A stretch of DNA of 64,000 nucleotides from contig NZ_CP024047.1 in assembly GCF_003430825.1 (NCBI RefSeq), positions 310,001 to 374,000 on the forward strand, given 5' to 3'. Numbering within the stretch: position 1 is the stretch's first letter; every line of letters starts with the position of its first letter. Made by a program: the position numbers and the translations under genes. Source of the DNA: Natrarchaeobaculum sulfurireducens (GTDB lineage Archaea; Halobacteriota; Halobacteria; Halobacteriales; Natrialbaceae). The notes beneath the pieces are model-generated. The model ran no database searches. It was not told the DNA's origin and worked only from the letters and a program-made list of their open reading frames with translations. Below, one piece after another: positions 1 to 64,000 of the stretch.

Positions 1-160
1 ACGCGTCGACGAGGTCGTCACGGTTCGCGCCCACGACGTCGTTGAGCGCCTCGAGCCGACGTTTGTCTTCGTGGGTGAAGTCGACGAACGACTGTCGCCA
101 CCGAACGTTCGACTCGGTCAGGCCGAGTTCGTCGACGAGGCGGTCGGCCTCGTAATCCAT
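1..160 (-). CDS. Globin-coupled (HemAT-type) sensor, N-terminal fragment
   Basis: An ATG at 160 on the minus strand opens a frame that runs off the left edge, leaving about 53 codons. The fragment LGLTESNVRWRQSFVDFT resembles the start of the protoglobin sensor domain in haloarchaeal HemAT aerotaxis transducers, where a conserved LGL..(E/D)I.WR.SF stretch precedes the heme-binding helices. If so, the missing part would hold the proximal histidine and probably a methyl-accepting signalling domain. The family call is inference from a short match; the frame and start are seen directly. It could instead be a stand-alone protoglobin. Confidence 0.55.
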   Translation of the reverse strand, partial: MDYEADRLVDELGLTESNVRWRQSFVDFTHEDKRRLEALNDVVGANRDDLVDA

Positions 161-339
161 CCCGATTGATTCCCCCGGTGCCACCGACGCCCCTGGTTCT
201 GGGACCTCCATGCGGTTCCGTGCGAAGGTGCCCTTGAAAAGTGTACTGGCTAGATGCTCCTACTCGTACACTTCGAGTTCTGAGGTGGCGAATTAACGAA
301 ACAGGTCCGCCCAGTGCCGTGGGGTCGACGCGCCGATCC

Positions 340-1461
340 TTACAACCTGGCGACGTCCTCGATGGCGTCGGTCAGTTCCTCGATCGACTCGAGGTCGTGT
401 TCGCCCATGTGGCCGATACGGAACGTCTGCTCGCCGAGTTGCGAGCCGTAGCCGTTCGAGAAGACGAAGTCGTACTCCTCGCTGACAGCGTCGATCGTCT
501 CGGCGACGTCGATCCCCTGGGTGTTCTCGATACAGCTGACCGTCTGGGATTCATAGCCCGTTTCGGGGAACATCTCGAAGTGTTCACGGGCCCACTCCTG
601 GGTGTACTCGGCCATCTCGCGGTGGCGTGTGTCGCGGGCTTCGTGACCTTCCTCGAGCATGTGTTTCATTTGCGTGCGGTAGGCGAGCATGACCGGGATG
701 GCGGGCGTCGAGTGGGTCTGGCCCTTTCGGTCGTAGTAGTCGAGACAACGCTGGAAGCCGCCGTACCACGAGGCGGTGTCTTTCTCGAGTTCGCGTTCGT
801 AGGCGTCGTCGCTGACGACGCAGACGGCGAGCCCAGGCGGCATCGCGAACGCCTTCTGCGTCGACGTGAAGATGACGTCGATGTTGTGCTCGTCGATGTC
901 GACGTAGTCGCCACCGAGTGCGGAGACGGCGTCGACGACGAAGTAGGTGTCCGGGTACTCGGCGACGACGTCACCGATCTCCTCGATGGGGTTGCGCACG
1001 CCCGTGGAACTCTCGTTCATGACGGTCGCAACGACGTCGTAGTGGGTGTCGCTCTCCTCGAGTTCCGCGCGGATGTCCTCGGGTTTGATCGCGTCGCCCC
1101 ACTCGTACTCGAGGCGGTCGACGTTCTTGCCGAGTCGCTCGGCGACGTTGGCGTGGCGCTCGCTGAAGCTCCCACAGGTCGGAACGAGGATGTTCTCGTC
1201 GACGAGGTTGAGCGTCGAGGCCTCCCAGAACTCCGTCCCCGAGCCCGTGAGGATGATCACGTCGTTGTCGGTACCGAGGAACGTCTTGGTGTCCTCGACG
1301 ATGGTCGTATAGAGGTCGGTCATCCGGTCCATCCGGTGGCCGAACATAGGCTCGCACATCGACTCGATCACGTCCTCACGTACCTCGGTCGGACCAGGGA
1401 TGTACAGCTTCTTCTCGGGATAATTGTCAGTATACTCGCGTTTGTTGGTCACGTAAACCAC
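340..1461 (-). CDS. Class V aminotransferase (alanine-glyoxylate aminotransferase family)
   Basis: This 373-residue protein has the fold-type I layout of class V PLP aminotransferases. The N-terminal IPGPTEVRED segment, the LTGSGTEFWEA cofactor loop (about residues 71-81), the VVDAVSALGG aspartate strand (about 175-184) and the TSTQKAFAMPPGL segment with the likely Schiff-base lysine K203 are all visible. Alanine/serine-glyoxylate aminotransferases and related serine-pyruvate enzymes share this pattern, and haloarchaeal genomes commonly annotate it as alanine-glyoxylate aminotransferase. The exact amino donor cannot be read from sequence. It stands alone between the sensor gene and a divergently unrelated transporter, with full family length and no frame damage. 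Confidence 0.88.
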   Translation of the reverse strand: MVYVTNKREYTDNYPEKKLYIPGPTEVREDVIESMCEPMFGHRMDRMTDLYTTIVEDTKTFLGTDNDVIILTGSGTEFWEASTLNLVDENILVPTCGSFSERHANVAERLGKNVDRLEYEWGDAIKPEDIRAELEESDTHYDVVATVMNESSTGVRNPIEEIGDVVAEYPDTYFVVDAVSALGGDYVDIDEHNIDVIFTSTQKAFAMPPGLAVCVVSDDAYERELEKDTASWYGGFQRCLDYYDRKGQTHSTPAIPVMLAYRTQMKHMLEEGHEARDTRHREMAEYTQEWAREHFEMFPETGYESQTVSCIENTQGIDVAETIDAVSEEYDFVFSNGYGSQLGEQTFRIGHMGEHDLESIEELTDAIEDVARL

Positions 1462-1552
1462 CTGATAGCGTCCACTGGGTGGCGAGACGGTATGGTACTT
1501 TTGATGGCTCCAAGAACGAGAGGATAATCCCTGAACGATTCGGGGTGGCCGG

Positions 1553-2593
1553 TCAGTCGGCGCCCGTCCCGTGTGAGATACGACCCGACTCTCCCGTGTC
1601 GTACTCGCCGTGGACGTCGTCGCCGGCCAGGTACTGGTTCCCGTCGACGACGACGCCGCGTCCTGCCGTCGGGCGTCGCCGTGGCCCGTAGCCGATCATC
1701 GGACCGACCTGTCGCCACAGGACGTCGATCTTACACAGCGCGAAGCCGGCGACGATCAGCGCGAAGCCGGCGATCGTAGCGAGCGTGATCGTCTCGCCCA
1801 GCGCGGCCCAGCCGACGACCGCCGCCACGACCGGAACGGCGTAATTGACCAGACTCGCCTCGGTGGCACCCACCCGCTCGAGTAACAGGAAGTACGCCAG
1901 AAAGCCACCTGCGGTACTGACGACGCCGAGGTAGAGGAGTGCGGCGAGCGCGGACGGTGCCACCGCCCCGCCGAGCCCGCCCTCGGCGGGGTGGAGGATG
2001 CTCGCGCCGTGAAGGATCACCGCGCCAACGGTCATGGCCCAGGCCTGCAGTGAGACCATCGGCAGCGTTCGAGCGGTTCGCTCGAGCAGGACCGAGCCGA
2101 CGACGAACACGATCACGGAGGCGAGCAGGAGGCCGATACCGACGAGGTGGCCGTCGAGCGAGCCGCCGGGGACGGCGATGACGACGATGCCTGCCAGGCC
2201 GACTGCGAGGCCGACGACGGCGGGTGCGCGAACTCGATAGCGGGGCAGGACCAGCAGGGCAACCGGCGGCGTGAGGATCGGAATCAGACTGGTGACGATC
2301 GCTGCGACGGCGCTCGAGACGTATGATTGGCCGACGAACAGGAACGCAAAGTGTGCGCCCACGAGAAGCACGCCAGCGACGGCGATGGCGGTCCAGTCAC
2401 CGCTCGTTTGTGGCCGCCACTCGAGGCCGAGGGCGACGACAGCGCCGACGAACAGAAACGCAGCGACGTCGAACCGAAGCGCCGCAAAGAGCATCGGTGG
2501 CAGCGACTCGAGGCCGATCTCGATCGCGCTGAAGGCGGTCCCCCAGGCGATCGCGAGCGCGAGGAAGAGCAAGATGTCTCGCTTTGAAGTCAT
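1553..2593 (-). CDS. EamA/DMT-superfamily transporter
   Basis: The 346-residue protein is almost entirely hydrophobic over its first 290 residues, with about ten membrane helices arranged as two EamA repeats. The start resembles the family (LFLALAIAWGTAFSAIEIGL), and the second repeat contains the typical glycine-rich GETITLATIAGFALIVAG segment near the end. The last 45 or so residues form a charged, glycine/arginine-rich cytoplasmic tail that is longer than the family norm. Such drug/metabolite exporters move amino acids, nucleosides or other small metabolites; the substrate here is unknown. It follows the aminotransferase on the same strand after about 90 bp. Confidence 0.88.
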   Translation of the reverse strand: MTSKRDILLFLALAIAWGTAFSAIEIGLESLPPMLFAALRFDVAAFLFVGAVVALGLEWRPQTSGDWTAIAVAGVLLVGAHFAFLFVGQSYVSSAVAAIVTSLIPILTPPVALLVLPRYRVRAPAVVGLAVGLAGIVVIAVPGGSLDGHLVGIGLLLASVIVFVVGSVLLERTARTLPMVSLQAWAMTVGAVILHGASILHPAEGGLGGAVAPSALAALLYLGVVSTAGGFLAYFLLLERVGATEASLVNYAVPVVAAVVGWAALGETITLATIAGFALIVAGFALCKIDVLWRQVGPMIGYGPRRRPTAGRGVVVDGNQYLAGDDVHGEYDTGESGRISHGTGAD

Positions 2594-3055
2594 TGTCAGT
2601 TGGAAGGGAGGTGGGTATTTGTGTGTTGGGATCTCCCTGTTAGGGGGGCTGAGGAGTGTGTTTTAGGCGATAAGGGGTAGCATGGCACAACGAAAATCCA
2701 GGTGTGTCAATCAGTGTCTTGACAACGAATACTCACTCCTCTTTCGGCGAAAATCGATCGCTGGTCTCGTGGTCCGTGTTGGGACCTTCTGGCGTCGCCA
2801 CCCGGTGCCCCGGTTTCCCCTCTTTGTCGCAAAAACGGTACTCCACTGTCGCAACTCCGGTGACTCGAGGACTCGACCGAACGAGGGGTTCAACTGGGCG
2901 AGAAAAGCGACCGATCGTCGCTACGTCCGGTTCGTTCCAGCGTGCTCGACGTCTCCTCGGAGAATCAAATGTTCGTCTGGATCGAGCAACGAGCCGTTTG
3001 CCGCGATTACGTCAGTGACCGAAAAACGCGACCGGTCAGAGAGGCTCCGATCCGA
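2594..3055. other. Intergenic region without a supported gene
   Basis: This 462-bp stretch separates the EamA transporter from the halocyanin. It is less GC-rich than its neighbours. A plus-strand open frame at 2682-3113 is basic and cysteine-containing, unlike the acidic proteins around it, and overlaps the halocyanin gene end, so I do not call it. I see no tRNA-like cloverleaf or repeat. It probably holds the transporter promoter, since the transporter starts at 2593 on the minus strand. Confidence 0.5.
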
Positions 3056-3541
3056 TTATTCGACGACGAGGTCGCCGACCATCGTGGTGTCGTGGGGGTC
3101 ACAGACGTACTGAGCCATCTCGCTGCTGGCCTCGAACTCGAGGATCTGATCGTCGTCGGCCTCGGAGACGAGTTCGGTCTGGAGGTCGTCGACGACCTCG
3201 CCGCCGTCGTCCCAGATCTCGATGTTGTGCTGGGAGCCGTCGCCGTCGGTCCAGCCGATCTCGTACTCTTCGCCTTCCTCGAGGATGAGGGTGGGGTTCT
3301 CTTCGCCTTCGATGTCGGCGGGTTCGATGCCTTCCCAGCCCTGGGTCAGGCCGGCAAACATGATCTGCGTGCCGGGCTCGATTTCGATGCCGTCGGCGTC
3401 GCCGTTTCCGTTGCCGTCGTCGTCGGCCGGCTCGTCACCGTTGTCATCGTCGTCGCTACATCCTGCGACGAGGGCAGTTGCGGCCGCAGCTCCGGTGAGC
3501 TTCATCGCGGTTCGGCGCGAGATCGCGTTGTCTCGTGTCAT
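3056..3541 (-). CDS. Halocyanin-like blue copper lipoprotein
   Basis: This 161-residue protein is an exported type I copper electron carrier. It starts with a twin-arginine signal (SRRTAMKL) and a lipobox ending at C28, then a linker of Asp, Asn and Gly, then a cupredoxin domain from about residue 51. The likely copper ligands are H105 in SQHNIEIW and C147, H150 and M154 in CDPHDTTM. Halocyanins shuttle electrons to terminal oxidases on the outer face of the membrane. An upstream in-frame start at 3610 is possible, but the Tat signal fits the ATG at 3541, and an AT-rich box lies 24-33 bp upstream, as expected for a leaderless haloarchaeal transcript. Confidence 0.9.
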   Translation of the reverse strand: MTRDNAISRRTAMKLTGAAAATALVAGCSDDDDNGDEPADDDGNGNGDADGIEIEPGTQIMFAGLTQGWEGIEPADIEGEENPTLILEEGEEYEIGWTDGDGSQHNIEIWDDGGEVVDDLQTELVSEADDDQILEFEASSEMAQYVCDPHDTTMVGDLVVE

Positions 3542-3564
3542 CGACGACAGGTAAGGTCCCTGCA

Positions 3565-3574
3565 CATAAAAATA
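3565..3574 (-). promoter_or_regulatory. Putative TATA box of the halocyanin gene
   Basis: On the minus strand this reads TATTTTTATG in an otherwise GC-rich setting. It lies 24-33 bp before the ATG at 3541. That is the archaeal TATA-to-start distance, so the transcript may begin at or next to the start codon. Confidence 0.5.
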
Positions 3575-3664
3575 GATAGCCTTTTCGCCCGCATAGGCAT
3601 GTATTACCATGACATAACTCGGTTTCCGGTCCGATGCCCGATCCTCTCTTTCGACCGGTTGCGC

Positions 3665-4894
3665 TCAGGCGTTCGGGTCGCTTCGTTCGACCCCTTCACT
3701 GGCTCCAAGCGACAGCCGGAGGAACGCGGGAACGGCGACGATGGCGATGGCGATTTCGAGGCCGCCGACGACGAGGAAGGCCAGATCGTAGCCGTAGTTG
3801 CTGGCGACGGTGCCGCCGACGAGGAACCCACCGAGAAAGCCCAGGCTCCCCGCAAAGTTGAAACCGGCCATCGCGACGCCGTGTTCGCGCTCGTCGGCGA
3901 GGTCAGTAACCAGTGCCATCGTCGCGGGGGCGACGAGCGCGCCGAGGACGCCGACGGCGATCATCGCCACGGCGGCGGTCATCACTGTCGGCGCAGCACC
4001 GACGGCGAGGATGCCGGCTCCGTAACACAGCGAGCCGACGACGATCGGGATCGTCCGGCCGATGCGATCCGACAGCATCCCCATCGGATACTGGAGAAGC
4101 GCAAACGGTGCGAAGAAACACGCGAGTAAGAGTCCGGTTGCGGCGGCGCCGATGCCGAACGTCGCCTGGAAGTAGAGCGTCCCGACCAGGGCGAAAAAGC
4201 CCGCCGTCATCCGGTCGACGAAGCCGAAAGCGTACGGAATCGACAGCGTTGGCCGTCCACGGACACCCTCGAGAACGGCTCGAGCCCGCCGCCGGGTACC
4301 GGGCGTTCGGTCCTCGAGTCGACTGACGAGGCCAGCGACGACGACGAGCAGGAACGTCGCGGCGACCAGCGGCGCGACCGGGTTGGCCTCCGTGAGTTGG
4401 CCGCCGGCCGGCGCACCCAGCGCCGCTCCGAGGCCGATCGCGATGCCGGCGGCCCCCATGTTTCGGCCGTGGCCGCCCTCCAGATCCATCAGCATCGTGA
4501 TCGTCAGCGAGAACGCGCCGATAGTCATCGCTCCCTGAAGGAATCGAAGGACCAGTACGCCTTCGAACGGGATCGAGCCGATCGTCGGCACCAGCGCGAG
4601 GCTCGCATAGCCAACCGCGCCGGCCAGCGCGCCGACGACAATGAGCGGGGTTCGTCGCCCCGTAACGTCGCTGAGCGTCCCCCAGACACCCACGAACGTC
4701 ACGTAGCCAACGAACTCGGCGACGAGAAACCACATACTCGCATCCAGGGCGGTCTCGGCGAACGGGGACGCCGTCGCGTCCGCCCCCAGCGTTTCGACGA
4801 GCGTCGCGATGCCCGGATAGAGCAACAACTGCGAAAAGAGAACGGCGAAAACGACCGCCGCAAGCACGATCCGGTCACGATCACTCGAGTGCAC
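3665..4894 (-). CDS. MFS transporter
   Basis: With a GTG start at 4894 this is a 409-residue, roughly 12-helix major facilitator. Family marks are the cytoplasmic loop WGTLSDVTGRRTPLIV after helix 2 (matching G-x-L-S-D-x-x-G-R-R/K) and its echo GMLSDRIGRTIPIVVG in the second half. It is related to drug-efflux type MFS proteins (TetA/MdtG-like); the substrate cannot be inferred. The frame stays open upstream to an ATG at 5056, but that extension is arginine/serine-rich, has no membrane character and would be unusual in front of helix 1. The C-terminus ends soon after the last helix. It is transcribed divergently from metY. Confidence 0.87.
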   Translation of the reverse strand: MHSSDRDRIVLAAVVFAVLFSQLLLYPGIATLVETLGADATASPFAETALDASMWFLVAEFVGYVTFVGVWGTLSDVTGRRTPLIVVGALAGAVGYASLALVPTIGSIPFEGVLVLRFLQGAMTIGAFSLTITMLMDLEGGHGRNMGAAGIAIGLGAALGAPAGGQLTEANPVAPLVAATFLLVVVAGLVSRLEDRTPGTRRRARAVLEGVRGRPTLSIPYAFGFVDRMTAGFFALVGTLYFQATFGIGAAATGLLLACFFAPFALLQYPMGMLSDRIGRTIPIVVGSLCYGAGILAVGAAPTVMTAAVAMIAVGVLGALVAPATMALVTDLADEREHGVAMAGFNFAGSLGFLGGFLVGGTVASNYGYDLAFLVVGGLEIAIAIVAVPAFLRLSLGASEGVERSDPNA

Positions 4895-5139
4895 GGACAG
4901 GCCTACGGACCGGGACCCTAAGAACTCGTTCGTCTCGGATGAGGGGTCCCGAAATCTGCCGATCGCGTACCGACGGCCCGGCGTGTGCCGAGGGTTGGGA
5001 AAAAGCGTGACACGCTCTGTGGGTGTCGATCGGTTCGTTCGGCGTCGCGATTCCATCCCGGTCGAACTGCCGGTCGCTTCCGGACCGTGACTGAGAGTCT
5101 ATGGCAATATATGCGGTTTTTGCCGTTACTGAGACGCAT

Positions 5140-5166
5140 ATGAAGGTGGCGAAGTATGCATACTAA
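5140..5166 (+). other. Possible short upstream ORF in the metY leader
   Basis: ATG at 5140 starts an eight-codon frame (MKVAKYAY) that stops at 5166, two bases before the metY ATG at 5169. It spans a perfect 10-bp palindrome GTATGCATAC at 5154-5163. A TATA-like run (CAATATATGC) near 5105-5114 would place a transcript start before the small frame. Whether it is translated or regulatory is not known. Confidence 0.25.
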
Positions 5167-5168
5167 AC

Positions 5169-6512
5169 ATGAGCGACGACGCGAGCGACGGGACCACCGC
5201 CGACTCGGCCTGTCCCGGGTTCGGGACACGAAGCGTTCACGCCGGACAGCGTCCCGACCCGGAGACCGGAGCGAGGGCCCCGCCGCTCTATCAGACGACC
5301 TCCTACGTCTTCGAGGACGCCGACACCGCCGCCCGTCGGTACGCCCTCGAGGAGGAGGGCTACATCTACTCGCGCATCGCGAACCCCACGGTCCGGACGC
5401 TCGAAACCCGCCTGGCCGCACTCGAGGGCGGAACGGACGCCGTCGCGACGGCCAGCGGGCTGGCGGCGCTCGACGCCGCGACGCTCGTGCTCGCGAAGGC
5501 GGGCGAGAACGTGGTCTGTTCGACCGACACCTACGGCGGCACCACCGCCTACCTCTCGAAGACGGCCGCCCGCCGTGACATCGAAGCGCGGTTCGTCTCG
5601 ACGCTCGAGTACGACGCCTACGAGGCGGCGATCGACGAGGACACCGCGTTCGTCCACGTCGAGACGATCGGCAACCCCTCGCTCGTCACGCCCGATTTCG
5701 AGCGACTCGCCGAAATCGCCCACGGCCACGGCGTCCCGCTCGTCGTCGACAACACGTTCGCGACGCCCGCGCTCTGTCGCCCGCTCGAACACGGCGCGGA
5801 CGTCGTCTGGGAGTCGACGACGAAGTGGCTCCACGGCTCGGGAACGACCGTCGGCGGCGTCCTCGTCGACGGCGGTTCGTTCCCCTGGGGTGAGCACGGC
5901 TACGAGGAGATCGCCGGCCAGAACCACGCTTATCCCGACGTCGACTTCTCGCGTGACTTCCCCGAGGCCCCCTTCGCCGCCGCTGTCCGCTATCGCTCGC
6001 TGCGCAGCCTCGGTAACCAGCAGTCACCGTTCGACGCCTGGCAAACGCTTCAGGGACTCGAGTCGCTCCCCCTGCGGATGGACAGACACTGCGAGAACGC
6101 CGCGATCGTCGCCGATTATCTCGCCGACCACGACGACGTCGCCTGGGTTACCTACCCCGGGCTCGAGCGCCACCCGACCCACGAGAACGCCAGCCGATAT
6201 CTCGCGGATTACGGCGGGATGATCGCGTTCGGGCTCGAGGCTGACGACGGCGGCTTCGAGGCCGGTCGACGGTTCTGCGAGGCGGTCGACCTCGCGTCGT
6301 TTCTCGCGAACATCGGCGACGCGAAGACGCTCGTCATCCATCCCGCGAGCACCACACACGGCCAGCTCACCGCCGAGGAACGGGCTGACGCCGGCGTGAC
6401 CGACGATCTCGTCCGCCTCTCGGTCGGCATCGAAGACCCCGCGGACGTGCTGGCGGATCTCGAGGGAGCGATCGAGACGGCGACACGGGGGTCAAGCGGG
6501 GTGACACACTGA
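5169..6512 (+). CDS. metY: O-acetylhomoserine sulfhydrylase / Cys-Met metabolism PLP enzyme
   Basis: The 447-residue protein belongs to the Cys/Met metabolism PLP family. It shows [15 protein letters not shown] at the start, YSRIANPT, the SGLAAL loop, TETIGNPS-like [18 protein letters not shown] and the lysine motif [12 protein letters not shown] with the Schiff-base lysine K219. The length (over 430 residues) and the internal insertion favour the O-acetylhomoserine sulfhydrylase branch (MetY) over shorter cystathionine synthases. It would join sulfide to O-acetylhomoserine to make homocysteine. The next gene, metX, starts one base after the stop and makes the substrate, which supports the call and indicates one operon. 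Confidence 0.9.
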
Positions 6513-6513
6513 G

Positions 6514-7722
6514 ATGACGACGAAAGACACCGTCGACGTCGGCGAGTTCCGGTTCCTCTCGGGCGAGTCGATTCCGACGCTCGAGGTAGCCTACGAGACC
6601 TACGGCGAGTTTACGGGCGACAATGCGGTGTTGGTCTGTCACGCGCTAACGGGCAGTTCCCACGTCGCACGCCGGCCCGACGCGGGTGACGACACCGCGG
6701 GTCAGGCCCGCGCCTGGTGGGGCGACGTCGTCGGCCCCGGCAAAGCGATCGACACCACCGAGTACTACGTCGTCTGTGCGAACGTTCCCGGCTCCTGTTA
6801 CGGCACGACGGGGCCAGCCAGCGACAATCCCGAGACTGGCGAGCCCTATGGCACGGACTTCCCGCCCGTGACGGTCGGCGATTGGACGCGCACGCAGCGA
6901 GCGTTGCTCGACGAACTCGGCGTTGGCCGCCTCCACGCCGTCGTTGGCGGCAGTGTCGGCGGCATGAACGCCCTCGACTGGCTCCGGCGCTATCCCGACG
7001 ACGTCGGGCGCGCGGCCGCCGTCGCGACCGCTGCTCGCCTCGACCCGCAGTGTCTCGCGCTCGACACCGTTGCCCGCCGGGCGATCACCAGCGACCCGAA
7101 CTGGAACGGTGGCCACTACTACGATGGGCCCGAGCCAGACGCTGGCCTCGCTCGAGCGCGCCAGATCGGCCACATCATGTACCTCTCGAAGGCCTCGATG
7201 GGGCGGAAGTTCGGTCGGCGGTCTGCGGGCCGCGAGACGGTTCGTGAGGGGCCACCGGATCCCGCGGCCGGCTTCTTTCCCTACCGCGAGGTCGAGTCCT
7301 ATCTCGACTACCAGGCCGACAAGTTCGTCGATCGGTTCGATGCGAACAGCTATCTGTACATGACACGCGCGATGGACGACTTCGACCTCGCCGCGGGCTA
7401 TGAGGGAGACGCCGATGCGCTCGCGGCCTTCGAGGGCGAACTGCTCTTGCTCTCGTTTACCGGCGACTGGCATTTCACCGTCGATCAGTCCGAGTCGCTC
7501 GCCGAGGCCGCTCGCGAGGCCGACGTTGACGTCGCCCACCACGTAGTCGAGTCCGACCACGGCCACGACGCGTTCCTCGTCGAACCCGAAAACGTCGGCC
7601 CGCCGCTGTCGGACCTGCTCGCGAGGGGGCTTTCCGGCCGGGCGATCACGGATACGGGTCCCGACGACGGTGACGACTCCTCCTCGTTCGCACCCGTCCA
7701 CACCAGCCTCTTTTCGGACTGA
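6514..7722 (+). CDS. metX: Homoserine O-acetyltransferase
   Basis: This 402-residue alpha/beta hydrolase-fold enzyme transfers an acetyl group from acetyl-CoA to homoserine, the first committed step of methionine synthesis. Visible marks are [10 protein letters not shown] near residue 35, the oxyanion-loop segment [13 protein letters not shown], the nucleophile elbow [12 protein letters not shown] with S147, and C-terminal FTGDWHF and [10 protein letters not shown] segments that carry the catalytic aspartate and histidine. MetX and MetA use different folds; this is clearly MetX-like, although acyl-CoA preference (acetyl or succinyl) cannot be fixed by eye. It is cotranscribed with metY in front of it. 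The last 30 residues are a disordered-looking acidic tail. Confidence 0.92.
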
Positions 7723-7811
7723 CGTCGCCGTCGTCGGGACCACGTCGCGGTGGCCGGTACTCGAGGATCGACTCGAGTCGCCGAACGGGAGAACCGCGGG
7801 AAGAAAACGGG

Positions 7812-8183
7812 TTAGTGGCGGTCGTGATGGCCGTCGATGTCGGCGTACTGTTCGACGGGAACGGGATTGGAGCCGAGTCGGTGCAGCCACCGGCGGGCGT
7901 CCTGTGCCACCAGCGCGGGGTCGGTGTTCCGGACGATGGTGGGTGTTGCGGGTGACCGAATCAGGGCGATCAACGCCCACATCGTGCCGGCGGCGAACGA
8001 ACCGGCAGCCGAGAGCGTCATCCCGAGTGTAAAGAACGTCGTCGCGTAGACGAGTCCGATCGCCATCGAGGGGAGGCTCGTCCCGAGGGGTACACGAGCG
8101 CTCGCATCGCGCAGCGTCGGCGCGAGAAAGACGATCGAGAGGCCGCTTCCAATCATGAACACGAAGTCTTGCCACAACATCAA
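7812..8183 (-). CDS. Small haloarchaeal membrane protein, function unknown
   Basis: The 123-residue frame codes for two or three hydrophobic segments (about residues 5-22, 38-60 and 62-76) followed by a hydrophilic C-terminal third ending in a His-rich DGHHDRH tail. I do not recognise a characterised family; proteins of this shape are common conserved hypotheticals in haloarchaea. Codon use and GC match the chromosome, unlike the next 2 kb upstream. The start could also be the second ATG at 8180. It points towards metX and shares no obvious operon. Confidence 0.75.
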   Translation of the reverse strand: MMLWQDFVFMIGSGLSIVFLAPTLRDASARVPLGTSLPSMAIGLVYATTFFTLGMTLSAAGSFAAGTMWALIALIRSPATPTIVRNTDPALVAQDARRWLHRLGSNPVPVEQYADIDGHHDRH

Positions 8184-8289
8184 AACTGCTTACTCGATAT
8201 AGAGTAAATAACTATCTCGGTCGTGATGTTGCGAAGATACCTCTATGATGTACAGGTTTCAAAGTTATATCTTCTGAAAGAATCAAATG

Positions 8290-8822
8290 ACAACCTCTAA
8301 CGATACTGTTCTTGTTCGTCGATCGCGTCACCGCCCCGGTCGGTTGATCGGGCAAGAACTCGGGTTCAGGCGCGGGAATGTCGTCGTAGCGGGCGATGCC
8401 GACGACGATTTCAGCGGCGTCCCGGACTGCCTCTTGCACGTTGCCGAGGCGATTTTTCCCATGCCCGCCAGAGCATAGACTGGTCCGGGATGTCCTCGAA
8501 TCCGAGCTGCGTACAGAGGAACGGATTCTGCTTCAGGTAGCGATACAGTTTCGTTGCGTTCCTCCAGCCCTTCACGCATCGGAGAACATGCGCCCTAAAC
8601 ACTGCTTCCCAGGGTTTCGGGTCACCTCTTGGTGGTCGTACGTATCGTGAAGTATCTCGGGGTCAAGCCCCGAGGCACTCTCGCTGTATCTCTGTAGAAT
8701 CGAAGGTAGCACGCCGGCACTTCGGACACGAGGTCCTCGAGCGTGGCCGATCGGTCGTATCGAATCTGTTGCTGGTACGGGTAACTACGGAGAACGCCGT
8801 CGACTATCTGCTTGAACGTCAT
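8290..8822 (-). pseudogene. Broken transposase (N-terminal part only)
   Basis: Read on the minus strand, four consecutive pieces in different frames form one protein-like sequence. They are MTFKQIVDGVLRSYPYQQQ to VPACYLRFYRDTA (from 8822), then ESASGLDPEILHDTYDHQ to GRMFSDA, then CVKGWRNATKLYRYLKQN to DQSMLWRAWEK, then VQEAVRDAAEIVVGIARYDD to FLPDQP near 8330. The joins require frame changes near 8665, 8580 and 8440. The LYRYLK...LGF.D.PDQS.LWRAW pattern is what I associate with haloarchaeal insertion-sequence transposases. The catalytic C-terminal domain is missing. Family assignment is from memory and not secure, but the multiple frame breaks are directly visible. Confidence 0.65.
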
Positions 8823-9190
8823 ATCGAAGGACCGCGCTTCGACGAGATTACCGGTATTCGTGGTGAAGATTTCCCCTACTTCGTAGTCTTTCGGTGTAGA
8901 TTCGTAGTCCGCGCTATCGAGACGCCTCGGCGAATTGAGGCGTTCCCACCGTGACCCCGTCGGGACCTGGCTCGCGCGTGCTGTCACTACTCGGGAAGTA
9001 TATTTCTACGCATACAAATGCCAAGAATACCTCGACAACCATCCACTATGCGTGTTGTCGTGAATGCGGTTTATCACCCACGAGGTTGGCTGAAACAGCT
9101 GTTCAGTAGTAATCGTTCAGTTGAAGGAACTAACTCCACAATTTAATACGAGTATAAACATTAGAAACAAAATATTTAGTTGTACGGACT
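8823..9190. other. Intergenic, AT-rich transition with no supported gene
   Basis: This stretch joins the transposase relic to the AT-rich lipoprotein gene. The part before 8990 still has mixed composition and may contain more relic. From about 8995 onward AT content rises sharply. Candidate TATA-like runs occur at 9153-9158 (TATAAA) and 9170-9177 (AAATATTT), upstream of the lipoprotein. Confidence 0.45.
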
Positions 9191-9211
9191 ATGAAGATTA
9201 GATATGACACT

Positions 9212-10000
9212 ATGAAACGTCGGCATTACCTCGCTGCAGTAGCTAGCGGCGTCAGCACCGGGCTTGCAGGCTGTGTCTTTGAAAACAGGTCTTTTGATGA
9301 AACAAACAACACCAGTCACACAAATACCAACAATACTAATCAGACATCCAATAGCCACGAAGGCTTAGTTTATCCAGATGAATGCCCAGTTACACAAGAT
9401 CTTACTGTACCAATCCCAAGCGAGTTTGATGAAGAAACAGCCATCTCATTTGTTTCAGAATATGAAGAAGAATATACAACCAAAAGTGTGAACGTTCAAT
9501 ACAAATATTGGGATATTACGAACGAACCATCCACATCCATTGAACACACAACTGTCGATAATTCTGCACTAATTGTGGAAACACAAACAATCTGGTCAGG
9601 TTCCACCGACGTAGACGTAGAAATTCGTGCTGAGCCACGAAACCAAACGCCTGATAGCGTCGATCCCATTAATGTCGAAGAATTATCAGAAGAAGCATCT
9701 CCTGCAAGAAATATTGCTCATGATGCAGTCGATGAAGATCGTGTAAAACGCTGGAGAGATAGAACCCAAATTTATAATAAACTTACTGAACAGATCGCAT
9801 CTGGCCAAAGCAATACTGATGAATACTACGTAACAGTAGAAGATACCCCTGTGTCCCTCACCATCACATCACATTCCACCGACATTATAGACGGTAACAT
9901 AATAGCTTGGTATTATATTGATGATGTCGTAATTAGAAGAACTGAAGATGAAGATATATACCCAAATGAAGGCTCAATCGTAGAATGTATTTCTGATTAA
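9212..10000 (+). CDS. AT-rich orphan lipoprotein, function unknown
   Basis: The 262-residue product (start at 9212) begins with MKRRHYLAAVASG and a lipobox LAGC, so it is a membrane-anchored exported lipoprotein. A short Asn/Thr/Ser-rich linker (about residues 26-47, several NxS/T sites) leads into a 210-residue domain with no family I recognise. The lysine, asparagine and isoleucine content and A/T-ending codons are very unlike the surrounding genes, which points to recent acquisition or to a poorly ameliorated accessory gene. An ATG at 9191 is in frame but would place seven extra residues before the twin basic motif. It stands alone, next to a transposase relic. Confidence 0.82.
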   Translation: MKRRHYLAAVASGVSTGLAGCVFENRSFDETNNTSHTNTNNTNQTSNSHEGLVYPDECPVTQDLTVPIPSEFDEETAISFVSEYEEEYTTKSVNVQYKYWDITNEPSTSIEHTTVDNSALIVETQTIWSGSTDVDVEIRAEPRNQTPDSVDPINVEELSEEASPARNIAHDAVDEDRVKRWRDRTQIYNKLTEQIASGQSNTDEYYVTVEDTPVSLTITSHSTDIIDGNIIAWYYIDDVVIRRTEDEDIYPNEGSIVECISD

Positions 10001-10300
10001 TCTGTTTATATTATAGTTCGAGAAGAAGGCAACGAGTTCATCATCACTATGTTAGACCGGGGTGACATACTCCGGAGAGTGGTCGCTGTCGGACCTATGC
10101 ATTATTCTCTAGCTTCATAACACGTCCCCGGTCGCCAAAACGGCTTACGAACGCGATAGTCCCCAGCGCGTGGCGTATCGGTCGTCCTGACAGTCATCGC
10201 TTCTCGAGGAGAGTCGGCGTCTCGGTATACGACAGGTCGACAGAGTCGGACCGACGTGCTGGACGGAGCGTTTTTGCGATCGGTTGCCGAACAGGGACGT
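10001..10300. other. Intergenic region upstream of galT
   Basis: The first 100 bp remain AT-rich like the lipoprotein gene. GC returns to chromosomal level at about 10130, marking the right edge of the islet. A small inverted repeat (CCGGGGTGACATACTCCGG) lies near 10059-10077. No gene is supported here; the galT start at 10301 follows a short T-run at 10271. Confidence 0.45.
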
Positions 10301-11302
10301 ATGGCCATCGAGTTCACCGCACACACTGACGAGGCACGATTTTACAGTCCGATGGCGGACTTCGAGGAGGACGCCGTCGAGATCGAGTTCCGCGAAGATC
10401 CGTTGACGGGCCAGCAGACCCGCATCGTCCCGCAGGTGTTCCCAATGCCGGAGGAACGCCCGGATATCTCGGCGTACGTCTCCGACGACGAGGGCTGTTT
10501 CTTCTGTCCCGACATGGTCGAGGAGGCGACGCCCGAGTATCCCGACTTCGTCGAGGCCGACCGCGGCTCCGTCGGCGAGTCTACCGCGTTCCCGAACCTC
10601 TTCCCGTATGCGAAACACGCGAACGTCGTCGTACTCACCGAAGACCACTTCGTCCCGATCGACGAGTTCCCCGCCGAACGGCTCCGTGATGGCATCGCCA
10701 ACGCCCTCGAGTACGTCCACGACGTCCGTGCCCACGAATCCGCCGAGTACGGCTCGATCAATATGAACATCCTTCCCTCCTCGGGGAGCAGCGTCGTCCA
10801 CCCCCACCTCCAGTCGATCGTCGACGACCACGGGACGAACGACACGCGCCGGCGCGTCGCGGCCGAACGCGCGTTCCACGCAGATCACGGCCGCACCTAC
10901 TGGGAGACATTGCTCGAGACAGAACGCGACGGCGACCGGTACGTGGACTCGACGGGGGCAGTCGAGTGGCTCGCCCCCTTCGCGCCGATTCACCACTGGC
11001 ACGTCGTCGGCGTCACGGACGTGACCGGCGTTCCCGACCCCGACGACGACGTGGTGGCCGACATCGCGGCCGGCCTCGAGAACGTCCTCGCCTACTACGA
11101 CTCGCTGGGGCTCAACGCCCACAACTTCTCGATTCACCTGAACGAGGGTGAGGCCTCGCCGGTCGTCATCGACGTCGTTGCCCGCTCGCCGTTCGACGAT
11201 GACTACGTCTCCGACGCCTTCTTCCTCCAGACGCTCCACGACGAGCGCGTGGTCGACGCCGCTCCTGAGGAGTACGCTCCCGACGTTGCCGCCTACTTCT
11301 AG
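10301..11302 (+). CDS. galT: Galactose-1-phosphate uridylyltransferase family protein (HIT superfamily)
   Basis: The 333-residue protein has the GalT layout. C66 and C69 in GCFFCPD form half of a zinc site. The segment FPNLFPYAKHANVVV precedes a substrate-facing strand, and the active-site motif reads SVVHPHLQS (H167-P-H169), with H169 as the likely nucleophile accepting UMP. A later FSIHLNEGE segment is also typical. The family moves UMP between UDP-glucose and galactose-1-phosphate; the archaeal members are divergent, so the physiological sugar is uncertain. The in-frame ATG at 10256 adds 15 residues that look unlike coding sequence, so I use 10301. It is convergent with serB. Confidence 0.82.
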   Translation: MAIEFTAHTDEARFYSPMADFEEDAVEIEFREDPLTGQQTRIVPQVFPMPEERPDISAYVSDDEGCFFCPDMVEEATPEYPDFVEADRGSVGESTAFPNLFPYAKHANVVVLTEDHFVPIDEFPAERLRDGIANALEYVHDVRAHESAEYGSINMNILPSSGSSVVHPHLQSIVDDHGTNDTRRRVAAERAFHADHGRTYWETLLETERDGDRYVDSTGAVEWLAPFAPIHHWHVVGVTDVTGVPDPDDDVVADIAAGLENVLAYYDSLGLNAHNFSIHLNEGEASPVVIDVVARSPFDDDYVSDAFFLQTLHDERVVDAAPEEYAPDVAAYF

Positions 11303-11348
11303 GGGAGGGCCTCACCGCCAGAGGCCGTGACCGATTACCCGATTCGGC

Positions 11349-12002
11349 TCAACTGTCCGCCGTGAGTACGCCGTCGTCGACCAATACCTCACGGGCCTCG
11401 TCCATCGAGGTGACGACGACCCCACAGTGTGGTTCGACCGCGGGTTTCGGATCGAAGCCGATCGCACGCCCGGCGACGTTCAGCATCGGCAGGTCGTTCG
11501 CGCCGTCACCGACCGCGACGGTCGCTTCGAGATCGACGCCGACCTCAGCGGCCAAGTTCTCGAGCGCGTCGTCTTTGGTGCCCTCGATGAGCGGCCCCTC
11601 GACGTCCCCGGTCAGCTCGCTGCCGTCTTCGCTTCGAGGCAGGCGGTTCGAGACGATGTGGTCGACTGACGCACCCTCGCGCTCGAGGGCAGCTTCGACG
11701 CCGCGTTCGAACCCGCCAGTCAGGATCGCCGTCGTCACGCCAGCGTCGTTTAGCTCCTCGATCAGGTCGGCTGCGCCGGGACGGAGTTCGACCTCGGCAA
11801 AGGCGGCGTCGGCCTCTGCTGCCGGCAGCCCCTCGAGCAACGCCGCTCGCTCGCGGAGGCTTTCGGCGTAGCCGATCTCGTCGTTCATCGCTCGCTCGGT
11901 GATCTCGGCCATCTCGTCGGCGACGTCACGGCGCTTGCCGAGCAGTACGGTCATTTCCGAATCGGAGAGCGTCCCATCGAAGTCGAACGCGACGACTGTC
12001 AT
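11349..12002 (-). CDS. serB: Phosphoserine phosphatase
   Basis: This 217-residue HAD enzyme carries the serB motifs: VAFDFDGTLSDSE at the start (nucleophile D7, acid/base D9), TAILTGGFERGVEAAL (motif II), and VAVGDGANDLPML (motif III/IV) near residue 170. It would hydrolyse phosphoserine to serine, the last step of the pathway whose first enzyme, serA, lies at 45.5 kb. The frame is open upstream to 12161 but the extra 53 residues lack HAD features; the ATG at 12002 immediately precedes the nucleophile strand. The gene for a lipoprotein lies upstream on the same strand. Confidence 0.92.
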   Translation of the reverse strand: MTVVAFDFDGTLSDSEMTVLLGKRRDVADEMAEITERAMNDEIGYAESLRERAALLEGLPAAEADAAFAEVELRPGAADLIEELNDAGVTTAILTGGFERGVEAALEREGASVDHIVSNRLPRSEDGSELTGDVEGPLIEGTKDDALENLAAEVGVDLEATVAVGDGANDLPMLNVAGRAIGFDPKPAVEPHCGVVVTSMDEAREVLVDDGVLTADS

Positions 12003-12081
12003 CGAGTGGGCCTTGTGACCCGCCGGATAAACCAGTTCAGGTTTCGCCTCGACGGGAGCCGGTGTCACCGCAGTGAACGGG

Positions 12082-12657
12082 TCACGACAGTTCGTCCGCC
12101 CAGCGGTCCCGAACGGCCGCTCCTGTGCCATCGCTGTCGAACGTCTCCGTCCCGTCGCCACCGTTCGTGAACGTGACGCGGACGTCGTCGGTCGCCCACC
12201 GTTCCGCCACGCGAATCAGGCGCGCCTGATGGGCACCGACGTCGTCCATCCCGCGCCGTCGGATGCAGACGTAGCAGTGGACGGTCCGACCATCGCGGAC
12301 GACGTGGGTGACGCGGGCGTCAGTCGACCCCGCCGCGGAGGTGACGATGACCCCGACCAGCATCGACGCCGACAGATCCGTCCCGTCGACGAACGCACGC
12401 TCTTCCTCCGCGACCTCGAGATCTAACGCTGTGGCAACCGCCTCGGGCGGCTCGAGTCGCTCTACGTGGTCCGGAGCCGCCACCAGAACCGCGCCGTCCG
12501 GCCTGAGCCACCACCCGCTCAGCGAGGAGAAGTCGATGGTCTCGAACTCGAGTCTGTCGGCGCGAAACGCCGGGCGAGAACACAGGGTTGGAAGCGAGGT
12601 CGTACAGCCGGCGAGCCCGACGCTTCCGGCAGTCGCGAGGAGGGTCCGTCGACGCAT
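12082..12657 (-). CDS. Tat-type lipoprotein, function unknown
   Basis: With the start at 12657 the product has 191 residues and opens with MRRRTLLATAGSVGLAGC, a twin-arginine signal and lipobox typical of haloarchaeal lipoproteins. The mature part is an alpha/beta sequence of about 170 residues without a motif I can name. An ATG seven codons upstream (12678) is also possible. It lies 79 bp before serB on the same strand, so the two may share a transcript, although no functional link is apparent. Confidence 0.78.
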   Translation of the reverse strand: MRRRTLLATAGSVGLAGCTTSLPTLCSRPAFRADRLEFETIDFSSLSGWWLRPDGAVLVAAPDHVERLEPPEAVATALDLEVAEEERAFVDGTDLSASMLVGVIVTSAAGSTDARVTHVVRDGRTVHCYVCIRRRGMDDVGAHQARLIRVAERWATDDVRVTFTNGGDGTETFDSDGTGAAVRDRWADELS

Positions 12658-12854
12658 CGTCTCTCTAACTGTCGTCATGGATCAAAGACGTTCGCGATCT
12701 CAGTGTCCGAATCCAGCACGTGACGCCGGAGCTGACGGGCGTCCTCTCTGCGCCGTCAGACGGTCGTAGTCCCGGTGGACCTCGAACGGCGGCGATGATC
12801 ATCCGTCGCCGACGTCGGCGTTCGGATCAGCCCTCGGCTGTCGCTTCGGCTGGT

Positions 12855-14015
12855 TCACGCGCTGTCCGCCGACTCGTCCTCGAGCCGTTCGTCGAACCGG
12901 TACTCGCTATCCTGGTCGGCTTCGAGAAAGCTCAGCTCGCGCTGTGGGAACGGGATCGTGATTCCGGCCTCGTCGAACGCCTCGTAGACGCCGCGATTGA
13001 TCCGGTCGACTGCGCGTTTTTCCACCAGCGGGTGGTTGATGTAGACGCGGAGTTCGAACACCAGCGCCGAGTCGCCGAACTCGAGAAAGAGCAGTTTCGG
13101 CGCGGGAGAGTCCCGAACGAGTGGACACGCGTTACACACCTCGAGAACGAGCGATTCGACCTGCTCGTGGTCGGTTCCGTAGGCAGCCGTGATCGGGATT
13201 CGAAGCCGCATGTGGCGTTGTGGGGCGCTCTCGTTGACCACCTGCGTCGAGTTCAACACCGCGTTGGGAACCGTCACGAGGAGGTTATCCTCGGTCAGTA
13301 CCGTCGTGCTACGGATGCCGACGTCGGTGACGGTGCCACGCATATCGTCTTCGACGCGGATCACGTCGCCGATTTTGTACGTGTTGTCGAAATACAGCGC
13401 GATGCCGCCGATTAAATTGCTGATCGCGTCCTGGGCTGCAAAGCCGACCACGATGCCGAGAATCCCTGCCGAGGCGAGAAACGGCGTCAGCTCGAGGTTC
13501 CAGACCGACAACAACAGCAACACTGCCCCGGCGACCACGGTGACCGTCCAGAGGTTGGCGAACATCGGTGCGAACTCGTAGTTCGTCTCGCCTTCTTGCA
13601 GGAACTCGAGCCACCGGCGGCCGATCCGAATCGACGCTCGAGCCCAGAGAACGATCAGTGCGGTCGCGATGAGACCGACCACGACCGGCGTCGACTCGAG
13701 GAGGTCGAGCACGAGCAGGCTGAGGTAAACGCCCAACAGCCCGATGGTGATGGCACCCGGCGTGTCGATCTCTGCGAGAGCCGCCCGCCCGAACGTCGTC
13801 TCGGCGTGCTCGCCGTCGAGATACCGCCCACTAACCCAGTGGACGAGCCGCGCCAGCAGGATCGAGCCGGCGACGATGAGCGCGACCACCAGCCAGTTCT
13901 GCTCGAGTCCGGCCGCCCACTCCCCGAACGGGAGCGACTCCGTCGTCGTCGCCTCGAGCGCCGCTCGTGCCGTGCCATCGGCTTCGAGCCACGAGCGTCC
14001 GGCGGCGAAAGACAT
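12855..14015 (-). CDS. MscS-family mechanosensitive channel
   Basis: The 386-residue protein has three to four N-terminal membrane helices and then the glycine/alanine-rich pore helix LASAGILGIVVGFAAQDAISNLIGGIALYF (about residues 182-211, given here only by its ends). A beta domain follows, with RVEDDMRGTVTDVGIRSTT and the VPNAVLNSTQVVN segment that is highly conserved in MscS. The C-terminal alpha/beta domain completes the cytoplasmic vestibule. Such channels open under membrane tension to relieve hypo-osmotic shock, an obvious need for a halophile. It is divergent from the next EamA gene, and the two share the 150-bp region between them. Confidence 0.93.
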   Translation of the reverse strand: MSFAAGRSWLEADGTARAALEATTTESLPFGEWAAGLEQNWLVVALIVAGSILLARLVHWVSGRYLDGEHAETTFGRAALAEIDTPGAITIGLLGVYLSLLVLDLLESTPVVVGLIATALIVLWARASIRIGRRWLEFLQEGETNYEFAPMFANLWTVTVVAGAVLLLLSVWNLELTPFLASAGILGIVVGFAAQDAISNLIGGIALYFDNTYKIGDVIRVEDDMRGTVTDVGIRSTTVLTEDNLLVTVPNAVLNSTQVVNESAPQRHMRLRIPITAAYGTDHEQVESLVLEVCNACPLVRDSPAPKLLFLEFGDSALVFELRVYINHPLVEKRAVDRINRGVYEAFDEAGITIPFPQRELSFLEADQDSEYRFDERLEDESADSA

Positions 14016-14164
14016 CGAGTAACGGGTTGTTAACCGAGGAGTAAATACTGTTGGATCTCGTGGACCGCCGGTATCACAACGTTGAGGCGTCGCCCGTTCG
14101 CACTATCGACGATGGGTCCGTTCGAACTGGCGAGGGCACGGACGCCACGCGCGGAGGGGAGCCG

Positions 14165-15061
14165 ATGACGAGCGCGACGCTCGAGGTCGTCGCGCTTGCA
14201 CTGCTCCCGGCGATCCTTTGGGGGTTGGCCCCGATCTTCGACAAACGCGGAATGGCCGCCGGTGGCGGCTCCGTCCAGGGGTCGCTGGTCGTCGTGGTTG
14301 TCGACTCGTCGATCTATTTTACGGTGATCGCCATCCTCTATGGCTCTTCGGCGTTTTCGGGGCTCACACTCGAGGTCTTGCTCGTCTTCGTGTTCGCCGG
14401 CGTCGTCGGCACGGCGCTCGGCCGGATCACGATCTTCGTCGGCGTCGATAAAGTCGGGGCAAGTCTCAATAGTACGATCCTTAGCACGCGGCCGCTGTTC
14501 GCGACGGCCATCGCCTTCGCCGTCCTCGGTGAACCGTTCGGCCCCATTACCGGTGTTGGCATCGTGATCCTCGTCGCTGGCCTCTCCGTCCTGACGCTCT
14601 CTCAGGGCGGCGATCTCGAGGGTTGGCAGCCCAGCGACCTGCTGTGGCCGATCGCAGCCGCCGCCACCTTCGCCGTCGCCAACGTCGCCCGCCGGTACGG
14701 CATGCTCGAGACGCCCATCTCGGCGCTCGAGGCCGTCGCGATCAACGAGGCCGCAGGCTTCGTCGCGCTCGCGGCGTACGTGGCGACCGTTGGCGGTCGG
14801 GAGGTCCTCGCGAAGCCGCGAGCCTCGTATCGCTACTTCGTCGTCAGCGGCGTCTTGACGACCGTCGCGATGCTCTCGTTGATGACTGCACTGGGGCTCG
14901 AGGAGGGTCGCATCGCCATCGTCGATCCGCTCGTCGCGACCGCACCGTTTTTCACCCTGCTGTTTGCCGCCATCCTCTTGCGCGACCTCGAGCGGGTGAC
15001 ACGCGGCGTCGTGGTCGGTGCCGTCCTCGTGGTCGTCGGAGCGGTGTTGATTACGCTCTGA
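14165..15061 (+). CDS. EamA/DMT-superfamily transporter (second copy type)
   Basis: The 298-residue frame from the ATG at 14165 has about ten membrane helices with the two-repeat EamA pattern. It starts at LLPAILWGLAPIFDKRGMA, which places a charged residue cluster at the end of helix 1 as in DMT proteins, and ends with helix 10 (VVGAVLVVVGAVLI). The upstream open frame to 14051 is hydrophilic and is not included. It is shorter than the transporter at 1553-2593 and lacks the long tail. Substrate unknown. Confidence 0.85.
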   Translation: MTSATLEVVALALLPAILWGLAPIFDKRGMAAGGGSVQGSLVVVVVDSSIYFTVIAILYGSSAFSGLTLEVLLVFVFAGVVGTALGRITIFVGVDKVGASLNSTILSTRPLFATAIAFAVLGEPFGPITGVGIVILVAGLSVLTLSQGGDLEGWQPSDLLWPIAAAATFAVANVARRYGMLETPISALEAVAINEAAGFVALAAYVATVGGREVLAKPRASYRYFVVSGVLTTVAMLSLMTALGLEEGRIAIVDPLVATAPFFTLLFAAILLRDLERVTRGVVVGAVLVVVGAVLITL

Positions 15062-15171
15062 GGGGACTGGCTTACGTGTCGGGTGCCCGATCACTCCTGT
15101 TGCGTTCGACGGTCGGCTTCGGGTGTCGAAAACGGGCGCGTTTTTACCGTCGGGTTCCGTAACAGAACGGT

Positions 15172-16383
15172 GTGACGGAAGTACTGCTTATCGTAGGGAT
15201 CGCCGTTGCGGTGTTCGTCGGCTACAACATCGGCGGCGCGACGACCGGCGTGGCGTTCGGCCCAGCCGTTGGCGCACACGTACTCTCGACGGTCGGGGCG
15301 GCCGTGTTGATGTCGATTTTCTTCTTCATCGGTGGCTGGCTCATCGGCCCGGCCGTCGTCGAAACGCTCGGGGAGGGCATCATCGAAGAGGAGGGGCTGT
15401 TGACGCTCGAGACGGGAATCGGCATCCTCTTTTTCATCGGGTTGGCGCTGTTTTTCGGCAACCTCTTCGGCGTTCCCTCCTCGACGTCGATGACCGCTGT
15501 CGGTGCCATCGCCGGACTTGGGCTGGCCACGGGAACGCTCGACTGGGCGACCATGGGCGAGATCGTCTCCTGGTGGGTCGTCGCCCCGATCGTCGCCTTC
15601 TGGATCAGCGGCGTTATCGGGCGGTATTTCTATCCGGCGATCAACGAGTGGGTCGCCATCTCCCGTCGTGAGACACACCTCTGGGTCGTCGACCGATCCT
15701 CGACGATTCCGAAAGTCAGCGTCGCCGAAGGAACCGACCGACGCGAGATCACCGGCTCGCTGATCGTCGTCGCCATCGGGTGTTACATGGCCTTTAGCTC
15801 CGGCGCGTCGAACGTCGCGAACGCGGTCGCCCCGCTGGTCGGTGCCGGAGCGCTCGAGTTCGAGGAGGGCGTCCTCGCCACCTTCTCGAACATGGAGTGG
15901 GGTGTTATCATCGCTGGCGTCGCCGTCACGATCGGCGCGTTTACCATCGCTCGCCGGACGCTCGAAACGATGGGCAACGACATCACGAATCTGCCCTTGA
16001 CCGCTGCGGTCGTCGTCATGACGGTCTCGGCGACGATCGTCACGTTGTTGTCTGCGATCGGGATTCCCGTCCAGCTCGTGATCGTCGCGACGATGAGTAT
16101 CGTCGGGCTCGGCTGGGGCCGGGCGACCCGAACCACGACCGTCTCGGACGCGGTTCGCGGCCGCGAGGAGACGACTGTCTCCGTCGGCGCGCTAACCGCC
16201 GAAGAGGAGGGGGAAACGGTTCCCCAGATCGGCGAGGAGGAAGTCGGGGACATCCCGAAGGCTTCGGAGCTGTTCGACCCGTCGACGACCGCCCGCGTGA
16301 TCGCTATCCAGAACTTCGTGCCGGTGCTGGCGACGATCGGTGCCTACCTCACCTTCCGGTTCGTCCCCATCTTCGGCTTCTGA
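15172..16383 (+). CDS. PiT-family inorganic phosphate transporter
   Basis: This 403-residue membrane protein starts at a GTG and begins with a helix carrying VGYNIGGATTGVAFGPAV, followed in the second half by YMAFSSGASNVANAVAPLVG. These paired G-A-(N/T)-x-(V/T)-(A/G)-N repeats are the PiT (PHO-4) signature for low-affinity phosphate symport. FFGNLFGVPSSTSMTAVGAIAG adds the central PST motif. A hydrophilic loop of about 60 residues near 320-380 separates the last helices. It could serve general phosphate uptake; it is not adjacent to a PhoU-like gene. Function is firm at the family level, the co-transported ion is not known. Confidence 0.92.
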   Translation: MTEVLLIVGIAVAVFVGYNIGGATTGVAFGPAVGAHVLSTVGAAVLMSIFFFIGGWLIGPAVVETLGEGIIEEEGLLTLETGIGILFFIGLALFFGNLFGVPSSTSMTAVGAIAGLGLATGTLDWATMGEIVSWWVVAPIVAFWISGVIGRYFYPAINEWVAISRRETHLWVVDRSSTIPKVSVAEGTDRREITGSLIVVAIGCYMAFSSGASNVANAVAPLVGAGALEFEEGVLATFSNMEWGVIIAGVAVTIGAFTIARRTLETMGNDITNLPLTAAVVVMTVSATIVTLLSAIGIPVQLVIVATMSIVGLGWGRATRTTTVSDAVRGREETTVSVGALTAEEEGETVPQIGEEEVGDIPKASELFDPSTTARVIAIQNFVPVLATIGAYLTFRFVPIFGF

Positions 16384-16500
16384 GCGCCCGCGCGGCCGAC
16401 ACGTGGTCACCGACTGGTCGAACTGCCTACGTCCGTGTCCCTGGTTCGCATTCTCCCTATATATGTTGGGTGTTTCTCACGACCACGACGTTCTTTTCGC

Positions 16501-16510
16501 GGAACGTTCC
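16501..16510. promoter_or_regulatory. 10-bp perfect palindrome upstream of the ferredoxin gene
   Basis: GGAACGTTCC reads the same on both strands and lies about 72 bp before the ferredoxin ATG. It could be an operator or chance; no regulator is known to me for it. Confidence 0.25.
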
Positions 16511-16581
16511 GATTCTGATTCAAAAACAATTGAGGATCGAACAGCAAGCTATACCAGTACGGGACGTGAACCCCCAAGGTG

Positions 16582-16971
16582 ATGCCCACGGTAGAATACC
16601 TCAACTACGAAGTAGTGGACGACAACGGCTGGGACATTTACGACGAAGGAGTCTTCGAGCAGGCTGCCGAGGAAGGCCTCGACGAAGAAGACTACGGAAC
16701 GCTCGAGGTCAACGAGGGCGAGTACATCCTCGAGGCCGCCGAGGCGCAGGGCTACGACTGGCCCTTCTCGTGCCGTGCCGGCGCGTGTGCGAACTGTGCC
16801 GCGATCGTCGTCGACGGCGAGATCGAGATGGACATGCAGCAGATCCTCTCGGACGAAGAGGTCGACGAGAAGAACGTTCGCCTGACCTGCATCGGCTCGG
16901 CCGAGACGGACGAGGTCAAGATCGTCTACAACGCGAAGCACCTCGACTACCTGCAGAACCGCGTCATTTAA
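16582..16971 (+). CDS. Halobacterial-type [2Fe-2S] ferredoxin
   Basis: The 129-residue protein matches the well-known halobacterial plant-type ferredoxin in length and sequence. A halophile-specific acidic insertion (about residues 11-40) precedes the beta-grasp core, and the cluster ligands are C64, C69 and C72 in CRAGACANC plus C103 in LTCIGS. In haloarchaea it accepts electrons from pyruvate and 2-oxoglutarate oxidoreductases. The start is the ATG at 16582, since the preceding GTG at 16579 would add one residue; an AAGGTG sequence directly before the ATG may aid initiation. The gene is monocistronic, with a T-run terminator candidate behind it. Confidence 0.96.
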
Positions 16972-16988
16972 ACTGACGCTCACCACCG

Positions 16989-16997
16989 CGTTTTTTG
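16989..16997 (+). terminator. T-run terminator candidate after the ferredoxin gene
   Basis: A run of six T residues flanked by GC sequence occurs about 20 bp after the ferredoxin stop. Archaeal transcripts often end at such oligo-T tracts. No hairpin is needed or clearly present. Confidence 0.35.
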
Positions 16998-17125
16998 GCC
17001 GTCATCGCGAGAGCCGTTGGCTCGTCGCTCCCCGAGGCGGCTTCATCGATAGCCCGCTCGAACTCGAGTTTCCGGTCAGCTTCTCGTCGGCAGCCGAAAA
17101 CCTAAGGGCACCACGCTTCCCACAC

Positions 17126-18136
17126 GTGTCTGTGACGTTCGCGCTCGCGTCGACGCCAGACCTCCTTCGACTCGTTGCCCTCCCGGTTTTCGCCTGGGTC
17201 GCCGTCCGGGACATCAAAACACGACGGGTCTCGAGTGGGGTCTGGATCCCACTTGCGTTGCTCGGCGGCGTCTTGCTCGTCTGGGACGGCTGGATCGCCC
17301 GGAGTGCCGGCGGAACCGTCTGGACCCACGAGTTTCTCCTCCCGGCGATGATCAGCATGGGGTTCGTCGTCCCCATCGCCTACCTGTTCTGGTGGGTCGG
17401 CGGTTTCGGTGGGGCCGACGCGAAGGCACTCATGGTGCTCGCCGTTCTCTTCCCGACCGTCCCGCGCTACGCCGTCGGTGACTGGACGCTCCCGCTCGCG
17501 AGTCCGCCTATCGGCGCGTTCTCGTTTACGATCCTGACCAACGCCGTGCTCGTGGGCGTTCTCATCCCCATCGTCCTCGCGATCCGCAACGCCGCTGCCG
17601 GTCGCGTCGGCACCGTCATGTTCGTCGGCTGGCCCGTCTCGGTCGAGCGCATCCCCGAGACGCACGGCCGTCTCCTCGAGACCGAAAGCGGGCTCTCCCG
17701 TGGCGGCCTCGACCTCGACGCGCTGCGAATGTACCTCCGCTGGCGGGGGCGCTCGCTGTCGGACGTCCGCGAGAACCCGGAGTACTTTCGGGACCCGGCG
17801 ACGCTCCCTGACGACCCAAATCCGCCGACCGACGGTGCTATCACCGCCGAAGTCAGAAGCGACGGCGGCACCCTCGAGCGTGACACCGACGATGACGCAG
17901 CGACGCCGCCGATCGATCACGACTTCGACGATCCCTGGGGTGCTGTGGCGTTTCTCGAGGACATCGACCACTCCGCGTACGGGACGACCCCCGAGGAACT
18001 CCGGGAGGGACTCGAGGTCCTCGCGAGCCGTGATCGGGTCTGGATCTCACCAGGGATGCCGTTTCTCGTCCCCGTCTTCGTCGGCCTGGTGATCGCGTTC
18101 ACCTACGGTGACCTGTTGATGAGTCTGCTCGTCTGA
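17126..18136 (+). CDS. pibD: Archaeal prepilin/preflagellin peptidase (PibD type)
   Basis: The 336-residue A24-family membrane aspartic peptidase cleaves class III signal peptides of archaellins and pilins on the cytoplasmic side. The two expected catalytic aspartates are seen as D29 in VAVRDIKTRRVS and D98 in GGFGGADAKAL, the latter being the G-x-x-x-G-x-G/A-D family motif. About six membrane helices occur before residue 165. A long acidic hydrophilic region (about 170-300) then precedes a final helix, a layout also found in haloarchaeal PibD. The start is a GTG at 17126. No pilin or archaellum genes are adjacent in this window. Confidence 0.88.
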   Translation: MSVTFALASTPDLLRLVALPVFAWVAVRDIKTRRVSSGVWIPLALLGGVLLVWDGWIARSAGGTVWTHEFLLPAMISMGFVVPIAYLFWWVGGFGGADAKALMVLAVLFPTVPRYAVGDWTLPLASPPIGAFSFTILTNAVLVGVLIPIVLAIRNAAAGRVGTVMFVGWPVSVERIPETHGRLLETESGLSRGGLDLDALRMYLRWRGRSLSDVRENPEYFRDPATLPDDPNPPTDGAITAEVRSDGGTLERDTDDDAATPPIDHDFDDPWGAVAFLEDIDHSAYGTTPEELREGLEVLASRDRVWISPGMPFLVPVFVGLVIAFTYGDLLMSLLV

Positions 18137-18180
18137 CCGGCCTCGAACTGATCCGGCCGAGGTCAGCCTGACGGGCCGCC

Positions 18181-18405
18181 CTACTTGAGTCGGTCGTACA
18201 GTGGAACGAGCGCGGTCCAGAACAGAACGAACGCCGTGCCGACGGCGACGATCGCGAGCCAGGCGGTTCCCGTCCCCGAGGGAAGACCCCCGGCGAGTAG
18301 CGCGACCGTCCCGAGGAACAACAGGACACAGACGACGACGCTCCCGACCTCGAGCGTCGTCGCGACGGGATGGGCGCGAAATCGGGCGGCGATTCCGGCG
18401 AGCAT
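18181..18405 (-). CDS. Small two-helix membrane protein, function unknown
   Basis: A 74-residue product with two clear hydrophobic helices (about 16-40 and 45-66) and a short basic end (LYDRLK). Such small proteins are common and conserved in haloarchaea but uncharacterised. It is convergent with pibD and lies in tandem with the HIT gene. Confidence 0.7.
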   Translation of the reverse strand: MLAGIAARFRAHPVATTLEVGSVVVCVLLFLGTVALLAGGLPSGTGTAWLAIVAVGTAFVLFWTALVPLYDRLK

Positions 18406-18481
18406 ACGCGAGACTCACGCGGCACCGACTAAACGCTCACGGCTGCAGCTCGTCTTCGGCGACGGTAGTTGACGCCCGTTT

Positions 18482-18901
18482 TCAGGCTCGAGACTCGATT
18501 TCAGCCGCGATCTCGTCGAGGTCGTCGTCAGCGAGATCGGGGACGTCACCGGCGACGGCGTGGATGGGGCCGCCGCCGTCGCCATCGAACCGGGGGACGA
18601 TGTGACAGTGGACGTGGTCGACTTCCTGACCGGCGGCCTCGCCGTTGTTGAACGCGACCGTCGTGGCGTCGGCGTCGACGGCTTCCTCGATGGCGGGGAC
18701 CATCCGGTGGATCGTCGCGTAGAGATCGGTGGCGACGTCTTCGGGGACGTCGTTCAGTCGCTCGTACTCCGCTTTGGGGATCACCAGCGTGTGCCCCGGC
18801 GCGAGCGGGTTGGCGTCGAGAAAGGCCATCGTCGACTCGTCTTCGTACACGACGCGTGCGGGAATCTCTCCCGCGACGATCTGACTGAAGATCGAACACA
18901 T
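18482..18901 (-). CDS. HIT-family nucleotide hydrolase
   Basis: The 139-residue protein begins CSIFSQIVAGEIPARVVYED, the classic HIT start, has NPLAPGHTLVIPKAEY in the middle and ends the domain with the histidine triad H96-V-H98-C-H100 in DHVHCHIVPRF, where H98 is the likely nucleophile. HIT enzymes hydrolyse adenosine-phosphoramidates, AMP-lysine or dinucleoside polyphosphates; the natural substrate is unknown. The in-frame ATG at 19033 would add a non-homologous extension, so I use 18901. It diverges from the tiny membrane gene at 19032. Confidence 0.92.
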   Translation of the reverse strand: MCSIFSQIVAGEIPARVVYEDESTMAFLDANPLAPGHTLVIPKAEYERLNDVPEDVATDLYATIHRMVPAIEEAVDADATTVAFNNGEAAGQEVDHVHCHIVPRFDGDGGGPIHAVAGDVPDLADDDLDEIAAEIESRA

Positions 18902-19031
18902 GGGCGAACGTGACGTCGCGGGCCGTAAGAAGGTTACTCGCTCGCGGTGTCGCGGTCCGGTCGCTCCCCCCAGACTCGCCCCGTGCGGCCGAACCGACCG
19001 AATTACTTCCTCTCGGGTCGACGATACTGCC

Positions 19032-19199
19032 ATGAGCAGTGATCGCTCGGATGGTCCACTTGGGGCGTTTTTCGAGGCCGAGCGCCGCTTCCACCGGGCA
19101 ATGCCAGTCGCGGACCTCTACAGCAAACTGTTGTTTCGGACGATCCTCTGGTTTCTCTTCTTTACTACCGCGTACGTGACGCTCACGGCGCTCATCTGA
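19032..19199 (+). CDS. Tiny single-helix membrane protein
   Basis: A 55-residue product, too short for many gene callers. A hydrophilic N-terminus (MSSDRSDGPLGAFFEAE) is followed by a strong transmembrane segment, LLFRTILWFLFFTTAYVTL. Coding is supported by the GC-rich third positions and by the sharply bounded hydrophobic helix. Function unknown. It faces away from the HIT gene. Confidence 0.6.
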   Translation: MSSDRSDGPLGAFFEAERRFHRAMPVADLYSKLLFRTILWFLFFTTAYVTLTALI

Positions 19200-19215
19200 C
19201 CAATCGAACGCTCGA

Positions 19216-20400
19216 TCAGGACTTTCGGCTCGAGTGGAGCGCTCGAAAAATGAGCGGCGGGAACGTCGGTTCGACGCGACTCGGGGGCCGTCCCCGTCCG
19301 CGCCCGTAGCGTCGGTCCGGGTCCCGGTGTTCGACCCGCCGGAGGACGCCGTCGTCTGCGAGTTCGTACAGCATCCGCCTGACGGTCGAGCGTTTCAGGT
19401 CGACGTGGTCTGCGTCGGCCAATGCGCCCGCGGTTGCCCCGACGGATTGGCGCTGTGACGCCGACAACGAAAGGAACTGATACAGCAGTTCCTGTCTACT
19501 CTCCTCGAGCGCGAAGACCCGGTGGAGTGCCGACGAGGGGTACGGAACTGCTTCGATTCCGTCGCTGACGTCTGCTTCCGAGATCCGGTCGCGGTCGGCC
19601 GACTCCGCGAGTAACGCGGCCGAAAAGAGCGCTGCGATGGCGTCGTGGGCGTCTCCGTGGGCCCAGTCTGCGATCGCGTACAGCTGCTCGCGCGTGATGG
19701 CGTCCGGTGCGAGTCCGAACTCGGCTCGAGAGCCGAGCACGTCGATGAGCGTGTGCGTCCGGTACGCCGGGAGTTCGACCGTTCGCTCGACGTCGACGTT
19801 CAGACCGTCCGGTGGCGTCCGACCCAGTGCGACCCAGGCGTCGCCGCTTTCGACCCGTGAGAGCCACTGGACGACGTCCGTCAGTGGTGGTCCCATCGGA
19901 TCGTCGACGTGGTCGACGACCACGAACGATGGTTTCGCTGTCAGGCGGCTGGTGAGCCGATCACGAAGCGTCTCGGTACTCACGCCGTTCGACGGCGTCG
20001 CTTCCGGGCCCAGCAGTGACGAGAGCGCCCGCCGGTAGAACGTAAACTCGCTCGAGACGCGCCGGAGGTCGACCGAGACGACGCGTGGCAGCTGGCGGTG
20101 GGCCGTCCGCGTCGTCGTGTGCATCGCCCTGCCGCCGTCGCCGTTGAGCGCGTTGAGCCGTCCGACGATGGCGGTCGTGAGCGTCGTCTTCCCGGCTCCT
20201 TTTGGCCCCCACACGTACAGCGTCGGCGGCGTCGATCCCGAGAACACGGGCGCTATCGCGTCGAGCAACCGCTCGACGTACCGGCCGCGGTCTTGCACGT
20301 CGGTTCGACAGGCCGTCGGATCGAGAACCGCTCGATCGCGGACGATCCGGTCTGCCGTCTCGTCTCTGAGTCGCCGATCGATGCGCGCGTCGATCTCCAT
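19216..20400 (-). CDS. Orc1/Cdc6-like AAA+ ATPase with winged helix, divergent
   Basis: The 394-residue protein has the Orc1/Cdc6 layout. An N-terminal lead (DRDR-AVLDPTACRTDVQDRGRY) precedes Walker A GPKGAGKT at residues 65-72, then a lid region, and a C-terminal winged-helix domain from about residue 310 (SASQRQSVGATAGALADAD). The Walker B strand reads FVVVDHVDD, where canonical initiators have DE(x)D, and the sensor-1 stretch is VALGRTPPDG instead of the usual GISN. No origin-recognition-box repeats are visible on either side. I therefore read it as an Orc1-related ATPase that may not act in initiation. It begins 11 bp behind ugpC on the same strand, which suggests cotranscription. Confidence 0.75.
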   Translation of the reverse strand: MEIDARIDRRLRDETADRIVRDRAVLDPTACRTDVQDRGRYVERLLDAIAPVFSGSTPPTLYVWGPKGAGKTTLTTAIVGRLNALNGDGGRAMHTTTRTAHRQLPRVVSVDLRRVSSEFTFYRRALSSLLGPEATPSNGVSTETLRDRLTSRLTAKPSFVVVDHVDDPMGPPLTDVVQWLSRVESGDAWVALGRTPPDGLNVDVERTVELPAYRTHTLIDVLGSRAEFGLAPDAITREQLYAIADWAHGDAHDAIAALFSAALLAESADRDRISEADVSDGIEAVPYPSSALHRVFALEESRQELLYQFLSLSASQRQSVGATAGALADADHVDLKRSTVRRMLYELADDGVLRRVEHRDPDRRYGRGRGRPPSRVEPTFPPLIFRALHSSRKS

Positions 20401-20411
20401 TCCAGCGTTGA

Positions 20412-21542
20412 TCAGTGTGAAAGCGGCTGTTCGGTCGTCTCGAGCGACCGATCGGAGTGATAGACCGCCGCTCCAGTCTCATCGTCGAAGAGGTGGAGCC
20501 GATCGAGGTCGGCCCCGAACTCGACGGTGTCTCCCTGTCGAAGCGACGAGCGGGCGCTGACCTTGAACTTGGCCAGCGTGCCGGCGACCTCGCCGTGGAT
20601 CAGCGTCGTATCGCCGAGTGGCTCGGTCACGGAGACCGTCGCTCGAATCGAGGTGTCCGCGTTCGCTCCATCCTCGTGGAGGTCCTCCGGCCGGATGCCG
20701 AGGAGTAGCTGCTCTTCCTCGAGCGCGTCGAGATCGCCGGTCTGTGGCAACTGGACGTCGACACCGTCGCCGACCGCCACGTAGCCGTCGCCGTCTCTGC
20801 GGATCTCGACCGGCAGCGTGTTCATCGCCGGGCTGCCGATGAACTCAGCGACGAACCGGTTTGCCGGATAGTCATACAACTCCTGTGGCTTGGCGACCTG
20901 TTGGAGTTCGCCATCGTTCATCACGGCGACGCGATCGCCAAGCGTCATCGCTTCGGTCTGGTCGTGGGTGACGTAGATCGTCGTCGTCTCGAGTTCGTCG
21001 TGCAGTTCGCTCAACTCGGCGCGCATCTGGATGCGAAGTTTTGCGTCCAGATTCGACAGCGGTTCGTCCATCAGCAGATAGTCCGGATCGCGGACCAGCG
21101 CACGGCCAATGGCGACGCGCTGGCGTTCGCCGCCCGAGAGCGCCTTCGGCTTTCGCTCTAAGAGATCTTCGATGTCGAGGATCGCCGCCGCCTCGGTGAC
21201 ACGGTCTTCGATCTCGTCGTCGGTGTAGTCGCCCGCCGACTTCATGCCGAACGTCATGTTCCGCTTTGCAGACATATGCGGGTAGAGCGCGTAGTTCTGG
21301 AACACCATCGCGACGTTGCGGTTTTTCGGCTCGAGGTCCGTGATCGGCTCACCGCTGGCGAGAATGTCACCCTCGGTGACACTCTCGAGGCCGGCGAGCA
21401 TCCGCAGCGTCGTCGATTTCCCACACCCCGAGGGGCCGACGAGGACGAGGAACTCGCCGTCGTCGATCTCGAGGCCGAGCGAGTCGACCGCCGTGACGTC
21501 TTCGAACCGTTTCGTAACGTTGTCGAGTGTAATATCAGTCAT
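20412..21542 (-). CDS. ugpC: ABC transporter ATPase, glycerol-3-phosphate/sugar (CUT1) type
   Basis: This 376-residue MsmX/UgpC/MalK-type ATPase has Walker A GPSGCGKST, the Q-loop FQNYALYPHM, the signature LSGGERQRVAIGRALVRDP, Walker B YLLMDEPLSNLDAKLR, the switch histidine in IYVTHDQTEAM and the C-terminal OB (TOBE) regulatory domain after about residue 240. It would power the UgpAE permease. It follows ugpE with a 7-bp gap and precedes the Orc1-like gene by 11 bp. Promiscuous sharing with other sugar importers is known for this family. Confidence 0.93.
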   Translation of the reverse strand: MTDITLDNVTKRFEDVTAVDSLGLEIDDGEFLVLVGPSGCGKSTTLRMLAGLESVTEGDILASGEPITDLEPKNRNVAMVFQNYALYPHMSAKRNMTFGMKSAGDYTDDEIEDRVTEAAAILDIEDLLERKPKALSGGERQRVAIGRALVRDPDYLLMDEPLSNLDAKLRIQMRAELSELHDELETTTIYVTHDQTEAMTLGDRVAVMNDGELQQVAKPQELYDYPANRFVAEFIGSPAMNTLPVEIRRDGDGYVAVGDGVDVQLPQTGDLDALEEEQLLLGIRPEDLHEDGANADTSIRATVSVTEPLGDTTLIHGEVAGTLAKFKVSARSSLRQGDTVEFGADLDRLHLFDDETGAAVYHSDRSLETTEQPLSH

Positions 21543-21549
21543 TGGTAGC

Positions 21550-22425
21550 TCACTTCTGTTGGACCCCGAAGGTCTCGAGGAGTGGTTTTCGGAACGCGAT
21601 CAGTGCGAGCAGCGGTGGGATAAGCGTGATGATGGCACCGGCCATCACGATCGACCACTGTAGTTCGCCAGCCTGGATGTCGCCTTGCAGGAGGGTGATC
21701 CCGACCTGCGTGACCTGTTGGGCCTGAGAGTCGATGATAACCAGCGGCCAGAGGTACTGGTTCCAGGCGTAGATGAACATGATGACGGAGACGCCCGCCA
21801 GCATCCCCTTCGACATCGGGATCAGCACGTAGACGAGGAACTTCAGCGGTCCGATCCCGTCGAGTTTCGCCTGTTCGACGATCGACTCGGGAATCGAGAG
21901 GAAGTGCTGGCGCAACAGGAAGACCGTCGTCGCGCTCGCCAGATACGGGATCGTGAGCGCGAGCATGCTGTTGTACCAGCCCAGATCCGTGACGATGTTG
22001 AAAAGCGGCACGAACCGGACCGGCACCGGCAGCATCAGCGTAAAGAGGATCAGCATGAACATCAGGTTCTTGAACGGGAACCGGTAGTAGACGATCGCCA
22101 GCGCCGCCAGAAGCGAGATCGCCAGTTTCCCGACGACGATGATGATCGACATGATAAACGAGTTCAGCAGGTAAACGCCGAAGTTGTAGTCGGTCATCAC
22201 CGTCTGGTAGTTGTCGACCATGTGACTGCCGGGAGCGAGGTCGCCGACGCTGTTGATGACGCCCTGTTCTTGCGTGCTCACGAGCAACGCGATCAGGATC
22301 GGAAACGCCATCAGGAACACCGAAACGCCGAGTCCGATGTGGACCAGCAACTGTGTTCGATCCGTCGTCGGGCGCTCGAGCGATTCGGTGACGCGTTCGA
22401 TCGTCGATGGAGTGTCTGTACTCAC
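21550..22425 (-). CDS. ugpE: ABC permease, MalG/UgpE type
   Basis: The 291-residue membrane protein has six helices and the EAA motif for contact with the ATPase in the form VEQAKLDGIGPLKFLVYVLIPMSKG (from about residue 192, described by its ends). A longer frame overlapping this region on the same strand (21539-22435) is arginine-rich and is a shadow. It pairs with the preceding ugpA, whose stop lies 6 bp upstream, and with ugpC downstream. Marks of the sn-glycerol-3-phosphate branch come from the whole operon rather than from this subunit alone. Confidence 0.92.
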   Translation of the reverse strand: MSTDTPSTIERVTESLERPTTDRTQLLVHIGLGVSVFLMAFPILIALLVSTQEQGVINSVGDLAPGSHMVDNYQTVMTDYNFGVYLLNSFIMSIIIVVGKLAISLLAALAIVYYRFPFKNLMFMLILFTLMLPVPVRFVPLFNIVTDLGWYNSMLALTIPYLASATTVFLLRQHFLSIPESIVEQAKLDGIGPLKFLVYVLIPMSKGMLAGVSVIMFIYAWNQYLWPLVIIDSQAQQVTQVGITLLQGDIQAGELQWSIVMAGAIITLIPPLLALIAFRKPLLETFGVQQK

Positions 22426-22431
22426 GTGTGC

Positions 22432-23316
22432 TCACCCATAGTGTGCGTATTTATCGGACAGGCGCAACTGGGCGTACATCAGTACGCCAACGACGAGGAA
22501 CAGGATGACCGACTGTGCCGACGCCAGTCCGTGGTTGTTGAACTCGAATGCGTTGCGATAGAGGTCGTAGATCATGATGTTGGTCGCTCCGCCCGGACCG
22601 CCCTGAGTAAGGATGTCGATGAACGCGAACGTGTGGAAAAACGCGTAGATCGTGTTCATGACGACGAGAAAGATCAGCGTCGGCGAGATCAACGGCATGT
22701 AGATCCGAACCAGCCGCTGGAACCGGCCGACACCGTCGAGGTCGGCGACCTCGCCGAGGGCGTCAGGCACGTTGTTCAACGCGGCGATCATGAAGATGAC
22801 GTTGTAGCCGATCTGCTTCCAGATGACCGCGACGGTCACGACGACGAACGCCTGGCCACCCCGGGTGAACCAGTCGATATTGACGCCAAAGATCGCCTGA
22901 ATTGGCTGGGTGAGCACGCCGAGGCTCGGGTGAATAATGTAAAAGAAGACGATTCCCGCGACTGCCGGTGGCAGCGCGTACGGCCAGATCGCCGCGATCA
23001 GGTACGACGACTGGCCGACGCTCACTTCGTAGATCAGATACGAGACGACCAGCGAGATGGCCATCACGCCGACGATTACGATCAGCGAGAAGGCGATCGT
23101 CACGACGATGCTGCTGTGGTAGTCGCTCGAGGTGAGCAGGTAACTGTAGTTGCCGAGGCCGGTCCAGACCCGCTGTGTGCCGAACTGCAGCGTCTCGTAC
23201 AGGCTGAGGTTGACTGCCTGTGCGGCCGGATAGTAGAGGAAGATGGCCGAGACGACGAGCGTCGGCAACAACAGGAGGTAGGCGAGCCACGAGCGGTCGT
23301 AAATCTCTCTTGCCAT
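22432..23316 (-). CDS. ugpA: ABC permease, MalF/UgpA type
   Basis: The 294-residue permease has about six helices. The N-terminal YLLLLPTLVVSAIFLYYPA and the EAA loop DALGEVADLDGVGRFQRLVRIYMPLISPT (described by its ends, near residues 186-214) are typical of UgpA-like subunits. It would form the transmembrane channel with UgpE. It begins 30 bp after the ugpB stop and is followed by ugpE after 6 bp, which fits one operon ugpB-A-E-C. Confidence 0.92.
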   Translation of the reverse strand: MAREIYDRSWLAYLLLLPTLVVSAIFLYYPAAQAVNLSLYETLQFGTQRVWTGLGNYSYLLTSSDYHSSIVVTIAFSLIVIVGVMAISLVVSYLIYEVSVGQSSYLIAAIWPYALPPAVAGIVFFYIIHPSLGVLTQPIQAIFGVNIDWFTRGGQAFVVVTVAVIWKQIGYNVIFMIAALNNVPDALGEVADLDGVGRFQRLVRIYMPLISPTLIFLVVMNTIYAFFHTFAFIDILTQGGPGGATNIMIYDLYRNAFEFNNHGLASAQSVILFLVVGVLMYAQLRLSDKYAHYG

Positions 23317-23346
23317 TGATGTGATACGGTGGACGTTTGGTCTGTG

Positions 23347-24726
23347 TTATTCGCCTGCGACGCGGGAGTAGCGGTCGAGTTCTTCCTCGACGTCCTCTTT
23401 CATATTTGCGAGGCCCTCTTCGACGCTGACACCGCCGGAGAAGATCTGCTGGGACTCTTCCTGGATCGTCAGTTGCACCTCGCGGGCGGGACCGACGAGC
23501 ATCCGGCGAGTCGCCGGCGTCGTCTCGGACTCGAGCAACTGTTCGAACGCCGTTGCGTAGTGAGGTTCGTCCTCGAACCAGCCCTCATCCTCGAGTTCAT
23601 CGATGGACTCCCCGCGAATCGGATAGTAGCCACTGCCCTGGTGCCACTCGATCTGGTTCTCGACGGAGCCGAGATAGGCGAGCAGGTCGCCGACTTCCTC
23701 CTCGCGCTGATCGTCCATGTTGCCGCTGACGAACAGCGACGCGCCACCGATGACGACGCCCGTGCGGTCCTCGGTAGGCGAGGGGTAGAGGCCAGTTCCG
23801 AGCTCGAAGCCGTCGACGTCGTCTTCGTCTAAGTCCTCTTCGTCTTCGATGTCGCCCTCGGCACCCGAAACGGTCGACTCGACGGCTGCCGTCGAGTCGA
23901 GTTTGATCCCGACCTCGCCAGCGAGGAAGGCGTTTCGTGCCTCGTCCCAGGCCTCGATGCCGGGGTTCAAGTAGAGGTCGTCCTCGTAGAGGTCGCGCCA
24001 CCAGCTCCAGAGGTCTTCGGCGAAGTCGGTTTCGGCATGCATCGTCGTCGGCGCGCCGTCGTGGCCGTTCTCGTTGTCGAGAATGAGTTCGTCGGCCAGC
24101 GAGTACCAGGTTTCGACGAACCAGACGTGGTTGGGCCACGTGATCCCGTAGTTGACCGCACCCGAATCGACGAGCGCCTCACTGTGTTCTCTGACTTCCT
24201 CGAGCGTTTCAGGCGGCTGGTCGGGGTCGAGGCCGGCTTCCTCGTAGGCGTCTTTGTTGTAGTACAGAATCGCGTTGGAGTTGTTGAACGGCATCGAGAA
24301 CAACTCGCCGTCGACGCGGAAGAAGTCTTGAACGGTGTCGACGAGGTCGTCGGTCGGATAGTCGTCGGGCAGCAAGCTTTCGGCCGACTGCATCGCCTCC
24401 GTGTCGAGTACCTGTTGATTGTGCAGTCCGTCGATCATGACGACGTCGGGGATCTGGTCGGCCTCGATCGCGCCGAACAGGCTGTTCAGGATGTCTTCGT
24501 AACTCCCCTGGTACTCGGATTCGCTGTCGGCTCCCTCGAATCGCTCGACCATGTCGTCCAGTAGTTCGCCCGACCCACCACCCATCGCGTGCCAGGCTGT
24601 GAGCACTTCGTCGTCGACCTCGTCGACGTCAGCGTCCTCTCCGTTCCCCATACAGCCGGCGAGCCCCGCCGCGGTGACGGCCCCAGTCGCTTTCAGCACA
24701 TTCCTGCGTGAATGATTAACAGGCAT
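23347..24726 (-). CDS. ugpB: Extracellular solute-binding lipoprotein, UgpB-like
   Basis: The 459-residue protein starts with a twin-arginine signal (NHSRRNVLKATG) and a lipobox ending at C25, so it is a membrane-anchored binding protein. The mature part resembles UgpB: WHAMGGGSGELLDDMVERFE, then YQGSYEDILNSLFGAI, PDVVMIDG and later FNNSNAILYYNKDAYEEAGLDP. UgpB binds glycerol-3-phosphate, and in this order with ugpA, ugpE, ugpC and a nearby phosphodiesterase the same ligand is likely; glycerophosphodiesters or a related sugar phosphate remain possible. I use the second ATG (24726), which sits 25-34 bp from a TATA box. Confidence 0.9.
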   Translation of the reverse strand: MPVNHSRRNVLKATGAVTAAGLAGCMGNGEDADVDEVDDEVLTAWHAMGGGSGELLDDMVERFEGADSESEYQGSYEDILNSLFGAIEADQIPDVVMIDGLHNQQVLDTEAMQSAESLLPDDYPTDDLVDTVQDFFRVDGELFSMPFNNSNAILYYNKDAYEEAGLDPDQPPETLEEVREHSEALVDSGAVNYGITWPNHVWFVETWYSLADELILDNENGHDGAPTTMHAETDFAEDLWSWWRDLYEDDLYLNPGIEAWDEARNAFLAGEVGIKLDSTAAVESTVSGAEGDIEDEEDLDEDDVDGFELGTGLYPSPTEDRTGVVIGGASLFVSGNMDDQREEEVGDLLAYLGSVENQIEWHQGSGYYPIRGESIDELEDEGWFEDEPHYATAFEQLLESETTPATRRMLVGPAREVQLTIQEESQQIFSGGVSVEEGLANMKEDVEEELDRYSRVAGE

Positions 24727-24750
24727 AAACAACCGTTTAGAAATATGTTC

Positions 24751-24760
24751 TTATATAATT
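24751..24760 (-). promoter_or_regulatory. TATA box of the ugp operon
   Basis: AATTATATAA on the minus strand, 25-34 bp upstream of the ugpB ATG. This spacing suggests a leaderless transcript. The surrounding 24727-24880 is notably AT-rich compared with the flanking genes and may also contain the binding site of a regulator. Confidence 0.55.
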
Positions 24761-24911
24761 ACCGATCTATGAAGCCTTTGCGAACCCGAATCACCTGCGA
24801 AACCAATAGGTGGTGGTTTTGTTTACTGCCATCATCCGGTCATCAATAACGAAATATGCGGCTCGTTTTATATACTACTCGATAGCTGGCGTCGCCGTCT
24901 CCGCTTGCGAT

Positions 24912-26156
24912 TCAGCCCAGGAGTAACGGCGCTCCGACGAGTACCCCGACCCCGATCAGCACCAGGTTCCAGAGTAACACCGGCCGGACCAGCTCTCGAG
25001 CGATGGTCGCGGCGAACACGGTCTTGATGAGGATACTCGCGGCGGTACCGGCGAGGACGCCAGCTACCGCCGTCTCGGTCGTGATCTGGCCCGTACTGAC
25101 GAGCGTGACGGCCGTAGTCGTTGCGGTGCCACTCGAGACGAGTCCGGCGAAAAAGGTCGTCGCGAGGAAGCCGGTCGCGCCGAAGGCCTGTTCGGCCCCG
25201 ACGGAGATGAGCAAGACGAGCAAGAACAGTGCGCCGAACGAGAGCGCGTTGCGGAGGCTAAACGGCGAGGTGAGGTCCGCCTCGAAGTCCGCCCGCCAGT
25301 CGCTCTGCCAGATCGCGACCGCGATCCCGGCGATCGTGATCGCCCCGAGCGGCGCACCGATCACCAGCGCGGCTTCGGGGACGAACGCGACGACGATGAC
25401 CGCGTTCCGGAACGCCATTGCCGCGTTCGCAAGCAAAATCGCCCCCACGGCGAGACTGAACATCCCCCGCTGGTCGGTCGCACGTTTCGCCATCTCGGCA
25501 ACGACGGCCGTCGAGTTCACGAGGCCGCCGAAGAAACCGGTGACGGCAACGCCCATCCCCTGGTACTTCTTGACCAGCACGTAGTTGACGAAGCCGATCG
25601 CACTGATGGCGATCACGAGCGACCAGATCAACTGGGGCTGGACCGCCCCCCACGGATCGATCGTTTCGGCGGGGAGCAACGGATAGATGACGAACGCGAG
25701 AATAACGAACTCGACGGCGCTTCGCACCTCCTCCCTCGAGAGCCCCCACGCGAACTGGTGAAGTTCGCGTTTCAGGACGAGCAGCAGGGACGACAACACG
25801 GCGACGGTTACCGACTCGATGAAAAAGCCGTTGGCGACGAGCGCGCCGATGCTGTAGGCGACGAGCATCGACACCGACGTCGTCAGCGACAGCCCGTCGA
25901 CGTCCGCTTCGATGAAACTCTGGACGGCGAGTAAGACGGCATGGGCGATAATCAACAGGCCGCCGAGCAACAACAGCCCGTCGTCGCCGATGATCGTAAA
26001 CACGGCCGCGAGCAGGCTGATCAGCGCAAACGTCCGAATGCCCGCCGACTTCTGGGACCACTCCCGCTCGAGGCCGAGGAACATCCCCAGCAGCGTCGCC
26101 AGTACCAGCTTCGCGACCGTATCGTCGATGTGTGCGAGCGGTTCGAACTCGATCAT
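24912..26156 (-). CDS. MgtC/SapB family membrane protein with DUF4010 domain
   Basis: The 414-residue protein has about twelve hydrophobic segments. Its first 140 residues match MgtC/SapB proteins (LVLATLLGMFLGLEREWSQKSAGIRTFALIS), and the remainder is the DUF4010 type (GFFGGLVNSTAVVAEMAKRA, later GLVSSGTATTTAVTLVSTGQ). The function of these proteins is not settled; ion homeostasis has been proposed for MgtC. It overlaps the HAD gene by four bases (ATGA), so the two are cotranscribed, which links it to phosphate ester turnover only by context. Confidence 0.87.
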   Translation of the reverse strand: MIEFEPLAHIDDTVAKLVLATLLGMFLGLEREWSQKSAGIRTFALISLLAAVFTIIGDDGLLLLGGLLIIAHAVLLAVQSFIEADVDGLSLTTSVSMLVAYSIGALVANGFFIESVTVAVLSSLLLVLKRELHQFAWGLSREEVRSAVEFVILAFVIYPLLPAETIDPWGAVQPQLIWSLVIAISAIGFVNYVLVKKYQGMGVAVTGFFGGLVNSTAVVAEMAKRATDQRGMFSLAVGAILLANAAMAFRNAVIVVAFVPEAALVIGAPLGAITIAGIAVAIWQSDWRADFEADLTSPFSLRNALSFGALFLLVLLISVGAEQAFGATGFLATTFFAGLVSSGTATTTAVTLVSTGQITTETAVAGVLAGTAASILIKTVFAATIARELVRPVLLWNLVLIGVGVLVGAPLLLG

Positions 26157-26956
26157 GGGTCGAGTACGGCGTCGATCGTTCCCAGTGAGTCCACGACGTA
26201 GTCGGGACGCACCGTCGATTTCTCGAGCGTCGGTCGGTCGGTGACGCCCGACTCGACGAGCACGGTCGTCATGCCGGCACGATGGCCCATCCGGACATCG
26301 GTTTCGAGTCGATCACCGATCATGAGACACCGGTCCGGCCGGACGTCGAGTCGGTCGGTCGCGGTCTCGAGAGCGGTCTTCGAGGGCTTTCCGAGGACGC
26401 GATCGAGTTCGTGTCCGGTCAGCCCTTCGACGGCGCCGATGACGGCCCCGGCGTCCGGAATCTCGCCGTCGGCGACGGGACAGGTTCGATCGGGGTTCGT
26501 CGCGTACAACGCCGGCTCGTGCTCGAACGCCTCGAGGACGTCGCACAGGGTATCGTACGCGAACGACCGGTCCATCGAGACGAGCACGACTCGCGCGGCC
26601 GACGGCCGGCCCGTCACGTCGACGTCCGCCTGCTCGAGTTCGGTGACGAGGGGCTCCTCGCCAACGACGTATACCGGGTCCGAGCCGTGGTGTCGTGCCA
26701 GGAAGTCGGCCGCGATCGACGCCGAGTTGACGACGTCCTCGAGGTCGACATCGAGGCCGAACGACACCAGCCGATCGCGGTGGACGGCTCGGCGCTCGAA
26801 GGCCTTGTTCGAGAGGAAAACGACGTCGATGCCGGCTTCTCGGAGCCGTTCGATTCCCGCGACAGCGCCCTCGACTGGCTGGTCGCCGCGGTAGACCGTT
26901 CCATCGAGGTCGACGACCGCGCCCTCGATCGGTGTCGCGACGCTCTCAGTGCTCAT
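26153..26956 (-). CDS. HAD-IIA family phosphatase (NagD/AraL type)
   Basis: This 267-residue phosphatase has motif I VVDLDGTVYRG (nucleophile D16, D18), motif II with FLSNKAFERR, the type II cap typical of NagD/p-nitrophenylphosphatase enzymes, motif III lysine in LGKPSKTALE and motif IV CLMIGDRLETDVRMG. The class includes sugar- and glycerol-phosphate phosphatases (archaeal glycerol-1-phosphatase and AraL). Given ugp transporter genes on one side and a glycerophosphodiesterase on the other, glycerol-phosphate is a plausible substrate; that is inference. It is translationally coupled to the MgtC/DUF4010 gene. Confidence 0.88.
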   Translation of the reverse strand: MSTESVATPIEGAVVDLDGTVYRGDQPVEGAVAGIERLREAGIDVVFLSNKAFERRAVHRDRLVSFGLDVDLEDVVNSASIAADFLARHHGSDPVYVVGEEPLVTELEQADVDVTGRPSAARVVLVSMDRSFAYDTLCDVLEAFEHEPALYATNPDRTCPVADGEIPDAGAVIGAVEGLTGHELDRVLGKPSKTALETATDRLDVRPDRCLMIGDRLETDVRMGHRAGMTTVLVESGVTDRPTLEKSTVRPDYVVDSLGTIDAVLDP

Positions 26957-27061
26957 CCGCGACCACCCAGTCGTATCGCTTGCTCGAGTATCGATCCGCC
27001 GCCTGTCCGACCACGCGTCGTGTTCCCAACATACTGTTGCCTCGGTACGACTATATTTTGC

Positions 27062-27077
27062 TATATAGAGCTATATA
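27062..27077. promoter_or_regulatory. AT-rich inverted repeat between HAD gene and ugpQ
   Basis: TATATAG-AG-CTATATA forms a perfect 7-bp inverted repeat with a 2-bp spacer. It lies about 106 bp upstream of the HAD start in an AT-rich patch. A second AT-rich run (CTATATTTT) precedes it at 27051. These could be promoter elements and an operator of the glycerol-phosphate genes; nothing proves it. Confidence 0.35.
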
Positions 27078-27246
27078 CCTTACGCGACGATCGCCCGGAC
27101 AGGGACCGTAGCGACTCGAGTCGCCGTGTGACCAATACCCGTCGCTGACGGTCGAATCGCTGGACGAAACTCACGACCTCAGTTGTCGGCGGTATCACGC
27201 CTTGTGCCTGTAAAAGACGGTGTCGACTGAGTTTACCGCGCCGGGA

Positions 27247-28083
27247 TCACTCTGCTGGGGCGACCGACTTCTCCAGTCCAGGATAGTCGACGATGATGCC
27301 GTCGACGCCCGCTTCTGCCAGTTGCTCGAACTGGAGCCACGTGTCGACGGTCCAGACGTTCACCGTCCGGCCCTCCTCGTGGGCGACCTCGAGGAGATCG
27401 ATCTCGGGTTCATCGGCGGGAATCGGGCCGTACGATTCGCTTGCGAGCGCGGTTCCGCGGACCTGGTTCCGTGGCGGGTGGACGGCTTCACAGTCGTACC
27501 GGCGGGCGATCTCGAGGCCGTCTTCGACCGAGTCGGCGACCAACGCCGCGGCTGGATAGTCGGGGGCGACGTCCCTGGTGGCAGCGAGTGCCCCTTCGTA
27601 GAACGACGAGAACAGCACTTCACCGCCGAACCCGTCACAGTCGCTGACGACGCGGTCGACGAACGGAGCCCAGTGGTCGCGTCGGTCGTCGCGATCCGTC
27701 CCGGAGAGCACCTCCGCAAACCGGAGGTCGGCGCTTCCCGGATTTTTCAACTCGACGTTGACACCGACGGACTCGGGCAGCGCCTCGAGCAACGCCGAGA
27801 GCGTCGGCACGGTCTCGTCCGTCCCGAGCACGTGGGTTTCGGCGAGTTCCTCGAGTGAGGTTTCCCAGACGAGCCCCGAGCCGTCGGTCGTCGGTCGCCC
27901 GTCTCGCGTGCCGTCCAGTCGGTCGTCGTGGAAGACGACCGGCGTGCCACAGCTGGCTGGCTGGACGTCGATCTCGATCATCGTCGTCTCCTCGTACGCG
28001 GCGGCGTCGGTCGCAGCACCGATCGTATTCTCGGGGAACAGCCCCGCAAAACCGCGGTGTGCGAGTACCTCGGGCGATGACAT
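27247..28083 (-). CDS. ugpQ: Glycerophosphodiester phosphodiesterase
   Basis: The 278-residue TIM-barrel enzyme carries the GDPD motifs: LAHRGFAGLFPENT with H9, R10 and E18, MIEIDVQ with E37 and D39, and VVFHDDRLDGTRDG with H52, then NVELKN near residue 130 and a terminal VNVWTVDTW and IIVDYPG. It hydrolyses deacylated phospholipids to glycerol-phosphate and an alcohol. Without a signal peptide it should act in the cytoplasm. Placed with ugpB-A-E-C and the HAD phosphatase, it completes a glycerol-phosphate salvage set. Confidence 0.92.
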   Translation of the reverse strand: MSSPEVLAHRGFAGLFPENTIGAATDAAAYEETTMIEIDVQPASCGTPVVFHDDRLDGTRDGRPTTDGSGLVWETSLEELAETHVLGTDETVPTLSALLEALPESVGVNVELKNPGSADLRFAEVLSGTDRDDRRDHWAPFVDRVVSDCDGFGGEVLFSSFYEGALAATRDVAPDYPAAALVADSVEDGLEIARRYDCEAVHPPRNQVRGTALASESYGPIPADEPEIDLLEVAHEEGRTVNVWTVDTWLQFEQLAEAGVDGIIVDYPGLEKSVAPAE

Positions 28084-28274
28084 TACGTCCCCAGATGGCC
28101 GCCGGGGTCTTGAACGCTTCTTCGCTCGAACGCCGCCGACACCGTAGACGGAGAGCCGATCGAACCGCCCCCTCGACGCCGGCGCAACGCGTCCACGGGT
28201 TAAGCGGCGCTGGCGTACTCATCACGGACGACTATCGGGCTTTCTTCTCGAGGACTGCCACCTTGCGGGAGAAC

Positions 28275-29546
28275 TCAGTGATCGCTTCCTAGCTCCGCGT
28301 CACCGTCACCGATCAGTCCGGTGTCGTACTCACTCCGGTCGTCCCGGATGAGTCGACCGGTACCATCGTGTTCGCTGAACACGTCCTCCTCGAGTGCGTC
28401 GTTCACCGACACGACGGTCTCGGGTGCGACCTTTTCGGTTACCTCGAACGTCGTGACTGGCCGGACAAGCCCCCACAGTGCACCGATCGCGTGGAAGGTG
28501 AACGCGACCGGTGTTACCAGTACGTACACCGGCCACAGCAGCGGATGTTTGTCGTATCCGATCGCCCCGAAGAGCATATACACGAACAAGAACCCGAAGA
28601 GTGCTATCGAGAGTAACTCGTAGTATCGCATCGATGGCGTGGTGTGTGGAAACAGCGTCGCTATGACGACTAGTGCCGGGACCACCGGCGAAAACGCCCA
28701 CGCGATAATTCGTGTGTAGTACAGCGGACGGTACGTTATGGGGAGAAGGTGCCCATCGGCGATGGTCCCCGAGATCCATCGTCGTCGCTGGTTGATCATT
28801 GCACGGACGGACGGTGGCGCTTGATTTCTGAATCGCGTATCGTAAACCGCGAACGAGACCCCGTCGGCCTTTGCAGCGTTCCATATGAAGTTGGTATCCT
28901 CCGTAATCGTCGCTCGATCCCACGAAATTTGCTCCTCTAGAGAAGCACGAATCGCGACTCCGCCTCCCCATGCGTACAACGGGTACCGCAACCGCGGAAA
29001 CGCGAACTGCTCGAACTGATAGCCGACCCGGAATAACTCACAGAGATACGTGATGTATGAACCCGTATAAATCGGCTTCTCAGTGAACTGTACGACGTCC
29101 GCGTCGGGAAGGCCGTTGAAATCGGTAACGATGGTATCCTCGTCGAGGTATAGCACGTACTCCGACTGACATGGGAGGGTTCGTCGGGCCCACTCGACGG
29201 CCCGGCCCTTGTTTATCGCCTTACACTCGAACGACGCCGGAACGACGTGGACGGACGCCCCTTCGATCTCCATCGGCGTCTCCGCGATGACGTGAACAGC
29301 ATCTACCTCCTCAGGGAGCGCGTCGACAGTCGCCTGAACGATCTCGTGGTTATCGATCGTGAGTACCCGGACCTGAATATCAGAGAGTTCCCAATCGACC
29401 TCCTCGGGGTCAATTCCGCCCCCGCGTCCGAGAACGAACACCTCGAACGCCCACCACAGTGCCGAAAACCCGTATAGGACCAGCGCGACCCACAGGAGAA
29501 TAACGACACCCGTCACCACAGCGTTCATACTGAAGAGATCGATCAT
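28275..29546 (-). CDS. Membrane glycosyltransferase family 2 (processive type)
   Basis: The 423-residue protein has one N-terminal helix, a cytoplasmic GT-A domain and four to five C-terminal helices. The catalytic marks are YLDEDTIVTDF (DxD-like metal site), AWGGGVAIR, ITEDTNF (ED base) and QRRRWISG (QxxRW), the set found in cellulose-synthase-like and eukaryotic Egghead-like beta-mannosyltransferases. It would extend or transfer a sugar across or at the membrane; donor and acceptor are unknown. Two earlier ATGs exist (29567) and a later one (29528); I choose the one that leaves a short basic lead before helix 1. No other glycan genes are adjacent. Confidence 0.85.
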   Translation of the reverse strand: MIDLFSMNAVVTGVVILLWVALVLYGFSALWWAFEVFVLGRGGGIDPEEVDWELSDIQVRVLTIDNHEIVQATVDALPEEVDAVHVIAETPMEIEGASVHVVPASFECKAINKGRAVEWARRTLPCQSEYVLYLDEDTIVTDFNGLPDADVVQFTEKPIYTGSYITYLCELFRVGYQFEQFAFPRLRYPLYAWGGGVAIRASLEEQISWDRATITEDTNFIWNAAKADGVSFAVYDTRFRNQAPPSVRAMINQRRRWISGTIADGHLLPITYRPLYYTRIIAWAFSPVVPALVVIATLFPHTTPSMRYYELLSIALFGFLFVYMLFGAIGYDKHPLLWPVYVLVTPVAFTFHAIGALWGLVRPVTTFEVTEKVAPETVVSVNDALEEDVFSEHDGTGRLIRDDRSEYDTGLIGDGDAELGSDH

Positions 29547-29688
29547 TCTCCTCGGTCTACGTGTCACTCAAACCGATCCCCAATAGAACGTTCGGTTTGT
29601 ACCCCCGTCACGTTCAGACACTGCCTTCGCCGGATCAGTGATCTCTCGAGGGATAGGTTTACGTTCACCCGGACGCTCTCGAGGGCTA

Positions 29689-29943
29689 ATGCCTTCGTTC
29701 GATCCTGAACTCCTCGCGGAAGCGGTATCCATCGTCCTCTACACCGTCGTCGCCGTCGTCCTCACGGCCGGCGGAATTTTCGCCGAGTACACGAGCCTAC
29801 AGCAGTTCGGTGCCGGTGACGCGACCGGCGCGCTCTGGCTCGCGGCGATCGGTGCCGTCATGCTGTATGCAGGCGTCTACGCCCTCGGCTATCGGAAGGT
29901 GCTCGTTCGACTGCTCGCGGCCCGTGAGTACGGGAGTCGCTGA
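29689..29943 (+). CDS. Small membrane protein, haloarchaeal, function unknown
   Basis: The 84-residue product has two hydrophobic helices (about 14-35 and 48-66) and a basic C-terminal end (LVRLLAAREYGSR). The ATG at 29689 gives the natural start; the in-frame ATG at 29638 adds non-hydrophobic residues. It sits between the glycosyltransferase and ileS, divergent from the former. Confidence 0.72.
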   Translation: MPSFDPELLAEAVSIVLYTVVAVVLTAGGIFAEYTSLQQFGAGDATGALWLAAIGAVMLYAGVYALGYRKVLVRLLAAREYGSR

Positions 29944-30098
29944 CTCGCTGTCTGGTTCCCTCGGAGCCACGTTCGAATATCAACATGCGCTGTCCGTTTT
30001 CGATCGCTGACGCGTAACCGACCTAACGACGGTGGGCTATCCTTGTCGTCGTCTGCTGGACCGATTCCCCTTTAATGTCGGAGCGAATCACTGCAGGT

Positions 30099-33000
30099 AT
30101 GAGCAGGTTCGGCGAGGTCGACGACCAGTACGATCCGCACGCGCTCGAGCAGCGGGTGTTCGACTACTGGGACGAGGTCGACGCCTACGAACGGACGGTC
30201 GAGCACCGATCGGACGGTGAATCGTTCTTTTTCGTCGACGGCCCGCCGTACACGTCGGGGTCGGCGCACATGGGGACGACCTGGAACAAGTCGTTGAAAG
30301 ACGTCTACCTCCGCTTTTTCCGAATGCAGGGGTACGACGTCACCGATCGGCCGGGGTACGACATGCACGGACTGCCGATCGAGACGAAAGTCGAAGAAAA
30401 ACTCGGCTTCGAGAATAAAAAGGACATCGAGGAGTTCGGCGAGGAGAACTTCATCCAGGAGTGTAAAGACTACGCCGACGAGCAACTCGAGGGACTGCAG
30501 TCCGATTTCAAGTCCTTCGGCGTCTGGATGGACTGGGACACCCCCTATCGGACGGTCTCGCCGGAGTACATGGAAGCGGCGTGGTGGGGCTTCTCGAAGG
30601 CTGCCGACCGCGGCCTCGTCGAGCAGGGACAGCGCTCGATCAGCCAGTGTCCCCGCTGTGAGACCGGCCTGGCGAACAACGAGGTCGAGTACGAAGACGT
30701 CGACGACCCCTCGGTCTACGTCAAATTCGACCTCGAGGACCGTGAGGGATCGATCGTCATCTGGACGACCACGCCGTGGACCATCCCCGCTAACACCTTC
30801 GTCGCCGTCGACGAGGAGGGTGACTACGTCGGCGTTCGTGCGACGAACGACGGCGAGGAAGAGCTACTGTACCTCGCCGAACCGAAAGTCGAAGAGGTGC
30901 TCTCGGAAGGGCGCTACGACGAGTACGAGATCGTCGAGGAGCTGACCGGCGAAGAGCTGATCGGCTGGTCCTACGAGCACCCTCTCGCCGAGGAGGTGCC
31001 CGAACACCCTGACCACGAAGGTGCACTCGAGGTGTACGCCGCCGACTACGTCGACACCCACGGCGACGGCACCGGGCTGGTTCACTCCGCGCCGGGCCAC
31101 GGTGAGGAGGACTTCGTCCGCGGGCGCGAACTCGGCTTCCCGATCTTCTGTCCCGTCGGCGGCGACGGCGTCTACACCGCGCAAGCGGGCAAATACGACG
31201 GCCAGTTCGTCAAAGACGCCGACGAGGAGATCACGGCCGACCTCGAGAAAAACGGCGCACTGCTCGCATCGGGAACGATCCATCACAGCTACGGTCATTG
31301 CTGGCGCTGTGACACCGGTATCCTCCAGATCGTCACCGACCAGTGGTTCATCACGATCACGGACGTCAAAGACGAACTGCTCGAGAACATCGAGGACAGC
31401 GAGTGGTACCCCGAATGGGCTCGCGACAACCGCTTCCGCGATTTCGTCGAGGACGCACCGGACTGGAACGTCTCCCGACAGCGCTACTGGGGCATCCCCC
31501 TCCCGGTGTGGACCCCTGAAGACAGAGACGACGACGGGGCGGCTACCGCCGCCAGTCCAGAGCGCGCCAGCGGGCGCGCGGACGAAGAGATGATCGTGGT
31601 CGGCACGCGAGAGGAACTCGCCGAGCGCGTCGACCAGGATATCGACCCCGAGGACGTCGACCTCCACAAAGACACCGTCGACGACCTGACGATCACCGAA
31701 GACGGCACCACCTACACCCGCGTGCCGGACGTTTTCGACGTCTGGCTCGACTCCTCGGTGGCGTCGTGGGGCACCCTCGACTTCCCCGAAGACGACAGCC
31801 GCTTCGACGAACTCTGGCCCGCCGACTTCATCCTCGAGGCCCACGACCAGACGCGTGGCTGGTTCTGGTCCCAGCTCGGAATGGGGACCGCTGCGATGGG
31901 CGAGGTGCCCTACGACAAGGTCTTGATGCACGGCCACGCGCTCGACGAGGACGGCCGCAAGATGTCGAAATCCGTCGGGAACGTCGTCGAACCCGACGAG
32001 GCGATCGAGCGCCACGGCTCCGACGCCATGCGGATGTTCTTGCTCTCGGCGAATCCCCAGGGCGACGACATGCGCTTTTCATGGGACGGCATGGCCACGA
32101 TGGAGAACCACCTGCGGACGCTCTGGAACGTCTTCCGGTTCCCGCTGCCGTACATGCGACTGGACGGCTTCGAGCCGGGCGTTGGGACGGAGTCGCAACG
32201 AGGCGGAGGCGGTGACACCGCCGGAGTGACACTCGAGGCGGTGGACGACGACCTCGAGTTGATCGACGAGTGGGTGCTCGCCCGCTTGCAGTCCACCAAA
32301 GCGGAGATGACCGACCACTTCGAGGCGTTCCGCCAGGACAAGGCGCTCGACGCCGTCCTCGAGTTCGTCGTCGAGGACGTCTCGCGGTTCTACGTCCAGG
32401 CGGTCCGCGAGCGCATGTGGGAGGAAGAGGACAGCGCCTCCAAGGAAGCTGCCTACGCGACGATCTACCACGTCCTCAGGGAGACGGTCGCACTGCTTTC
32501 GCCCTACGCGCCGTTCATCAGCGAGGAGATTTACGGCACGCTCACCGGCGACGACGCACATCCGACGGTCCACATGGAAGACTGGCCCGACGTCGACGAC
32601 TACTGGGTCGACGAGCAACTCGAGACGGACGTCGCCTTCCTGCGCGCGATCGAGGAAGCCGGTGCACACGCCCGCCAGCAGGCTGGCCGGAAACTCCGCT
32701 GGCCCGTTCCGCGGGTGGTCGTCGCGGCCGACGACGACCGCGTCGTCGACGCTGTCGACCGTCACACCGGCCTGCTCGAGGACCGACTCAACGCTCGCGA
32801 GATCGAACTCGTCTCCGCAGACGACCGCTGGGAGGAACTCGCTTACAGCGCCGAAGCCGACATGAGCGAACTCGGCCCCGCCTTCGGCGGCCGTGCCGGT
32901 GAGGTCATGACCGCACTCAACGAGGCCCGGATCGACGAGCCGAGTCTCGAGGCGCTCGAGGAGGCCGTCGCCGACGTCCTCGAGGAGGACGAGTCGATCG

Positions 33001-33395
33001 AAGAGTCGATGGTCTCGTTCGTCACCGAGACGCCCGACGACATCGCCGGCACCCCGTTCGGTATCGACGGCGACGACCGCGGCGTCGTCTACGTCGACGC
33101 GTCGCTCTCCGAGGATATCGAAAGCGAGGGCTATGCCCGCGAGGTCATCCGCCGCGTCCAGGAGATGCGTAAAGAACTCGAACTCGACGTCGAAGAGCGA
33201 ATCGCGCTGGACCTCGAGATCGACGACGACCGTGTCGCGGACCTCGTCGCCGACCGCAAGGACCTGATCTGCGAGGAGGTTCGTGCCGACGAACTCCGGA
33301 CCGTCGAGGATGGCCACCGCAAGGAGTGGGACGTCGAGGGAGTGACGATGGAAATCGCCCTCGAGGCGGTTGCGGCGGCTGAAGCATCGGACTAG
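30099..33395 (+). CDS. ileS: Isoleucyl-tRNA synthetase
   Basis: This 1098-residue class Ia synthetase has the HIGH-type motif as GSAHMGTTWNKSLKD near residue 60, the long CP1 editing domain (with GTGLVHSAPGHGEEDF as the editing-site signature), WRCDTGI and the KMSKS loop as GRKMSKSVGN. The length matches archaeal/eukaryotic-type IleRS. The in-frame ATG at 30075 is upstream of the usual N-terminus, so I use 30099. A short acidic insertion lies between residues 475 and 495, probably a halophile-specific surface loop. Its last 15 codons are repeated 156 bp downstream (see the repeat). Confidence 0.96.
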   Translation: MSRFGEVDDQYDPHALEQRVFDYWDEVDAYERTVEHRSDGESFFFVDGPPYTSGSAHMGTTWNKSLKDVYLRFFRMQGYDVTDRPGYDMHGLPIETKVEEKLGFENKKDIEEFGEENFIQECKDYADEQLEGLQSDFKSFGVWMDWDTPYRTVSPEYMEAAWWGFSKAADRGLVEQGQRSISQCPRCETGLANNEVEYEDVDDPSVYVKFDLEDREGSIVIWTTTPWTIPANTFVAVDEEGDYVGVRATNDGEEELLYLAEPKVEEVLSEGRYDEYEIVEELTGEELIGWSYEHPLAEEVPEHPDHEGALEVYAADYVDTHGDGTGLVHSAPGHGEEDFVRGRELGFPIFCPVGGDGVYTAQAGKYDGQFVKDADEEITADLEKNGALLASGTIHHSYGHCWRCDTGILQIVTDQWFITITDVKDELLENIEDSEWYPEWARDNRFRDFVEDAPDWNVSRQRYWGIPLPVWTPEDRDDDGAATAASPERASGRADEEMIVVGTREELAERVDQDIDPEDVDLHKDTVDDLTITEDGTTYTRVPDVFDVWLDSSVASWGTLDFPEDDSRFDELWPADFILEAHDQTRGWFWSQLGMGTAAMGEVPYDKVLMHGHALDEDGRKMSKSVGNVVEPDEAIERHGSDAMRMFLLSANPQGDDMRFSWDGMATMENHLRTLWNVFRFPLPYMRLDGFEPGVGTESQRGGGGDTAGVTLEAVDDDLELIDEWVLARLQSTKAEMTDHFEAFRQDKALDAVLEFVVEDVSRFYVQAVRERMWEEEDSASKEAAYATIYHVLRETVALLSPYAPFISEEIYGTLTGDDAHPTVHMEDWPDVDDYWVDEQLETDVAFLRAIEEAGAHARQQAGRKLRWPVPRVVVAADDDRVVDAVDRHTGLLEDRLNAREIELVSADDRWEELAYSAEADMSELGPAFGGRAGEVMTALNEARIDEPSLEALEEAVADVLEEDESIEESMVSFVTETPDDIAGTPFGIDGDDRGVVYVDASLSEDIESEGYAREVIRRVQEMRKELELDVEERIALDLEIDDDRVADLVADRKDLICEEVRADELRTVEDGHRKEWDVEGVTMEIALEAVAAAEASD

Positions 33396-33452
33396 AGTAC
33401 GCACCACCGCGGGAGGCGGAGCCGATCGCGCTGTATTTTTGGTCCAGATTTT
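33355..33452 (+). repeat. Copy 1 of a 98-bp repeat: ileS 3' end plus downstream T-rich tract
   Basis: This unit covers the last ileS codons, the stop and the following sequence up to TTTTTGGTCCAGATTTT. An equivalent unit starts exactly 156 bp downstream and aligns with no gaps; I count about 13 mismatches in 98 positions. Copy 1 is the one inside the functional gene. Confidence 0.85.
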
Positions 33453-33731
33453 TGCGCGAGTGGTCGCGAACTGTGTGAGCGACCCGAGCGGAAAAAGGTG
33501 GATGCCGAGGTCGCCCTCGAAGCCGTTGCGGCGGCTGAAGCGTCGGATTAGAGCGCGTACCAGCGCGGGAACCGGAGCCGACCGCGGTGGATTTTTGGTC
33601 CAGATTTTGAGGTGTGACGAGCGAGCGAAGCGACCTGATCTCGGTCGGGTCGATCCTCGAGCAACCTCCCACACGATCTGACTGTCTGGCGAGCACAACA
33701 GTCATGCCCGTTGGCTGTCCATAGAGTTGGC
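33396..33731. other. Intergenic region with ileS relic and two T-rich tracts
   Basis: Apart from the two repeat copies, this 336-bp stretch contains TTTTTGGTCCAGATTTTT at 33436-33453 and the same core at 33592-33608, both likely terminators for ileS. The last 100 bp precede the metallopeptidase gene and contain its promoter; no other gene is supported. Confidence 0.6.
33511..33608 (+). repeat. Copy 2 of the 98-bp repeat: relic of an ileS 3' end
   Basis: In the same reading frame this unit codes for ALEAVAAAEASD followed by a stop, identical to the end of IleRS. The differences from copy 1 in the codon part are all synonymous third-position changes, while changes after the stop are random. 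The unit ends in the same T-rich tract. Its upstream neighbour (33453-33510) is not related to ileS. Confidence 0.85.
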
Positions 33732-35897
33732 ATGAAGCACCTGGTCCCCGTGCTCCTGATCGCGATTCTGGTTGTCAGTCTTCCGGCCGGTGTTGCTGGT
33801 GCGGCCGGTGGCACTGTGACGGACTCGAGCGACCACGGTGTGGCCCCGACCGGGCCGACACAGGCGACTGGCGGAGCGAGTGACGTCCCGATTCGGAATC
33901 ATCTCGGTGCGCCAGCGGCCAGTATCGGCGGGAGCGACGACGTCCTCCACCGGACGACGACGCTTCGGCAGTTGCCCGACCGGCCGGGTGAGTTCGAGAC
34001 CGAGAAGACGTTCGACGTCCCCGATCCCGTCGTCTCGCTCGAGATCGATCTCGAGTCGAGGGCGACGGTCGTCGGGGCCGAGGGTTTCGAGGAGACCGCC
34101 GACGGCACCTATCGTTGGACCGAGGTCGTCGACGAGCCGTCGATCCGGTTTACGATGCCGGCGAACCGAACCGGCGACGTGGGCCACCACGCCGGCGGAT
34201 CGGCTGTAGGCGATGGGTTCGGTGTGAGTACCTTCTCGCACGGTGGCGAATCGGCCGCTCGCGGCGGTGACGGGTATACCTTCGTCGAGACGGGCGAATG
34301 GGGGATCGTCAGGGTGCCTGGGATCAGCGTCTCGTTGCAACAGACGTCATCGGTCGGCGTCGACGAGACAGTCCGAATCGACGGGCCGGGCGCAACCGGC
34401 GGCGACCTGGCGTTCTTCGGTGAGGTATCCGAGTACGAGCGACCCGTCGCCGGGGAGACGATCAGGTTGGTCGTCCCCGAGGCAGCCGAAGCCGATCTGG
34501 CAGCCGCCCCCGAGACGATCCTCGAGACACTCGCGTGGGGGAGCGAACGCCTCGACGTCGGTGCCCGAAGTGATGACGTGTTCGTCGTCGCCGTGCCCGC
34601 CGACCTCGAGTGGGGGCCACAAGGCGTCCAGTACGGTGACTCGGACGCCTGGGTCGTCGCTGACAGCCCGCTCGAGCACCCGGCGAACGTCTGGCTCCAC
34701 GAGTACGTCCACGTCCGACAGGGCTACACGGGCGACGATGTGGGGACGACGAGCGAGACGCAGTGGCTCGTCGAAGCCCAGGCGGAGTACTACGCGGCCA
34801 CGCTCGCCTTCGAGAAGGGGCTGATCGAGTTCGACGAGTTCAGTCGCTTCCTCGCGGGCGGGGAACGCTCGCCGTACGCCGACGCCGCCCTCGCCGATCC
34901 CGACACGTGGACCGACGACCGCACGGATTACGTGAAGGGGCGGCTCGTCTACGGTGAACTCGACCGTCAGCTTCGGCTCGCGACCGACGGCGACCGAACC
35001 GCCGAAGACGTCTTCCGGGTGCTCAACGCCGGTGAGGGGACCCTGACCGGCGAGGCCTACCTCGAGTTACTCGAGCAGGCCGGCGGCGAGACGGTCCGGT
35101 CGGCTGCCGAGCGATACGTGAGGAGCGACGAGACGCCCACGATGTGGAGCCAGGCCGATCACGCGGCGGCGTTCGATCTGCAAGGGGCGACGTTCGAATA
35201 CGGCCTCGACGGTGACGCGTTGGCGGCTGGCGGGGAGTCGTGGCCGCTAACCGAACGCGATGGCCACGACGGGAAGACGACGGCCGTTCCCGTCGACGAG
35301 CCCGTTTCGGTTCCCGTGCGCCTCGATAACGTCGGTGACCGGGACGGAACTGCCGACGCCACGCTCGAGGTCGACGGGCGGGTCGTCGACTACACCCAGC
35401 CCCATCTCGAGGCTGGCGAGGAGGAAACGGCAAATCTGACCTGGACGCCGGACGAACCCGGCGAGTACACGCTCCGGATCGGCGACGAGACGGTCACCGT
35501 GTTCGTCCGTTCCGATGCGAGCGTCCACGTCGCCGACCTCGATCTCGAGCCCACCGAGGTTCGCCCGGATGAACCCGTTACCGCGACGGCGACTGTCGAG
35601 AATCCCGACGAGGTGCCCGCCGCGGCCGTCCTCGAGTTCAGAACGCACGAGGGCGGGGTTGGTGACCATCCCGTCTTCCTCGAACCTGGAGAAACCGCGA
35701 CGATCACCGAGGAGCTGCTGTTCGATGCCGACGGCGAGTACGAGGTCGTGATCGGAGAGCAGTCGGCGACGGTCGTCGTCCAGACGACCCCACCGGCGGA
35801 ACTCGAGCAGGTCCCCGGATTCGGCCTCGCCGCCGCCGTGCTGGCGCTGTCGGTGGCCCTCGTCGCTGCCCGAATCGATCGGGCTCGTCGTCGGTAG
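33732..35897 (+). CDS. Secreted HExxH metallopeptidase-like protein with PGF-CTERM anchor
   Basis: The 721-residue product has an N-terminal signal (MKHLVPVLLIAILVVSLPAG) and an M1-like gluzincin core: H323-E-Y-V-H327 with E348 20 residues later in LVEAQAEYY, plus a conserved-looking YxxR/Y region beyond. After about residue 480 comes a CARDB/Ig-like region (two copies of VxVPVRLDN...and VTATATVENP). The C-terminus is the PGF-CTERM sorting signal VPGFGLAAAVLALSVALV followed by ARIDRARRR, which archaeosortase A would process. It is therefore a cell-surface metalloprotease or peptidase-like protein. The substrate is unknown; the catalytic motif is intact. Confidence 0.82.
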   Translation: MKHLVPVLLIAILVVSLPAGVAGAAGGTVTDSSDHGVAPTGPTQATGGASDVPIRNHLGAPAASIGGSDDVLHRTTTLRQLPDRPGEFETEKTFDVPDPVVSLEIDLESRATVVGAEGFEETADGTYRWTEVVDEPSIRFTMPANRTGDVGHHAGGSAVGDGFGVSTFSHGGESAARGGDGYTFVETGEWGIVRVPGISVSLQQTSSVGVDETVRIDGPGATGGDLAFFGEVSEYERPVAGETIRLVVPEAAEADLAAAPETILETLAWGSERLDVGARSDDVFVVAVPADLEWGPQGVQYGDSDAWVVADSPLEHPANVWLHEYVHVRQGYTGDDVGTTSETQWLVEAQAEYYAATLAFEKGLIEFDEFSRFLAGGERSPYADAALADPDTWTDDRTDYVKGRLVYGELDRQLRLATDGDRTAEDVFRVLNAGEGTLTGEAYLELLEQAGGETVRSAAERYVRSDETPTMWSQADHAAAFDLQGATFEYGLDGDALAAGGESWPLTERDGHDGKTTAVPVDEPVSVPVRLDNVGDRDGTADATLEVDGRVVDYTQPHLEAGEEETANLTWTPDEPGEYTLRIGDETVTVFVRSDASVHVADLDLEPTEVRPDEPVTATATVENPDEVPAAAVLEFRTHEGGVGDHPVFLEPGETATITEELLFDADGEYEVVIGEQSATVVVQTTPPAELEQVPGFGLAAAVLALSVALVAARIDRARRR

Positions 35898-36008
35898 CCG
35901 GTGTCGACTCGCGCGCGTAACTCATTCGCCCACGTCCTGTTCGCCTCCGTCGTGTTCAGTCACGCCGTGTCACTCGAGTCCGATCAGCCGGAGGCGTGCC
36001 GACGACGC

Positions 36009-36860
36009 TCAGAGGTGGTCGGCCAGAACAGGGGCGACCGACACCGCACTTGCCTGCCGTTCGATGGTGTCGGTGCCGTAGATCGCCTCGACGCCCGCCC
36101 GAGCGAGTTTCGTGTACGCGTTGCGGACGAGCAGCGGATGGATGCAAGTGACGAAGACGCGACCGACGTCCCGTTCGCCGAGGACAGCGATGGCTTCGCT
36201 CATGGTCGAACCGGTCGCGATGATGTCGTCGGTGACGACGACGTCTCGGCCGGCCACGCCGACGTCGCTGGGAGTGATCTCGACCTCCGTTCCGGAGTGA
36301 CGGGTCTTCTCGAAGTAATCCGTCTCGCCCGTACCGTAGGCATCACGGACCGTCTCAGCCAGCCCGACCGCCCCGGCGTCGGGCGAGAGGAAGACGGGGT
36401 CAGCGAGGTCGGCAGGCAGCGGCTCAGCGAGCTGGCCTGCGGCGTCGACGGCGCTCGCTGTCGGCTCGAAAAAGTCACAGACGCCCGTTTCGTGGGGATT
36501 GACGGTTACGACACGGTCCGTGCCGGTCGAGATGGCTCGGGCAACGGCGCGTGCAGAGATCGGCTGGCCCACGTCGAACTGCCTGTCCTGGCGGCCGTAG
36601 CCCATGTACGGCAGCACCGTGACGATCTCGTCGACGCCCGCTTCGCCGAGGGCGTCCTGTAGCTGAAGCAGCTCGACGTGGGCGTCACTCGAGACCGTCG
36701 AGGCGACGACGATCGCTCGCTTGCTACCCTCGAGTTCCGGGATAGACGCGAGCAGTTCACCGTCGGGAAACCGTTCGGAGTCGACGGGAGCGAGTGGTTC
36801 CTCGAGTTCGCGTGCGAGCGAGGCGGCGAGCGCCTGTGAGGCGGATCCGCTGACGATCAT
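36009..36860 (-). CDS. prs: Ribose-phosphate pyrophosphokinase
   Basis: The 283-residue protein makes PRPP from ribose-5-phosphate and ATP. Visible motifs are the N-terminal SERFPDGEL, PYMGYGRQDRQF (flexible loop region), VVTVNPHETG, and the PRPP-binding loop VVVTDDIIATGSTM near residue 205. The length is short as in other archaeal (class III-like) enzymes. The long upstream frame to 37019 is unsupported; ATG 36860 precedes the first beta strand. It is in tandem, 73 bp behind a beta-propeller-like gene. PRPP also feeds histidine synthesis (hisI, hisA, hisB elsewhere in the window). Confidence 0.94.
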   Translation of the reverse strand: MIVSGSASQALAASLARELEEPLAPVDSERFPDGELLASIPELEGSKRAIVVASTVSSDAHVELLQLQDALGEAGVDEIVTVLPYMGYGRQDRQFDVGQPISARAVARAISTGTDRVVTVNPHETGVCDFFEPTASAVDAAGQLAEPLPADLADPVFLSPDAGAVGLAETVRDAYGTGETDYFEKTRHSGTEVEITPSDVGVAGRDVVVTDDIIATGSTMSEAIAVLGERDVGRVFVTCIHPLLVRNAYTKLARAGVEAIYGTDTIERQASAVSVAPVLADHL

Positions 36861-36933
36861 ATGCGAGCCCACAGCCCGCGGGGTAAACCCGTTTTCGTTC
36901 TCCCGGTCGCCAGGTTCGTCGGCCGATAACCGC

Positions 36934-37782
36934 TTACGCCGTTGGTGCCAGCGCGAGCGCTCGAGCGTCGTCGACGCCGAGCGACCGCCTCCGCCAGGCC
37001 GGTGAGTCAGGGTCGTCACTCGCCACGAGGAACGTGCCGTCGGCCGTCACCGCGTAGGTCGGCTCGCCGTAGGCGACGTCGACGATCCGGCCGTCCGGCG
37101 ACTCGAGCGTCCGCCACGCTTCCCCGTCGTACGCTGTGACCGCCTCGTCCGCGACGGCGTGTGCTCGTTCGAGACGGCCGTACTCGTCGCCCGGACTCGA
37201 GGCGACGACGTCGAACGGTCCATCGCGGATCGCCATCCAGCCGTTACCGAGTTTGTACAACCCGTCGGCAGTGGCCGCGAGCGGAACGCTCGCTGCGGCG
37301 ACGTCGCGAACGTCGGTGAGGCCGGCGTGGTCGAGGTCGCCGCCGTGGACGCGATAGACGCCGCTTTCGGTTCCGACGAGGGAGCCATCGATCGCGTTGA
37401 CCGCCGCGAACGGTTCGTCGGTGAGACGTTCCCACCCGTCTTCGTCGGCTCGTCGGCGGGCGACTCGTCCCGTCTCGTCGGCCGCCAACAGGTCCGAGCC
37501 GTCGGCCCCGACGGCGACCGCCGGGCCGAACCCGGTTTCGACGAACGCGGGGCCGTCGTCGCCCTCCTCGAGGGCGAGAATGCGAACGTCTTCGTCCGTC
37601 GCGACGGCGAGGGCGTCGTCGGTCGCGGCGAGGTCGCGCGCGTCACAGCGGGCTCGAAGCGAGAACTCGCCGATGGCGTCGTCGGCGACGTGGACGCGAA
37701 CGACTCCGATCGAACAGGCGACGTAGGCGTCGACCGCCCCGGTTCGGTCGCCGTAGACGCGTTTCTCCTCGATCGATTGCAT
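36934..37782 (-). CDS. HVO_0234-type beta-propeller-like protein
   Basis: The 282-residue protein consists of short repeats with the pattern hydrophobic-hydrophobic-G/A-T-x-D-G-hydrophobic (AVATDEDVRIL, VAVGADGSDLLAA, LAATADGLYKL, YAVTADGTFLVA), which fits a five- to seven-bladed propeller. I recognise it as the HVO_0234 family found next to glmM or prs in haloarchaea, with no known activity. The ATG at 37782 (MQSIEEKRVYGD) is the probable start; the longer frame to 37881 is disfavoured. It is divergent from glmM and followed by prs on the same strand. Confidence 0.75.
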   Translation of the reverse strand: MQSIEEKRVYGDRTGAVDAYVACSIGVVRVHVADDAIGEFSLRARCDARDLAATDDALAVATDEDVRILALEEGDDGPAFVETGFGPAVAVGADGSDLLAADETGRVARRRADEDGWERLTDEPFAAVNAIDGSLVGTESGVYRVHGGDLDHAGLTDVRDVAAASVPLAATADGLYKLGNGWMAIRDGPFDVVASSPGDEYGRLERAHAVADEAVTAYDGEAWRTLESPDGRIVDVAYGEPTYAVTADGTFLVASDDPDSPAWRRRSLGVDDARALALAPTA

Positions 37783-37894
37783 ACGTACACGCTCGCGACC
37801 GCCGGCCGAAAGCGTTCCGTCTCCGACGCTGGCTTCGGATCCACGCTGAGACGGTTCGGAATCCCTTTGAGGTGGCCCCACAGACTAGACACCG

Positions 37895-39259
37895 ATGGAA
37901 GTGTTCGGATCCAGCGGGACACGCGGCGTCGCAAACGAGGAACTGACGCCCGCGTTCGTCCTGCGCGTCGCGAAAGCGGCGGGAACGGCCTGGGGGGCCG
38001 ACCGGGTCGCGATCGCCCGCGATACGCGATACACCGGTCGGATGCTGGCCGACGCAGCCGCAAGCGGGCTCGCGAGCACGGGCACCGACGTCGACCGCCT
38101 CGGGATCGTTCCTACGCCGGGTGCACAGTTCTATGCCGAACGCGAGGGCGTTCCGGTCGTCGTCGTCACGGCCTCACACAACCCACCACAGTACAACGGC
38201 ATCAAGCTCGTCGGCCCCGACGGGGTCGAACTCGCCGTCGCCGATCTCGAGGAGATCGAGTCGACGCTGCTCGGAGAGACCTACACCGTCGCCCCGTGGG
38301 ACGAGACGGGTCGCGCTCGGGCCATCGAGGGTGTCACCGACGACTACGTCGACGCCTTGCTCGCGTCGGCTGACCGCGAGGCGATCGCCGATGCCGACCT
38401 GACCGTCGCGCTCGATCCGGGCCACGGTGCCGGCGCGCTCACGAGTCCCGAATTCTTCCGGGAACTGGGCTGTCGCGTCGTCACCGTCAACGCCCAGCCC
38501 GACGGCCACTTCCCGGGTCGGGACCCTGAACCCGTCCCCCGAAATCTCGAGGATCTCGGCCGGCTCGTTCGGGCCACCGATGCCGACGTCGGCATCGCTC
38601 ACGACGGCGACGCCGACCGTGCGATCTTCTTCGACGAACACGGCGCGTACGTCGAAGGTGACGCCACCCTCGCCGCGCTCGCTGCAGCCGAACTCGAGGC
38701 CGGCGATACGGCCGTCTCCGCGGTCAACGTCTCCCAGCGGCTGGTCGACGTCGCCGCCGACGCCGACGCCGACCTCGAGCTCACCCCGATCGGATCGACG
38801 AACATCATCACCCGCATCCGCGAACTCGAGGCCGGCGGCCGGCCGGTCCCGATCGCTGGTGAGGGCAACGGCGGTATCTTCTTCCCCGGCTACCGCCTCT
38901 CGCGGGACGGCGCCCACACCGCCGCGCGCTTTCTCGAACTCGTCGCCCAGCAGCCGGTGAGCGAGATCGTCGCCCCCTTCGACGGCTACGCCAACGTCCG
39001 CCGAAACCTCGAGTACGAGTCGACCGCCGAACGCGACGCCATGCTCGACGCGGCGGCGAACCACGCCCAGGCCGCCGACGCCGAACTCAACACCCGTGAC
39101 GGCTACCGCCTCGATTACGGCGATGCCTGGGTGCTCGCCCGCCCCTCGGGGACCGAACCTCTCGTGCGAGTCTACGCGGAAGCTCGCGACGAAGATCGGG
39201 CGACCGAGCTGGCGACCGAGCTGTACGAGACGCTCCTCGACGCGAAAGCAAGCGCCTGA
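37895..39259 (+). CDS. glmM: Phosphoglucosamine mutase / phosphohexomutase
   Basis: This 454-residue alpha-D-phosphohexomutase has the phosphoserine loop VVTASHNPPQYNG with S94, the metal loop AHDGDADRAIFF, the sugar-binding loop GEGNGGIFF and the phosphate-binding loop RPSGTEPLVRVYAEA. The S-loop and GEGNG sequence resemble GlmM of archaea more than bacterial phosphoglucomutase. It interconverts glucosamine-6-phosphate and glucosamine-1-phosphate for UDP-GlcNAc; activity on other hexoses is possible. It diverges from the propeller gene. Confidence 0.9.
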   Translation: MEVFGSSGTRGVANEELTPAFVLRVAKAAGTAWGADRVAIARDTRYTGRMLADAAASGLASTGTDVDRLGIVPTPGAQFYAEREGVPVVVVTASHNPPQYNGIKLVGPDGVELAVADLEEIESTLLGETYTVAPWDETGRARAIEGVTDDYVDALLASADREAIADADLTVALDPGHGAGALTSPEFFRELGCRVVTVNAQPDGHFPGRDPEPVPRNLEDLGRLVRATDADVGIAHDGDADRAIFFDEHGAYVEGDATLAALAAAELEAGDTAVSAVNVSQRLVDVAADADADLELTPIGSTNIITRIRELEAGGRPVPIAGEGNGGIFFPGYRLSRDGAHTAARFLELVAQQPVSEIVAPFDGYANVRRNLEYESTAERDAMLDAAANHAQAADAELNTRDGYRLDYGDAWVLARPSGTEPLVRVYAEARDEDRATELATELYETLLDAKASA

Positions 39260-39793
39260 GTCGATTACAGGCGGAGTAGCGCAATGTCACGGCCTTCAGG
39301 CCGTGGATACGCGCGTAAGCTTGATCAGGCTGTATTCCGTAGACGGCAGTACCGGAGTTCCCACGTTGAGAAACGCCGTCTTTGACGACACCACGGCTTC
39401 GCCGTGACTTCTCGCGTGGTAACAAATCCGACTGAACCAGTCCACGACGTACCGGCTTGGCCGACGCGAACCGTGGTACCGTGCGGGCTGAATACCCCGC
39501 CGTGGAGGGACGAGCGGTATTCGTCGCGTCGAAACGCCGACCGCGCGTCGGACGGAAGGCCCGTTTGGCCGGGCTATACGCGCTGTAACGCACGTCCTTG
39601 GTCACAACTGGGCGGCGACCGTCGACGTGGGACGCGAAAGCGTACTTCGCCACCGAGGAAACGCGCAACCTTGAACTCCGCTTCGCGGATTCCCGCGTCT
39701 TCAGGCGCGGGAGGAGGTCAATCTCTATACGTTCCTGTCGCTCGCGCTGGTCCGCTACGTCACCTCACCGACCCATCCGAGCCACTACTTCGG
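39260..39793. other. Gene-free stretch with IS200/IS605-like hairpin ends
   Basis: Between glmM and the coiled-coil gene no full-length frame is supported. The stretch carries two hairpins (39288-39305 and 39691-39712) whose loops are both TTCA, placed like the subterminal hairpins of IS200/IS605 elements. The plus-strand frames between them are arginine-rich and stop-containing. See the mobile element entry. Confidence 0.55.
39285..39722 (+). mobile_element. Possible IS200/IS605-type remnant or MITE (about 430 bp)
   Basis: The left hairpin CACGGCC-TTCA-GGCCGTG (39288-39305) has a perfect 7-bp stem. The right hairpin CCCGCGTC-TTCA-GGCGCGGG (39692-39711) has an 8-bp stem with one T-G pair, extended to 9 bp by T39691-A39712. 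Both are followed by a GGA-containing sequence (GGATACG, GGAGGAGGTCA). Subterminal palindromes with short loops are the recognition structures of single-strand transposing IS200/IS605 elements. No intact tnpB or tnpA is left inside. Hairpins alone do not prove mobility, so the call is tentative. Confidence 0.4.
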
Positions 39794-40960
39794 TTAGACC
39801 GGGTCGTCGACCTCGAGTGCGGTCTCGAGTCGCTCGCGCTCTGTTCGCAAGGACTCGAGTTCCTCGGCAATTTGTCCGTCTGCCAGCCGCTCGCGCTCGG
39901 CTGGGGACAGCTGGTCGACCGCCTGGGCGGCGGTCTGGAGTCGATCGTAGTCGGGATCGAACGTCAACTCGCGGACCTCGCGCAAGGCGGTGACGGTTTC
40001 TTCGTCGCCGACGCGCTCGACGAACGGCCGGTACTCGCGGGTCTTCCGGCGGAGGACGCCGGCCGACTCCGGCGGCCAGCCGATCGTCAGCGGGTCTGCG
40101 TCGATTCCGTCGAGGTAGGTTCGCTGGGTGGCAACCCGTCGTTTCAGGGCGTCCGCGTCTGCGACCAGGTGGGTGAGTTTCGACCGGGAGTGCTCGGCGT
40201 ACTCGAGTAACTCGGGGATCGAGTGTTCCCCGTCCGGACTCTCGTCGACGTATTCGCGAAGGTCGTCCGGCGGCCGTTCGTAACCGACGAACGGGTACCA
40301 CCGGCTGCGCTCGAGTAGCTCGAAGACCTCGCGAGTGGCAGCCTCGAGTCGGTAGTCGGCGAACGCCTCGCGGATCGCCGCGTCGTAAGCCTCGATCGGC
40401 TCGCGCAGCCGTTCGACGGGGGCCTCGAGATCCGCGTTTGCGAGTTCGAGCAGCCGTTCGCGCTCGTCGATCTCGTCGTCGATCGTCCGAATCCGCATCG
40501 ATGCGGCCTTGCGCGCCTCCGAGAGTTCGTCGCGGGCGGCGTCGCGTTCGTCGATCAACTCTGCATACTGGGTCGCGGGCTCGAGGGCGCGGTGTGCCGC
40601 CTCGAAGTCTGACTCGCTGAGCCGGCGTTTGTCGATGGCGTCGAGCGCGTTCTCGAACGCTGCACGGTCTCGCAGATCGTCGGACAGGCTCCCGACGAGC
40701 GCGGTGAACTGCCCCTCGAGTTGGACGTAGGATTTGAAGGTTTCCCGGCCGGTGCCGGTCGCTCTGCCGACGTAGTCGTCGAGGAGCTTCGTCGCCTTCC
40801 GGTAGGCGTCTGCGGCGTCCTCGACGGCCGTACCGCCGTGGTCGTCGACGTCGGCTTCGATTCGCTCGAGGCGCTCGCGGGCGGCTTCGAGGCGCTCGAG
40901 TGGTGTCCCCTCGACTGACTCCTCGTCGTTGGCCTTTGAAGAACCGGCGTGCTCGCTCAT
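39794..40960 (-). CDS. Coiled-coil haloarchaeal protein, function unknown
   Basis: The 388-residue product is rich in Glu, Arg and Ala with heptad-like stretches (LERLEAARERLERIEADVDD, and AELIDERDAARDELSEARKAASMRIRTIDDEIDERERLLEL, described by its ends). It lacks signal peptide and membrane segments. A conserved-looking aromatic patch SRWYPFVGYERPPDDLREY lies near residue 229. I do not recognise a named family. Its ATG overlaps the hisI stop by one base (TGATG), so both are made from one mRNA. Confidence 0.8.
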   Translation of the reverse strand: MSEHAGSSKANDEESVEGTPLERLEAARERLERIEADVDDHGGTAVEDAADAYRKATKLLDDYVGRATGTGRETFKSYVQLEGQFTALVGSLSDDLRDRAAFENALDAIDKRRLSESDFEAAHRALEPATQYAELIDERDAARDELSEARKAASMRIRTIDDEIDERERLLELANADLEAPVERLREPIEAYDAAIREAFADYRLEAATREVFELLERSRWYPFVGYERPPDDLREYVDESPDGEHSIPELLEYAEHSRSKLTHLVADADALKRRVATQRTYLDGIDADPLTIGWPPESAGVLRRKTREYRPFVERVGDEETVTALREVRELTFDPDYDRLQTAAQAVDQLSPAERERLADGQIAEELESLRTERERLETALEVDDPV

Positions 40961-41331
40961 CAGTCGTCGTAGACGGCATCGGGGTCGAACACTTCCTCAC
41001 CGACGTGCTCACCCTCGATCGTTCGGTAGAAACACGATCGGTGGCCCGTATGGCAGGCTCCGGCCTCCTGGTCGACCAGATAGAGCAGGGTGTCGGCGTC
41101 ACAGTCGACGCGAACTTCCTCGACGCGCTGGACGTGCCCGCTCGTCTTGCCTTTCTGCCACAGTTCGTCCCGGCTTCGGGAATAGTAGTGGGCGAATCCA
41201 GTCTCGCGGGTCTTGGCGAGCGCGTCCGGGGAGACGTACGCGAGCATCAGCACCTCGCCGGTTTCGGCGTCCTGTGCGACGGCGGGGACGAGTCCGTCCT
41301 CGCCGAAGTCGACTGCTACGTCGTCATCCAT
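40960..41331 (-). CDS. hisI: Phosphoribosyl-AMP cyclohydrolase
   Basis: This 123-residue enzyme opens the purine ring of phosphoribosyl-AMP in the third step of histidine synthesis. It shows the typical [21 protein letters not shown] start, the [11 protein letters not shown] segment, metal-binding [11 protein letters not shown] and the [10 protein letters not shown] end with conserved cysteine and histidine ligands for zinc. Length matches single-domain archaeal HisI, not the fused HisIE. It precedes the coiled-coil gene with which it overlaps by one base; other his genes (hisA, hisB) are scattered. Confidence 0.95.
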
Positions 41332-41394
41332 GTCCGGATGGTTGTTCGTCGCGGCGATAGGTCTTTTGCCGCCGACGTCGCAGCGATGAATCGA

Positions 41395-43356
41395 TCAGTC
41401 GGTGGTGAGATCGCCGACCTTCTCCTCGAGTTCGACGACGATCCGCCGTTGATCGGTCGTTTCGACGACGATTCCGTCGGTCGCGTCAGCGACCTCGTCG
41501 GCCGCGGACTCGGCCCGTTCGACCATCGACAGTACCTCCTCGACGCTGGCAGCCTGATCGTCGTTCGCTCGGGCGACCTGATCGATCTGGTCCGAGACCG
41601 ACTCGACGGACTCCTCGATGTCGGCGAACGAGCCGGCGACCTCCTCGATCGAGTCCTCGATCGACTCGATCTGGCCGTGGGCTCGGTTGGCCGCGGTCAC
41701 GGTCTCTTCGGTCGCGGCCTGCAACTCGCGGATGTAGTCCGTTATCTCGCCGGTGTGGGCCTGGGTCTCCTCGGCTAGCGACTTGATTTCGTCGGCGACG
41801 ACCGCGAAGCCAGCTCCGTCATCGCCCGCGGTGGCGGCCTCGATCGAGGCGTTGAGCGCGAGCAGGTTCGTCTGGTCGGCGACGCCATCGATTATCTCTA
41901 CGACGCCTTCGATCTCTTCGAGGTTACTCGAGAGTTCGTCGACGGTCTCGACGAGCTGATCGCTGACCTCCCGGACGTCCGAGCCAACGACTTTCGCCTC
42001 GTCGCTCGCCTCGACACCCGTCTCGACCCGTTTCCGCGCGTCCGCCACAGCTCCAGTGACTTCGCTCGACGTCGCGGCGATCTCCTCCATCGTCGCACTG
42101 AACGTGTCGAGCTCGCTCGTTGCCTCCCTGAGTGCGGTGTTTTGCTCCTCGACGGTTCTGTCGACCGTGTCGGCAGTTTCTGCGGCCTCGTGGATAGAGT
42201 CGGCGATCCGTTCGGTCGTGTCCGTCACGTCCCCAACCAGCCCCTCGAAGTTGTGCGCCATTTCGTTGACCTCCGCGACGATCTCGAGGAGGTCGTCGTC
42301 AACGGCGTCGTGTTCGTCCTCGTAGTCGACGCGAGCGGAGAGTTCGCCGTCACCGATCCGCTGGAGGACGTCGGTGACGTTCGCGACGAGGTCGGTCATC
42401 GCCTCCTCTCGGTGGACCTCCATCGTCTGGTCGCGGATAATCTCGAAAACGGCCTGGAACGCGCCGTCGCCATCGAAGATCGGGACGGCCCAGAACTCGA
42501 CTTCGATCTCCTCGCCGTTCAGGTTCGTCGCGGTGCTGGTGTCGTAGAACACCGGTCCCTCGGCGTACGGCGTCTCGTAACGCTCGACGCCGTGGACCTC
42601 ATCGGCTCGCCGTGGTTCGTCGACCACCTTCTCTGCGAGGGTCAGCGTTCGTGTACCGTCGTTGTAGGTCGCCTTCACGACGCTGTTCTGGGCGGTCTCC
42701 CCCATCGCCTCCGTTCGGTCCATCCCGACGAACGCCGTGTGGCCGTAGTTCCAGCCCACAACGCGGTCCTCGGCGTCGAGCATGTAGACCGGAAACGGTA
42801 TGGCCTCGAGCACCGCCTCGATCGTCAGGTAGGCGTCGGCGTACTCGCCCGACGCGGCCGCCTCGAGGTCCGCCAACCGATCCGCTACGGCGGCGGTCTC
42901 CGAGAGCACTCCGTTCATCACCGACTGCAGTTCGTCCAGCGCGGCCGCCGGGTCCTCTTCGGCCCGGACTCTGGCGGCCTCGAAGGCGGCTTCAACGGCT
43001 GGCTCGTACGAGGTAATCACCTCCCCGGGGGAACAGCCCTGTTTGGCGTACCGTTCGGTCTCCGCCGCGGCGTCGTCGTCGTTCCACGCCGACGGATCGC
43101 TGACGGCCCGTGCCAGCCGGTTGGCACGACTGTCGTGGATGCCGTCCGGGAGATCCGTCCCGAAGGCGGTCCCCATCTCTTCGGGTCGAACCTCGGCGTC
43201 GCCCGTCCTCGCCGGGCCGGAACCGTCGTGGACCGCCGACGGTTCGGCTCCCGATCTGCCATCCGCGCGCTCGGAGACGTGCTTCCCGTCTCCGCGTTCG
43301 CTGTACTGTTGCCGTCCGTCCGACTCTCCGGTCTCGCGTCTACCGAATAATCCCAT
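41395..43356 (-). CDS. Cytoplasmic PAS-HAMP methyl-accepting chemotaxis transducer
   Basis: The 653-residue protein starts MGLFGRRE and has no membrane helix, so it is a soluble transducer. An N-terminal helical region (to about 190) is followed by a PAS-like sensor ([31 protein letters not shown]), a HAMP region ([14 protein letters not shown]), and the MCP signalling domain with the tip [17 protein letters not shown] and [15 protein letters not shown]. It would signal to CheA and CheW, sensing an intracellular or redox cue. The frame is open upstream to 43470, but 43356 is the first start that leaves only acidic linker. It is unrelated to hisI upstream. Confidence 0.9.
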
Positions 43357-43535
43357 GCCACACCCAGTACCAGTATCCAACAAATACCTTCTTGCCGAGT
43401 GGCCGACACCATCTGGGAGGCTCATTGCGTGTCGACGTCGACGGACCCGTCCCTGCACAGTGAGTTTCATCGGACGTTCTCAGCCAGCGTACTCTCACGA
43501 GAAGTTATCAGTCCGCCCGTGGAGCGCCGTTCTAG

Positions 43536-44477
43536 ATGTCCCACTCGACAACTCCTCGTCGCGGCGTCCTCGCCGCGGTGGCCGTGATACTGGCAGGTTG
43601 TACCGGCAGTGGCGATCCCGAAGCGGACTCGAGCGACGATTCCGAACCCGACGAGCAACCGGGGCCCGACGACGGGACCGACGACTCGGACGGCGGGGAT
43701 GACGAACCGATCGATCGCGAGGAACACGTCCCTGACCGCGACGTCGAACCCGACTGGGACACTGCGGCGTCGTTTCGCAAGTGGCTCCTGTTCGAGTCGC
43801 CGGTCGACGGCGGCAACCGGCGGTTCGATTACACCGAGTCGTTCCCCGACGACGTCGATCTGTCGGCCGTCCTCCCCGAGTTCACCGAGCTGACGATCGA
43901 CGACATCGACGGCCACCTCGTCCAGGGCTTCACGCAGGTGTTTCTCGGCTCGTTCGACCCCGACGCGATCGCCGACGACGCGGAGGGTGACGACGACGCC
44001 GAGGTCGTCGGCGAGTACGAGGGGTACGCCGTTATTTCGGAGGTGATGCCCAGCGGGCAGGCACGCACGCTTGCGGTCGGCGCGGACGCCATCGTGATCG
44101 GTGACGATTACGAGGCCCGGATCGACGCCCGCCACGGCGACGGCGAACGCCTCGAGGACGTCGACCCCGAGTTCACTCACCTGTTCCAGCAACTCCCCCA
44201 CGAGGGGACGATCACCGGCGAGTACGACAGCCCGGAGGGCGTCCTCGAGATCGACGAGATCTACCTCTGGGGCGTCTCGAGCGAGTCGCCGATGGCCGAC
44301 GAGATGGCCTGGGTGTTCGTCATGGAACACGCAGACGACCTGACCGAGGACCTCCTCGCGGACCTCGAGGACGTCTCGAGCGACGTCTCCGACTCGTCGA
44401 TTGACGGCCGGACTGCGATACTAACTGGTGCGCCACCCGAGATGTCCGAGGCTGAACCGGGCGAGTCGGCTGACTGA
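43536..44477 (+). CDS. Lipoprotein with acidic linker, function unknown
   Basis: The 313-residue product begins MSHSTTPRRGVLAAVAVILAGC, a Tat-type signal with lipobox (C22), then an Asp/Ser-rich linker to about residue 65. The mature domain has alpha/beta character with repeated acidic patches and no motif I recognise. It stands alone, divergent from the chemotaxis transducer; a sensory partnership is possible only by neighbourhood. Confidence 0.8.
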   Translation: MSHSTTPRRGVLAAVAVILAGCTGSGDPEADSSDDSEPDEQPGPDDGTDDSDGGDDEPIDREEHVPDRDVEPDWDTAASFRKWLLFESPVDGGNRRFDYTESFPDDVDLSAVLPEFTELTIDDIDGHLVQGFTQVFLGSFDPDAIADDAEGDDDAEVVGEYEGYAVISEVMPSGQARTLAVGADAIVIGDDYEARIDARHGDGERLEDVDPEFTHLFQQLPHEGTITGEYDSPEGVLEIDEIYLWGVSSESPMADEMAWVFVMEHADDLTEDLLADLEDVSSDVSDSSIDGRTAILTGAPPEMSEAEPGESAD

Positions 44478-44542
44478 TCGGACGGTTACGTGTCTCGGCG
44501 CTTGATCTGTGGTGTGCCGGGAAGTCGGCACAGCAGTCCGTC

Positions 44543-45379
44543 TCAGAGCCCGATCTGGGCGCTAAACAGAATCGCGTTGTAGAAGCCGTGGATCGCCATC
44601 ACTAACACGATGTTTCGATACCGTTCGTAGACAGCTCCGAGTACGATCGAGAGCGCGAAGATGACCCCGAGCGAGACGAGAGCGGTCGAGAGCGCGCCGG
44701 TCAGATACGCCGGGAGATGGACGGCAGCGAACAGGACCGAGGTGCCGACGATGGCCCCGATGCCGCCGAACGCCGGTCGCATGTAGTTCTGGATCAAGCC
44801 TCGAAAGAGCAGTTCTTCGACGGGACCGATGACGAGGATCGATAGCGCCGCGAGCCCGAGGTAGTACGACGCCGGAGCGTCCTCGTCGAACAGCGCGTGA
44901 TCGGACGCCGGAACGCCGAGGAGGTCACTGACCAGTCCCAGAGACATCGCGATGGCCAACAGCGCGATGACCGCGCCGACGCCGACGAGCAGCTCCCGCG
45001 GCGACGGCACTGCGAAGCCGACGACTCGCTTTGGGACCCAGCCGGTCGAAAACGAGAGCACGGCGGCCAGGACGGTACCGACGCCGAGTAAGACCGCCTC
45101 CGCCACGACGAGGGCGATCATCCCGTCACCGGCGATCAGTTCCTCGAAAAGCGCTTGTTCACCCGAGAGGAGGAGGACTCCGGCGACGGCGAACATCAGG
45201 GCGATGCTCGCGGCGATGACGAACGCGAAGACGCCGACGACGTAGCCGATGGAGCCGACAACGGCGATCAACGGCGATCGAGGCGGCTGTTCGTTCGGCG
45301 ACGAGCCGTCGGCTGAACTCGAGTCCGGCGGGCCTCCAGGCGGGTCCGTGCTGGGGGGCGTCGACTGCGGGGGCGACAT
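44543..45379 (-). CDS. CPBP family intramembrane glutamic metalloprotease
   Basis: The 278-residue protein has an acidic/proline-rich N-terminus and seven or eight helices. It carries the CPBP (Abi/Rce1) motif E-E-L-L-F-R-G (PVEELLFRGLIQNYM) near residue 190, followed by the FAAVH segment and later histidine in the last helix region (LVMAIHGFYNAI), forming the three conserved motifs. CPBP proteases cleave isoprenylated or other membrane substrates. Bacteriocin-immunity-like roles exist in the family; the target here is unknown. Confidence 0.88.
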   Translation of the reverse strand: MSPPQSTPPSTDPPGGPPDSSSADGSSPNEQPPRSPLIAVVGSIGYVVGVFAFVIAASIALMFAVAGVLLLSGEQALFEELIAGDGMIALVVAEAVLLGVGTVLAAVLSFSTGWVPKRVVGFAVPSPRELLVGVGAVIALLAIAMSLGLVSDLLGVPASDHALFDEDAPASYYLGLAALSILVIGPVEELLFRGLIQNYMRPAFGGIGAIVGTSVLFAAVHLPAYLTGALSTALVSLGVIFALSIVLGAVYERYRNIVLVMAIHGFYNAILFSAQIGL

Positions 45380-45540
45380 ACATCACCCTTCGAGCAACGA
45401 GACAATCAGTGTGGCGGAACGCGTGATCTACGCATTCGATGTCGCTCCCGCTCGTCGACTCGAGCGTGTCGGGGCCGTGTCTCGAACAAAAATCGGTGGC
45501 ACCGACGCCCTCGAGTCGACGCCGGTCGTTCGTGTGTCGG

Positions 45541-47127
45541 CTACGACTGGCCGTTGAGTGTGATGTAGTCGACGCCGATGACCCGGCCGTCGTCGTTGAG
45601 TTCAGCTTTCGCCTCCTCGGGGACCTGGCTATCGACGTTGTAGACGGTCAGCGCCTCGCCACCGATCGTCTCCCGGGCGTTGAACATGCCGGCGATGTTG
45701 ACGTCGTGTTTGCCCATCACGGAGCCGATAAGGCCGATGACGCCCGGTTCGTCGGTGTTACGCGTGACGACCATCTTTCCGTGGGGGATGGCGTCGACGC
45801 GATAGCCGTCGACGCGGACGATTCGAGGGTCGTCACCGGCGAAGAGCGTACCGTCGACGGTGACCGAGTCGTCGCCGTTTTTGACCGTCACGGAGACCAG
45901 ACTCTGGAAGTCCTCGGCCTGGCGTGTCTTCGACTCGGTAACCTCGACGCCACGGTCGTCGGCGATCTGGGGTGCGTTGACCGCGTTGACCTGCCACTCG
46001 AGCGGCTCGAAGACACCTTTGAGCGCGCTCGCGGTCACGAACTCGACGTCCTCGTCGGCGATCTCGCCCTCGTATGCGACCTCGACGCCCTCGATGCGAC
46101 CGTCGAGCAACTGGGCGGCGACCTTGCCGGCGGTGTCGGCGATCTCGACGTACGGCTCGACACGGGGGAACGCGCTTTCGTCGATCGATGGCGCGTTGAG
46201 CGCGTTTGCGACGGGTTCGCCCTCGAGGGCGGCGACGACCTGTTCGGCCGTCGAGGTGGCGACGTTTTCCTGGGCTGCCTCGGTCGACGCGCCGAGGTGG
46301 GGCGTGACGATGATCTCGTCGTGTTCGAGCAGCGGCGAGTCCTCGGCCAGCGGCTCTTCGGCGAAGACGTCGAGTGCTGCCCCGGCGACCGTGCCGTCTT
46401 CGACTTTCGCCGCCAGGGCGGCTTCGTCGACGATCCCGCCACGGCCGACGTTGACGAGGTAGCCGTCCTCGAGTAAGTCGAGTTCGTCCTCGGCGATCAT
46501 GCCCTCGGTCTCGGGGGTCAGCGGCGTGTGGATGGTCAGGAAGTCCGCGCGCTCGAGACACTCCTCGAACTCGACGAGTTCGGCGCCGATCCGCTGGGCG
46601 CGCTCCTCGGAGATGTAGGGGTCGAACGCGGCGATATCCATCCCCAGCGAGTGGAGTTTCTTCGCGACTTCCTGGCCGACGCGGCCGAGGCCGACGACGC
46701 CCAGGGTCTTGCCGTTGAGTTCGGCACCGAGGTAGTCGCCTTTGGCCCACTCGCCGGTTTTCAGGCGGACGTGTGCCTGTGGAACCGAGCGGGCGGTGGC
46801 GAACGCCATCGCGACGGTGTGTTCGGCGGCGGCGCGGACGTTCCCCTCCGGTGCGTTCGCGACGATGACACCCTCGTCGGTGGCGGCGTCGATGTCGATG
46901 TTGTCGACGCCGATCCCTGCACGGCCGACGATGACCAGTTCCTCGGCCGCCGAGAGTACCTCGTCGGTGACCTCGGTGCCCGAGCGAACGATCAACCCAC
47001 CCGCGTCGGAGATCGCCTCGAGGAGGTCCTCACCCTCGAGTTCGTAGCCTGTCTCGACCTCGTGGCCGGCGTCTCGCAGTACGTCCAGACCCGCATCCGC
47101 GATGGGGTCCGTGACGAGTACCTTCAT
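45541..47127 (-). CDS. serA: D-3-phosphoglycerate dehydrogenase
   Basis: The 528-residue enzyme starts serine synthesis from 3-phosphoglycerate. It shows GRAGIGVDNIDIDAATD, the NAD-binding VVGLGRVGQEVAKKL, NVGRGGIVDEAAL, EEPLAEDSPLLEHDEIIVTPHLGAST with the catalytic histidine, an intervening domain, and a C-terminal ACT domain (NTDEPGVIGLIGSVMG) for allosteric serine sensing. This is the long type-1 form with ACT. The ATG at 47127 gives the exact MKVLVTDPIADAGLD start; the upstream frame is rejected. serB lies at 11.3 kb. It diverges from hisA. Confidence 0.95.
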   Translation of the reverse strand: MKVLVTDPIADAGLDVLRDAGHEVETGYELEGEDLLEAISDAGGLIVRSGTEVTDEVLSAAEELVIVGRAGIGVDNIDIDAATDEGVIVANAPEGNVRAAAEHTVAMAFATARSVPQAHVRLKTGEWAKGDYLGAELNGKTLGVVGLGRVGQEVAKKLHSLGMDIAAFDPYISEERAQRIGAELVEFEECLERADFLTIHTPLTPETEGMIAEDELDLLEDGYLVNVGRGGIVDEAALAAKVEDGTVAGAALDVFAEEPLAEDSPLLEHDEIIVTPHLGASTEAAQENVATSTAEQVVAALEGEPVANALNAPSIDESAFPRVEPYVEIADTAGKVAAQLLDGRIEGVEVAYEGEIADEDVEFVTASALKGVFEPLEWQVNAVNAPQIADDRGVEVTESKTRQAEDFQSLVSVTVKNGDDSVTVDGTLFAGDDPRIVRVDGYRVDAIPHGKMVVTRNTDEPGVIGLIGSVMGKHDVNIAGMFNARETIGGEALTVYNVDSQVPEEAKAELNDDGRVIGVDYITLNGQS

Positions 47128-47328
47128 GCGCGAGACAATCGGGTGGAAGAGGTAAACCCTTCCGTTGTCGCCCTGGCGAGGCAAAAATCTCCGTGATGGG
47201 CGCTATCGGACGACACGGATCTCGCCGGTGACGGACGACGCGATTCGGGACGAGACGATGGGGTCGGAACGGGACGGCGCTCGAGTCGAAACGGTGGCTT
47301 TAGGCGCCCGCTCACCCACCGACTCCGC

Positions 47329-48057
47329 ATGAGCCACTTCCCGGAGTTCGAAGTGATCCCTGCCGTCGACTTACAAGACGGCGAGGTCGTACAACTGGTC
47401 CAGGGCGAACGCGGCACAGAGAAAACGTACGGCGACCCCGTCGAGGCCGCCGAGCGCTGGATCGACGCCGGCGCGGACTCGCTTCACCTCGTCGACCTGG
47501 ACGGTGCGTTCGAGGGCGAGCGACAGAACGCCGAGGCGATCGACGCCGTCCTCGAGACCGTCGACGTTCCCACGCAACTCGGCGGCGGCATCCGCACCGC
47601 CGAGGACGCCGTGGGCTTGCTCGAGCGCGGTCTGGATCGCGTCATCCTGGGCACTGCCGCCGTCGAGAACCCGGAAATCGTCGCCGAGATCAGCGATACA
47701 CACCCCGACAGCGTCGTCGTTAGCCTCGACGCGAAAGACGGCGAGGTCGTCGTCGAGGGCTGGACCGAAGGAGCTGGCGTGACGCCGGTCGAGGCCGCCG
47801 AACGCTACGACGACCTCGGTGCGGCGGCGATCCTCTTTACGAACGTCGACGTCGAGGGTCGACTCGAGGGCGTCGCCACCGACCCCGTCCGGGACCTGGT
47901 CGAGGCGACCGACGTCCCGGTGATCGCCAGCGGCGGCGTCGCCACCCTCGAGGACGTCCGTGCGCTCGAGGCGGCTGGCGCGGGGGCCGTCGTCGTCGGG
48001 AGCGCACTGTACGAGGGTGCGTTCACGCTCGAGGAGGCCCAGGCTGCGCTCGAGTGA
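47329..48057 (+). CDS. hisA: Phosphoribosylformimino-5-aminoimidazole carboxamide ribotide isomerase
   Basis: The 242-residue TIM-barrel isomerase has EVIPAVDLQDGEVVQLVQG with the catalytic aspartate, VPTQLGGGIRTAED, LGTAAVENPE, VSLDAKDGEVV, LFTNVDVEGRLEG with the second catalytic aspartate region, and VIASGGVATLEDV. It converts ProFAR to PRFAR in step four of histidine synthesis. It is monocistronic and faces the serA gene. Confidence 0.95.
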   Translation: MSHFPEFEVIPAVDLQDGEVVQLVQGERGTEKTYGDPVEAAERWIDAGADSLHLVDLDGAFEGERQNAEAIDAVLETVDVPTQLGGGIRTAEDAVGLLERGLDRVILGTAAVENPEIVAEISDTHPDSVVVSLDAKDGEVVVEGWTEGAGVTPVEAAERYDDLGAAAILFTNVDVEGRLEGVATDPVRDLVEATDVPVIASGGVATLEDVRALEAAGAGAVVVGSALYEGAFTLEEAQAALE

Positions 48058-48093
48058 CACAAACGCCGCTCGAGTGAGTCGGTGGCTGCTCGA

Positions 48094-49623
48094 TCACGAC
48101 TTCCAGAACGCCGGTGTCAGGAGAACGAGCACGGGAATAATTTCGATTCGACCGATCCACATCATGACGATCATGACGGCGCGGGAACTCGCGGGGAACC
48201 AGGCGTAACTCTCGAGCGGACCGGCCCGTTCGAACGCCGGGCCGATGTTGAGGAAGATCGAGGCGGCGGCACCGAGGGCCTCGAACTCGCCGACGAACGC
48301 TCCGGCGCGGGCGGCGTCGACGACGAGGAAGACGGTTAGGACGAAGAAGATGACGATGGCGAGTAACACGTACGCGAAGACGTCGTTGACCGTGTCCTCG
48401 TCGACGACGCCGTCGCCGAGGCGAACCGGGCGGATGGCTCGGGGGTGGACGGCGGTAAAGAGATTTCGACGGAACGCCTTGAGGACGATCAACCACCGGA
48501 AAGACTTGATCGAGCAGGTGGTGCTGCCGGCCATCCCGCCGAGGAACATACAGAGAAAGAGGGCGTGTTTCGCACCGGCAGTCCAGGCGTCGAAGTCAGT
48601 CGAGGCGTAGCCCGTCGTCGTGAGCAACGATGCGACGTTGAACAGTCCGTGTCTGATCGTCGGCTCGAGCCCCTTCTCGATTTCGGGGTCGAACGCGAGG
48701 ATAGCGACGACGACGACGCCGAAGAACGCGAGCGTTCCGAGGTAGAACCTGAGCTCTTCGGACTCGACTGGTCGCTCGAAGTCGCCCTGGGTGAGGTAGT
48801 ACAGCAGGACGAAGTTGGTCGACCCGACCACCATGAAGGGGATGATCGACCACTGGACGGTCGGAGAGAACGCGCCGATGCTGTCGGGCTCGGGCGAGAA
48901 GCCAGCCGTCGCGACGCTCGTAAACGCGTGGGAGACGGCGTTGAAGAAGTCCATGTTCGGTGCCAGCCCAAGCAGGTGTAGGGCGTAGAAGACGGCGATC
49001 GCGAGCAGCGTAAGCCCGACGTACAGCCCCCAGATGAGGCGTGCCGTCTCGGCGATGTGTGGCCGAAGTTTCCGGACGTTTCGCGTCTGGGTTTCGGTCT
49101 CCATCAGCTGTGCACCACCGATCATGAGGTGTGAGAGTAGCCCAATCGCAACGATCAGGATGCCAAGCCCGCCGAGCCACTGGATGAGTTGTCGCCAGAG
49201 TAGGACCGACCGGGGTTGCTCGGCGAAGTCCCACTCGTTCATTACCGTTGCCCCTGTCGTCGTCAGCCCGCTCGTGCTCTCGAACATCGCGTTGACCGGC
49301 CCGTTCACCGGGCCTGCGAACGACGACTGGCCGCCGCTGGCAAGTCCCACGAGCAGGAAGGGAATCGCGCCGACCGCCGCGACAGCGAGCCAGGTCACCG
49401 CGACCATCAGGAACGACTCGCGCTGGCCGAGCTCGCGGTCGTCGCTCAATCGCTCGAGTGTGAGTCCGACGGCGACCGTGACGGAAATCGCGACGAGAAA
49501 CGGGACGGGGTCGTCGCCGTCGAGGACAGCAAGCCCCAGTGGTACCGCAAGCGGTACGGCTAACCACTTCAGCACTGTCCCGGTGAGGCTACAACTCGAG
49601 CGCCAGTCGACGCGAATCTTCAT
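48094..49623 (-). CDS. trkH: TrkH family potassium uptake protein
   Basis: This 509-residue membrane protein has the four pore-loop pattern of Trk/Ktr channels: ESTSGLTTTGATVM, TSVATAGFSP, SLLTTTGYASTDF and LGGMAGSTTCSIK, each followed by its helix pair. Such proteins need a TrkA-type regulator; none sits next to it here. High intracellular KCl is the osmotic strategy of haloarchaea, so this is a core transporter. It is convergent with hisA. Confidence 0.93.
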   Translation of the reverse strand: MKIRVDWRSSCSLTGTVLKWLAVPLAVPLGLAVLDGDDPVPFLVAISVTVAVGLTLERLSDDRELGQRESFLMVAVTWLAVAAVGAIPFLLVGLASGGQSSFAGPVNGPVNAMFESTSGLTTTGATVMNEWDFAEQPRSVLLWRQLIQWLGGLGILIVAIGLLSHLMIGGAQLMETETQTRNVRKLRPHIAETARLIWGLYVGLTLLAIAVFYALHLLGLAPNMDFFNAVSHAFTSVATAGFSPEPDSIGAFSPTVQWSIIPFMVVGSTNFVLLYYLTQGDFERPVESEELRFYLGTLAFFGVVVVAILAFDPEIEKGLEPTIRHGLFNVASLLTTTGYASTDFDAWTAGAKHALFLCMFLGGMAGSTTCSIKSFRWLIVLKAFRRNLFTAVHPRAIRPVRLGDGVVDEDTVNDVFAYVLLAIVIFFVLTVFLVVDAARAGAFVGEFEALGAAASIFLNIGPAFERAGPLESYAWFPASSRAVMIVMMWIGRIEIIPVLVLLTPAFWKS

Positions 49624-49724
49624 CGAAGTGTCCTACCTGCGACGTGCGGGAAAATAACCGATTCGGAGTTGGTGGCCACGAGTCAAAGATAGTCAGCCAA
49701 CGGAGCGTGGAGGGACGACTCGAG

Positions 49725-49991
49725 TCAGTGCTGGTTGTGCCCGTGGCCGAGGTAGAGTGCGAGGACGTTGATCGCGAGTAATGCCAGGAACGTCAGCGTG
49801 ACGCTTGGATCGCCGAGTCCCTGTGCGAGGAGGGGGACGTGCACGAAGGGCAGGGCGATAGCGATCCAGAACGACAGGAACTGTGCCGGACCTTTGACTG
49901 TCCGGCGGAGTGAGTGATTGTCGCGTTGTCGCTCCGTCTCAGGGCTTGACGGGGCGATCGATTCGTTCGAGAGCGGGGAGTGATTCGACAT
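49725..49991 (-). CDS. Small two-helix membrane protein, function unknown
   Basis: The 88-residue product (start 49991) has a hydrophilic lead rich in Ser and Glu, then two hydrophobic helices (about 37-58 and 61-82), and a histidine-containing end (YLGHGHNQH). Haloarchaeal conserved hypotheticals of this shape exist; no function is known to me. It lies behind the TrkH gene on the same strand but with its own AT-rich upstream region. Confidence 0.68.
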   Translation of the reverse strand: MSNHSPLSNESIAPSSPETERQRDNHSLRRTVKGPAQFLSFWIAIALPFVHVPLLAQGLGDPSVTLTFLALLAINVLALYLGHGHNQH

Positions 49992-50098
49992 AGATCGGGG
50001 CACCTCTTCTCAATCACGACATTCACTGCACACATCATATAACGGGCTGAACATTGACGCAGTTTCGGCCCGTTTTACCGAGTTAGTGTCTACAAAAC

Positions 50099-50170
50099 GA
50101 CCTTTCGCGACGCTTTTAGCGACCGTTAGACCTTTCATACTGCTTTCTATGGCTGTTTTAGCGATCGGTT
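50099..50170. repeat. Imperfect direct repeat in the hisB upstream region
   Basis: Two units each contain GACCTTTC followed after a variable gap by (C/G)TTTTAGCGA(C/T)CG(T/G)T: 50099-50127 and 50129-50170. They lie 87-158 bp before the hisB start, in a T-rich, less GC-rich patch, and could be regulator binding sites or decayed sequence. Confidence 0.35.
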
Positions 50171-50256
50171 CGACTCGATCGGCCTGACTGGCGTCGCCGT
50201 CGTTTTGGTGACCGTCGAGCGCAACCCCCTTGTAGTCGTGGTGCGATCGAATCGAC

Positions 50257-50850
50257 ATGAGCGAGCGAGCCGCGACCGTTACGCGGGAGACGGGCGAGAC
50301 GGACATCGAGTGTCGACTCACGGTCGACGGCAGTGGGACCGCCGACGTCGAGACGGGTATCGGGTTCTTCGATCACATGCTGACGGCACTTGCCAAACAC
50401 GGGTTGTTCGACCTCGAGCTCACCTGTGACGGGGACCTCGAGGTCGACGACCATCACACCGTCGAGGACGTCGCGATCGTTCTCGGAGTTGCACTCGACG
50501 AGGCCCTCGGCGACCGGTCGGGGATCGTCCGCTATGCCGACCGACGGGTTCCCCTCGACGAGGCCGTCGCAGGCGCAGTCGTCGACGTGAGCGGGCGGCC
50601 GCGGTTTTACTTCGACGGCTCGTTCTCTCAGGACTCCATCGGTGGGTTCACGAGCGACATGGCCAGACACTTCGCAGAATCGCTCGCGATGAACGCCGGC
50701 CTCACGCTCCATCTCGAGGTCGACGGCGAGAACGCCCATCACGAGGCCGAGGCGCTGTTCAAGGCGCTCGCCCGAACCCTCGACGATGCGACCCGAATCG
50801 ACGAGCGTCGCGAGGGAACGCCGAGTACGAAAGGAACGCTCGACGGCTAG
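50257..50850 (+). CDS. hisB: Imidazoleglycerol-phosphate dehydratase
   Basis: The 197-residue enzyme carries [23 protein letters not shown] and [19 protein letters not shown], and [11 protein letters not shown] near the end, the histidine-rich metal ligands of HisB. It makes imidazole acetol phosphate, the sixth step in histidine synthesis. Length matches the single-domain archaeal form. It converges with the zinc-ribbon gene 12 bp downstream. Confidence 0.95.
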
Positions 50851-50862
50851 ACGCCGGGGACG

Positions 50863-51627
50863 TTAGGCCCGATACAGGTTGCCGCCTCGTTCTTCGAATT
50901 CCCCGTTCTCGAGCGCCGCGTCGACGATTCGTTCGGCCGTCTCGGCCTCGAGGTCGTAGGCTCCAGCAGCCAGTTTCTCGACGGCAGTGCGCTCCATCGG
51001 GAACTCCCGGTTGCGAAGCAGTCGAACGACCTTGCCGTAGGCTCGCGGCGGGGCCGACGTCGCGTCCGGGTCGGTATCGGCTGTCGGGGAACGCCCCGCA
51101 GACTCTGTGGTGTCTTCGCTCGTCTCACTCGAGTGGGGGCCATCGTCGCTCGAGGGTTCGGGTGCAGATTCGGTTGCGTTTTGCTCTGTTGGCTGCTCAC
51201 CGAGCGGTTCCGCAGCGTCGTCGGCATCGTCACTGTCGGGCTCATCGTCCACGTCGAACGTGACTTCGCCAGTCGCTCCGGAGTCGGCTGGGTCCTCCGT
51301 CCGAGAGTCAGAGACCGACGCGTTCGGGCTTCGGTCTCGAGGCCGCTTTTCGGTCGATCCGTCAGCGGAGGCGACGATCGATCCCGACGACCCATCGGGG
51401 GACCCCGCTGACTCGAGCGGCCGTTGGGTTCGGCGGTCCCGTTCGGAGGTGTCCGCGCTGGTGCGGGCCACCAGCGGCTCGATAATCGTCTCGAGTCGAC
51501 GCTTACACTCTTCACAGAGGACGACGCGTCGCTGTTCGTGCGGTTCCGGCTCGAGGGTGGACGGGATGGCCTCGAACGTTCCGACCGCGTCTGCCTCACA
51601 GAAGTCACAACGCTGGAGTGCTCGCAT
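50863..51627 (-). CDS. Zinc-ribbon and winged-helix-like haloarchaeal protein
   Basis: The 254-residue protein has three parts. A zinc-ribbon pair C-D-F-C and C-E-E-C (about residues 7-10 and 38-41) starts it. A Ser/Asp/Glu-rich, low-complexity region of about 120 residues follows. A compact C-terminal domain (RAYGKVVRLLRNREFPMERTAVEKLAAGA, described by its ends) with the look of a winged helix ends it. The combination suggests nucleic acid binding or a regulator. I do not recognise a named family. It diverges from the ACT protein gene. Confidence 0.8.
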   Translation of the reverse strand: MRALQRCDFCEADAVGTFEAIPSTLEPEPHEQRRVVLCEECKRRLETIIEPLVARTSADTSERDRRTQRPLESAGSPDGSSGSIVASADGSTEKRPRDRSPNASVSDSRTEDPADSGATGEVTFDVDDEPDSDDADDAAEPLGEQPTEQNATESAPEPSSDDGPHSSETSEDTTESAGRSPTADTDPDATSAPPRAYGKVVRLLRNREFPMERTAVEKLAAGAYDLEAETAERIVDAALENGEFEERGGNLYRA

Positions 51628-51740
51628 AGTACGTGTTAGCAGTCGTGGTGGTAAAAACGTCCGTCAGACGGTCCTATGGCGCTTCACACCGAGACGACGA
51701 CCACGGGGTCTTATACGTTCGAACCCGTAGAGCGTATCAA

Positions 51741-52244
51741 ATGTTCGACGAGATCATGGAGAAATTCGAGGGGTCGCCGAGCCAGCAAGCGGTGATCCGA
51801 CTGCTCCTCGAGCGCGGATTCTCGGTCAACGACGACGGCCGGGTCGTCTCCGGTGGCATCGAGATTCCGAACACGGGAATCGCACGAGAGATCGACGTCG
51901 ACCGCCGGGTCGTCGACTCGACGACGGACGTCATCCTCGAGGATCCCGAACTCCGTCGTATCTTCCAGAACATCTCGCAGGTGCCGAGCCTGATGGACCT
52001 CGCTCCCGTGCTCGATCTGACGGTGCTGACGATCACGCCCGTCGACGCCGAGCGCAAGGGAATCGTCGCCGGGATCACCGGAACGCTGGCCGACCACGAC
52101 GTCTCGATCCGTCAGACGATCAGCGAAGATCCCGAGTTCACCGACGAGCCGAAACTCTATCTGGTGACCGATCAGGATCTTCCCGGTGGGTTGATCACCG
52201 AAATTCGCGACCTCGAGTTCGTCCGCAAGATCGAACTCCAGTGA
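51741..52244 (+). CDS. ACT-domain regulator of amino acid metabolism
   Basis: The 167-residue protein has an N-terminal helix-turn-helix-like part (SPSQQAVIRLLLERGFSV, VSGGIEIPNTGIAREIDVDRR, described by their ends) and a C-terminal ACT domain (LTVLTITPVDAERKGIVAGITGTLADHDVSIRQ, described by its ends). It matches the archaeal COG2150-type predicted regulators of amino acid metabolism. The ligand is likely an amino acid, unknown which. The ATG at 51741 is the natural start. hisB, serA and metX in the window are possible targets, but nothing in the sequence proves this. Confidence 0.83.
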   Translation: MFDEIMEKFEGSPSQQAVIRLLLERGFSVNDDGRVVSGGIEIPNTGIAREIDVDRRVVDSTTDVILEDPELRRIFQNISQVPSLMDLAPVLDLTVLTITPVDAERKGIVAGITGTLADHDVSIRQTISEDPEFTDEPKLYLVTDQDLPGGLITEIRDLEFVRKIELQ

Positions 52245-52353
52245 CCACCTCGACACAGTGGGTTGGGTCGGTATACCGTCGGACAGCAGTCACCGAAGAC
52301 AACTCGCTCACAAGGGCGGTGAACGTTTTTAGCTGAAAGAGAGGGCGCTAAGC

Positions 52354-52398
52354 CCCCGTCCTCAAGGAGCGAGGGGAAGCCGAGCGAGTAGGGCGGGG
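52354..52398 (+). repeat. Left-end hairpin of the TnpB element
   Basis: Eight paired bases (one T-G) enclose a 29-nt loop that contains CTCAAGGA and GAGTA. It lies 80 bp before the tnpB ATG. Confidence 0.7.
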
Positions 52399-52477
52399 AT
52401 ACAGTGCCCGCACGATTCACAACCAATTCTACTCAATACTCTTAACTAACCACAACCACTAGTAGGCGACAAGTCGC

Positions 52478-53746
52478 ATGGAGTACAGTCCACGATACCG
52501 ACTCTTTCCAACGACCGAGCAACGGGAGAGTCTCGACTGGACGAGAGACACCGTGCGACAAGTCTACAACCACGCACTCCACGAATTCAACCAAATCCCC
52601 GAAGACGGAGGCACGCTCCGACAGCGCGTCTGGAAAGTCCGAGACGACTTACCACAAATCAAGCAATGGTGGACTGACTTGAAACAAGTCTACTCTACTG
52701 TCTTGCAGAAAGCTGTCGAACGCATCCGCACCAACATCAACAATCTCGGTAAGCTGAAAGCCAAGGGCTATGATGTTGGTTCGTTGAACTGGAAAGCGCC
52801 GCGTGAGTATCGGAGTTTCACGTATCGGCAATCGGGCTTCGAACTCGACACGAAGAGTGGCCCACGAGACCGTGCGATACTCCGTTTGAAGAAAGTCCGC
52901 GGTGAAACGCTGGAGATTCCAATCCGACTCCACCGTGACCTTCCAGAGCATGATGCTATCAAGGAAGTCACAGTGAAGAAAGAACCTACGGGAGCGTGGT
53001 ACGCCTCGTTCTGCATCAGTACCGCCGAACCCGAGAAACCTGTTCCAGAAAACATCGGCGCTGAAGATACTGTAGGAATCGACCTCGGGGTCCTCAACTT
53101 CATTCACGACTCAGACGGTCGTTCCATCAGGCGACTCGACTTCTCCGACGAGCGAGAGCGACTCGAACGCGAGCAACGCTCGCTCTCTCGCAAACAGTAC
53201 GAGTCGAACAACTGGGAGAAGCAGCGCCGTCGCGTTGCCGAGGTTCACGCTCGGATGTCGAACAAGAAGCGAGATTACAAGCACAAGCTCGCACACTTCT
53301 ACGCGACGGAGTACGATGCCGTGTTTGTCGAGAACCTTAATGTGAAGTCGATACTAGAAGGTGATGGCAACGCTCGGAACAAGGCTGAAGTTGGGTGGGG
53401 TGAGTTCAGAGCGATTCTCGAACACCACTGTGAGAAGCACGGCACGCACTACGTTGAGGTGAATCCGAGAGGTACAACGAAAGAGTGCGCGTCGTGTGGG
53501 GCGGAAACCGACAAACCGTTATGGATTCGGGAACACTCGTGCCCTTCCTGCGGGTTCGAGACTGATAGGGATTGGAACGCAGCGCTGAACGTGAAGTCAC
53601 GTGGATTGTCGAAACTAGGAGTGGTTCACTCCGAATCAACGCCTGTGAAGACTGCGACCGCTGTGGACTCTGTTACAGTGTCTGCAAGTCGCGTCGTCGA
53701 AGCAGGAAGCCCCTGCCTCAAGGAAGCCGCGTCAGCGGCTGAGTAG
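52478..53746 (+). CDS. tnpB: TnpB RNA-guided endonuclease (IS1341 type)
   Basis: The 422-residue protein has the full TnpB layout: an N-terminal recognition region (MEYSPRYRLFPTTEQRESLD), and a split RuvC nuclease with D202 in GIDLGVLNFI, E285 in AVFVENLNVKSI and D365 in DRDWNAALN. The zinc-finger-like motif CASC...CPSC has cysteines 337, 340, 355 and 358. All catalytic residues are intact. Without tnpA, it cannot move itself by the usual route but can keep the element by nuclease action guided by an omegaRNA from its right end. GC content and codon use are lower than in neighbouring genes, indicating transfer. Confidence 0.9.
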   Translation: MEYSPRYRLFPTTEQRESLDWTRDTVRQVYNHALHEFNQIPEDGGTLRQRVWKVRDDLPQIKQWWTDLKQVYSTVLQKAVERIRTNINNLGKLKAKGYDVGSLNWKAPREYRSFTYRQSGFELDTKSGPRDRAILRLKKVRGETLEIPIRLHRDLPEHDAIKEVTVKKEPTGAWYASFCISTAEPEKPVPENIGAEDTVGIDLGVLNFIHDSDGRSIRRLDFSDERERLEREQRSLSRKQYESNNWEKQRRRVAEVHARMSNKKRDYKHKLAHFYATEYDAVFVENLNVKSILEGDGNARNKAEVGWGEFRAILEHHCEKHGTHYVEVNPRGTTKECASCGAETDKPLWIREHSCPSCGFETDRDWNAALNVKSRGLSKLGVVHSESTPVKTATAVDSVTVSASRVVEAGSPCLKEAASAAE

Positions 53747-53753
53747 GCAGGGG
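53710..53753 (+). ncRNA. Right-end hairpin and probable part of the omegaRNA
   Basis: The 8-bp outer stem and 5-6-bp inner stem with GTCA loop overlap the tnpB stop codon (TAG at 53744-53746). In IS200/IS605 elements the guide RNA is transcribed from the tnpB 3' end and right end, with the guide taken from the flanking sequence beyond the element. The stem is direct observation; the RNA role is inference. Confidence 0.5.
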
Positions 53754-53778
53754 TAGTTCACAGTTCTGTCCGACAGCA

Positions 53779-54180
53779 TCACTCCTCGATAGCTTTCACC
53801 TCGTGGTCCTCGAGGACTAACTCGAGGGCGCTCGTCAACTCCTCGAATCGATCCATCGACATGTCGTCGGTCGTTACCCAGACGCCGTGGTCGCCCCGGA
53901 TCACTCGTGAGAGGTACCCGTTCTCGAACATCCGAATCGTCGCGCCGTACTCGCCGAGTTGGGTGTTTCGGTAGGCCGACTGGGAGTGAAAGCCGAGTCG
54001 TTCGTGTTCGGCGAAGCCGACGAGGTCGGCGGTCTGATCCAGGTCCGACCGGAGATAAAGCTGTTCGACGTCGTCGTCGTCGGTGAAGTAGGTAATGCTC
54101 CGGAGTTCGTCGCCGACGGCCGTCCGACAGACGGATACCAGTTCGTCCGCGAGCGGTTGATCGATTGCGTCGCCGTCCAT
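53779..54180 (-). CDS. Small haloarchaeal protein of unknown function
   Basis: The 133-residue product is acidic with alternating alpha and beta stretches (LRSITYFTDDDDVEQLYLRSDL, IRMFENGYLSRVIRGDHGVWVTTDDM, described by their ends) and no signal or membrane segments. I recall similar conserved haloarchaeal proteins that have only a DUF assignment, and cannot name a function. The ATG at 54180 is chosen over 54312 since the extension is arginine/serine-rich. It lies just beyond the TnpB element. Confidence 0.76.
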   Translation of the reverse strand: MDGDAIDQPLADELVSVCRTAVGDELRSITYFTDDDDVEQLYLRSDLDQTADLVGFAEHERLGFHSQSAYRNTQLGEYGATIRMFENGYLSRVIRGDHGVWVTTDDMSMDRFEELTSALELVLEDHEVKAIEE

Positions 54181-54370
54181 GCCATAACATACCGCACCTG
54201 GCATAAATAGCGTACGGGAACTGGCAAGGAACCGAACACTGTTGATCGGGTGACCGACGCTCGTCCGTTCGTGGCCAAACGCATCCCAGTGTGACCGATG
54301 GGCTCTTTTCACCGCCCCGAGTATCGCCGGGCATGGTCGAAAGGCGCGGACTCGAGTCTGGTGAGGGTTC

Positions 54371-54979
54371 GTGAGTCGAACCTACCTGACCGTCGATGCA
54401 CCCGCGACCGCGAGGTTCGTCGTCCAGGGGTCGGAGTTCATCGGCCACATCCGTCCCGTCGAGTCCGCCGAAGCGGCCGAGACGTTCGTCGAGTCGATTA
54501 CTACTGAGTACGCCGATGCCACGCACAACGTTCCCGCCTATCGCGTTCGTGTCGATGCCGACAGCGACATGTTGCGGGCGTACTCGAGCGACGACGGCGA
54601 ACCCTCCGGGTCGGCTGGAAAACCGGCGTTGAACGTCCTCGTCCAGCAGGACATCGAGAACTGCGCCGTCGTCGTCACCCGGTACTACGGCGGGACGAAT
54701 CTCGGCGTCGGCGGCCTGGTCCGGGCGTACTCCCGCGCCGTCAAAGAGGCCCTCGAGGAAGCCGGCGTCGTCGAGCAACGGCCACACGAACACGTCGCCG
54801 TCACCGTCGAGTACGACGACTCCGGCACCGTTCGCGGAATTATAGAGAGCGAGGGCTACGAGTTCGATGCCACCTACGAGGCCGACGTCTCCTTCGACGT
54901 TCGCGTCCCGCTCGAGGAAGCCGACGCGTTTCGGGACCGACTCCGGAGTGCCACCAGCGGTCGAGTCGACCTCGAGTAG
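54371..54979 (+). CDS. YigZ/IMPACT family protein (UPF0029)
   Basis: This 202-residue protein starts at a GTG and contains the IMPACT signature: SDDGEPSGSAGKPALNVL and RYYGGTNLGVGGLVRAYS near residues 77-124, followed by a small C-terminal ferredoxin-like domain. Members are conserved across life, with roles in translation stress in eukaryotes and unknown function in archaea and bacteria. Expressed alone, ahead of the BtuF-like gene by about 100 bp. Confidence 0.88.
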   Translation: MSRTYLTVDAPATARFVVQGSEFIGHIRPVESAEAAETFVESITTEYADATHNVPAYRVRVDADSDMLRAYSSDDGEPSGSAGKPALNVLVQQDIENCAVVVTRYYGGTNLGVGGLVRAYSRAVKEALEEAGVVEQRPHEHVAVTVEYDDSGTVRGIIESEGYEFDATYEADVSFDVRVPLEEADAFRDRLRSATSGRVDLE

Positions 54980-55085
54980 GAGGGCGACGTTCGTTCACGC
55001 TCCCGGCTGCGGTCGGCGGGTCCCTCACCACCGTGGCCATCTGCGTGCCCACCTGTTTTTGACCGTTCGGCCCCTACGGTTGCCT

Positions 55086-56096
55086 ATGCGAATCGTCACG
55101 ACGCTCCCGTCGGCGACCGAGACCGTAGCCGCACTCGGCCTCGAGCCGGTCGGCGTCTCCCACGAGTGTGATTATCCACCGACCGTCTCCTCTCTGCCGT
55201 CGGTCACTCGCTCGCGCATCGATGCCAGTGCCTCGAGCGCCGAGATCGACAGTCAGGTACTCGAGACGGCCGACGACGGGGTCTACGACGTCGACGTCGA
55301 GACGCTCGAGGCACTCGAGCCGGAGCTGATCGTCACTCAGGGAATGTGTGACGTCTGTGCGGTCGACGAGGCCGTCATCGCCGACGCGGTCGAACAGCTC
55401 TCGACAGAGCCTGAAGTGTTGACGACCGATCCACACAGCGTCGCGGACGTCCTCGACGACCTCGAGCGGATCGGCCGGGCGGTCGGCCGAGAGCAACGTG
55501 CCCGCGAGGTCCGTACGCGGCTCGAAGCACGGATCGACCGCGTCCGCAAGCGAACTGCCGACATCGCATTCGAGGAGCGCCCGCGCGTTGCGATCTTCGA
55601 CTGGACCGAGCCCGCGATGATCGCGGGCCACTGGACGGCCGAACTCGTCGAGTGGGCCGGCGGCGAGTACGACCTGGCCACCGTTGGGGAGCGCTCTCGG
55701 CCTCGCGAGTGGACGGAGATTCTCGAGTACGATCCGGAACTCGTGATCGTCGCGCCCTGTGGCTTCGGCCTCGACCAGACCGCCGCGAACCGGACCGACC
55801 TCACCGACCGTGCGGGGTGGGACGACCTCACCGCCGTCCGGGAGGGCCGCGTCTGGGCGATGGACGGCCATCACTACCTGAATCGGCCCGGACCTAGACT
55901 GGTCGAGACGCTCGAGGCACTCGCACCGATCGTCCAGCCAGCGCTGTTCGACGACCGGGCGGCCGGCCCCATCACGGACGCGGACGCCTTCGATGACTTC
56001 GACACGCAGCTGCCGTCGCTCGAGTCGGTCGCTGTCCCGTTCGAGACCCTGTCCGAGCGACCGACGTCCGTCGACCGGTCGACCGCAGAGCCGTGA
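55086..56096 (+). CDS. BtuF-like cobalamin-binding protein without signal peptide
   Basis: The 336-residue protein resembles periplasmic binding proteins of the BtuF type (MRIVTTLPSATETVAALGLEPVGVSHECDYP, described by its ends; later VITGMCDVC-like segment LIVTQGMCDVCAVDEA, and a C-terminal VWAMDGHHYLNRPGPRLVE). Yet it begins without signal peptide or lipobox, so it should stay in the cytoplasm unless exported another way. Haloarchaeal genomes have both forms. The frame upstream of 55086 is not conserved. It overlaps the JAMM gene by four bases (GTGA). Confidence 0.82.
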   Translation: MRIVTTLPSATETVAALGLEPVGVSHECDYPPTVSSLPSVTRSRIDASASSAEIDSQVLETADDGVYDVDVETLEALEPELIVTQGMCDVCAVDEAVIADAVEQLSTEPEVLTTDPHSVADVLDDLERIGRAVGREQRAREVRTRLEARIDRVRKRTADIAFEERPRVAIFDWTEPAMIAGHWTAELVEWAGGEYDLATVGERSRPREWTEILEYDPELVIVAPCGFGLDQTAANRTDLTDRAGWDDLTAVREGRVWAMDGHHYLNRPGPRLVETLEALAPIVQPALFDDRAAGPITDADAFDDFDTQLPSLESVAVPFETLSERPTSVDRSTAEP

Positions 56097-56578
56097 CTGA
56101 ACTGGACGACTCCGTCGCCGGGGCTGGCGGGCCGACCCTGATCCTCCCGCGATCGATCCGTGAGGTGATCGTAGCGCGAGCCCGCGAGGGACACCCCGAG
56201 GAGATCTGTGGGATCTTCGGCGGCGAATACGGTCCCGAGCGGAGTCACGTTCGCTCACAGTATCCCGCCGAAAACGTCGCCGAGACGCCGCGAACGCGGT
56301 ATCGGATCGATCCCGAGGCGCAACTCGAACGCTTCGAGCGACTCGAGGCCCGCGGCGAGGAAATCGTCGGCTTCTATCACTCTCACCCGCAGGGGCCGCC
56401 GCGGCCGAGCGAGACCGACGTTGCGAGCGCCACCTGGCCAGACCGTTCGTACGTGATCGTCTCGCTCGCCCCGCTCGAGATCGGCTCGTGGCGCTGGCGC
56501 TCGAGCGACGGCGAAGCCGGAATCGAGAACGCGACCGACGGCGGTCGGTTCGAGCGCGAACGACTCGTCCTCGAGTAA
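56093..56578 (+). CDS. JAMM/MPN+ metalloprotease, desampylase-like
   Basis: The 161-residue protein has the zinc motif H96-S-H98-P-Q-G-x4-S106-E-T-D109 and upstream catalytic E37 in EEICGIFGG, all JAMM residues. In haloarchaea the related HvJAMM1 releases ubiquitin-like SAMPs from conjugates or trims a SAMP precursor. The start is a GTG overlapping the preceding stop (GTGA), implying translational coupling to the BtuF-like gene, which is unexplained by function. Confidence 0.88.
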   Translation: MTELDDSVAGAGGPTLILPRSIREVIVARAREGHPEEICGIFGGEYGPERSHVRSQYPAENVAETPRTRYRIDPEAQLERFERLEARGEEIVGFYHSHPQGPPRPSETDVASATWPDRSYVIVSLAPLEIGSWRWRSSDGEAGIENATDGGRFERERLVLE

Positions 56579-56581
56579 TCT

Positions 56582-57025
56582 TCAGTCCTCGTCGTCCCCC
56601 GCCTCGAGTTCTGCGGCTCGTTGTCTGGCTTTTGCGGCCGCCTCGCGGAACTCGTCGATCCGGTCGTCGGCCTCCTTCGAGACGAGATATTTGAAGTCGT
56701 CGGGCATCAGGCCGGTCTGGATCTCGAGGGTGACCATCGCGTCACAGCCTTCGACGATTTCTGGGGCCCACTTTCCCTGGGCCAGTTTCGACTCCTCGGT
56801 GACGACCGCCTCGCCGTCTTCGACGTCGATGAACGCCGTCGCCGTGTTCCAGATTCCCGGATCGCTCGTGGTGACCTCGTCGTACAGCCCCTCGAGCCGG
56901 GAGCCTTTGACCGGTTCGTCACGAACCTCCGCGATGAGGTCCTCGAGGGCGGCGACGATCTCGTCGTACTCGGCCGCCTCTTCGCGGAGCGTCTCCGGCG
57001 TGTCGCGTGGATCGTCCCAGGTCAT
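56582..57025 (-). CDS. Conserved haloarchaeal protein of unknown function
   Basis: The 147-residue acidic protein starts MTWDDPRDTPETLREEAAEYD and ends in a helical, Ala/Arg/Glu-rich tail. It has no membrane segment or known motif; the middle has a beta pattern with KWAPEIVEGCDAMVTLEIQTG. It converges with the JAMM gene after 3 bp and may share an overlapping terminator region. ATG 57025 chosen over 57064. Confidence 0.75.
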   Translation of the reverse strand: MTWDDPRDTPETLREEAAEYDEIVAALEDLIAEVRDEPVKGSRLEGLYDEVTTSDPGIWNTATAFIDVEDGEAVVTEESKLAQGKWAPEIVEGCDAMVTLEIQTGLMPDDFKYLVSKEADDRIDEFREAAAKARQRAAELEAGDDED

Positions 57026-57121
57026 CAGCGAGTCCTCCGTTCGTCCATCGTCGGGTACATGCACTGGACTAGCCGCTTTGTCGCCGTAAACGTACGCTTC
57101 CGCGCCGACGACGAGGACGAA

Positions 57122-58606
57122 TCAGCGCGCCCGCTCGAGCACGTCGGGGACCCAGCCACGGTTCGGATCGTCGGTTTCGTCCATCCACCCGACGAGCCGC
57201 TCGCGCATCGACCGGCGGATAGCCGTGTAGTCGGGGTGGTCGATCAGGTTCTGCAGTTCGGCGGGGTCGGCCTCGAGGTCGTACAGTTCGTCGACGTCGG
57301 GGCCGTTGTAGACGTACTTGTACCGATCCGTACGGACCATCCGCTGGCTGTAGAGGCCGAACTCGTCGCCGTGGTACTGGGCGAAGCTCGAGTCGGGCCA
57401 CGACTCGGGGACGGCAGCTGGGTCGCCGCCACCCTCGAGCAGGGGGACGAGACTTCGTGCGTCGAACGATCCCGGAATCTCGACGTCGGCCAGCTCGAGG
57501 AACGTTGCCGCCAGATCGTGGAGGTGAACGGGGGCCGCACAGGTCGTGCCGGGATCGACGACGCCGGGCCAGCGCACCTGCAACGGGATGCGGTAGGTGT
57601 CGTCGTACATCAGCGGCCCCTTGTTGAACTGACGATGCCCGCCGACGAAGTCGCCGTGATCGGCGGCGTGGACCACGACCGTCTCGTCGGCGAGGCTGAG
57701 CCCCTCGAGGGCCTCGAGCACCCGCTCGAGCTGGTCGTCGACCAGCGAGACGAAGCCGCGGTACTTCGCGATGGCTTCGGCCCACAGCTCCCGGTCGAAG
57801 TCGGCGACGCCGCGGTAGTGACAGTAGTTCTCGTGAACGCGTGGTTTCCCGTCGAACGTCTCGGCGTAGCTCTCGGGGAGGTCGATCGACGCGGGATCGT
57901 ACATCGAGGCGTAGGGCTCGGGCACGACGTAGGGGTGGTGTGGGCCGTAGAAGTCGGCTCGGTGGAAGAATCGTCCGCCATCAGCGTCGGTTTCGCCGTC
58001 GGCGTGCGCCTCGAGCGCGTCGATCGTCCGCTGGGCCAGAAAGTACGCGCGGGTGTCCTCGACGTCGACCGGCGTCGTGGCGGCGACGAACGTACCTGAG
58101 TCGCCATTTCGCGGCTTCTCGCCAGTGTAGAGTTCATCCTCGAGGTCGACCGCTTCCAGGGGAACGCCCCGCTCCCTGCGATACTCGAGGAACGCCTCGT
58201 CGATATCGTCGTGGTGTTCGTCACTGCCGCCGAGATACGAGAAGCCGAACGCCTCAGGGGTCCTGTCTCGCCCGACGTGCCACTTCCCGGTGTACGTACA
58301 GTCGTAGCTGTTCGCGTCCAGCCGTTCGGAGAACGTCGGAATCCCGGTCGGCAGGTTCGGCTGGATGGCGTCGGCCTCGTGGCAGTTGTTGAGCATGCCG
58401 TGGCCGTGGGGAAACTGCCCCGTGAGCAGCGACGCCCGCGCGCTCGAGCAGATGCTGATCGGTGTAACCGCCTGCGAAAAGCGCATCCCCTCGCTCGAGA
58501 GGCGGTCCATCGTTGGCGTCTCGACGGGTGGCCCCTCGGGCGCGCTGTAGTCGTATCGCTCCTGGTCAGTGAGGACGAACAGGACGTTCGGGCGGGAGTC
58601 GGACAT
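57122..58606 (-). CDS. Sulfatase (arylsulfatase family)
   Basis: This 494-residue protein shows the sulfatase start RPNVLFVLTDQERYD and active-site motif C53-S-S-A-R-A-S-L-L-T-G, where C53 would be turned into formylglycine by a sulfatase-maturing enzyme. Later segments HAADHGDFVGGHRQFNKGP and WPGVVDPGTTC fit choline-sulfatase/arylsulfatase types. The usual C-x-P-x-R consensus has Ser in place of Pro. No maturase gene is in this window. No signal peptide is seen, so it is likely cytoplasmic. It could remove sulfate esters from sugars or lipids; the substrate is unknown. Confidence 0.87.
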   Translation of the reverse strand: MSDSRPNVLFVLTDQERYDYSAPEGPPVETPTMDRLSSEGMRFSQAVTPISICSSARASLLTGQFPHGHGMLNNCHEADAIQPNLPTGIPTFSERLDANSYDCTYTGKWHVGRDRTPEAFGFSYLGGSDEHHDDIDEAFLEYRRERGVPLEAVDLEDELYTGEKPRNGDSGTFVAATTPVDVEDTRAYFLAQRTIDALEAHADGETDADGGRFFHRADFYGPHHPYVVPEPYASMYDPASIDLPESYAETFDGKPRVHENYCHYRGVADFDRELWAEAIAKYRGFVSLVDDQLERVLEALEGLSLADETVVVHAADHGDFVGGHRQFNKGPLMYDDTYRIPLQVRWPGVVDPGTTCAAPVHLHDLAATFLELADVEIPGSFDARSLVPLLEGGGDPAAVPESWPDSSFAQYHGDEFGLYSQRMVRTDRYKYVYNGPDVDELYDLEADPAELQNLIDHPDYTAIRRSMRERLVGWMDETDDPNRGWVPDVLERAR

Positions 58607-58767
58607 CGACCGTCGTACACCAGCGCCTGCATTAACGCTGGTCCCGGCTCACCCGAGTGAGAACGCCGGATCGACGGTTCGGGACCCGTCAAAAACTCAG
58701 TCGAGCGCCCCTGTGACGTCCTCGATTTCGGCATCGTCTACGCCGACCATCACGATAGAGGAACCAA

Positions 58768-60066
58768 CTAGGAGACGTCCTCGAACGTCGGTCGGTCGTG
58801 TTCGCCGGGGAACTCGTCGACGGGAACCTGGGTTTGCTCGCCCGAGTCCATGTCCTTGATCGTCACTTCGTCGTTCTCGAGGTCTTGCTCACCGGCGATG
58901 ACGACCGTCTCGGCGTTGATCGAGTCGGCGTAGTTCAGCTGTGAGCCGAACGAGCGGCCGGCAATGTCGGTCTCGACGACGTGCCCGCGCTCGCGCAGGT
59001 CGCGGGCAATTCGAGCCGCTTCGGGGCGTGTATCGCCGACCTGAAGGACGTAGTAGTCGGTCGTCACCTCCTCTGCGGGCCAGACGCCGGCGCGCTGACA
59101 GAGCAACGAGAGCGTCGCGTGGCCGGGGGCGACGCCGACCGCGGGCGTCGGCTGACCGCCGAACGACTCGATTAAGTCGTCGTACCGGCCGCCGCCGAAG
59201 ATCGACCGCGAGACCTCGCCCGCGGAGTCGAAACACTCGAAGACGACGCCGGTATAGTAGTCGAGTCCGCGCGCGGTCTCGAGCGAGACCGTACAGTACT
59301 CGCGGGCACCGAAATCCTCGGCCGCCTCGAGCACGTTCTGGAGGTTAGAGACGGCGTCGTCGACTCGTTCGGTGTCTGCAAACGCCTTGACGTCCTCGAG
59401 GTCACCGCTTGCGATCAGGTCGTCGAACTCGGCGGCCTGGTCGTACGTGAGGCCGGCCTCGACCAGCAGATCGTGGTACTCCGCGGTCGTGATCTTGCCC
59501 GACTTATCGACCGCGCGGATGGCGTCGTCGATTGCGACGTCGGCGTCGTAGGTCTCGAGGACGCCGCCGAGGATGTCTCGGTGGGAGATGCGAAACTCGA
59601 AATGCTCGCCCGTCAGCCCGAGACTCGTCAGCGCGTCGGCGGCCCACGCGAGGATCTCGGCGTCGGCTTCGGGCTCGCTCGAGCCGAAGATGTCGACGTT
59701 AGTCTGGTAGAACTCGCGCTGGCGACCTTGCTGGACCTGCTCGTAGCGCCAGAACGGCCGCGTCGAGAACCACTTGATCGGCTTCGAGAGTTCCTGTTGT
59801 TTCGCCACGACCATCCGCGCAACCGTCGGCGTGAGTTCGGGGGTCAGCGTGACGTGGCGGCCACCCTGGTCTTCGAAGGCGTACAGTTCGTCGACGATCT
59901 CGTCGCCGCTCTTGTCGGTCCACAGTTCGGCGCGCTCGAGCGCCGGTGTTCCGATCTCGCGGAACCCATACCGACGGGCCGCCTCCTCGATGGTATCGAT
60001 GGTTTCCCGTCGAGCGGCCATCTCGCCGGGGTAGAAGTCGCGAAAGCCCTTGATCCGGTCGTACAT
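58768..60066 (-). CDS. hisS: Histidyl-tRNA synthetase
   Basis: The 432-residue class II enzyme begins MYDRIKGFRDFYPGEMAARR (with the conserved KG(F)RD), has motif 2 around FRYEQVQQGRQREFYQ (seen as WRYEQVQQGRQREFYQTN), the HisRS-specific LETARGLDYYTGVVFE, and SIFGGGRYDDL. An anticodon-binding domain is at the C-terminus from about residue 330. ATG at 60066 is used; the frame upstream to 60084 is a short spurious extension. It stands alone, with 235 bp of upstream region. Confidence 0.96.
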   Translation of the reverse strand: MYDRIKGFRDFYPGEMAARRETIDTIEEAARRYGFREIGTPALERAELWTDKSGDEIVDELYAFEDQGGRHVTLTPELTPTVARMVVAKQQELSKPIKWFSTRPFWRYEQVQQGRQREFYQTNVDIFGSSEPEADAEILAWAADALTSLGLTGEHFEFRISHRDILGGVLETYDADVAIDDAIRAVDKSGKITTAEYHDLLVEAGLTYDQAAEFDDLIASGDLEDVKAFADTERVDDAVSNLQNVLEAAEDFGAREYCTVSLETARGLDYYTGVVFECFDSAGEVSRSIFGGGRYDDLIESFGGQPTPAVGVAPGHATLSLLCQRAGVWPAEEVTTDYYVLQVGDTRPEAARIARDLRERGHVVETDIAGRSFGSQLNYADSINAETVVIAGEQDLENDEVTIKDMDSGEQTQVPVDEFPGEHDRPTFEDVS

Positions 60067-60301
60067 GGCAGGTGATTCGCCCACGGCGGACTTCTATCTG
60101 TTCGTTTGAAACCGTCGCCGTCGGATGAGGGGCGTCCATCGTGGGTGAGGCCGTCGTCACTACGCTAACTGGCTCCGGCCAACCCGTGCGACCGATCCGA
60201 CACGGGGCCCGCCCGACCGTTCCGCCGCCGAAACTGCCGGTTTGAGTGGAGCTAGTGCTCGAGCGCTCGAGTGGCCGTGCGTCGATCCACGTCCGGGGCG
60301 G

Positions 60302-60892
60302 TCATCGGACATCGGTCACGTACGTCTGTTCGTGATCCGGGAAACAGTCGGCGATCGCCTCTGGGCCGGCTTCGGCGGCGAGAATCGCCCGAAGTTCCGC
60401 TTCGTAGTCGGCTCGCTGAATCTCCTCGCTCGGGCCGACCGTCACCTCGAGGTGGGCGTCGACCAGTCGGTCGACCGCCTGCCGACCAAAGCCCGATAAC
60501 GGCGCGATGTAATCGACGTCGTGGCGGTCCTCGAGACTCTGGGCCTGTGCACGTGAGACCGTCGGAACGCGGTCGTCACGGCGGGTGCCGTCCGCGATGG
60601 CGTCGAAGCCAGCGGCCGCGAGTTCCTCGAGGGCGTGCTGGTGGACGTGTTGGATGCCGTTTCGCGGGAAACCGTCGTCGCGGATGCGCGCGACGGCTTC
60701 CTCGGCGATCTCGCGTTCGAGATCGAGCGGCTGGAACTCGAACTCGAGCGCCTCGGCCGTCTCTCGGGCGTGTTTCCAGTCGTCGGTGACGTCGAAGCGG
60801 GCGGTGACCAGCGTGACATCGTAAAAGTCCTCGAGCAAAAGCGCCGCCAGCGTCGAGTCTTTTCCCCCGCTGTAGAGCAATCCCAGATGCAT
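60302..60892 (-). CDS. PP-loop ATPase domain protein
   Basis: The 196-residue protein begins with the PP-loop LLYSGGKDSTLAALLL (S8 to S13), the N-type ATP pyrophosphatase signature, followed by DVTLVTARFDVTDDW. The family includes diphthine synthase-linked amidases, tRNA-modifying and other adenylating enzymes; I cannot choose among them. A recall of haloarchaeal DUF7411 proteins fits the length. It lies 28 bp from the PDCD5 gene on the same strand, implying an operon with PDCD5 and perhaps rpS19e. Confidence 0.85.
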   Translation of the reverse strand: MHLGLLYSGGKDSTLAALLLEDFYDVTLVTARFDVTDDWKHARETAEALEFEFQPLDLEREIAEEAVARIRDDGFPRNGIQHVHQHALEELAAAGFDAIADGTRRDDRVPTVSRAQAQSLEDRHDVDYIAPLSGFGRQAVDRLVDAHLEVTVGPSEEIQRADYEAELRAILAAEAGPEAIADCFPDHEQTYVTDVR

Positions 60893-60920
60893 CAGCGTCC
60901 TCCGTCCGTGTTCGTCGCCA

Positions 60921-61271
60921 TCAGCGTCGCCGAATGTCGAAGCTCTTCGAGTCGGGTTTGAGCTCCTTGAGCAACTGTTTCATCTTCTCGTCGTCGATCT
61001 TCCCCTGAATTCGGCCACTGCGAGCGAGGGCGACGACCTGTCGTTCGACCTGTTCGCCGAACTGGGGTTTGCTCATCTTGACCGTGTTGAGCCGCTTTCG
61101 TGCATCGTCGGTCAAGTGCTGGCGAAGCAGCGCCTGTTTCTGCGCTTCGGCTTGTTGCTGAGCCGCTTCCTGGTCGGCACCGTCTTGTTGGGACTCGGCT
61201 TGTTCCTGTAGCTGCTCCATTTTCTTCTGTCGCAGCTCCTCGAGTTTCTCTTCGTCTGGCGTTCCGCTCAT
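60921..61271 (-). CDS. PDCD5-related DNA-binding protein
   Basis: The 116-residue protein has the archaeal PDCD5/TFAR19 layout: a Gln/Glu-rich N-terminal coiled coil ([19 protein letters not shown]), then [38 protein letters not shown] and an end [14 protein letters not shown]. Members bind nucleic acid; in archaea the gene neighbours rpS19e and others of translation, as seen here with rpS19e 114 bp upstream. ATG 61271 chosen over 61283. Confidence 0.92.
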
Positions 61272-61385
61272 AGCTCTACGCATGCGTAGTTTCGCCCCGG
61301 GGAAAATGATTACGGACGCGAGTCGGTACGGCGGCTGCTCGAGGGTGTGTTCGGCCCGAAAACGGTCTCGTCGCAGTCGCGGCGA

Positions 61386-61841
61386 TTACGCGTAGCGCTC
61401 GAGTTCCGGACGGTCGAGGTCTTCGAGGACGGTGCCGGCGGTTTCGTCGAGCAGGCTTCGGCCCTCGGGCGTGATTCGTCGACCCTGGCCCTCGGCGGTC
61501 TCGACGAGGTCTTGTTCCTCGAGTTGCTGGAGGATCGTGCGGATGACGTTTCGCGACCCATCTGCACGCTTGTCAGGTGCGACCTGGTATCGGTTCGAAC
61601 CGTTTTTCGAGCCACCGTACTCGGTCGAGAGTCGCTCGACGCCGATTGGACCGCGGTCGGCGACCTTGCGCAGCAAGCTTGCGGCGCGGATCGCCCAGAA
61701 GTTCTCCTGCTCTGGGGGCAGTTCGCGGTCGACACCAGCTTTGGCGAACTGGTTCCACTCCGGTTCCTCGAGTTCGTCCTCGAGTTCGTCGGCGAGCGCC
61801 TCGATGAGGTCGTCCACCGGAACGTCGTACATCGTAGCCAT
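61386..61841 (-). CDS. rps19e: 30S ribosomal protein S19e
   Basis: This 151-residue ribosomal protein has MATMYDVPVDDLIEALADEL, the WAIRAASLLRKVADRGPIG segment, GSKNGSNRYQVAPDKRADGS and RNVIRTILQQLEEQDLVE, all typical of S19e. The start at 61841 (or the next Met, 61832) is chosen; the frame upstream to 62039 is a shadow of thiL. It diverges from thiL and is followed by PDCD5, a common archaeal order. Confidence 0.95.
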   Translation of the reverse strand: MATMYDVPVDDLIEALADELEDELEEPEWNQFAKAGVDRELPPEQENFWAIRAASLLRKVADRGPIGVERLSTEYGGSKNGSNRYQVAPDKRADGSRNVIRTILQQLEEQDLVETAEGQGRRITPEGRSLLDETAGTVLEDLDRPELERYA

Positions 61842-61950
61842 TGGCGTCAGGTTCCCTTTCGCGGCATTTAAGAGCATCGTATCGGAGCCGTCGGCCGGAC
61901 GTTCCGTCGCGCTCCGGACCGTTTTTCGCCCTCCGGACGAAACACCGTGT

Positions 61951-62856
61951 ATGGACGAACGGGCCGCCCTGGCGCTGCTGTCGGCAGAACTCGAGGACGC
62001 GGGTGACGATGCGGCCGTGGTCGACGACCTCGTGATCACGACCGATATGCTTCACGAGCGGACGGATTTCCCTCCAGGAACGACGCGATATACCGCTGGC
62101 TGGCGGGCCGTCGGTGCCTCCCTCTCCGACGTCGCGGCGATGGGTGCGGAGGCGACGGCGGCAGTCGCCGCCTACGCCGCTCCCGCGTTCGACGACGGGG
62201 AACTTCTCGCGTTCGTCCGGGGCGCACGCGACGTCTGCGAGCGCGTCGGAGCGAGTTACGTCGGCGGCGACCTCGACGAACACCAGGAGTTCACTGTAGC
62301 ATCTACTGCCATCGGCCGTACCGACGACCTAGTCTTTCGCAGCGGTGCTCGCCCCGGTGACGCCGTCTGTGTGACCGGCACGCTCGGGCGAAGCGCCGCT
62401 GCCCTGGAACTCTTCAACCGCGCGGGTGACGGCCCGGCTCGTGACGACGAGGACGACCTCGAGCGTGCGAACGCTCTCTTTCAGTTCGAGCCGCGGGTCG
62501 CGGCTGGCCGTACGCTTGCTGGCTATGCGACGGCCATGATGGACTCGAGCGACGGCCTCGCACGCTCGCTCCACCAGCTCGCCGAAGCCAGTGACTGCGG
62601 GTTCACTATCGACGCCGATCGGGTTCCGATCACTGACGCGCTCACGGACGTCGCCGACGACGACGCCGTCTTAGACCTCGCAACGACGTTCGGTGAGGAT
62701 TTCGAACTCGTCGTGACGCTCTCAGAATCGGACCTCGAAGCCGCCCGCAGTGTGACCGACGTTCGGCTCTCGAGGATCGGGTCCGTCGTTACACGCGAAG
62801 ACGGGATCACGCTCGACGGCGAGCCACTCGCCGACCGCGGCTACACCCACGGCTGA
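61951..62856 (+). CDS. thiL: Thiamine-monophosphate kinase
   Basis: The 301-residue AIR-synthase-fold enzyme has DAGDDAAVV (ATP-binding start), DLVITTDMLHERTDFP, AVGASLSDVAAMGA, GGDLDEHQEFTV, VTGTLGRSAAALEL and MMDSSDGLARSLHQLAEASDCGF with GEDFELVVTL, all ThiL features. It phosphorylates thiamine monophosphate to the cofactor TPP. The first 15 residues are short compared with bacterial ThiL, but the ATG at 61951 gives the normal archaeal start. It diverges from rps19e by 109 bp. Confidence 0.93.
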   Translation: MDERAALALLSAELEDAGDDAAVVDDLVITTDMLHERTDFPPGTTRYTAGWRAVGASLSDVAAMGAEATAAVAAYAAPAFDDGELLAFVRGARDVCERVGASYVGGDLDEHQEFTVASTAIGRTDDLVFRSGARPGDAVCVTGTLGRSAAALELFNRAGDGPARDDEDDLERANALFQFEPRVAAGRTLAGYATAMMDSSDGLARSLHQLAEASDCGFTIDADRVPITDALTDVADDDAVLDLATTFGEDFELVVTLSESDLEAARSVTDVRLSRIGSVVTREDGITLDGEPLADRGYTHG

Positions 62857-62860
62857 GTCC

Positions 62861-64000
62861 TCAACTGACGATCTGGATCGGGACCGGCGTGAAACAGAGC
62901 ACCCCGAGTACGAACGTGATGACGCCGAGGGCGAATCGTCCGCGGCCCAGAGACTCGTCGTGTACCGGTCGGGCCGGTCCGACCGAGGCGAGTACCGCGG
63001 TGAACACGCCCCAGACGGCCCAGATGGCGATCGCGTTTCCGTCGGCGTCGGTCAGATAGTAGAGATACGCCGCGAGTCCAAAGAGCGCGCCCGGAACGAG
63101 CGCGGCGATCGTCCGCTGGTAGCTGCCGGCCATCGCACGCAGGATGTGCCCGCCGTCGAGTTGGCCGACCGGAATCAGGTTGAGGAACGTGACGAACAGC
63201 CCGACCCAGCCGCCGATGACGACGGGATTTACCGCCGTCCCCGGATCGTCGCGGTACAGCGGTTGGTCGAAGGCCATCGCCAGCCACTCGAGCAGCGGCG
63301 GATAGCCCAGTTGAAGTTGGATGGCGTCCGGGTGGTCGACCAGTGTTTCGGGGGCGGTAACCGGGGGAAGGTGGAGCCCGATGACGGTGACGACGACCGT
63401 CGCGACCAGCCCGGCGAGCGGACCGCTGACGCCGATGTCGAACAGTGCCCGCCGATCGGGCATTCGGCCGTTCATCTTGATGACCGCACCCATCGTCCCG
63501 ATCAGTGTCGGCACGGGGATGAAATAGGGTAAGGAGGCGTCGACGTCGTGATACCGGCTCATCACGTAGTGGCCCATCTCGTGGACGCCGAGGACACCCA
63601 GGATCGCGACCGTAAACGGCCAGGCGCGCCACATTTCCGTCGGTTCCGCGATCGGATCGATGTGGTACCACATCGAGCCAGCAAACAGCGTCGAAACGAC
63701 CGTCAGGGCGAACAGGACGACGTTCGTCCAGGGAATCCCGTCGATTCCGACCGACGTCGGCTCGGCGACCAGTGCGAAGCCGCCGTGACGGCGTTCGATA
63801 TGGAGTTCGTACCCGCACTCGCGAAACACCGGCCACAACTCGGCGAGTACGGTGTCGGGGTCGGCTTTCGGAACGCCGTAGTAGACGAGCCGCTCCGATT
63901 CGACGCCCGCCTCGTAAACCGAAAACACCGGCCGGAGTCGCTCGAGCGGCGGTCCGTCTTCGGGTGCGGTGATCCAGGGTGGATCGGAGCCGGACCCGAC
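62861..64000 (-). CDS. Site-2 protease family (M50) membrane protease, N-terminus cut by the window edge
   Basis: The visible 380 codons run off the right edge; no start precedes the edge in frame. A cytoplasmic-looking N-terminal domain (WPVFRECGYELHIERRHGGFALV) is followed by several helices, zinc motif H-E-M-G-H in GVHEMGHYVMSRYHD, and the second motif NLIPVGQLDGGHILRAM. Together these give an M50 protease core. Such enzymes cut membrane-bound regulators. It converges with thiL 4 bp downstream. Confidence 0.9.
   Translation of the reverse strand, partial: VGSGSDPPWITAPEDGPPLERLRPVFSVYEAGVESERLVYYGVPKADPDTVLAELWPVFRECGYELHIERRHGGFALVAEPTSVGIDGIPWTNVVLFALTVVSTLFAGSMWYHIDPIAEPTEMWRAWPFTVAILGVLGVHEMGHYVMSRYHDVDASLPYFIPVPTLIGTMGAVIKMNGRMPDRRALFDIGVSGPLAGLVATVVVTVIGLHLPPVTAPETLVDHPDAIQLQLGYPPLLEWLAMAFDQPLYRDDPGTAVNPVVIGGWVGLFVTFLNLIPVGQLDGGHILRAMAGSYQRTIAALVPGALFGLAAYLYYLTDADGNAIAIWAVWGVFTAVLASVGPARPVHDESLGRGRFALGVITFVLGVLCFTPVPIQIVS

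What the first reader, a model, noticed from the sequence alone, without database searches (positions are those of the whole stretch)
52325..53762. Intact TnpA-less TnpB element whose ends fold alike and overlap the stop codon
The TnpB keeps D202, E285, D365 and all four zinc cysteines, which argues against decay. The left and right hairpins have near-identical arms and share CTCAAGGA and GAGTAGG, and the right hairpin encloses the stop codon. TnpB of IS200/IS605 is known to be an RNA-guided nuclease whose omegaRNA comes from the 3' end. So this small unit could encode both nuclease and guide scaffold. That the protein and RNA are active here is inference.
Basis: partly seen in the sequence, partly recalled or inferred. 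Interest (0 to 1): 0.6.

Follow-up and report, generated by a model that had tools for sequence, protein, structure and literature searches.

The report
Haloarchaeal TnpB transposon with built-in guide RNA
This is a small, structurally intact jumping element of a salt-loving archaeon whose single gene encodes a DNA-cutting enzyme and whose last 145 bases also form the RNA that should guide it; this class is known and very common in these archaea, but the element's exact ends, its target motif and a likely protein-binding kink in the RNA are now pinned down.

Summary
The element is 52333-53761 (1429 nt), between target TTAG (52329-52332) and its own end TTCAC. Three relatives' insertion sites have matching empty counterparts, and two 97%-identical mini-elements in the same genome align exactly from TTAG to TTCAC. 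D202, E285, D365 and the four zinc cysteines are invariant in 50 intact relatives. Codons 1-372 are under protein selection (median pS 0.55, pN 0.09). The last 50 codons are under RNA selection (pS 0.25, pN 0.17) and fold into a conserved 145-nt RNA with 11 compensatory pairs. A covariance model of that RNA also finds the left hairpin (E 8.5e-6). The stop codon inside the hairpin is a family habit: relatives stop at either of two TAGs in the right end. Best reading: an IS200/IS605 TnpB-only (IS1341-type) element encoding an RNA-guided nuclease and its omegaRNA, mobilised in trans. A cognate TnpA exists in 15 of 125 family genomes, not in this one. This is a known kind, with RNA matches in 246 of 292 haloarchaeal genomes. 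New details: predicted TAM TTAG; a kink-turn consensus in 36 of 37 right and 33 of 44 left hairpins, predicting L7Ae binding; no Rfam match. Expression, cleavage and movement are untested.

The parts
52329..52332 (+). TTAG: target tetranucleotide left of the element; predicted TAM for the TnpB
   Evidence: Sequence upstream of it is random across copies while sequence downstream is conserved (the count there required TTAG, so it is not independent); empty sites read TTAG directly joined to the right flank (L033 vs L102, L066 vs L106; TCAG in L131); own-genome mini-elements align from TTAG.
52333..53761 (+). Whole element, 1429 nt, no target duplication
   Evidence: Boundaries from copies in different sites, empty sites in related genomes, and two congeners with the flanking genes adjacent and no element.
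52348..52351 (+). CTAA just 5' of the left hairpin, complementary to the TTAG target; candidate left guide sequence for TnpA
   Evidence: Sequence itself; position as in IS608-type ends; some relatives have CCAA instead. Inference.
52354..52398 (+). Left-end hairpin with kink-turn consensus C-AAG-GA ... GA-G-T and a second tandem GA/GA
   Evidence: Covariance-model match, 30.2 bits, E 8.5e-6; consensus in 33 of 44 distinct left hairpins.
52478..53746 (+). tnpB, 422 aa; RuvC-type D202, E285, D365; zinc cysteines C337, C340, C355, C358
   Evidence: NCBIfam guided_TnpB 266 bits vs cut-off 100; Pfam Cas12f1-like_TNB, OrfB_IS605, HTH_OrfB_IS605; ISDra2 TnpB chains E 1.7e-28; dN/dS about 0.1 in the body.
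53617..53761 (+). omegaRNA (reRNA) scaffold, overlapping the last ~43 codons of tnpB; true 5' end not known
   Evidence: 30-sequence alignment, 40 pairs, 96.8% of cells paired, 11 pairs with compensatory change, covariation 0.234 vs 0.109 shuffled (0/500); reduced synonymous divergence in the tail.
53706..53708 (+). GAA 5' of the right hairpin, pairing with TTC of the TTCAC end; candidate right guide sequence for TnpA
   Evidence: Pairs in the RNA and DNA folds. Inference as to role.
53709..53754 (+). Right-end hairpin with kink-turn consensus (C53719, loop AAG 53720-53722, GA 53723-53724, GA 53741-53742)
   Evidence: Fold z -5.2; consensus in 36 of 37 distinct right hairpins while the inner stem is replaced wholesale; covariation in outer and inner stems.
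53744..53746 (+). tnpB stop codon TAG inside the right hairpin
   Evidence: 25 of 67 elements including this one stop at this TAG, 24 at the TAG of GGGGTAGTTCAC, 5 in the loop.
53757..53761 (+). TTCAC, right terminus of the element
   Evidence: Conserved to this base in the aligned right ends, then random flank; L097 has GTCAC.
53762..53777 (+). Predicted 16-nt guide, AGTTCTGTCCGACAGC, from the flank
   Evidence: By analogy with ISDra2 reRNA, whose last ~16 nt come from the flank (PMC8612924); no TTAG-guide site elsewhere in the own genome at up to 3 mismatches.

Best explanation
A structurally intact TnpB-only (IS1341-type) element of the IS200/IS605 family. Its one gene makes an RNA-guided RuvC nuclease. 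The 3' end of the same transcript, from about 53617 through TTCAC and on into the flank, is the omegaRNA whose guide is the flanking DNA. The RNP would cut the empty donor site TTAG + flank after excision, so that repair from a sister copy restores the element. The two hairpins are also the ends that a Y1 transposase TnpA recognises as single-stranded DNA. This genome has no cognate TnpA, so movement needs one supplied in trans. Shown: ends, protein family, conserved RNA fold, selection pattern, empty sites. Inferred: transcription, RNP formation, cleavage, TAM use, trans-mobilisation.
For: Family calls (5, 6, 69, 88); invariant catalytic and zinc residues in 50/50 intact relatives, body pS 0.55 / pN 0.09, tail pS 0.25 / pN 0.17; RNA covariation with shuffle and slide controls; empty sites; near-identical copy (pS 0.01) in another genus, so recent spread; own-genome 374-bp mini-elements with the same ends, 97% identical; cognate TnpA with the same ends in relatives, including a congener; haloarchaeal omegaRNAs sequenced in Halobacterium (PMC12558985); ISDra2 precedent for TAM and flank-derived guide (PMC8612924).
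Against: No RNA or activity data for this organism. No cognate TnpA in this genome: the best of its three TnpAs is about 34% identical and the two whose element ends were read have other ends. Only one close copy in the genome, so no sign of recent movement here. The exact empty site of this copy is too diverged in the congeners to align base by base. The structure model is of middling confidence (pLDDT 66).
Confidence: 0.9

Rival explanations
1. A stranded remnant: protein and ends still look intact only because it arrived recently, but without a cognate TnpA it no longer moves and is on its way to decay.
For: No cognate TnpA in this genome; one close copy only; a decaying cousin with an internal stop in the same genome (L002); 13 of 67 elements are broken before the right end.
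Against: Body under strong purifying selection across relatives; near-identical copy in another genus; TnpB-less elements with the same ends have multiplied in this same genome, and Natrinema gelatinilyticum carries about 18 copies without a cognate TnpA, so lack of a resident TnpA does not stop spread in the long run.
Confidence: 0.3
2. A domesticated TnpB used by the host as a nuclease or RNA-guided regulator rather than as part of a mobile element.
For: Single full-length close copy, no adjacent TnpA.
Against: Congeners lack it at this site; both ends and the target are intact; active-site residues are kept, unlike nuclease-dead TnpB-derived regulators (from general knowledge); copies elsewhere sit between unrelated genes.
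Confidence: 0.04
3. The right-end structure is only a DNA hairpin for TnpA, and the apparent RNA conservation reflects DNA recognition.
For: The left hairpin shares the motif although it is not part of the guide RNA.
Against: Helices 1-4 (53617 to about 53709) lie outside the TnpA hairpin, have no left-end counterpart, and show compensatory changes; tail synonymous sites are constrained; omegaRNAs from the same position are sequenced in Halobacterium (PMC12558985).
Confidence: 0.04

Closest known systems
ISDra2 TnpB-reRNA of Deinococcus radiodurans (IS200/IS605)
   Same: RuvC and zinc residues, RNA from the 3' end of tnpB and the right end, flank-derived guide, target motif left of the element (PMC8612924; PDB 8h1j, 8bf8, 8exa at E 1.7e-28).
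   Different: No TnpA in the element; TTAG instead of TTGAT (the latter from general knowledge); about 25% identity; right hairpin with a kink-turn consensus; ORF runs through the whole RNA scaffold.
Halobacterium salinarum sotRNA / omegaRNA of IS1341-type tnpB (Gomes-Filho 2015; PMC12558985)
   Same: Sense RNA overlapping the 3' end of tnpB in a haloarchaeon, TnpB-linked, right-end hairpin.
   Different: The Rfam models said to cover those RNAs (RF02656, RF02657) do not match this window even at E up to 10.
IS605-type transposons and PATEs of Haloquadratum and Natronomonas (PMC3119063)
   Same: Near-terminal palindromes, no target duplication, 4-6 nt targeting sequence, many tnpB without tnpA, TnpB-less derivatives (PATEs) in the same genome, small mobile repeats that insert into them.
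   Different: That work predates the RNA-guided role and gives no RNA structure; this copy is a distinct family member from a Natrialbaceae-like genome.
Kink-turn RNAs tied to orphan OrfB elements in Pyrococcus abyssi (sRkB, sRkC; PMC3124441)
   Same: RNA related to the 3' end of an orphan tnpB with GA-type kink-turns.
   Different: L7Ae binding was measured there; here it is a prediction from consensus and conservation.

Membership tests
RNA-guided TnpB (IS200/IS605 OrfB) | TnpB profile above curated cut-off with full-length coverage | tested here: met
   NF040570 266 bits vs 100, residues 6-375, profile 2-389 of 389
RNA-guided TnpB (IS200/IS605 OrfB) | Intact RuvC D/E/D triad and CxxC...CxxC | tested here: met
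   D202, E285, D365, C337/340/355/358; 50/50 intact relatives
RNA-guided TnpB (IS200/IS605 OrfB) | Conserved structured RNA at the 3' end of tnpB ending at the element boundary | tested here: met
RNA-guided TnpB (IS200/IS605 OrfB) | RNA-guided, TAM-dependent cleavage | not testable with these tools
   Needs bench work
IS200/IS605 element, TnpB-only (IS1341) type | Subterminal hairpins, no terminal inverted repeats, no target duplication, fixed left target tetranucleotide | tested here: met
IS200/IS605 element, TnpB-only (IS1341) type | tnpB without tnpA in the element | tested here: met
   No TnpA in 52333-53761; three TnpAs elsewhere in the genome are not cognate
IS200/IS605 element, TnpB-only (IS1341) type | Relatives with the same ends that do carry TnpA | tested here: met
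   L179, L181, L186, L194, L197
Rfam sotRNA families RF02656 / RF02657 | Match to the covariance model | tested here: not met
   No match at gathering or at E up to 10
Kink-turn (L7Ae-binding) RNA motif | C-stem, 3-nt loop, tandem sheared G.A / A.G, NC-stem | tested here: met
   Sequence consensus only: 36 of 37 distinct right hairpins; the first C-stem pair is C-G followed by a bulged U
Kink-turn (L7Ae-binding) RNA motif | L7Ae binding or kinked 3D structure | not testable with these tools
   Needs gel shift or structure

The most novel reading that the evidence does not exclude
The haloarchaeal omegaRNA of this large subfamily carries a true kink-turn in its right-end hairpin, so the host ribosomal protein L7Ae is a built-in part of, or regulator of, the TnpB RNP. 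The same motif in the left hairpin would tie mobility (DNA hairpin read by TnpA) and guide RNA (read by TnpB and L7Ae) to one conserved sequence.
Probability: 0.35. Interest if true: 0.55.

Novelty: new member of a known kind. Interest (0 to 1): 0.36.

Why it matters
It gives exact ends, a predicted TAM (TTAG) and a covariation-supported omegaRNA model for a TnpB family that matches most haloarchaeal genomes sampled (246 of 292) and that current Rfam models do not detect in this window. That makes cleavage and interference tests in a tractable host such as Haloferax directly possible. The kink-turn prediction links TnpB guide RNAs to L7Ae, which was shown to bind transposase-linked RNAs in other archaea before anyone knew they were guides (PMC3124441).

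Tried and rejected
Rfam at gathering and permissive thresholds: no sotRNA or other credible hit. A pseudoknot GTGAA/TTCAC between about 53645 and the right end was considered: it fits this copy, but GCGGA or GCAGA variants break it in several relatives, so it is not claimed. The inverted match 52273-52286 / 53766-53779 was considered as a footprint of insertion; congeners are too diverged there to tell and it is probably chance. Looking for an exact empty site of this copy in congeners: flanks adjacent but intergenic sequence diverged. A first regex for the kink-turn was mis-anchored and replaced. The AF2 model is only middling (pLDDT 66), so its TM-scores (about 0.45) are supporting evidence only; the top matches are still TnpB structures. 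Domestication was considered and rejected.

Full report
What is there. The window is haloarchaeal: the family genomes searched as relatives and the named loci of close TnpB relatives are Natrialbaceae-type haloarchaea. Between a TrpY-family gene (51633-52244) and an unnamed small gene on the minus strand (stop at 53779) lies one ORF, 52478-53746, 422 aa. It scores 266 bits against NCBIfam guided_TnpB (cut-off 100), matches OrfB_IS605, Cas12f1-like_TNB and HTH_OrfB_IS605 of Pfam, and its closest natural solved structures by sequence are ISDra2 TnpB (E 1.7e-28; Foldseek top hits 8h1j, 8exa, 8iaz). D202, E285, D365 and C337/C340/C355/C358 are present and invariant in 50 of 50 intact relatives.

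Ends. Many close copies exist in related genomes, about 18 of them in Natrinema gelatinilyticum. Aligned at their ends, conserved sequence begins right after TTAG and stops after GTAGTTCAC; beyond that the flanks are random. The TTAG in that count was used to find the ends, so it is not independent evidence. Independent evidence comes from empty sites. Joined flanks of 13 copies were searched in 29 Natrinema genomes. L033 aligns without a gap across the junction ...CGATTAG|ACACGG... in L102, L042 likewise across its junction in L131 (TCAG there, one gap 28 nt upstream), and L066 from TTAG|ACGG in L106. In the window's own genome, two 97%-identical mini-elements align exactly from TTAG to TTCAC and no further. 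So here the element is 52333-53761, 1429 nt, with TTAG at 52329-52332 as target and no target duplication. Two congeners have the flanking genes adjacent without the element, though too diverged to align the exact site.

The RNA. An alignment of 30 right-end regions (53617-53761) has a consensus fold with six helices. 96.8% of cells are paired (34.8-48.9% when one side is slid), 11 pairs have compensatory changes, and the covariation score is 0.234 against 0.109 in shuffles, none of 500 reaching it. Codon analysis separates two regimes. In codons 1-372, median synonymous difference is 0.55 and nonsynonymous 0.09; in codons 373-422 they are 0.25 and 0.17. The body is thus conserved as protein, the tail as nucleic acid. 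A covariance model of this RNA finds the window copy at 173 bits, and the left hairpin at 52354-52398 with E 8.5e-6. In a sample of 292 genomes of the class it matches 246, so the family is ubiquitous. Rfam, including its sotRNA families, does not match.

Hairpins and stop codon. The two hairpins share CTCAAGGA and GAGTAGG and similar outer stems (13/15 identity in the 5' arm). Among distinct hairpins of relatives, 36 of 37 right and 33 of 44 left ones keep tandem GA/GA next to an inner stem that is itself replaced wholesale, often with a second GA/GA two pairs further in. C, a three-base loop, GA, stem, GA, G is the kink-turn consensus. L7Ae binding to kink-turn RNAs derived from orphan tnpB elements was shown in Pyrococcus (PMC3124441); here it is a prediction. 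The stop codon inside the hairpin is not unique: of 67 elements, 25 (this one included) end at the TAG of GAGTAG, 24 at the TAG of GGGGTAGTTCAC, 5 in the loop, and 13 are broken earlier. Inner-stem length sets the frame, so the right end supplies stops in more than one register and an intact ORF always spans nearly the whole scaffold.

Mobility. GAA before the right hairpin pairs with TTC of TTCAC in the fold and CTAA before the left hairpin is complementary to TTAG, which resembles the guide/cleavage arrangement of IS608-type ends (general knowledge; some relatives have CCAA). The genome has three Y1 transposases. The ends of two of their elements were read and differ, and all three are at most about 34% identical to the TnpA type whose elements share the TTAG...TTCAC ends and hairpins. 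That cognate TnpA (73% identity or more) occurs in 15 of 125 family genomes, including congener G003, but not in this genome, in Salinadaptatus (near-identical TnpB, pS 0.01) or in N. gelatinilyticum. The element is therefore complete in cis for ends, nuclease and guide, and depends on TnpA from elsewhere. The puzzle that such elements spread where no intact TnpA is resident was already noted for Haloquadratum (PMC3119063).

Verdict. It is an ordinary and widespread kind of element, but well resolved. Not shown: transcription, RNP assembly, cleavage, the TAM, L7Ae binding and transposition.

Noticed in passing
L223 and L224 (own genome G000:C3 near 1871.9-1872.3 kb and 1117.0-1117.4 kb): Two 97%-identical 374-bp elements with the same TTAG/TTCAC ends, both hairpins and an omegaRNA-like region (49 and 46.5 bits) but no TnpB; instead an 89-aa ORF running into the RNA. 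They look like PATEs with a solo guide RNA that could work in trans with a TnpB.
   Followed up: partly
L050 vs window (18 extra codons near window 53658); also L060, L065, L068, L076, L077, L078, L082-L084, L087, L094, L098; in reverse orientation in L040, L073, L088: A ~43-60-nt twin-hairpin module (CGTCC-hairpin-TGGGC-hairpin-GGACG/GAACG and variants) inserted at several spots of these elements, in frame in L050. A pattern for its main form hits 78 of 125 family genomes in both orientations (reversed-pattern control 0 in every genome listed), also outside tnpB. It resembles, but is shorter than, the small mobile repeats of Haloquadratum (PMC3119063); how it moves is unknown.
   Followed up: partly
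L226, own genome G000:C3:1208773-1208916: Another omegaRNA-like right end (37.8 bits) without a detectable TnpB match nearby, containing a variant of the twin-hairpin module.
   Followed up: partly
L093, L095, L096 and L094, just upstream of tnpB: Relatives carry small accessory ORFs in front of tnpB: a ribbon-helix-helix-like ~40-aa protein (L093, L095, L096) or a ~45-aa DUF2080-like protein (L094) instead of TnpA. Names are from eye, not from a search.
   Followed up: no
Natrinema gelatinilyticum, L025-L042: About 18 tnpB copies of this family in one genome, several broken by stops, with no cognate TnpA in the genome.
   Followed up: partly
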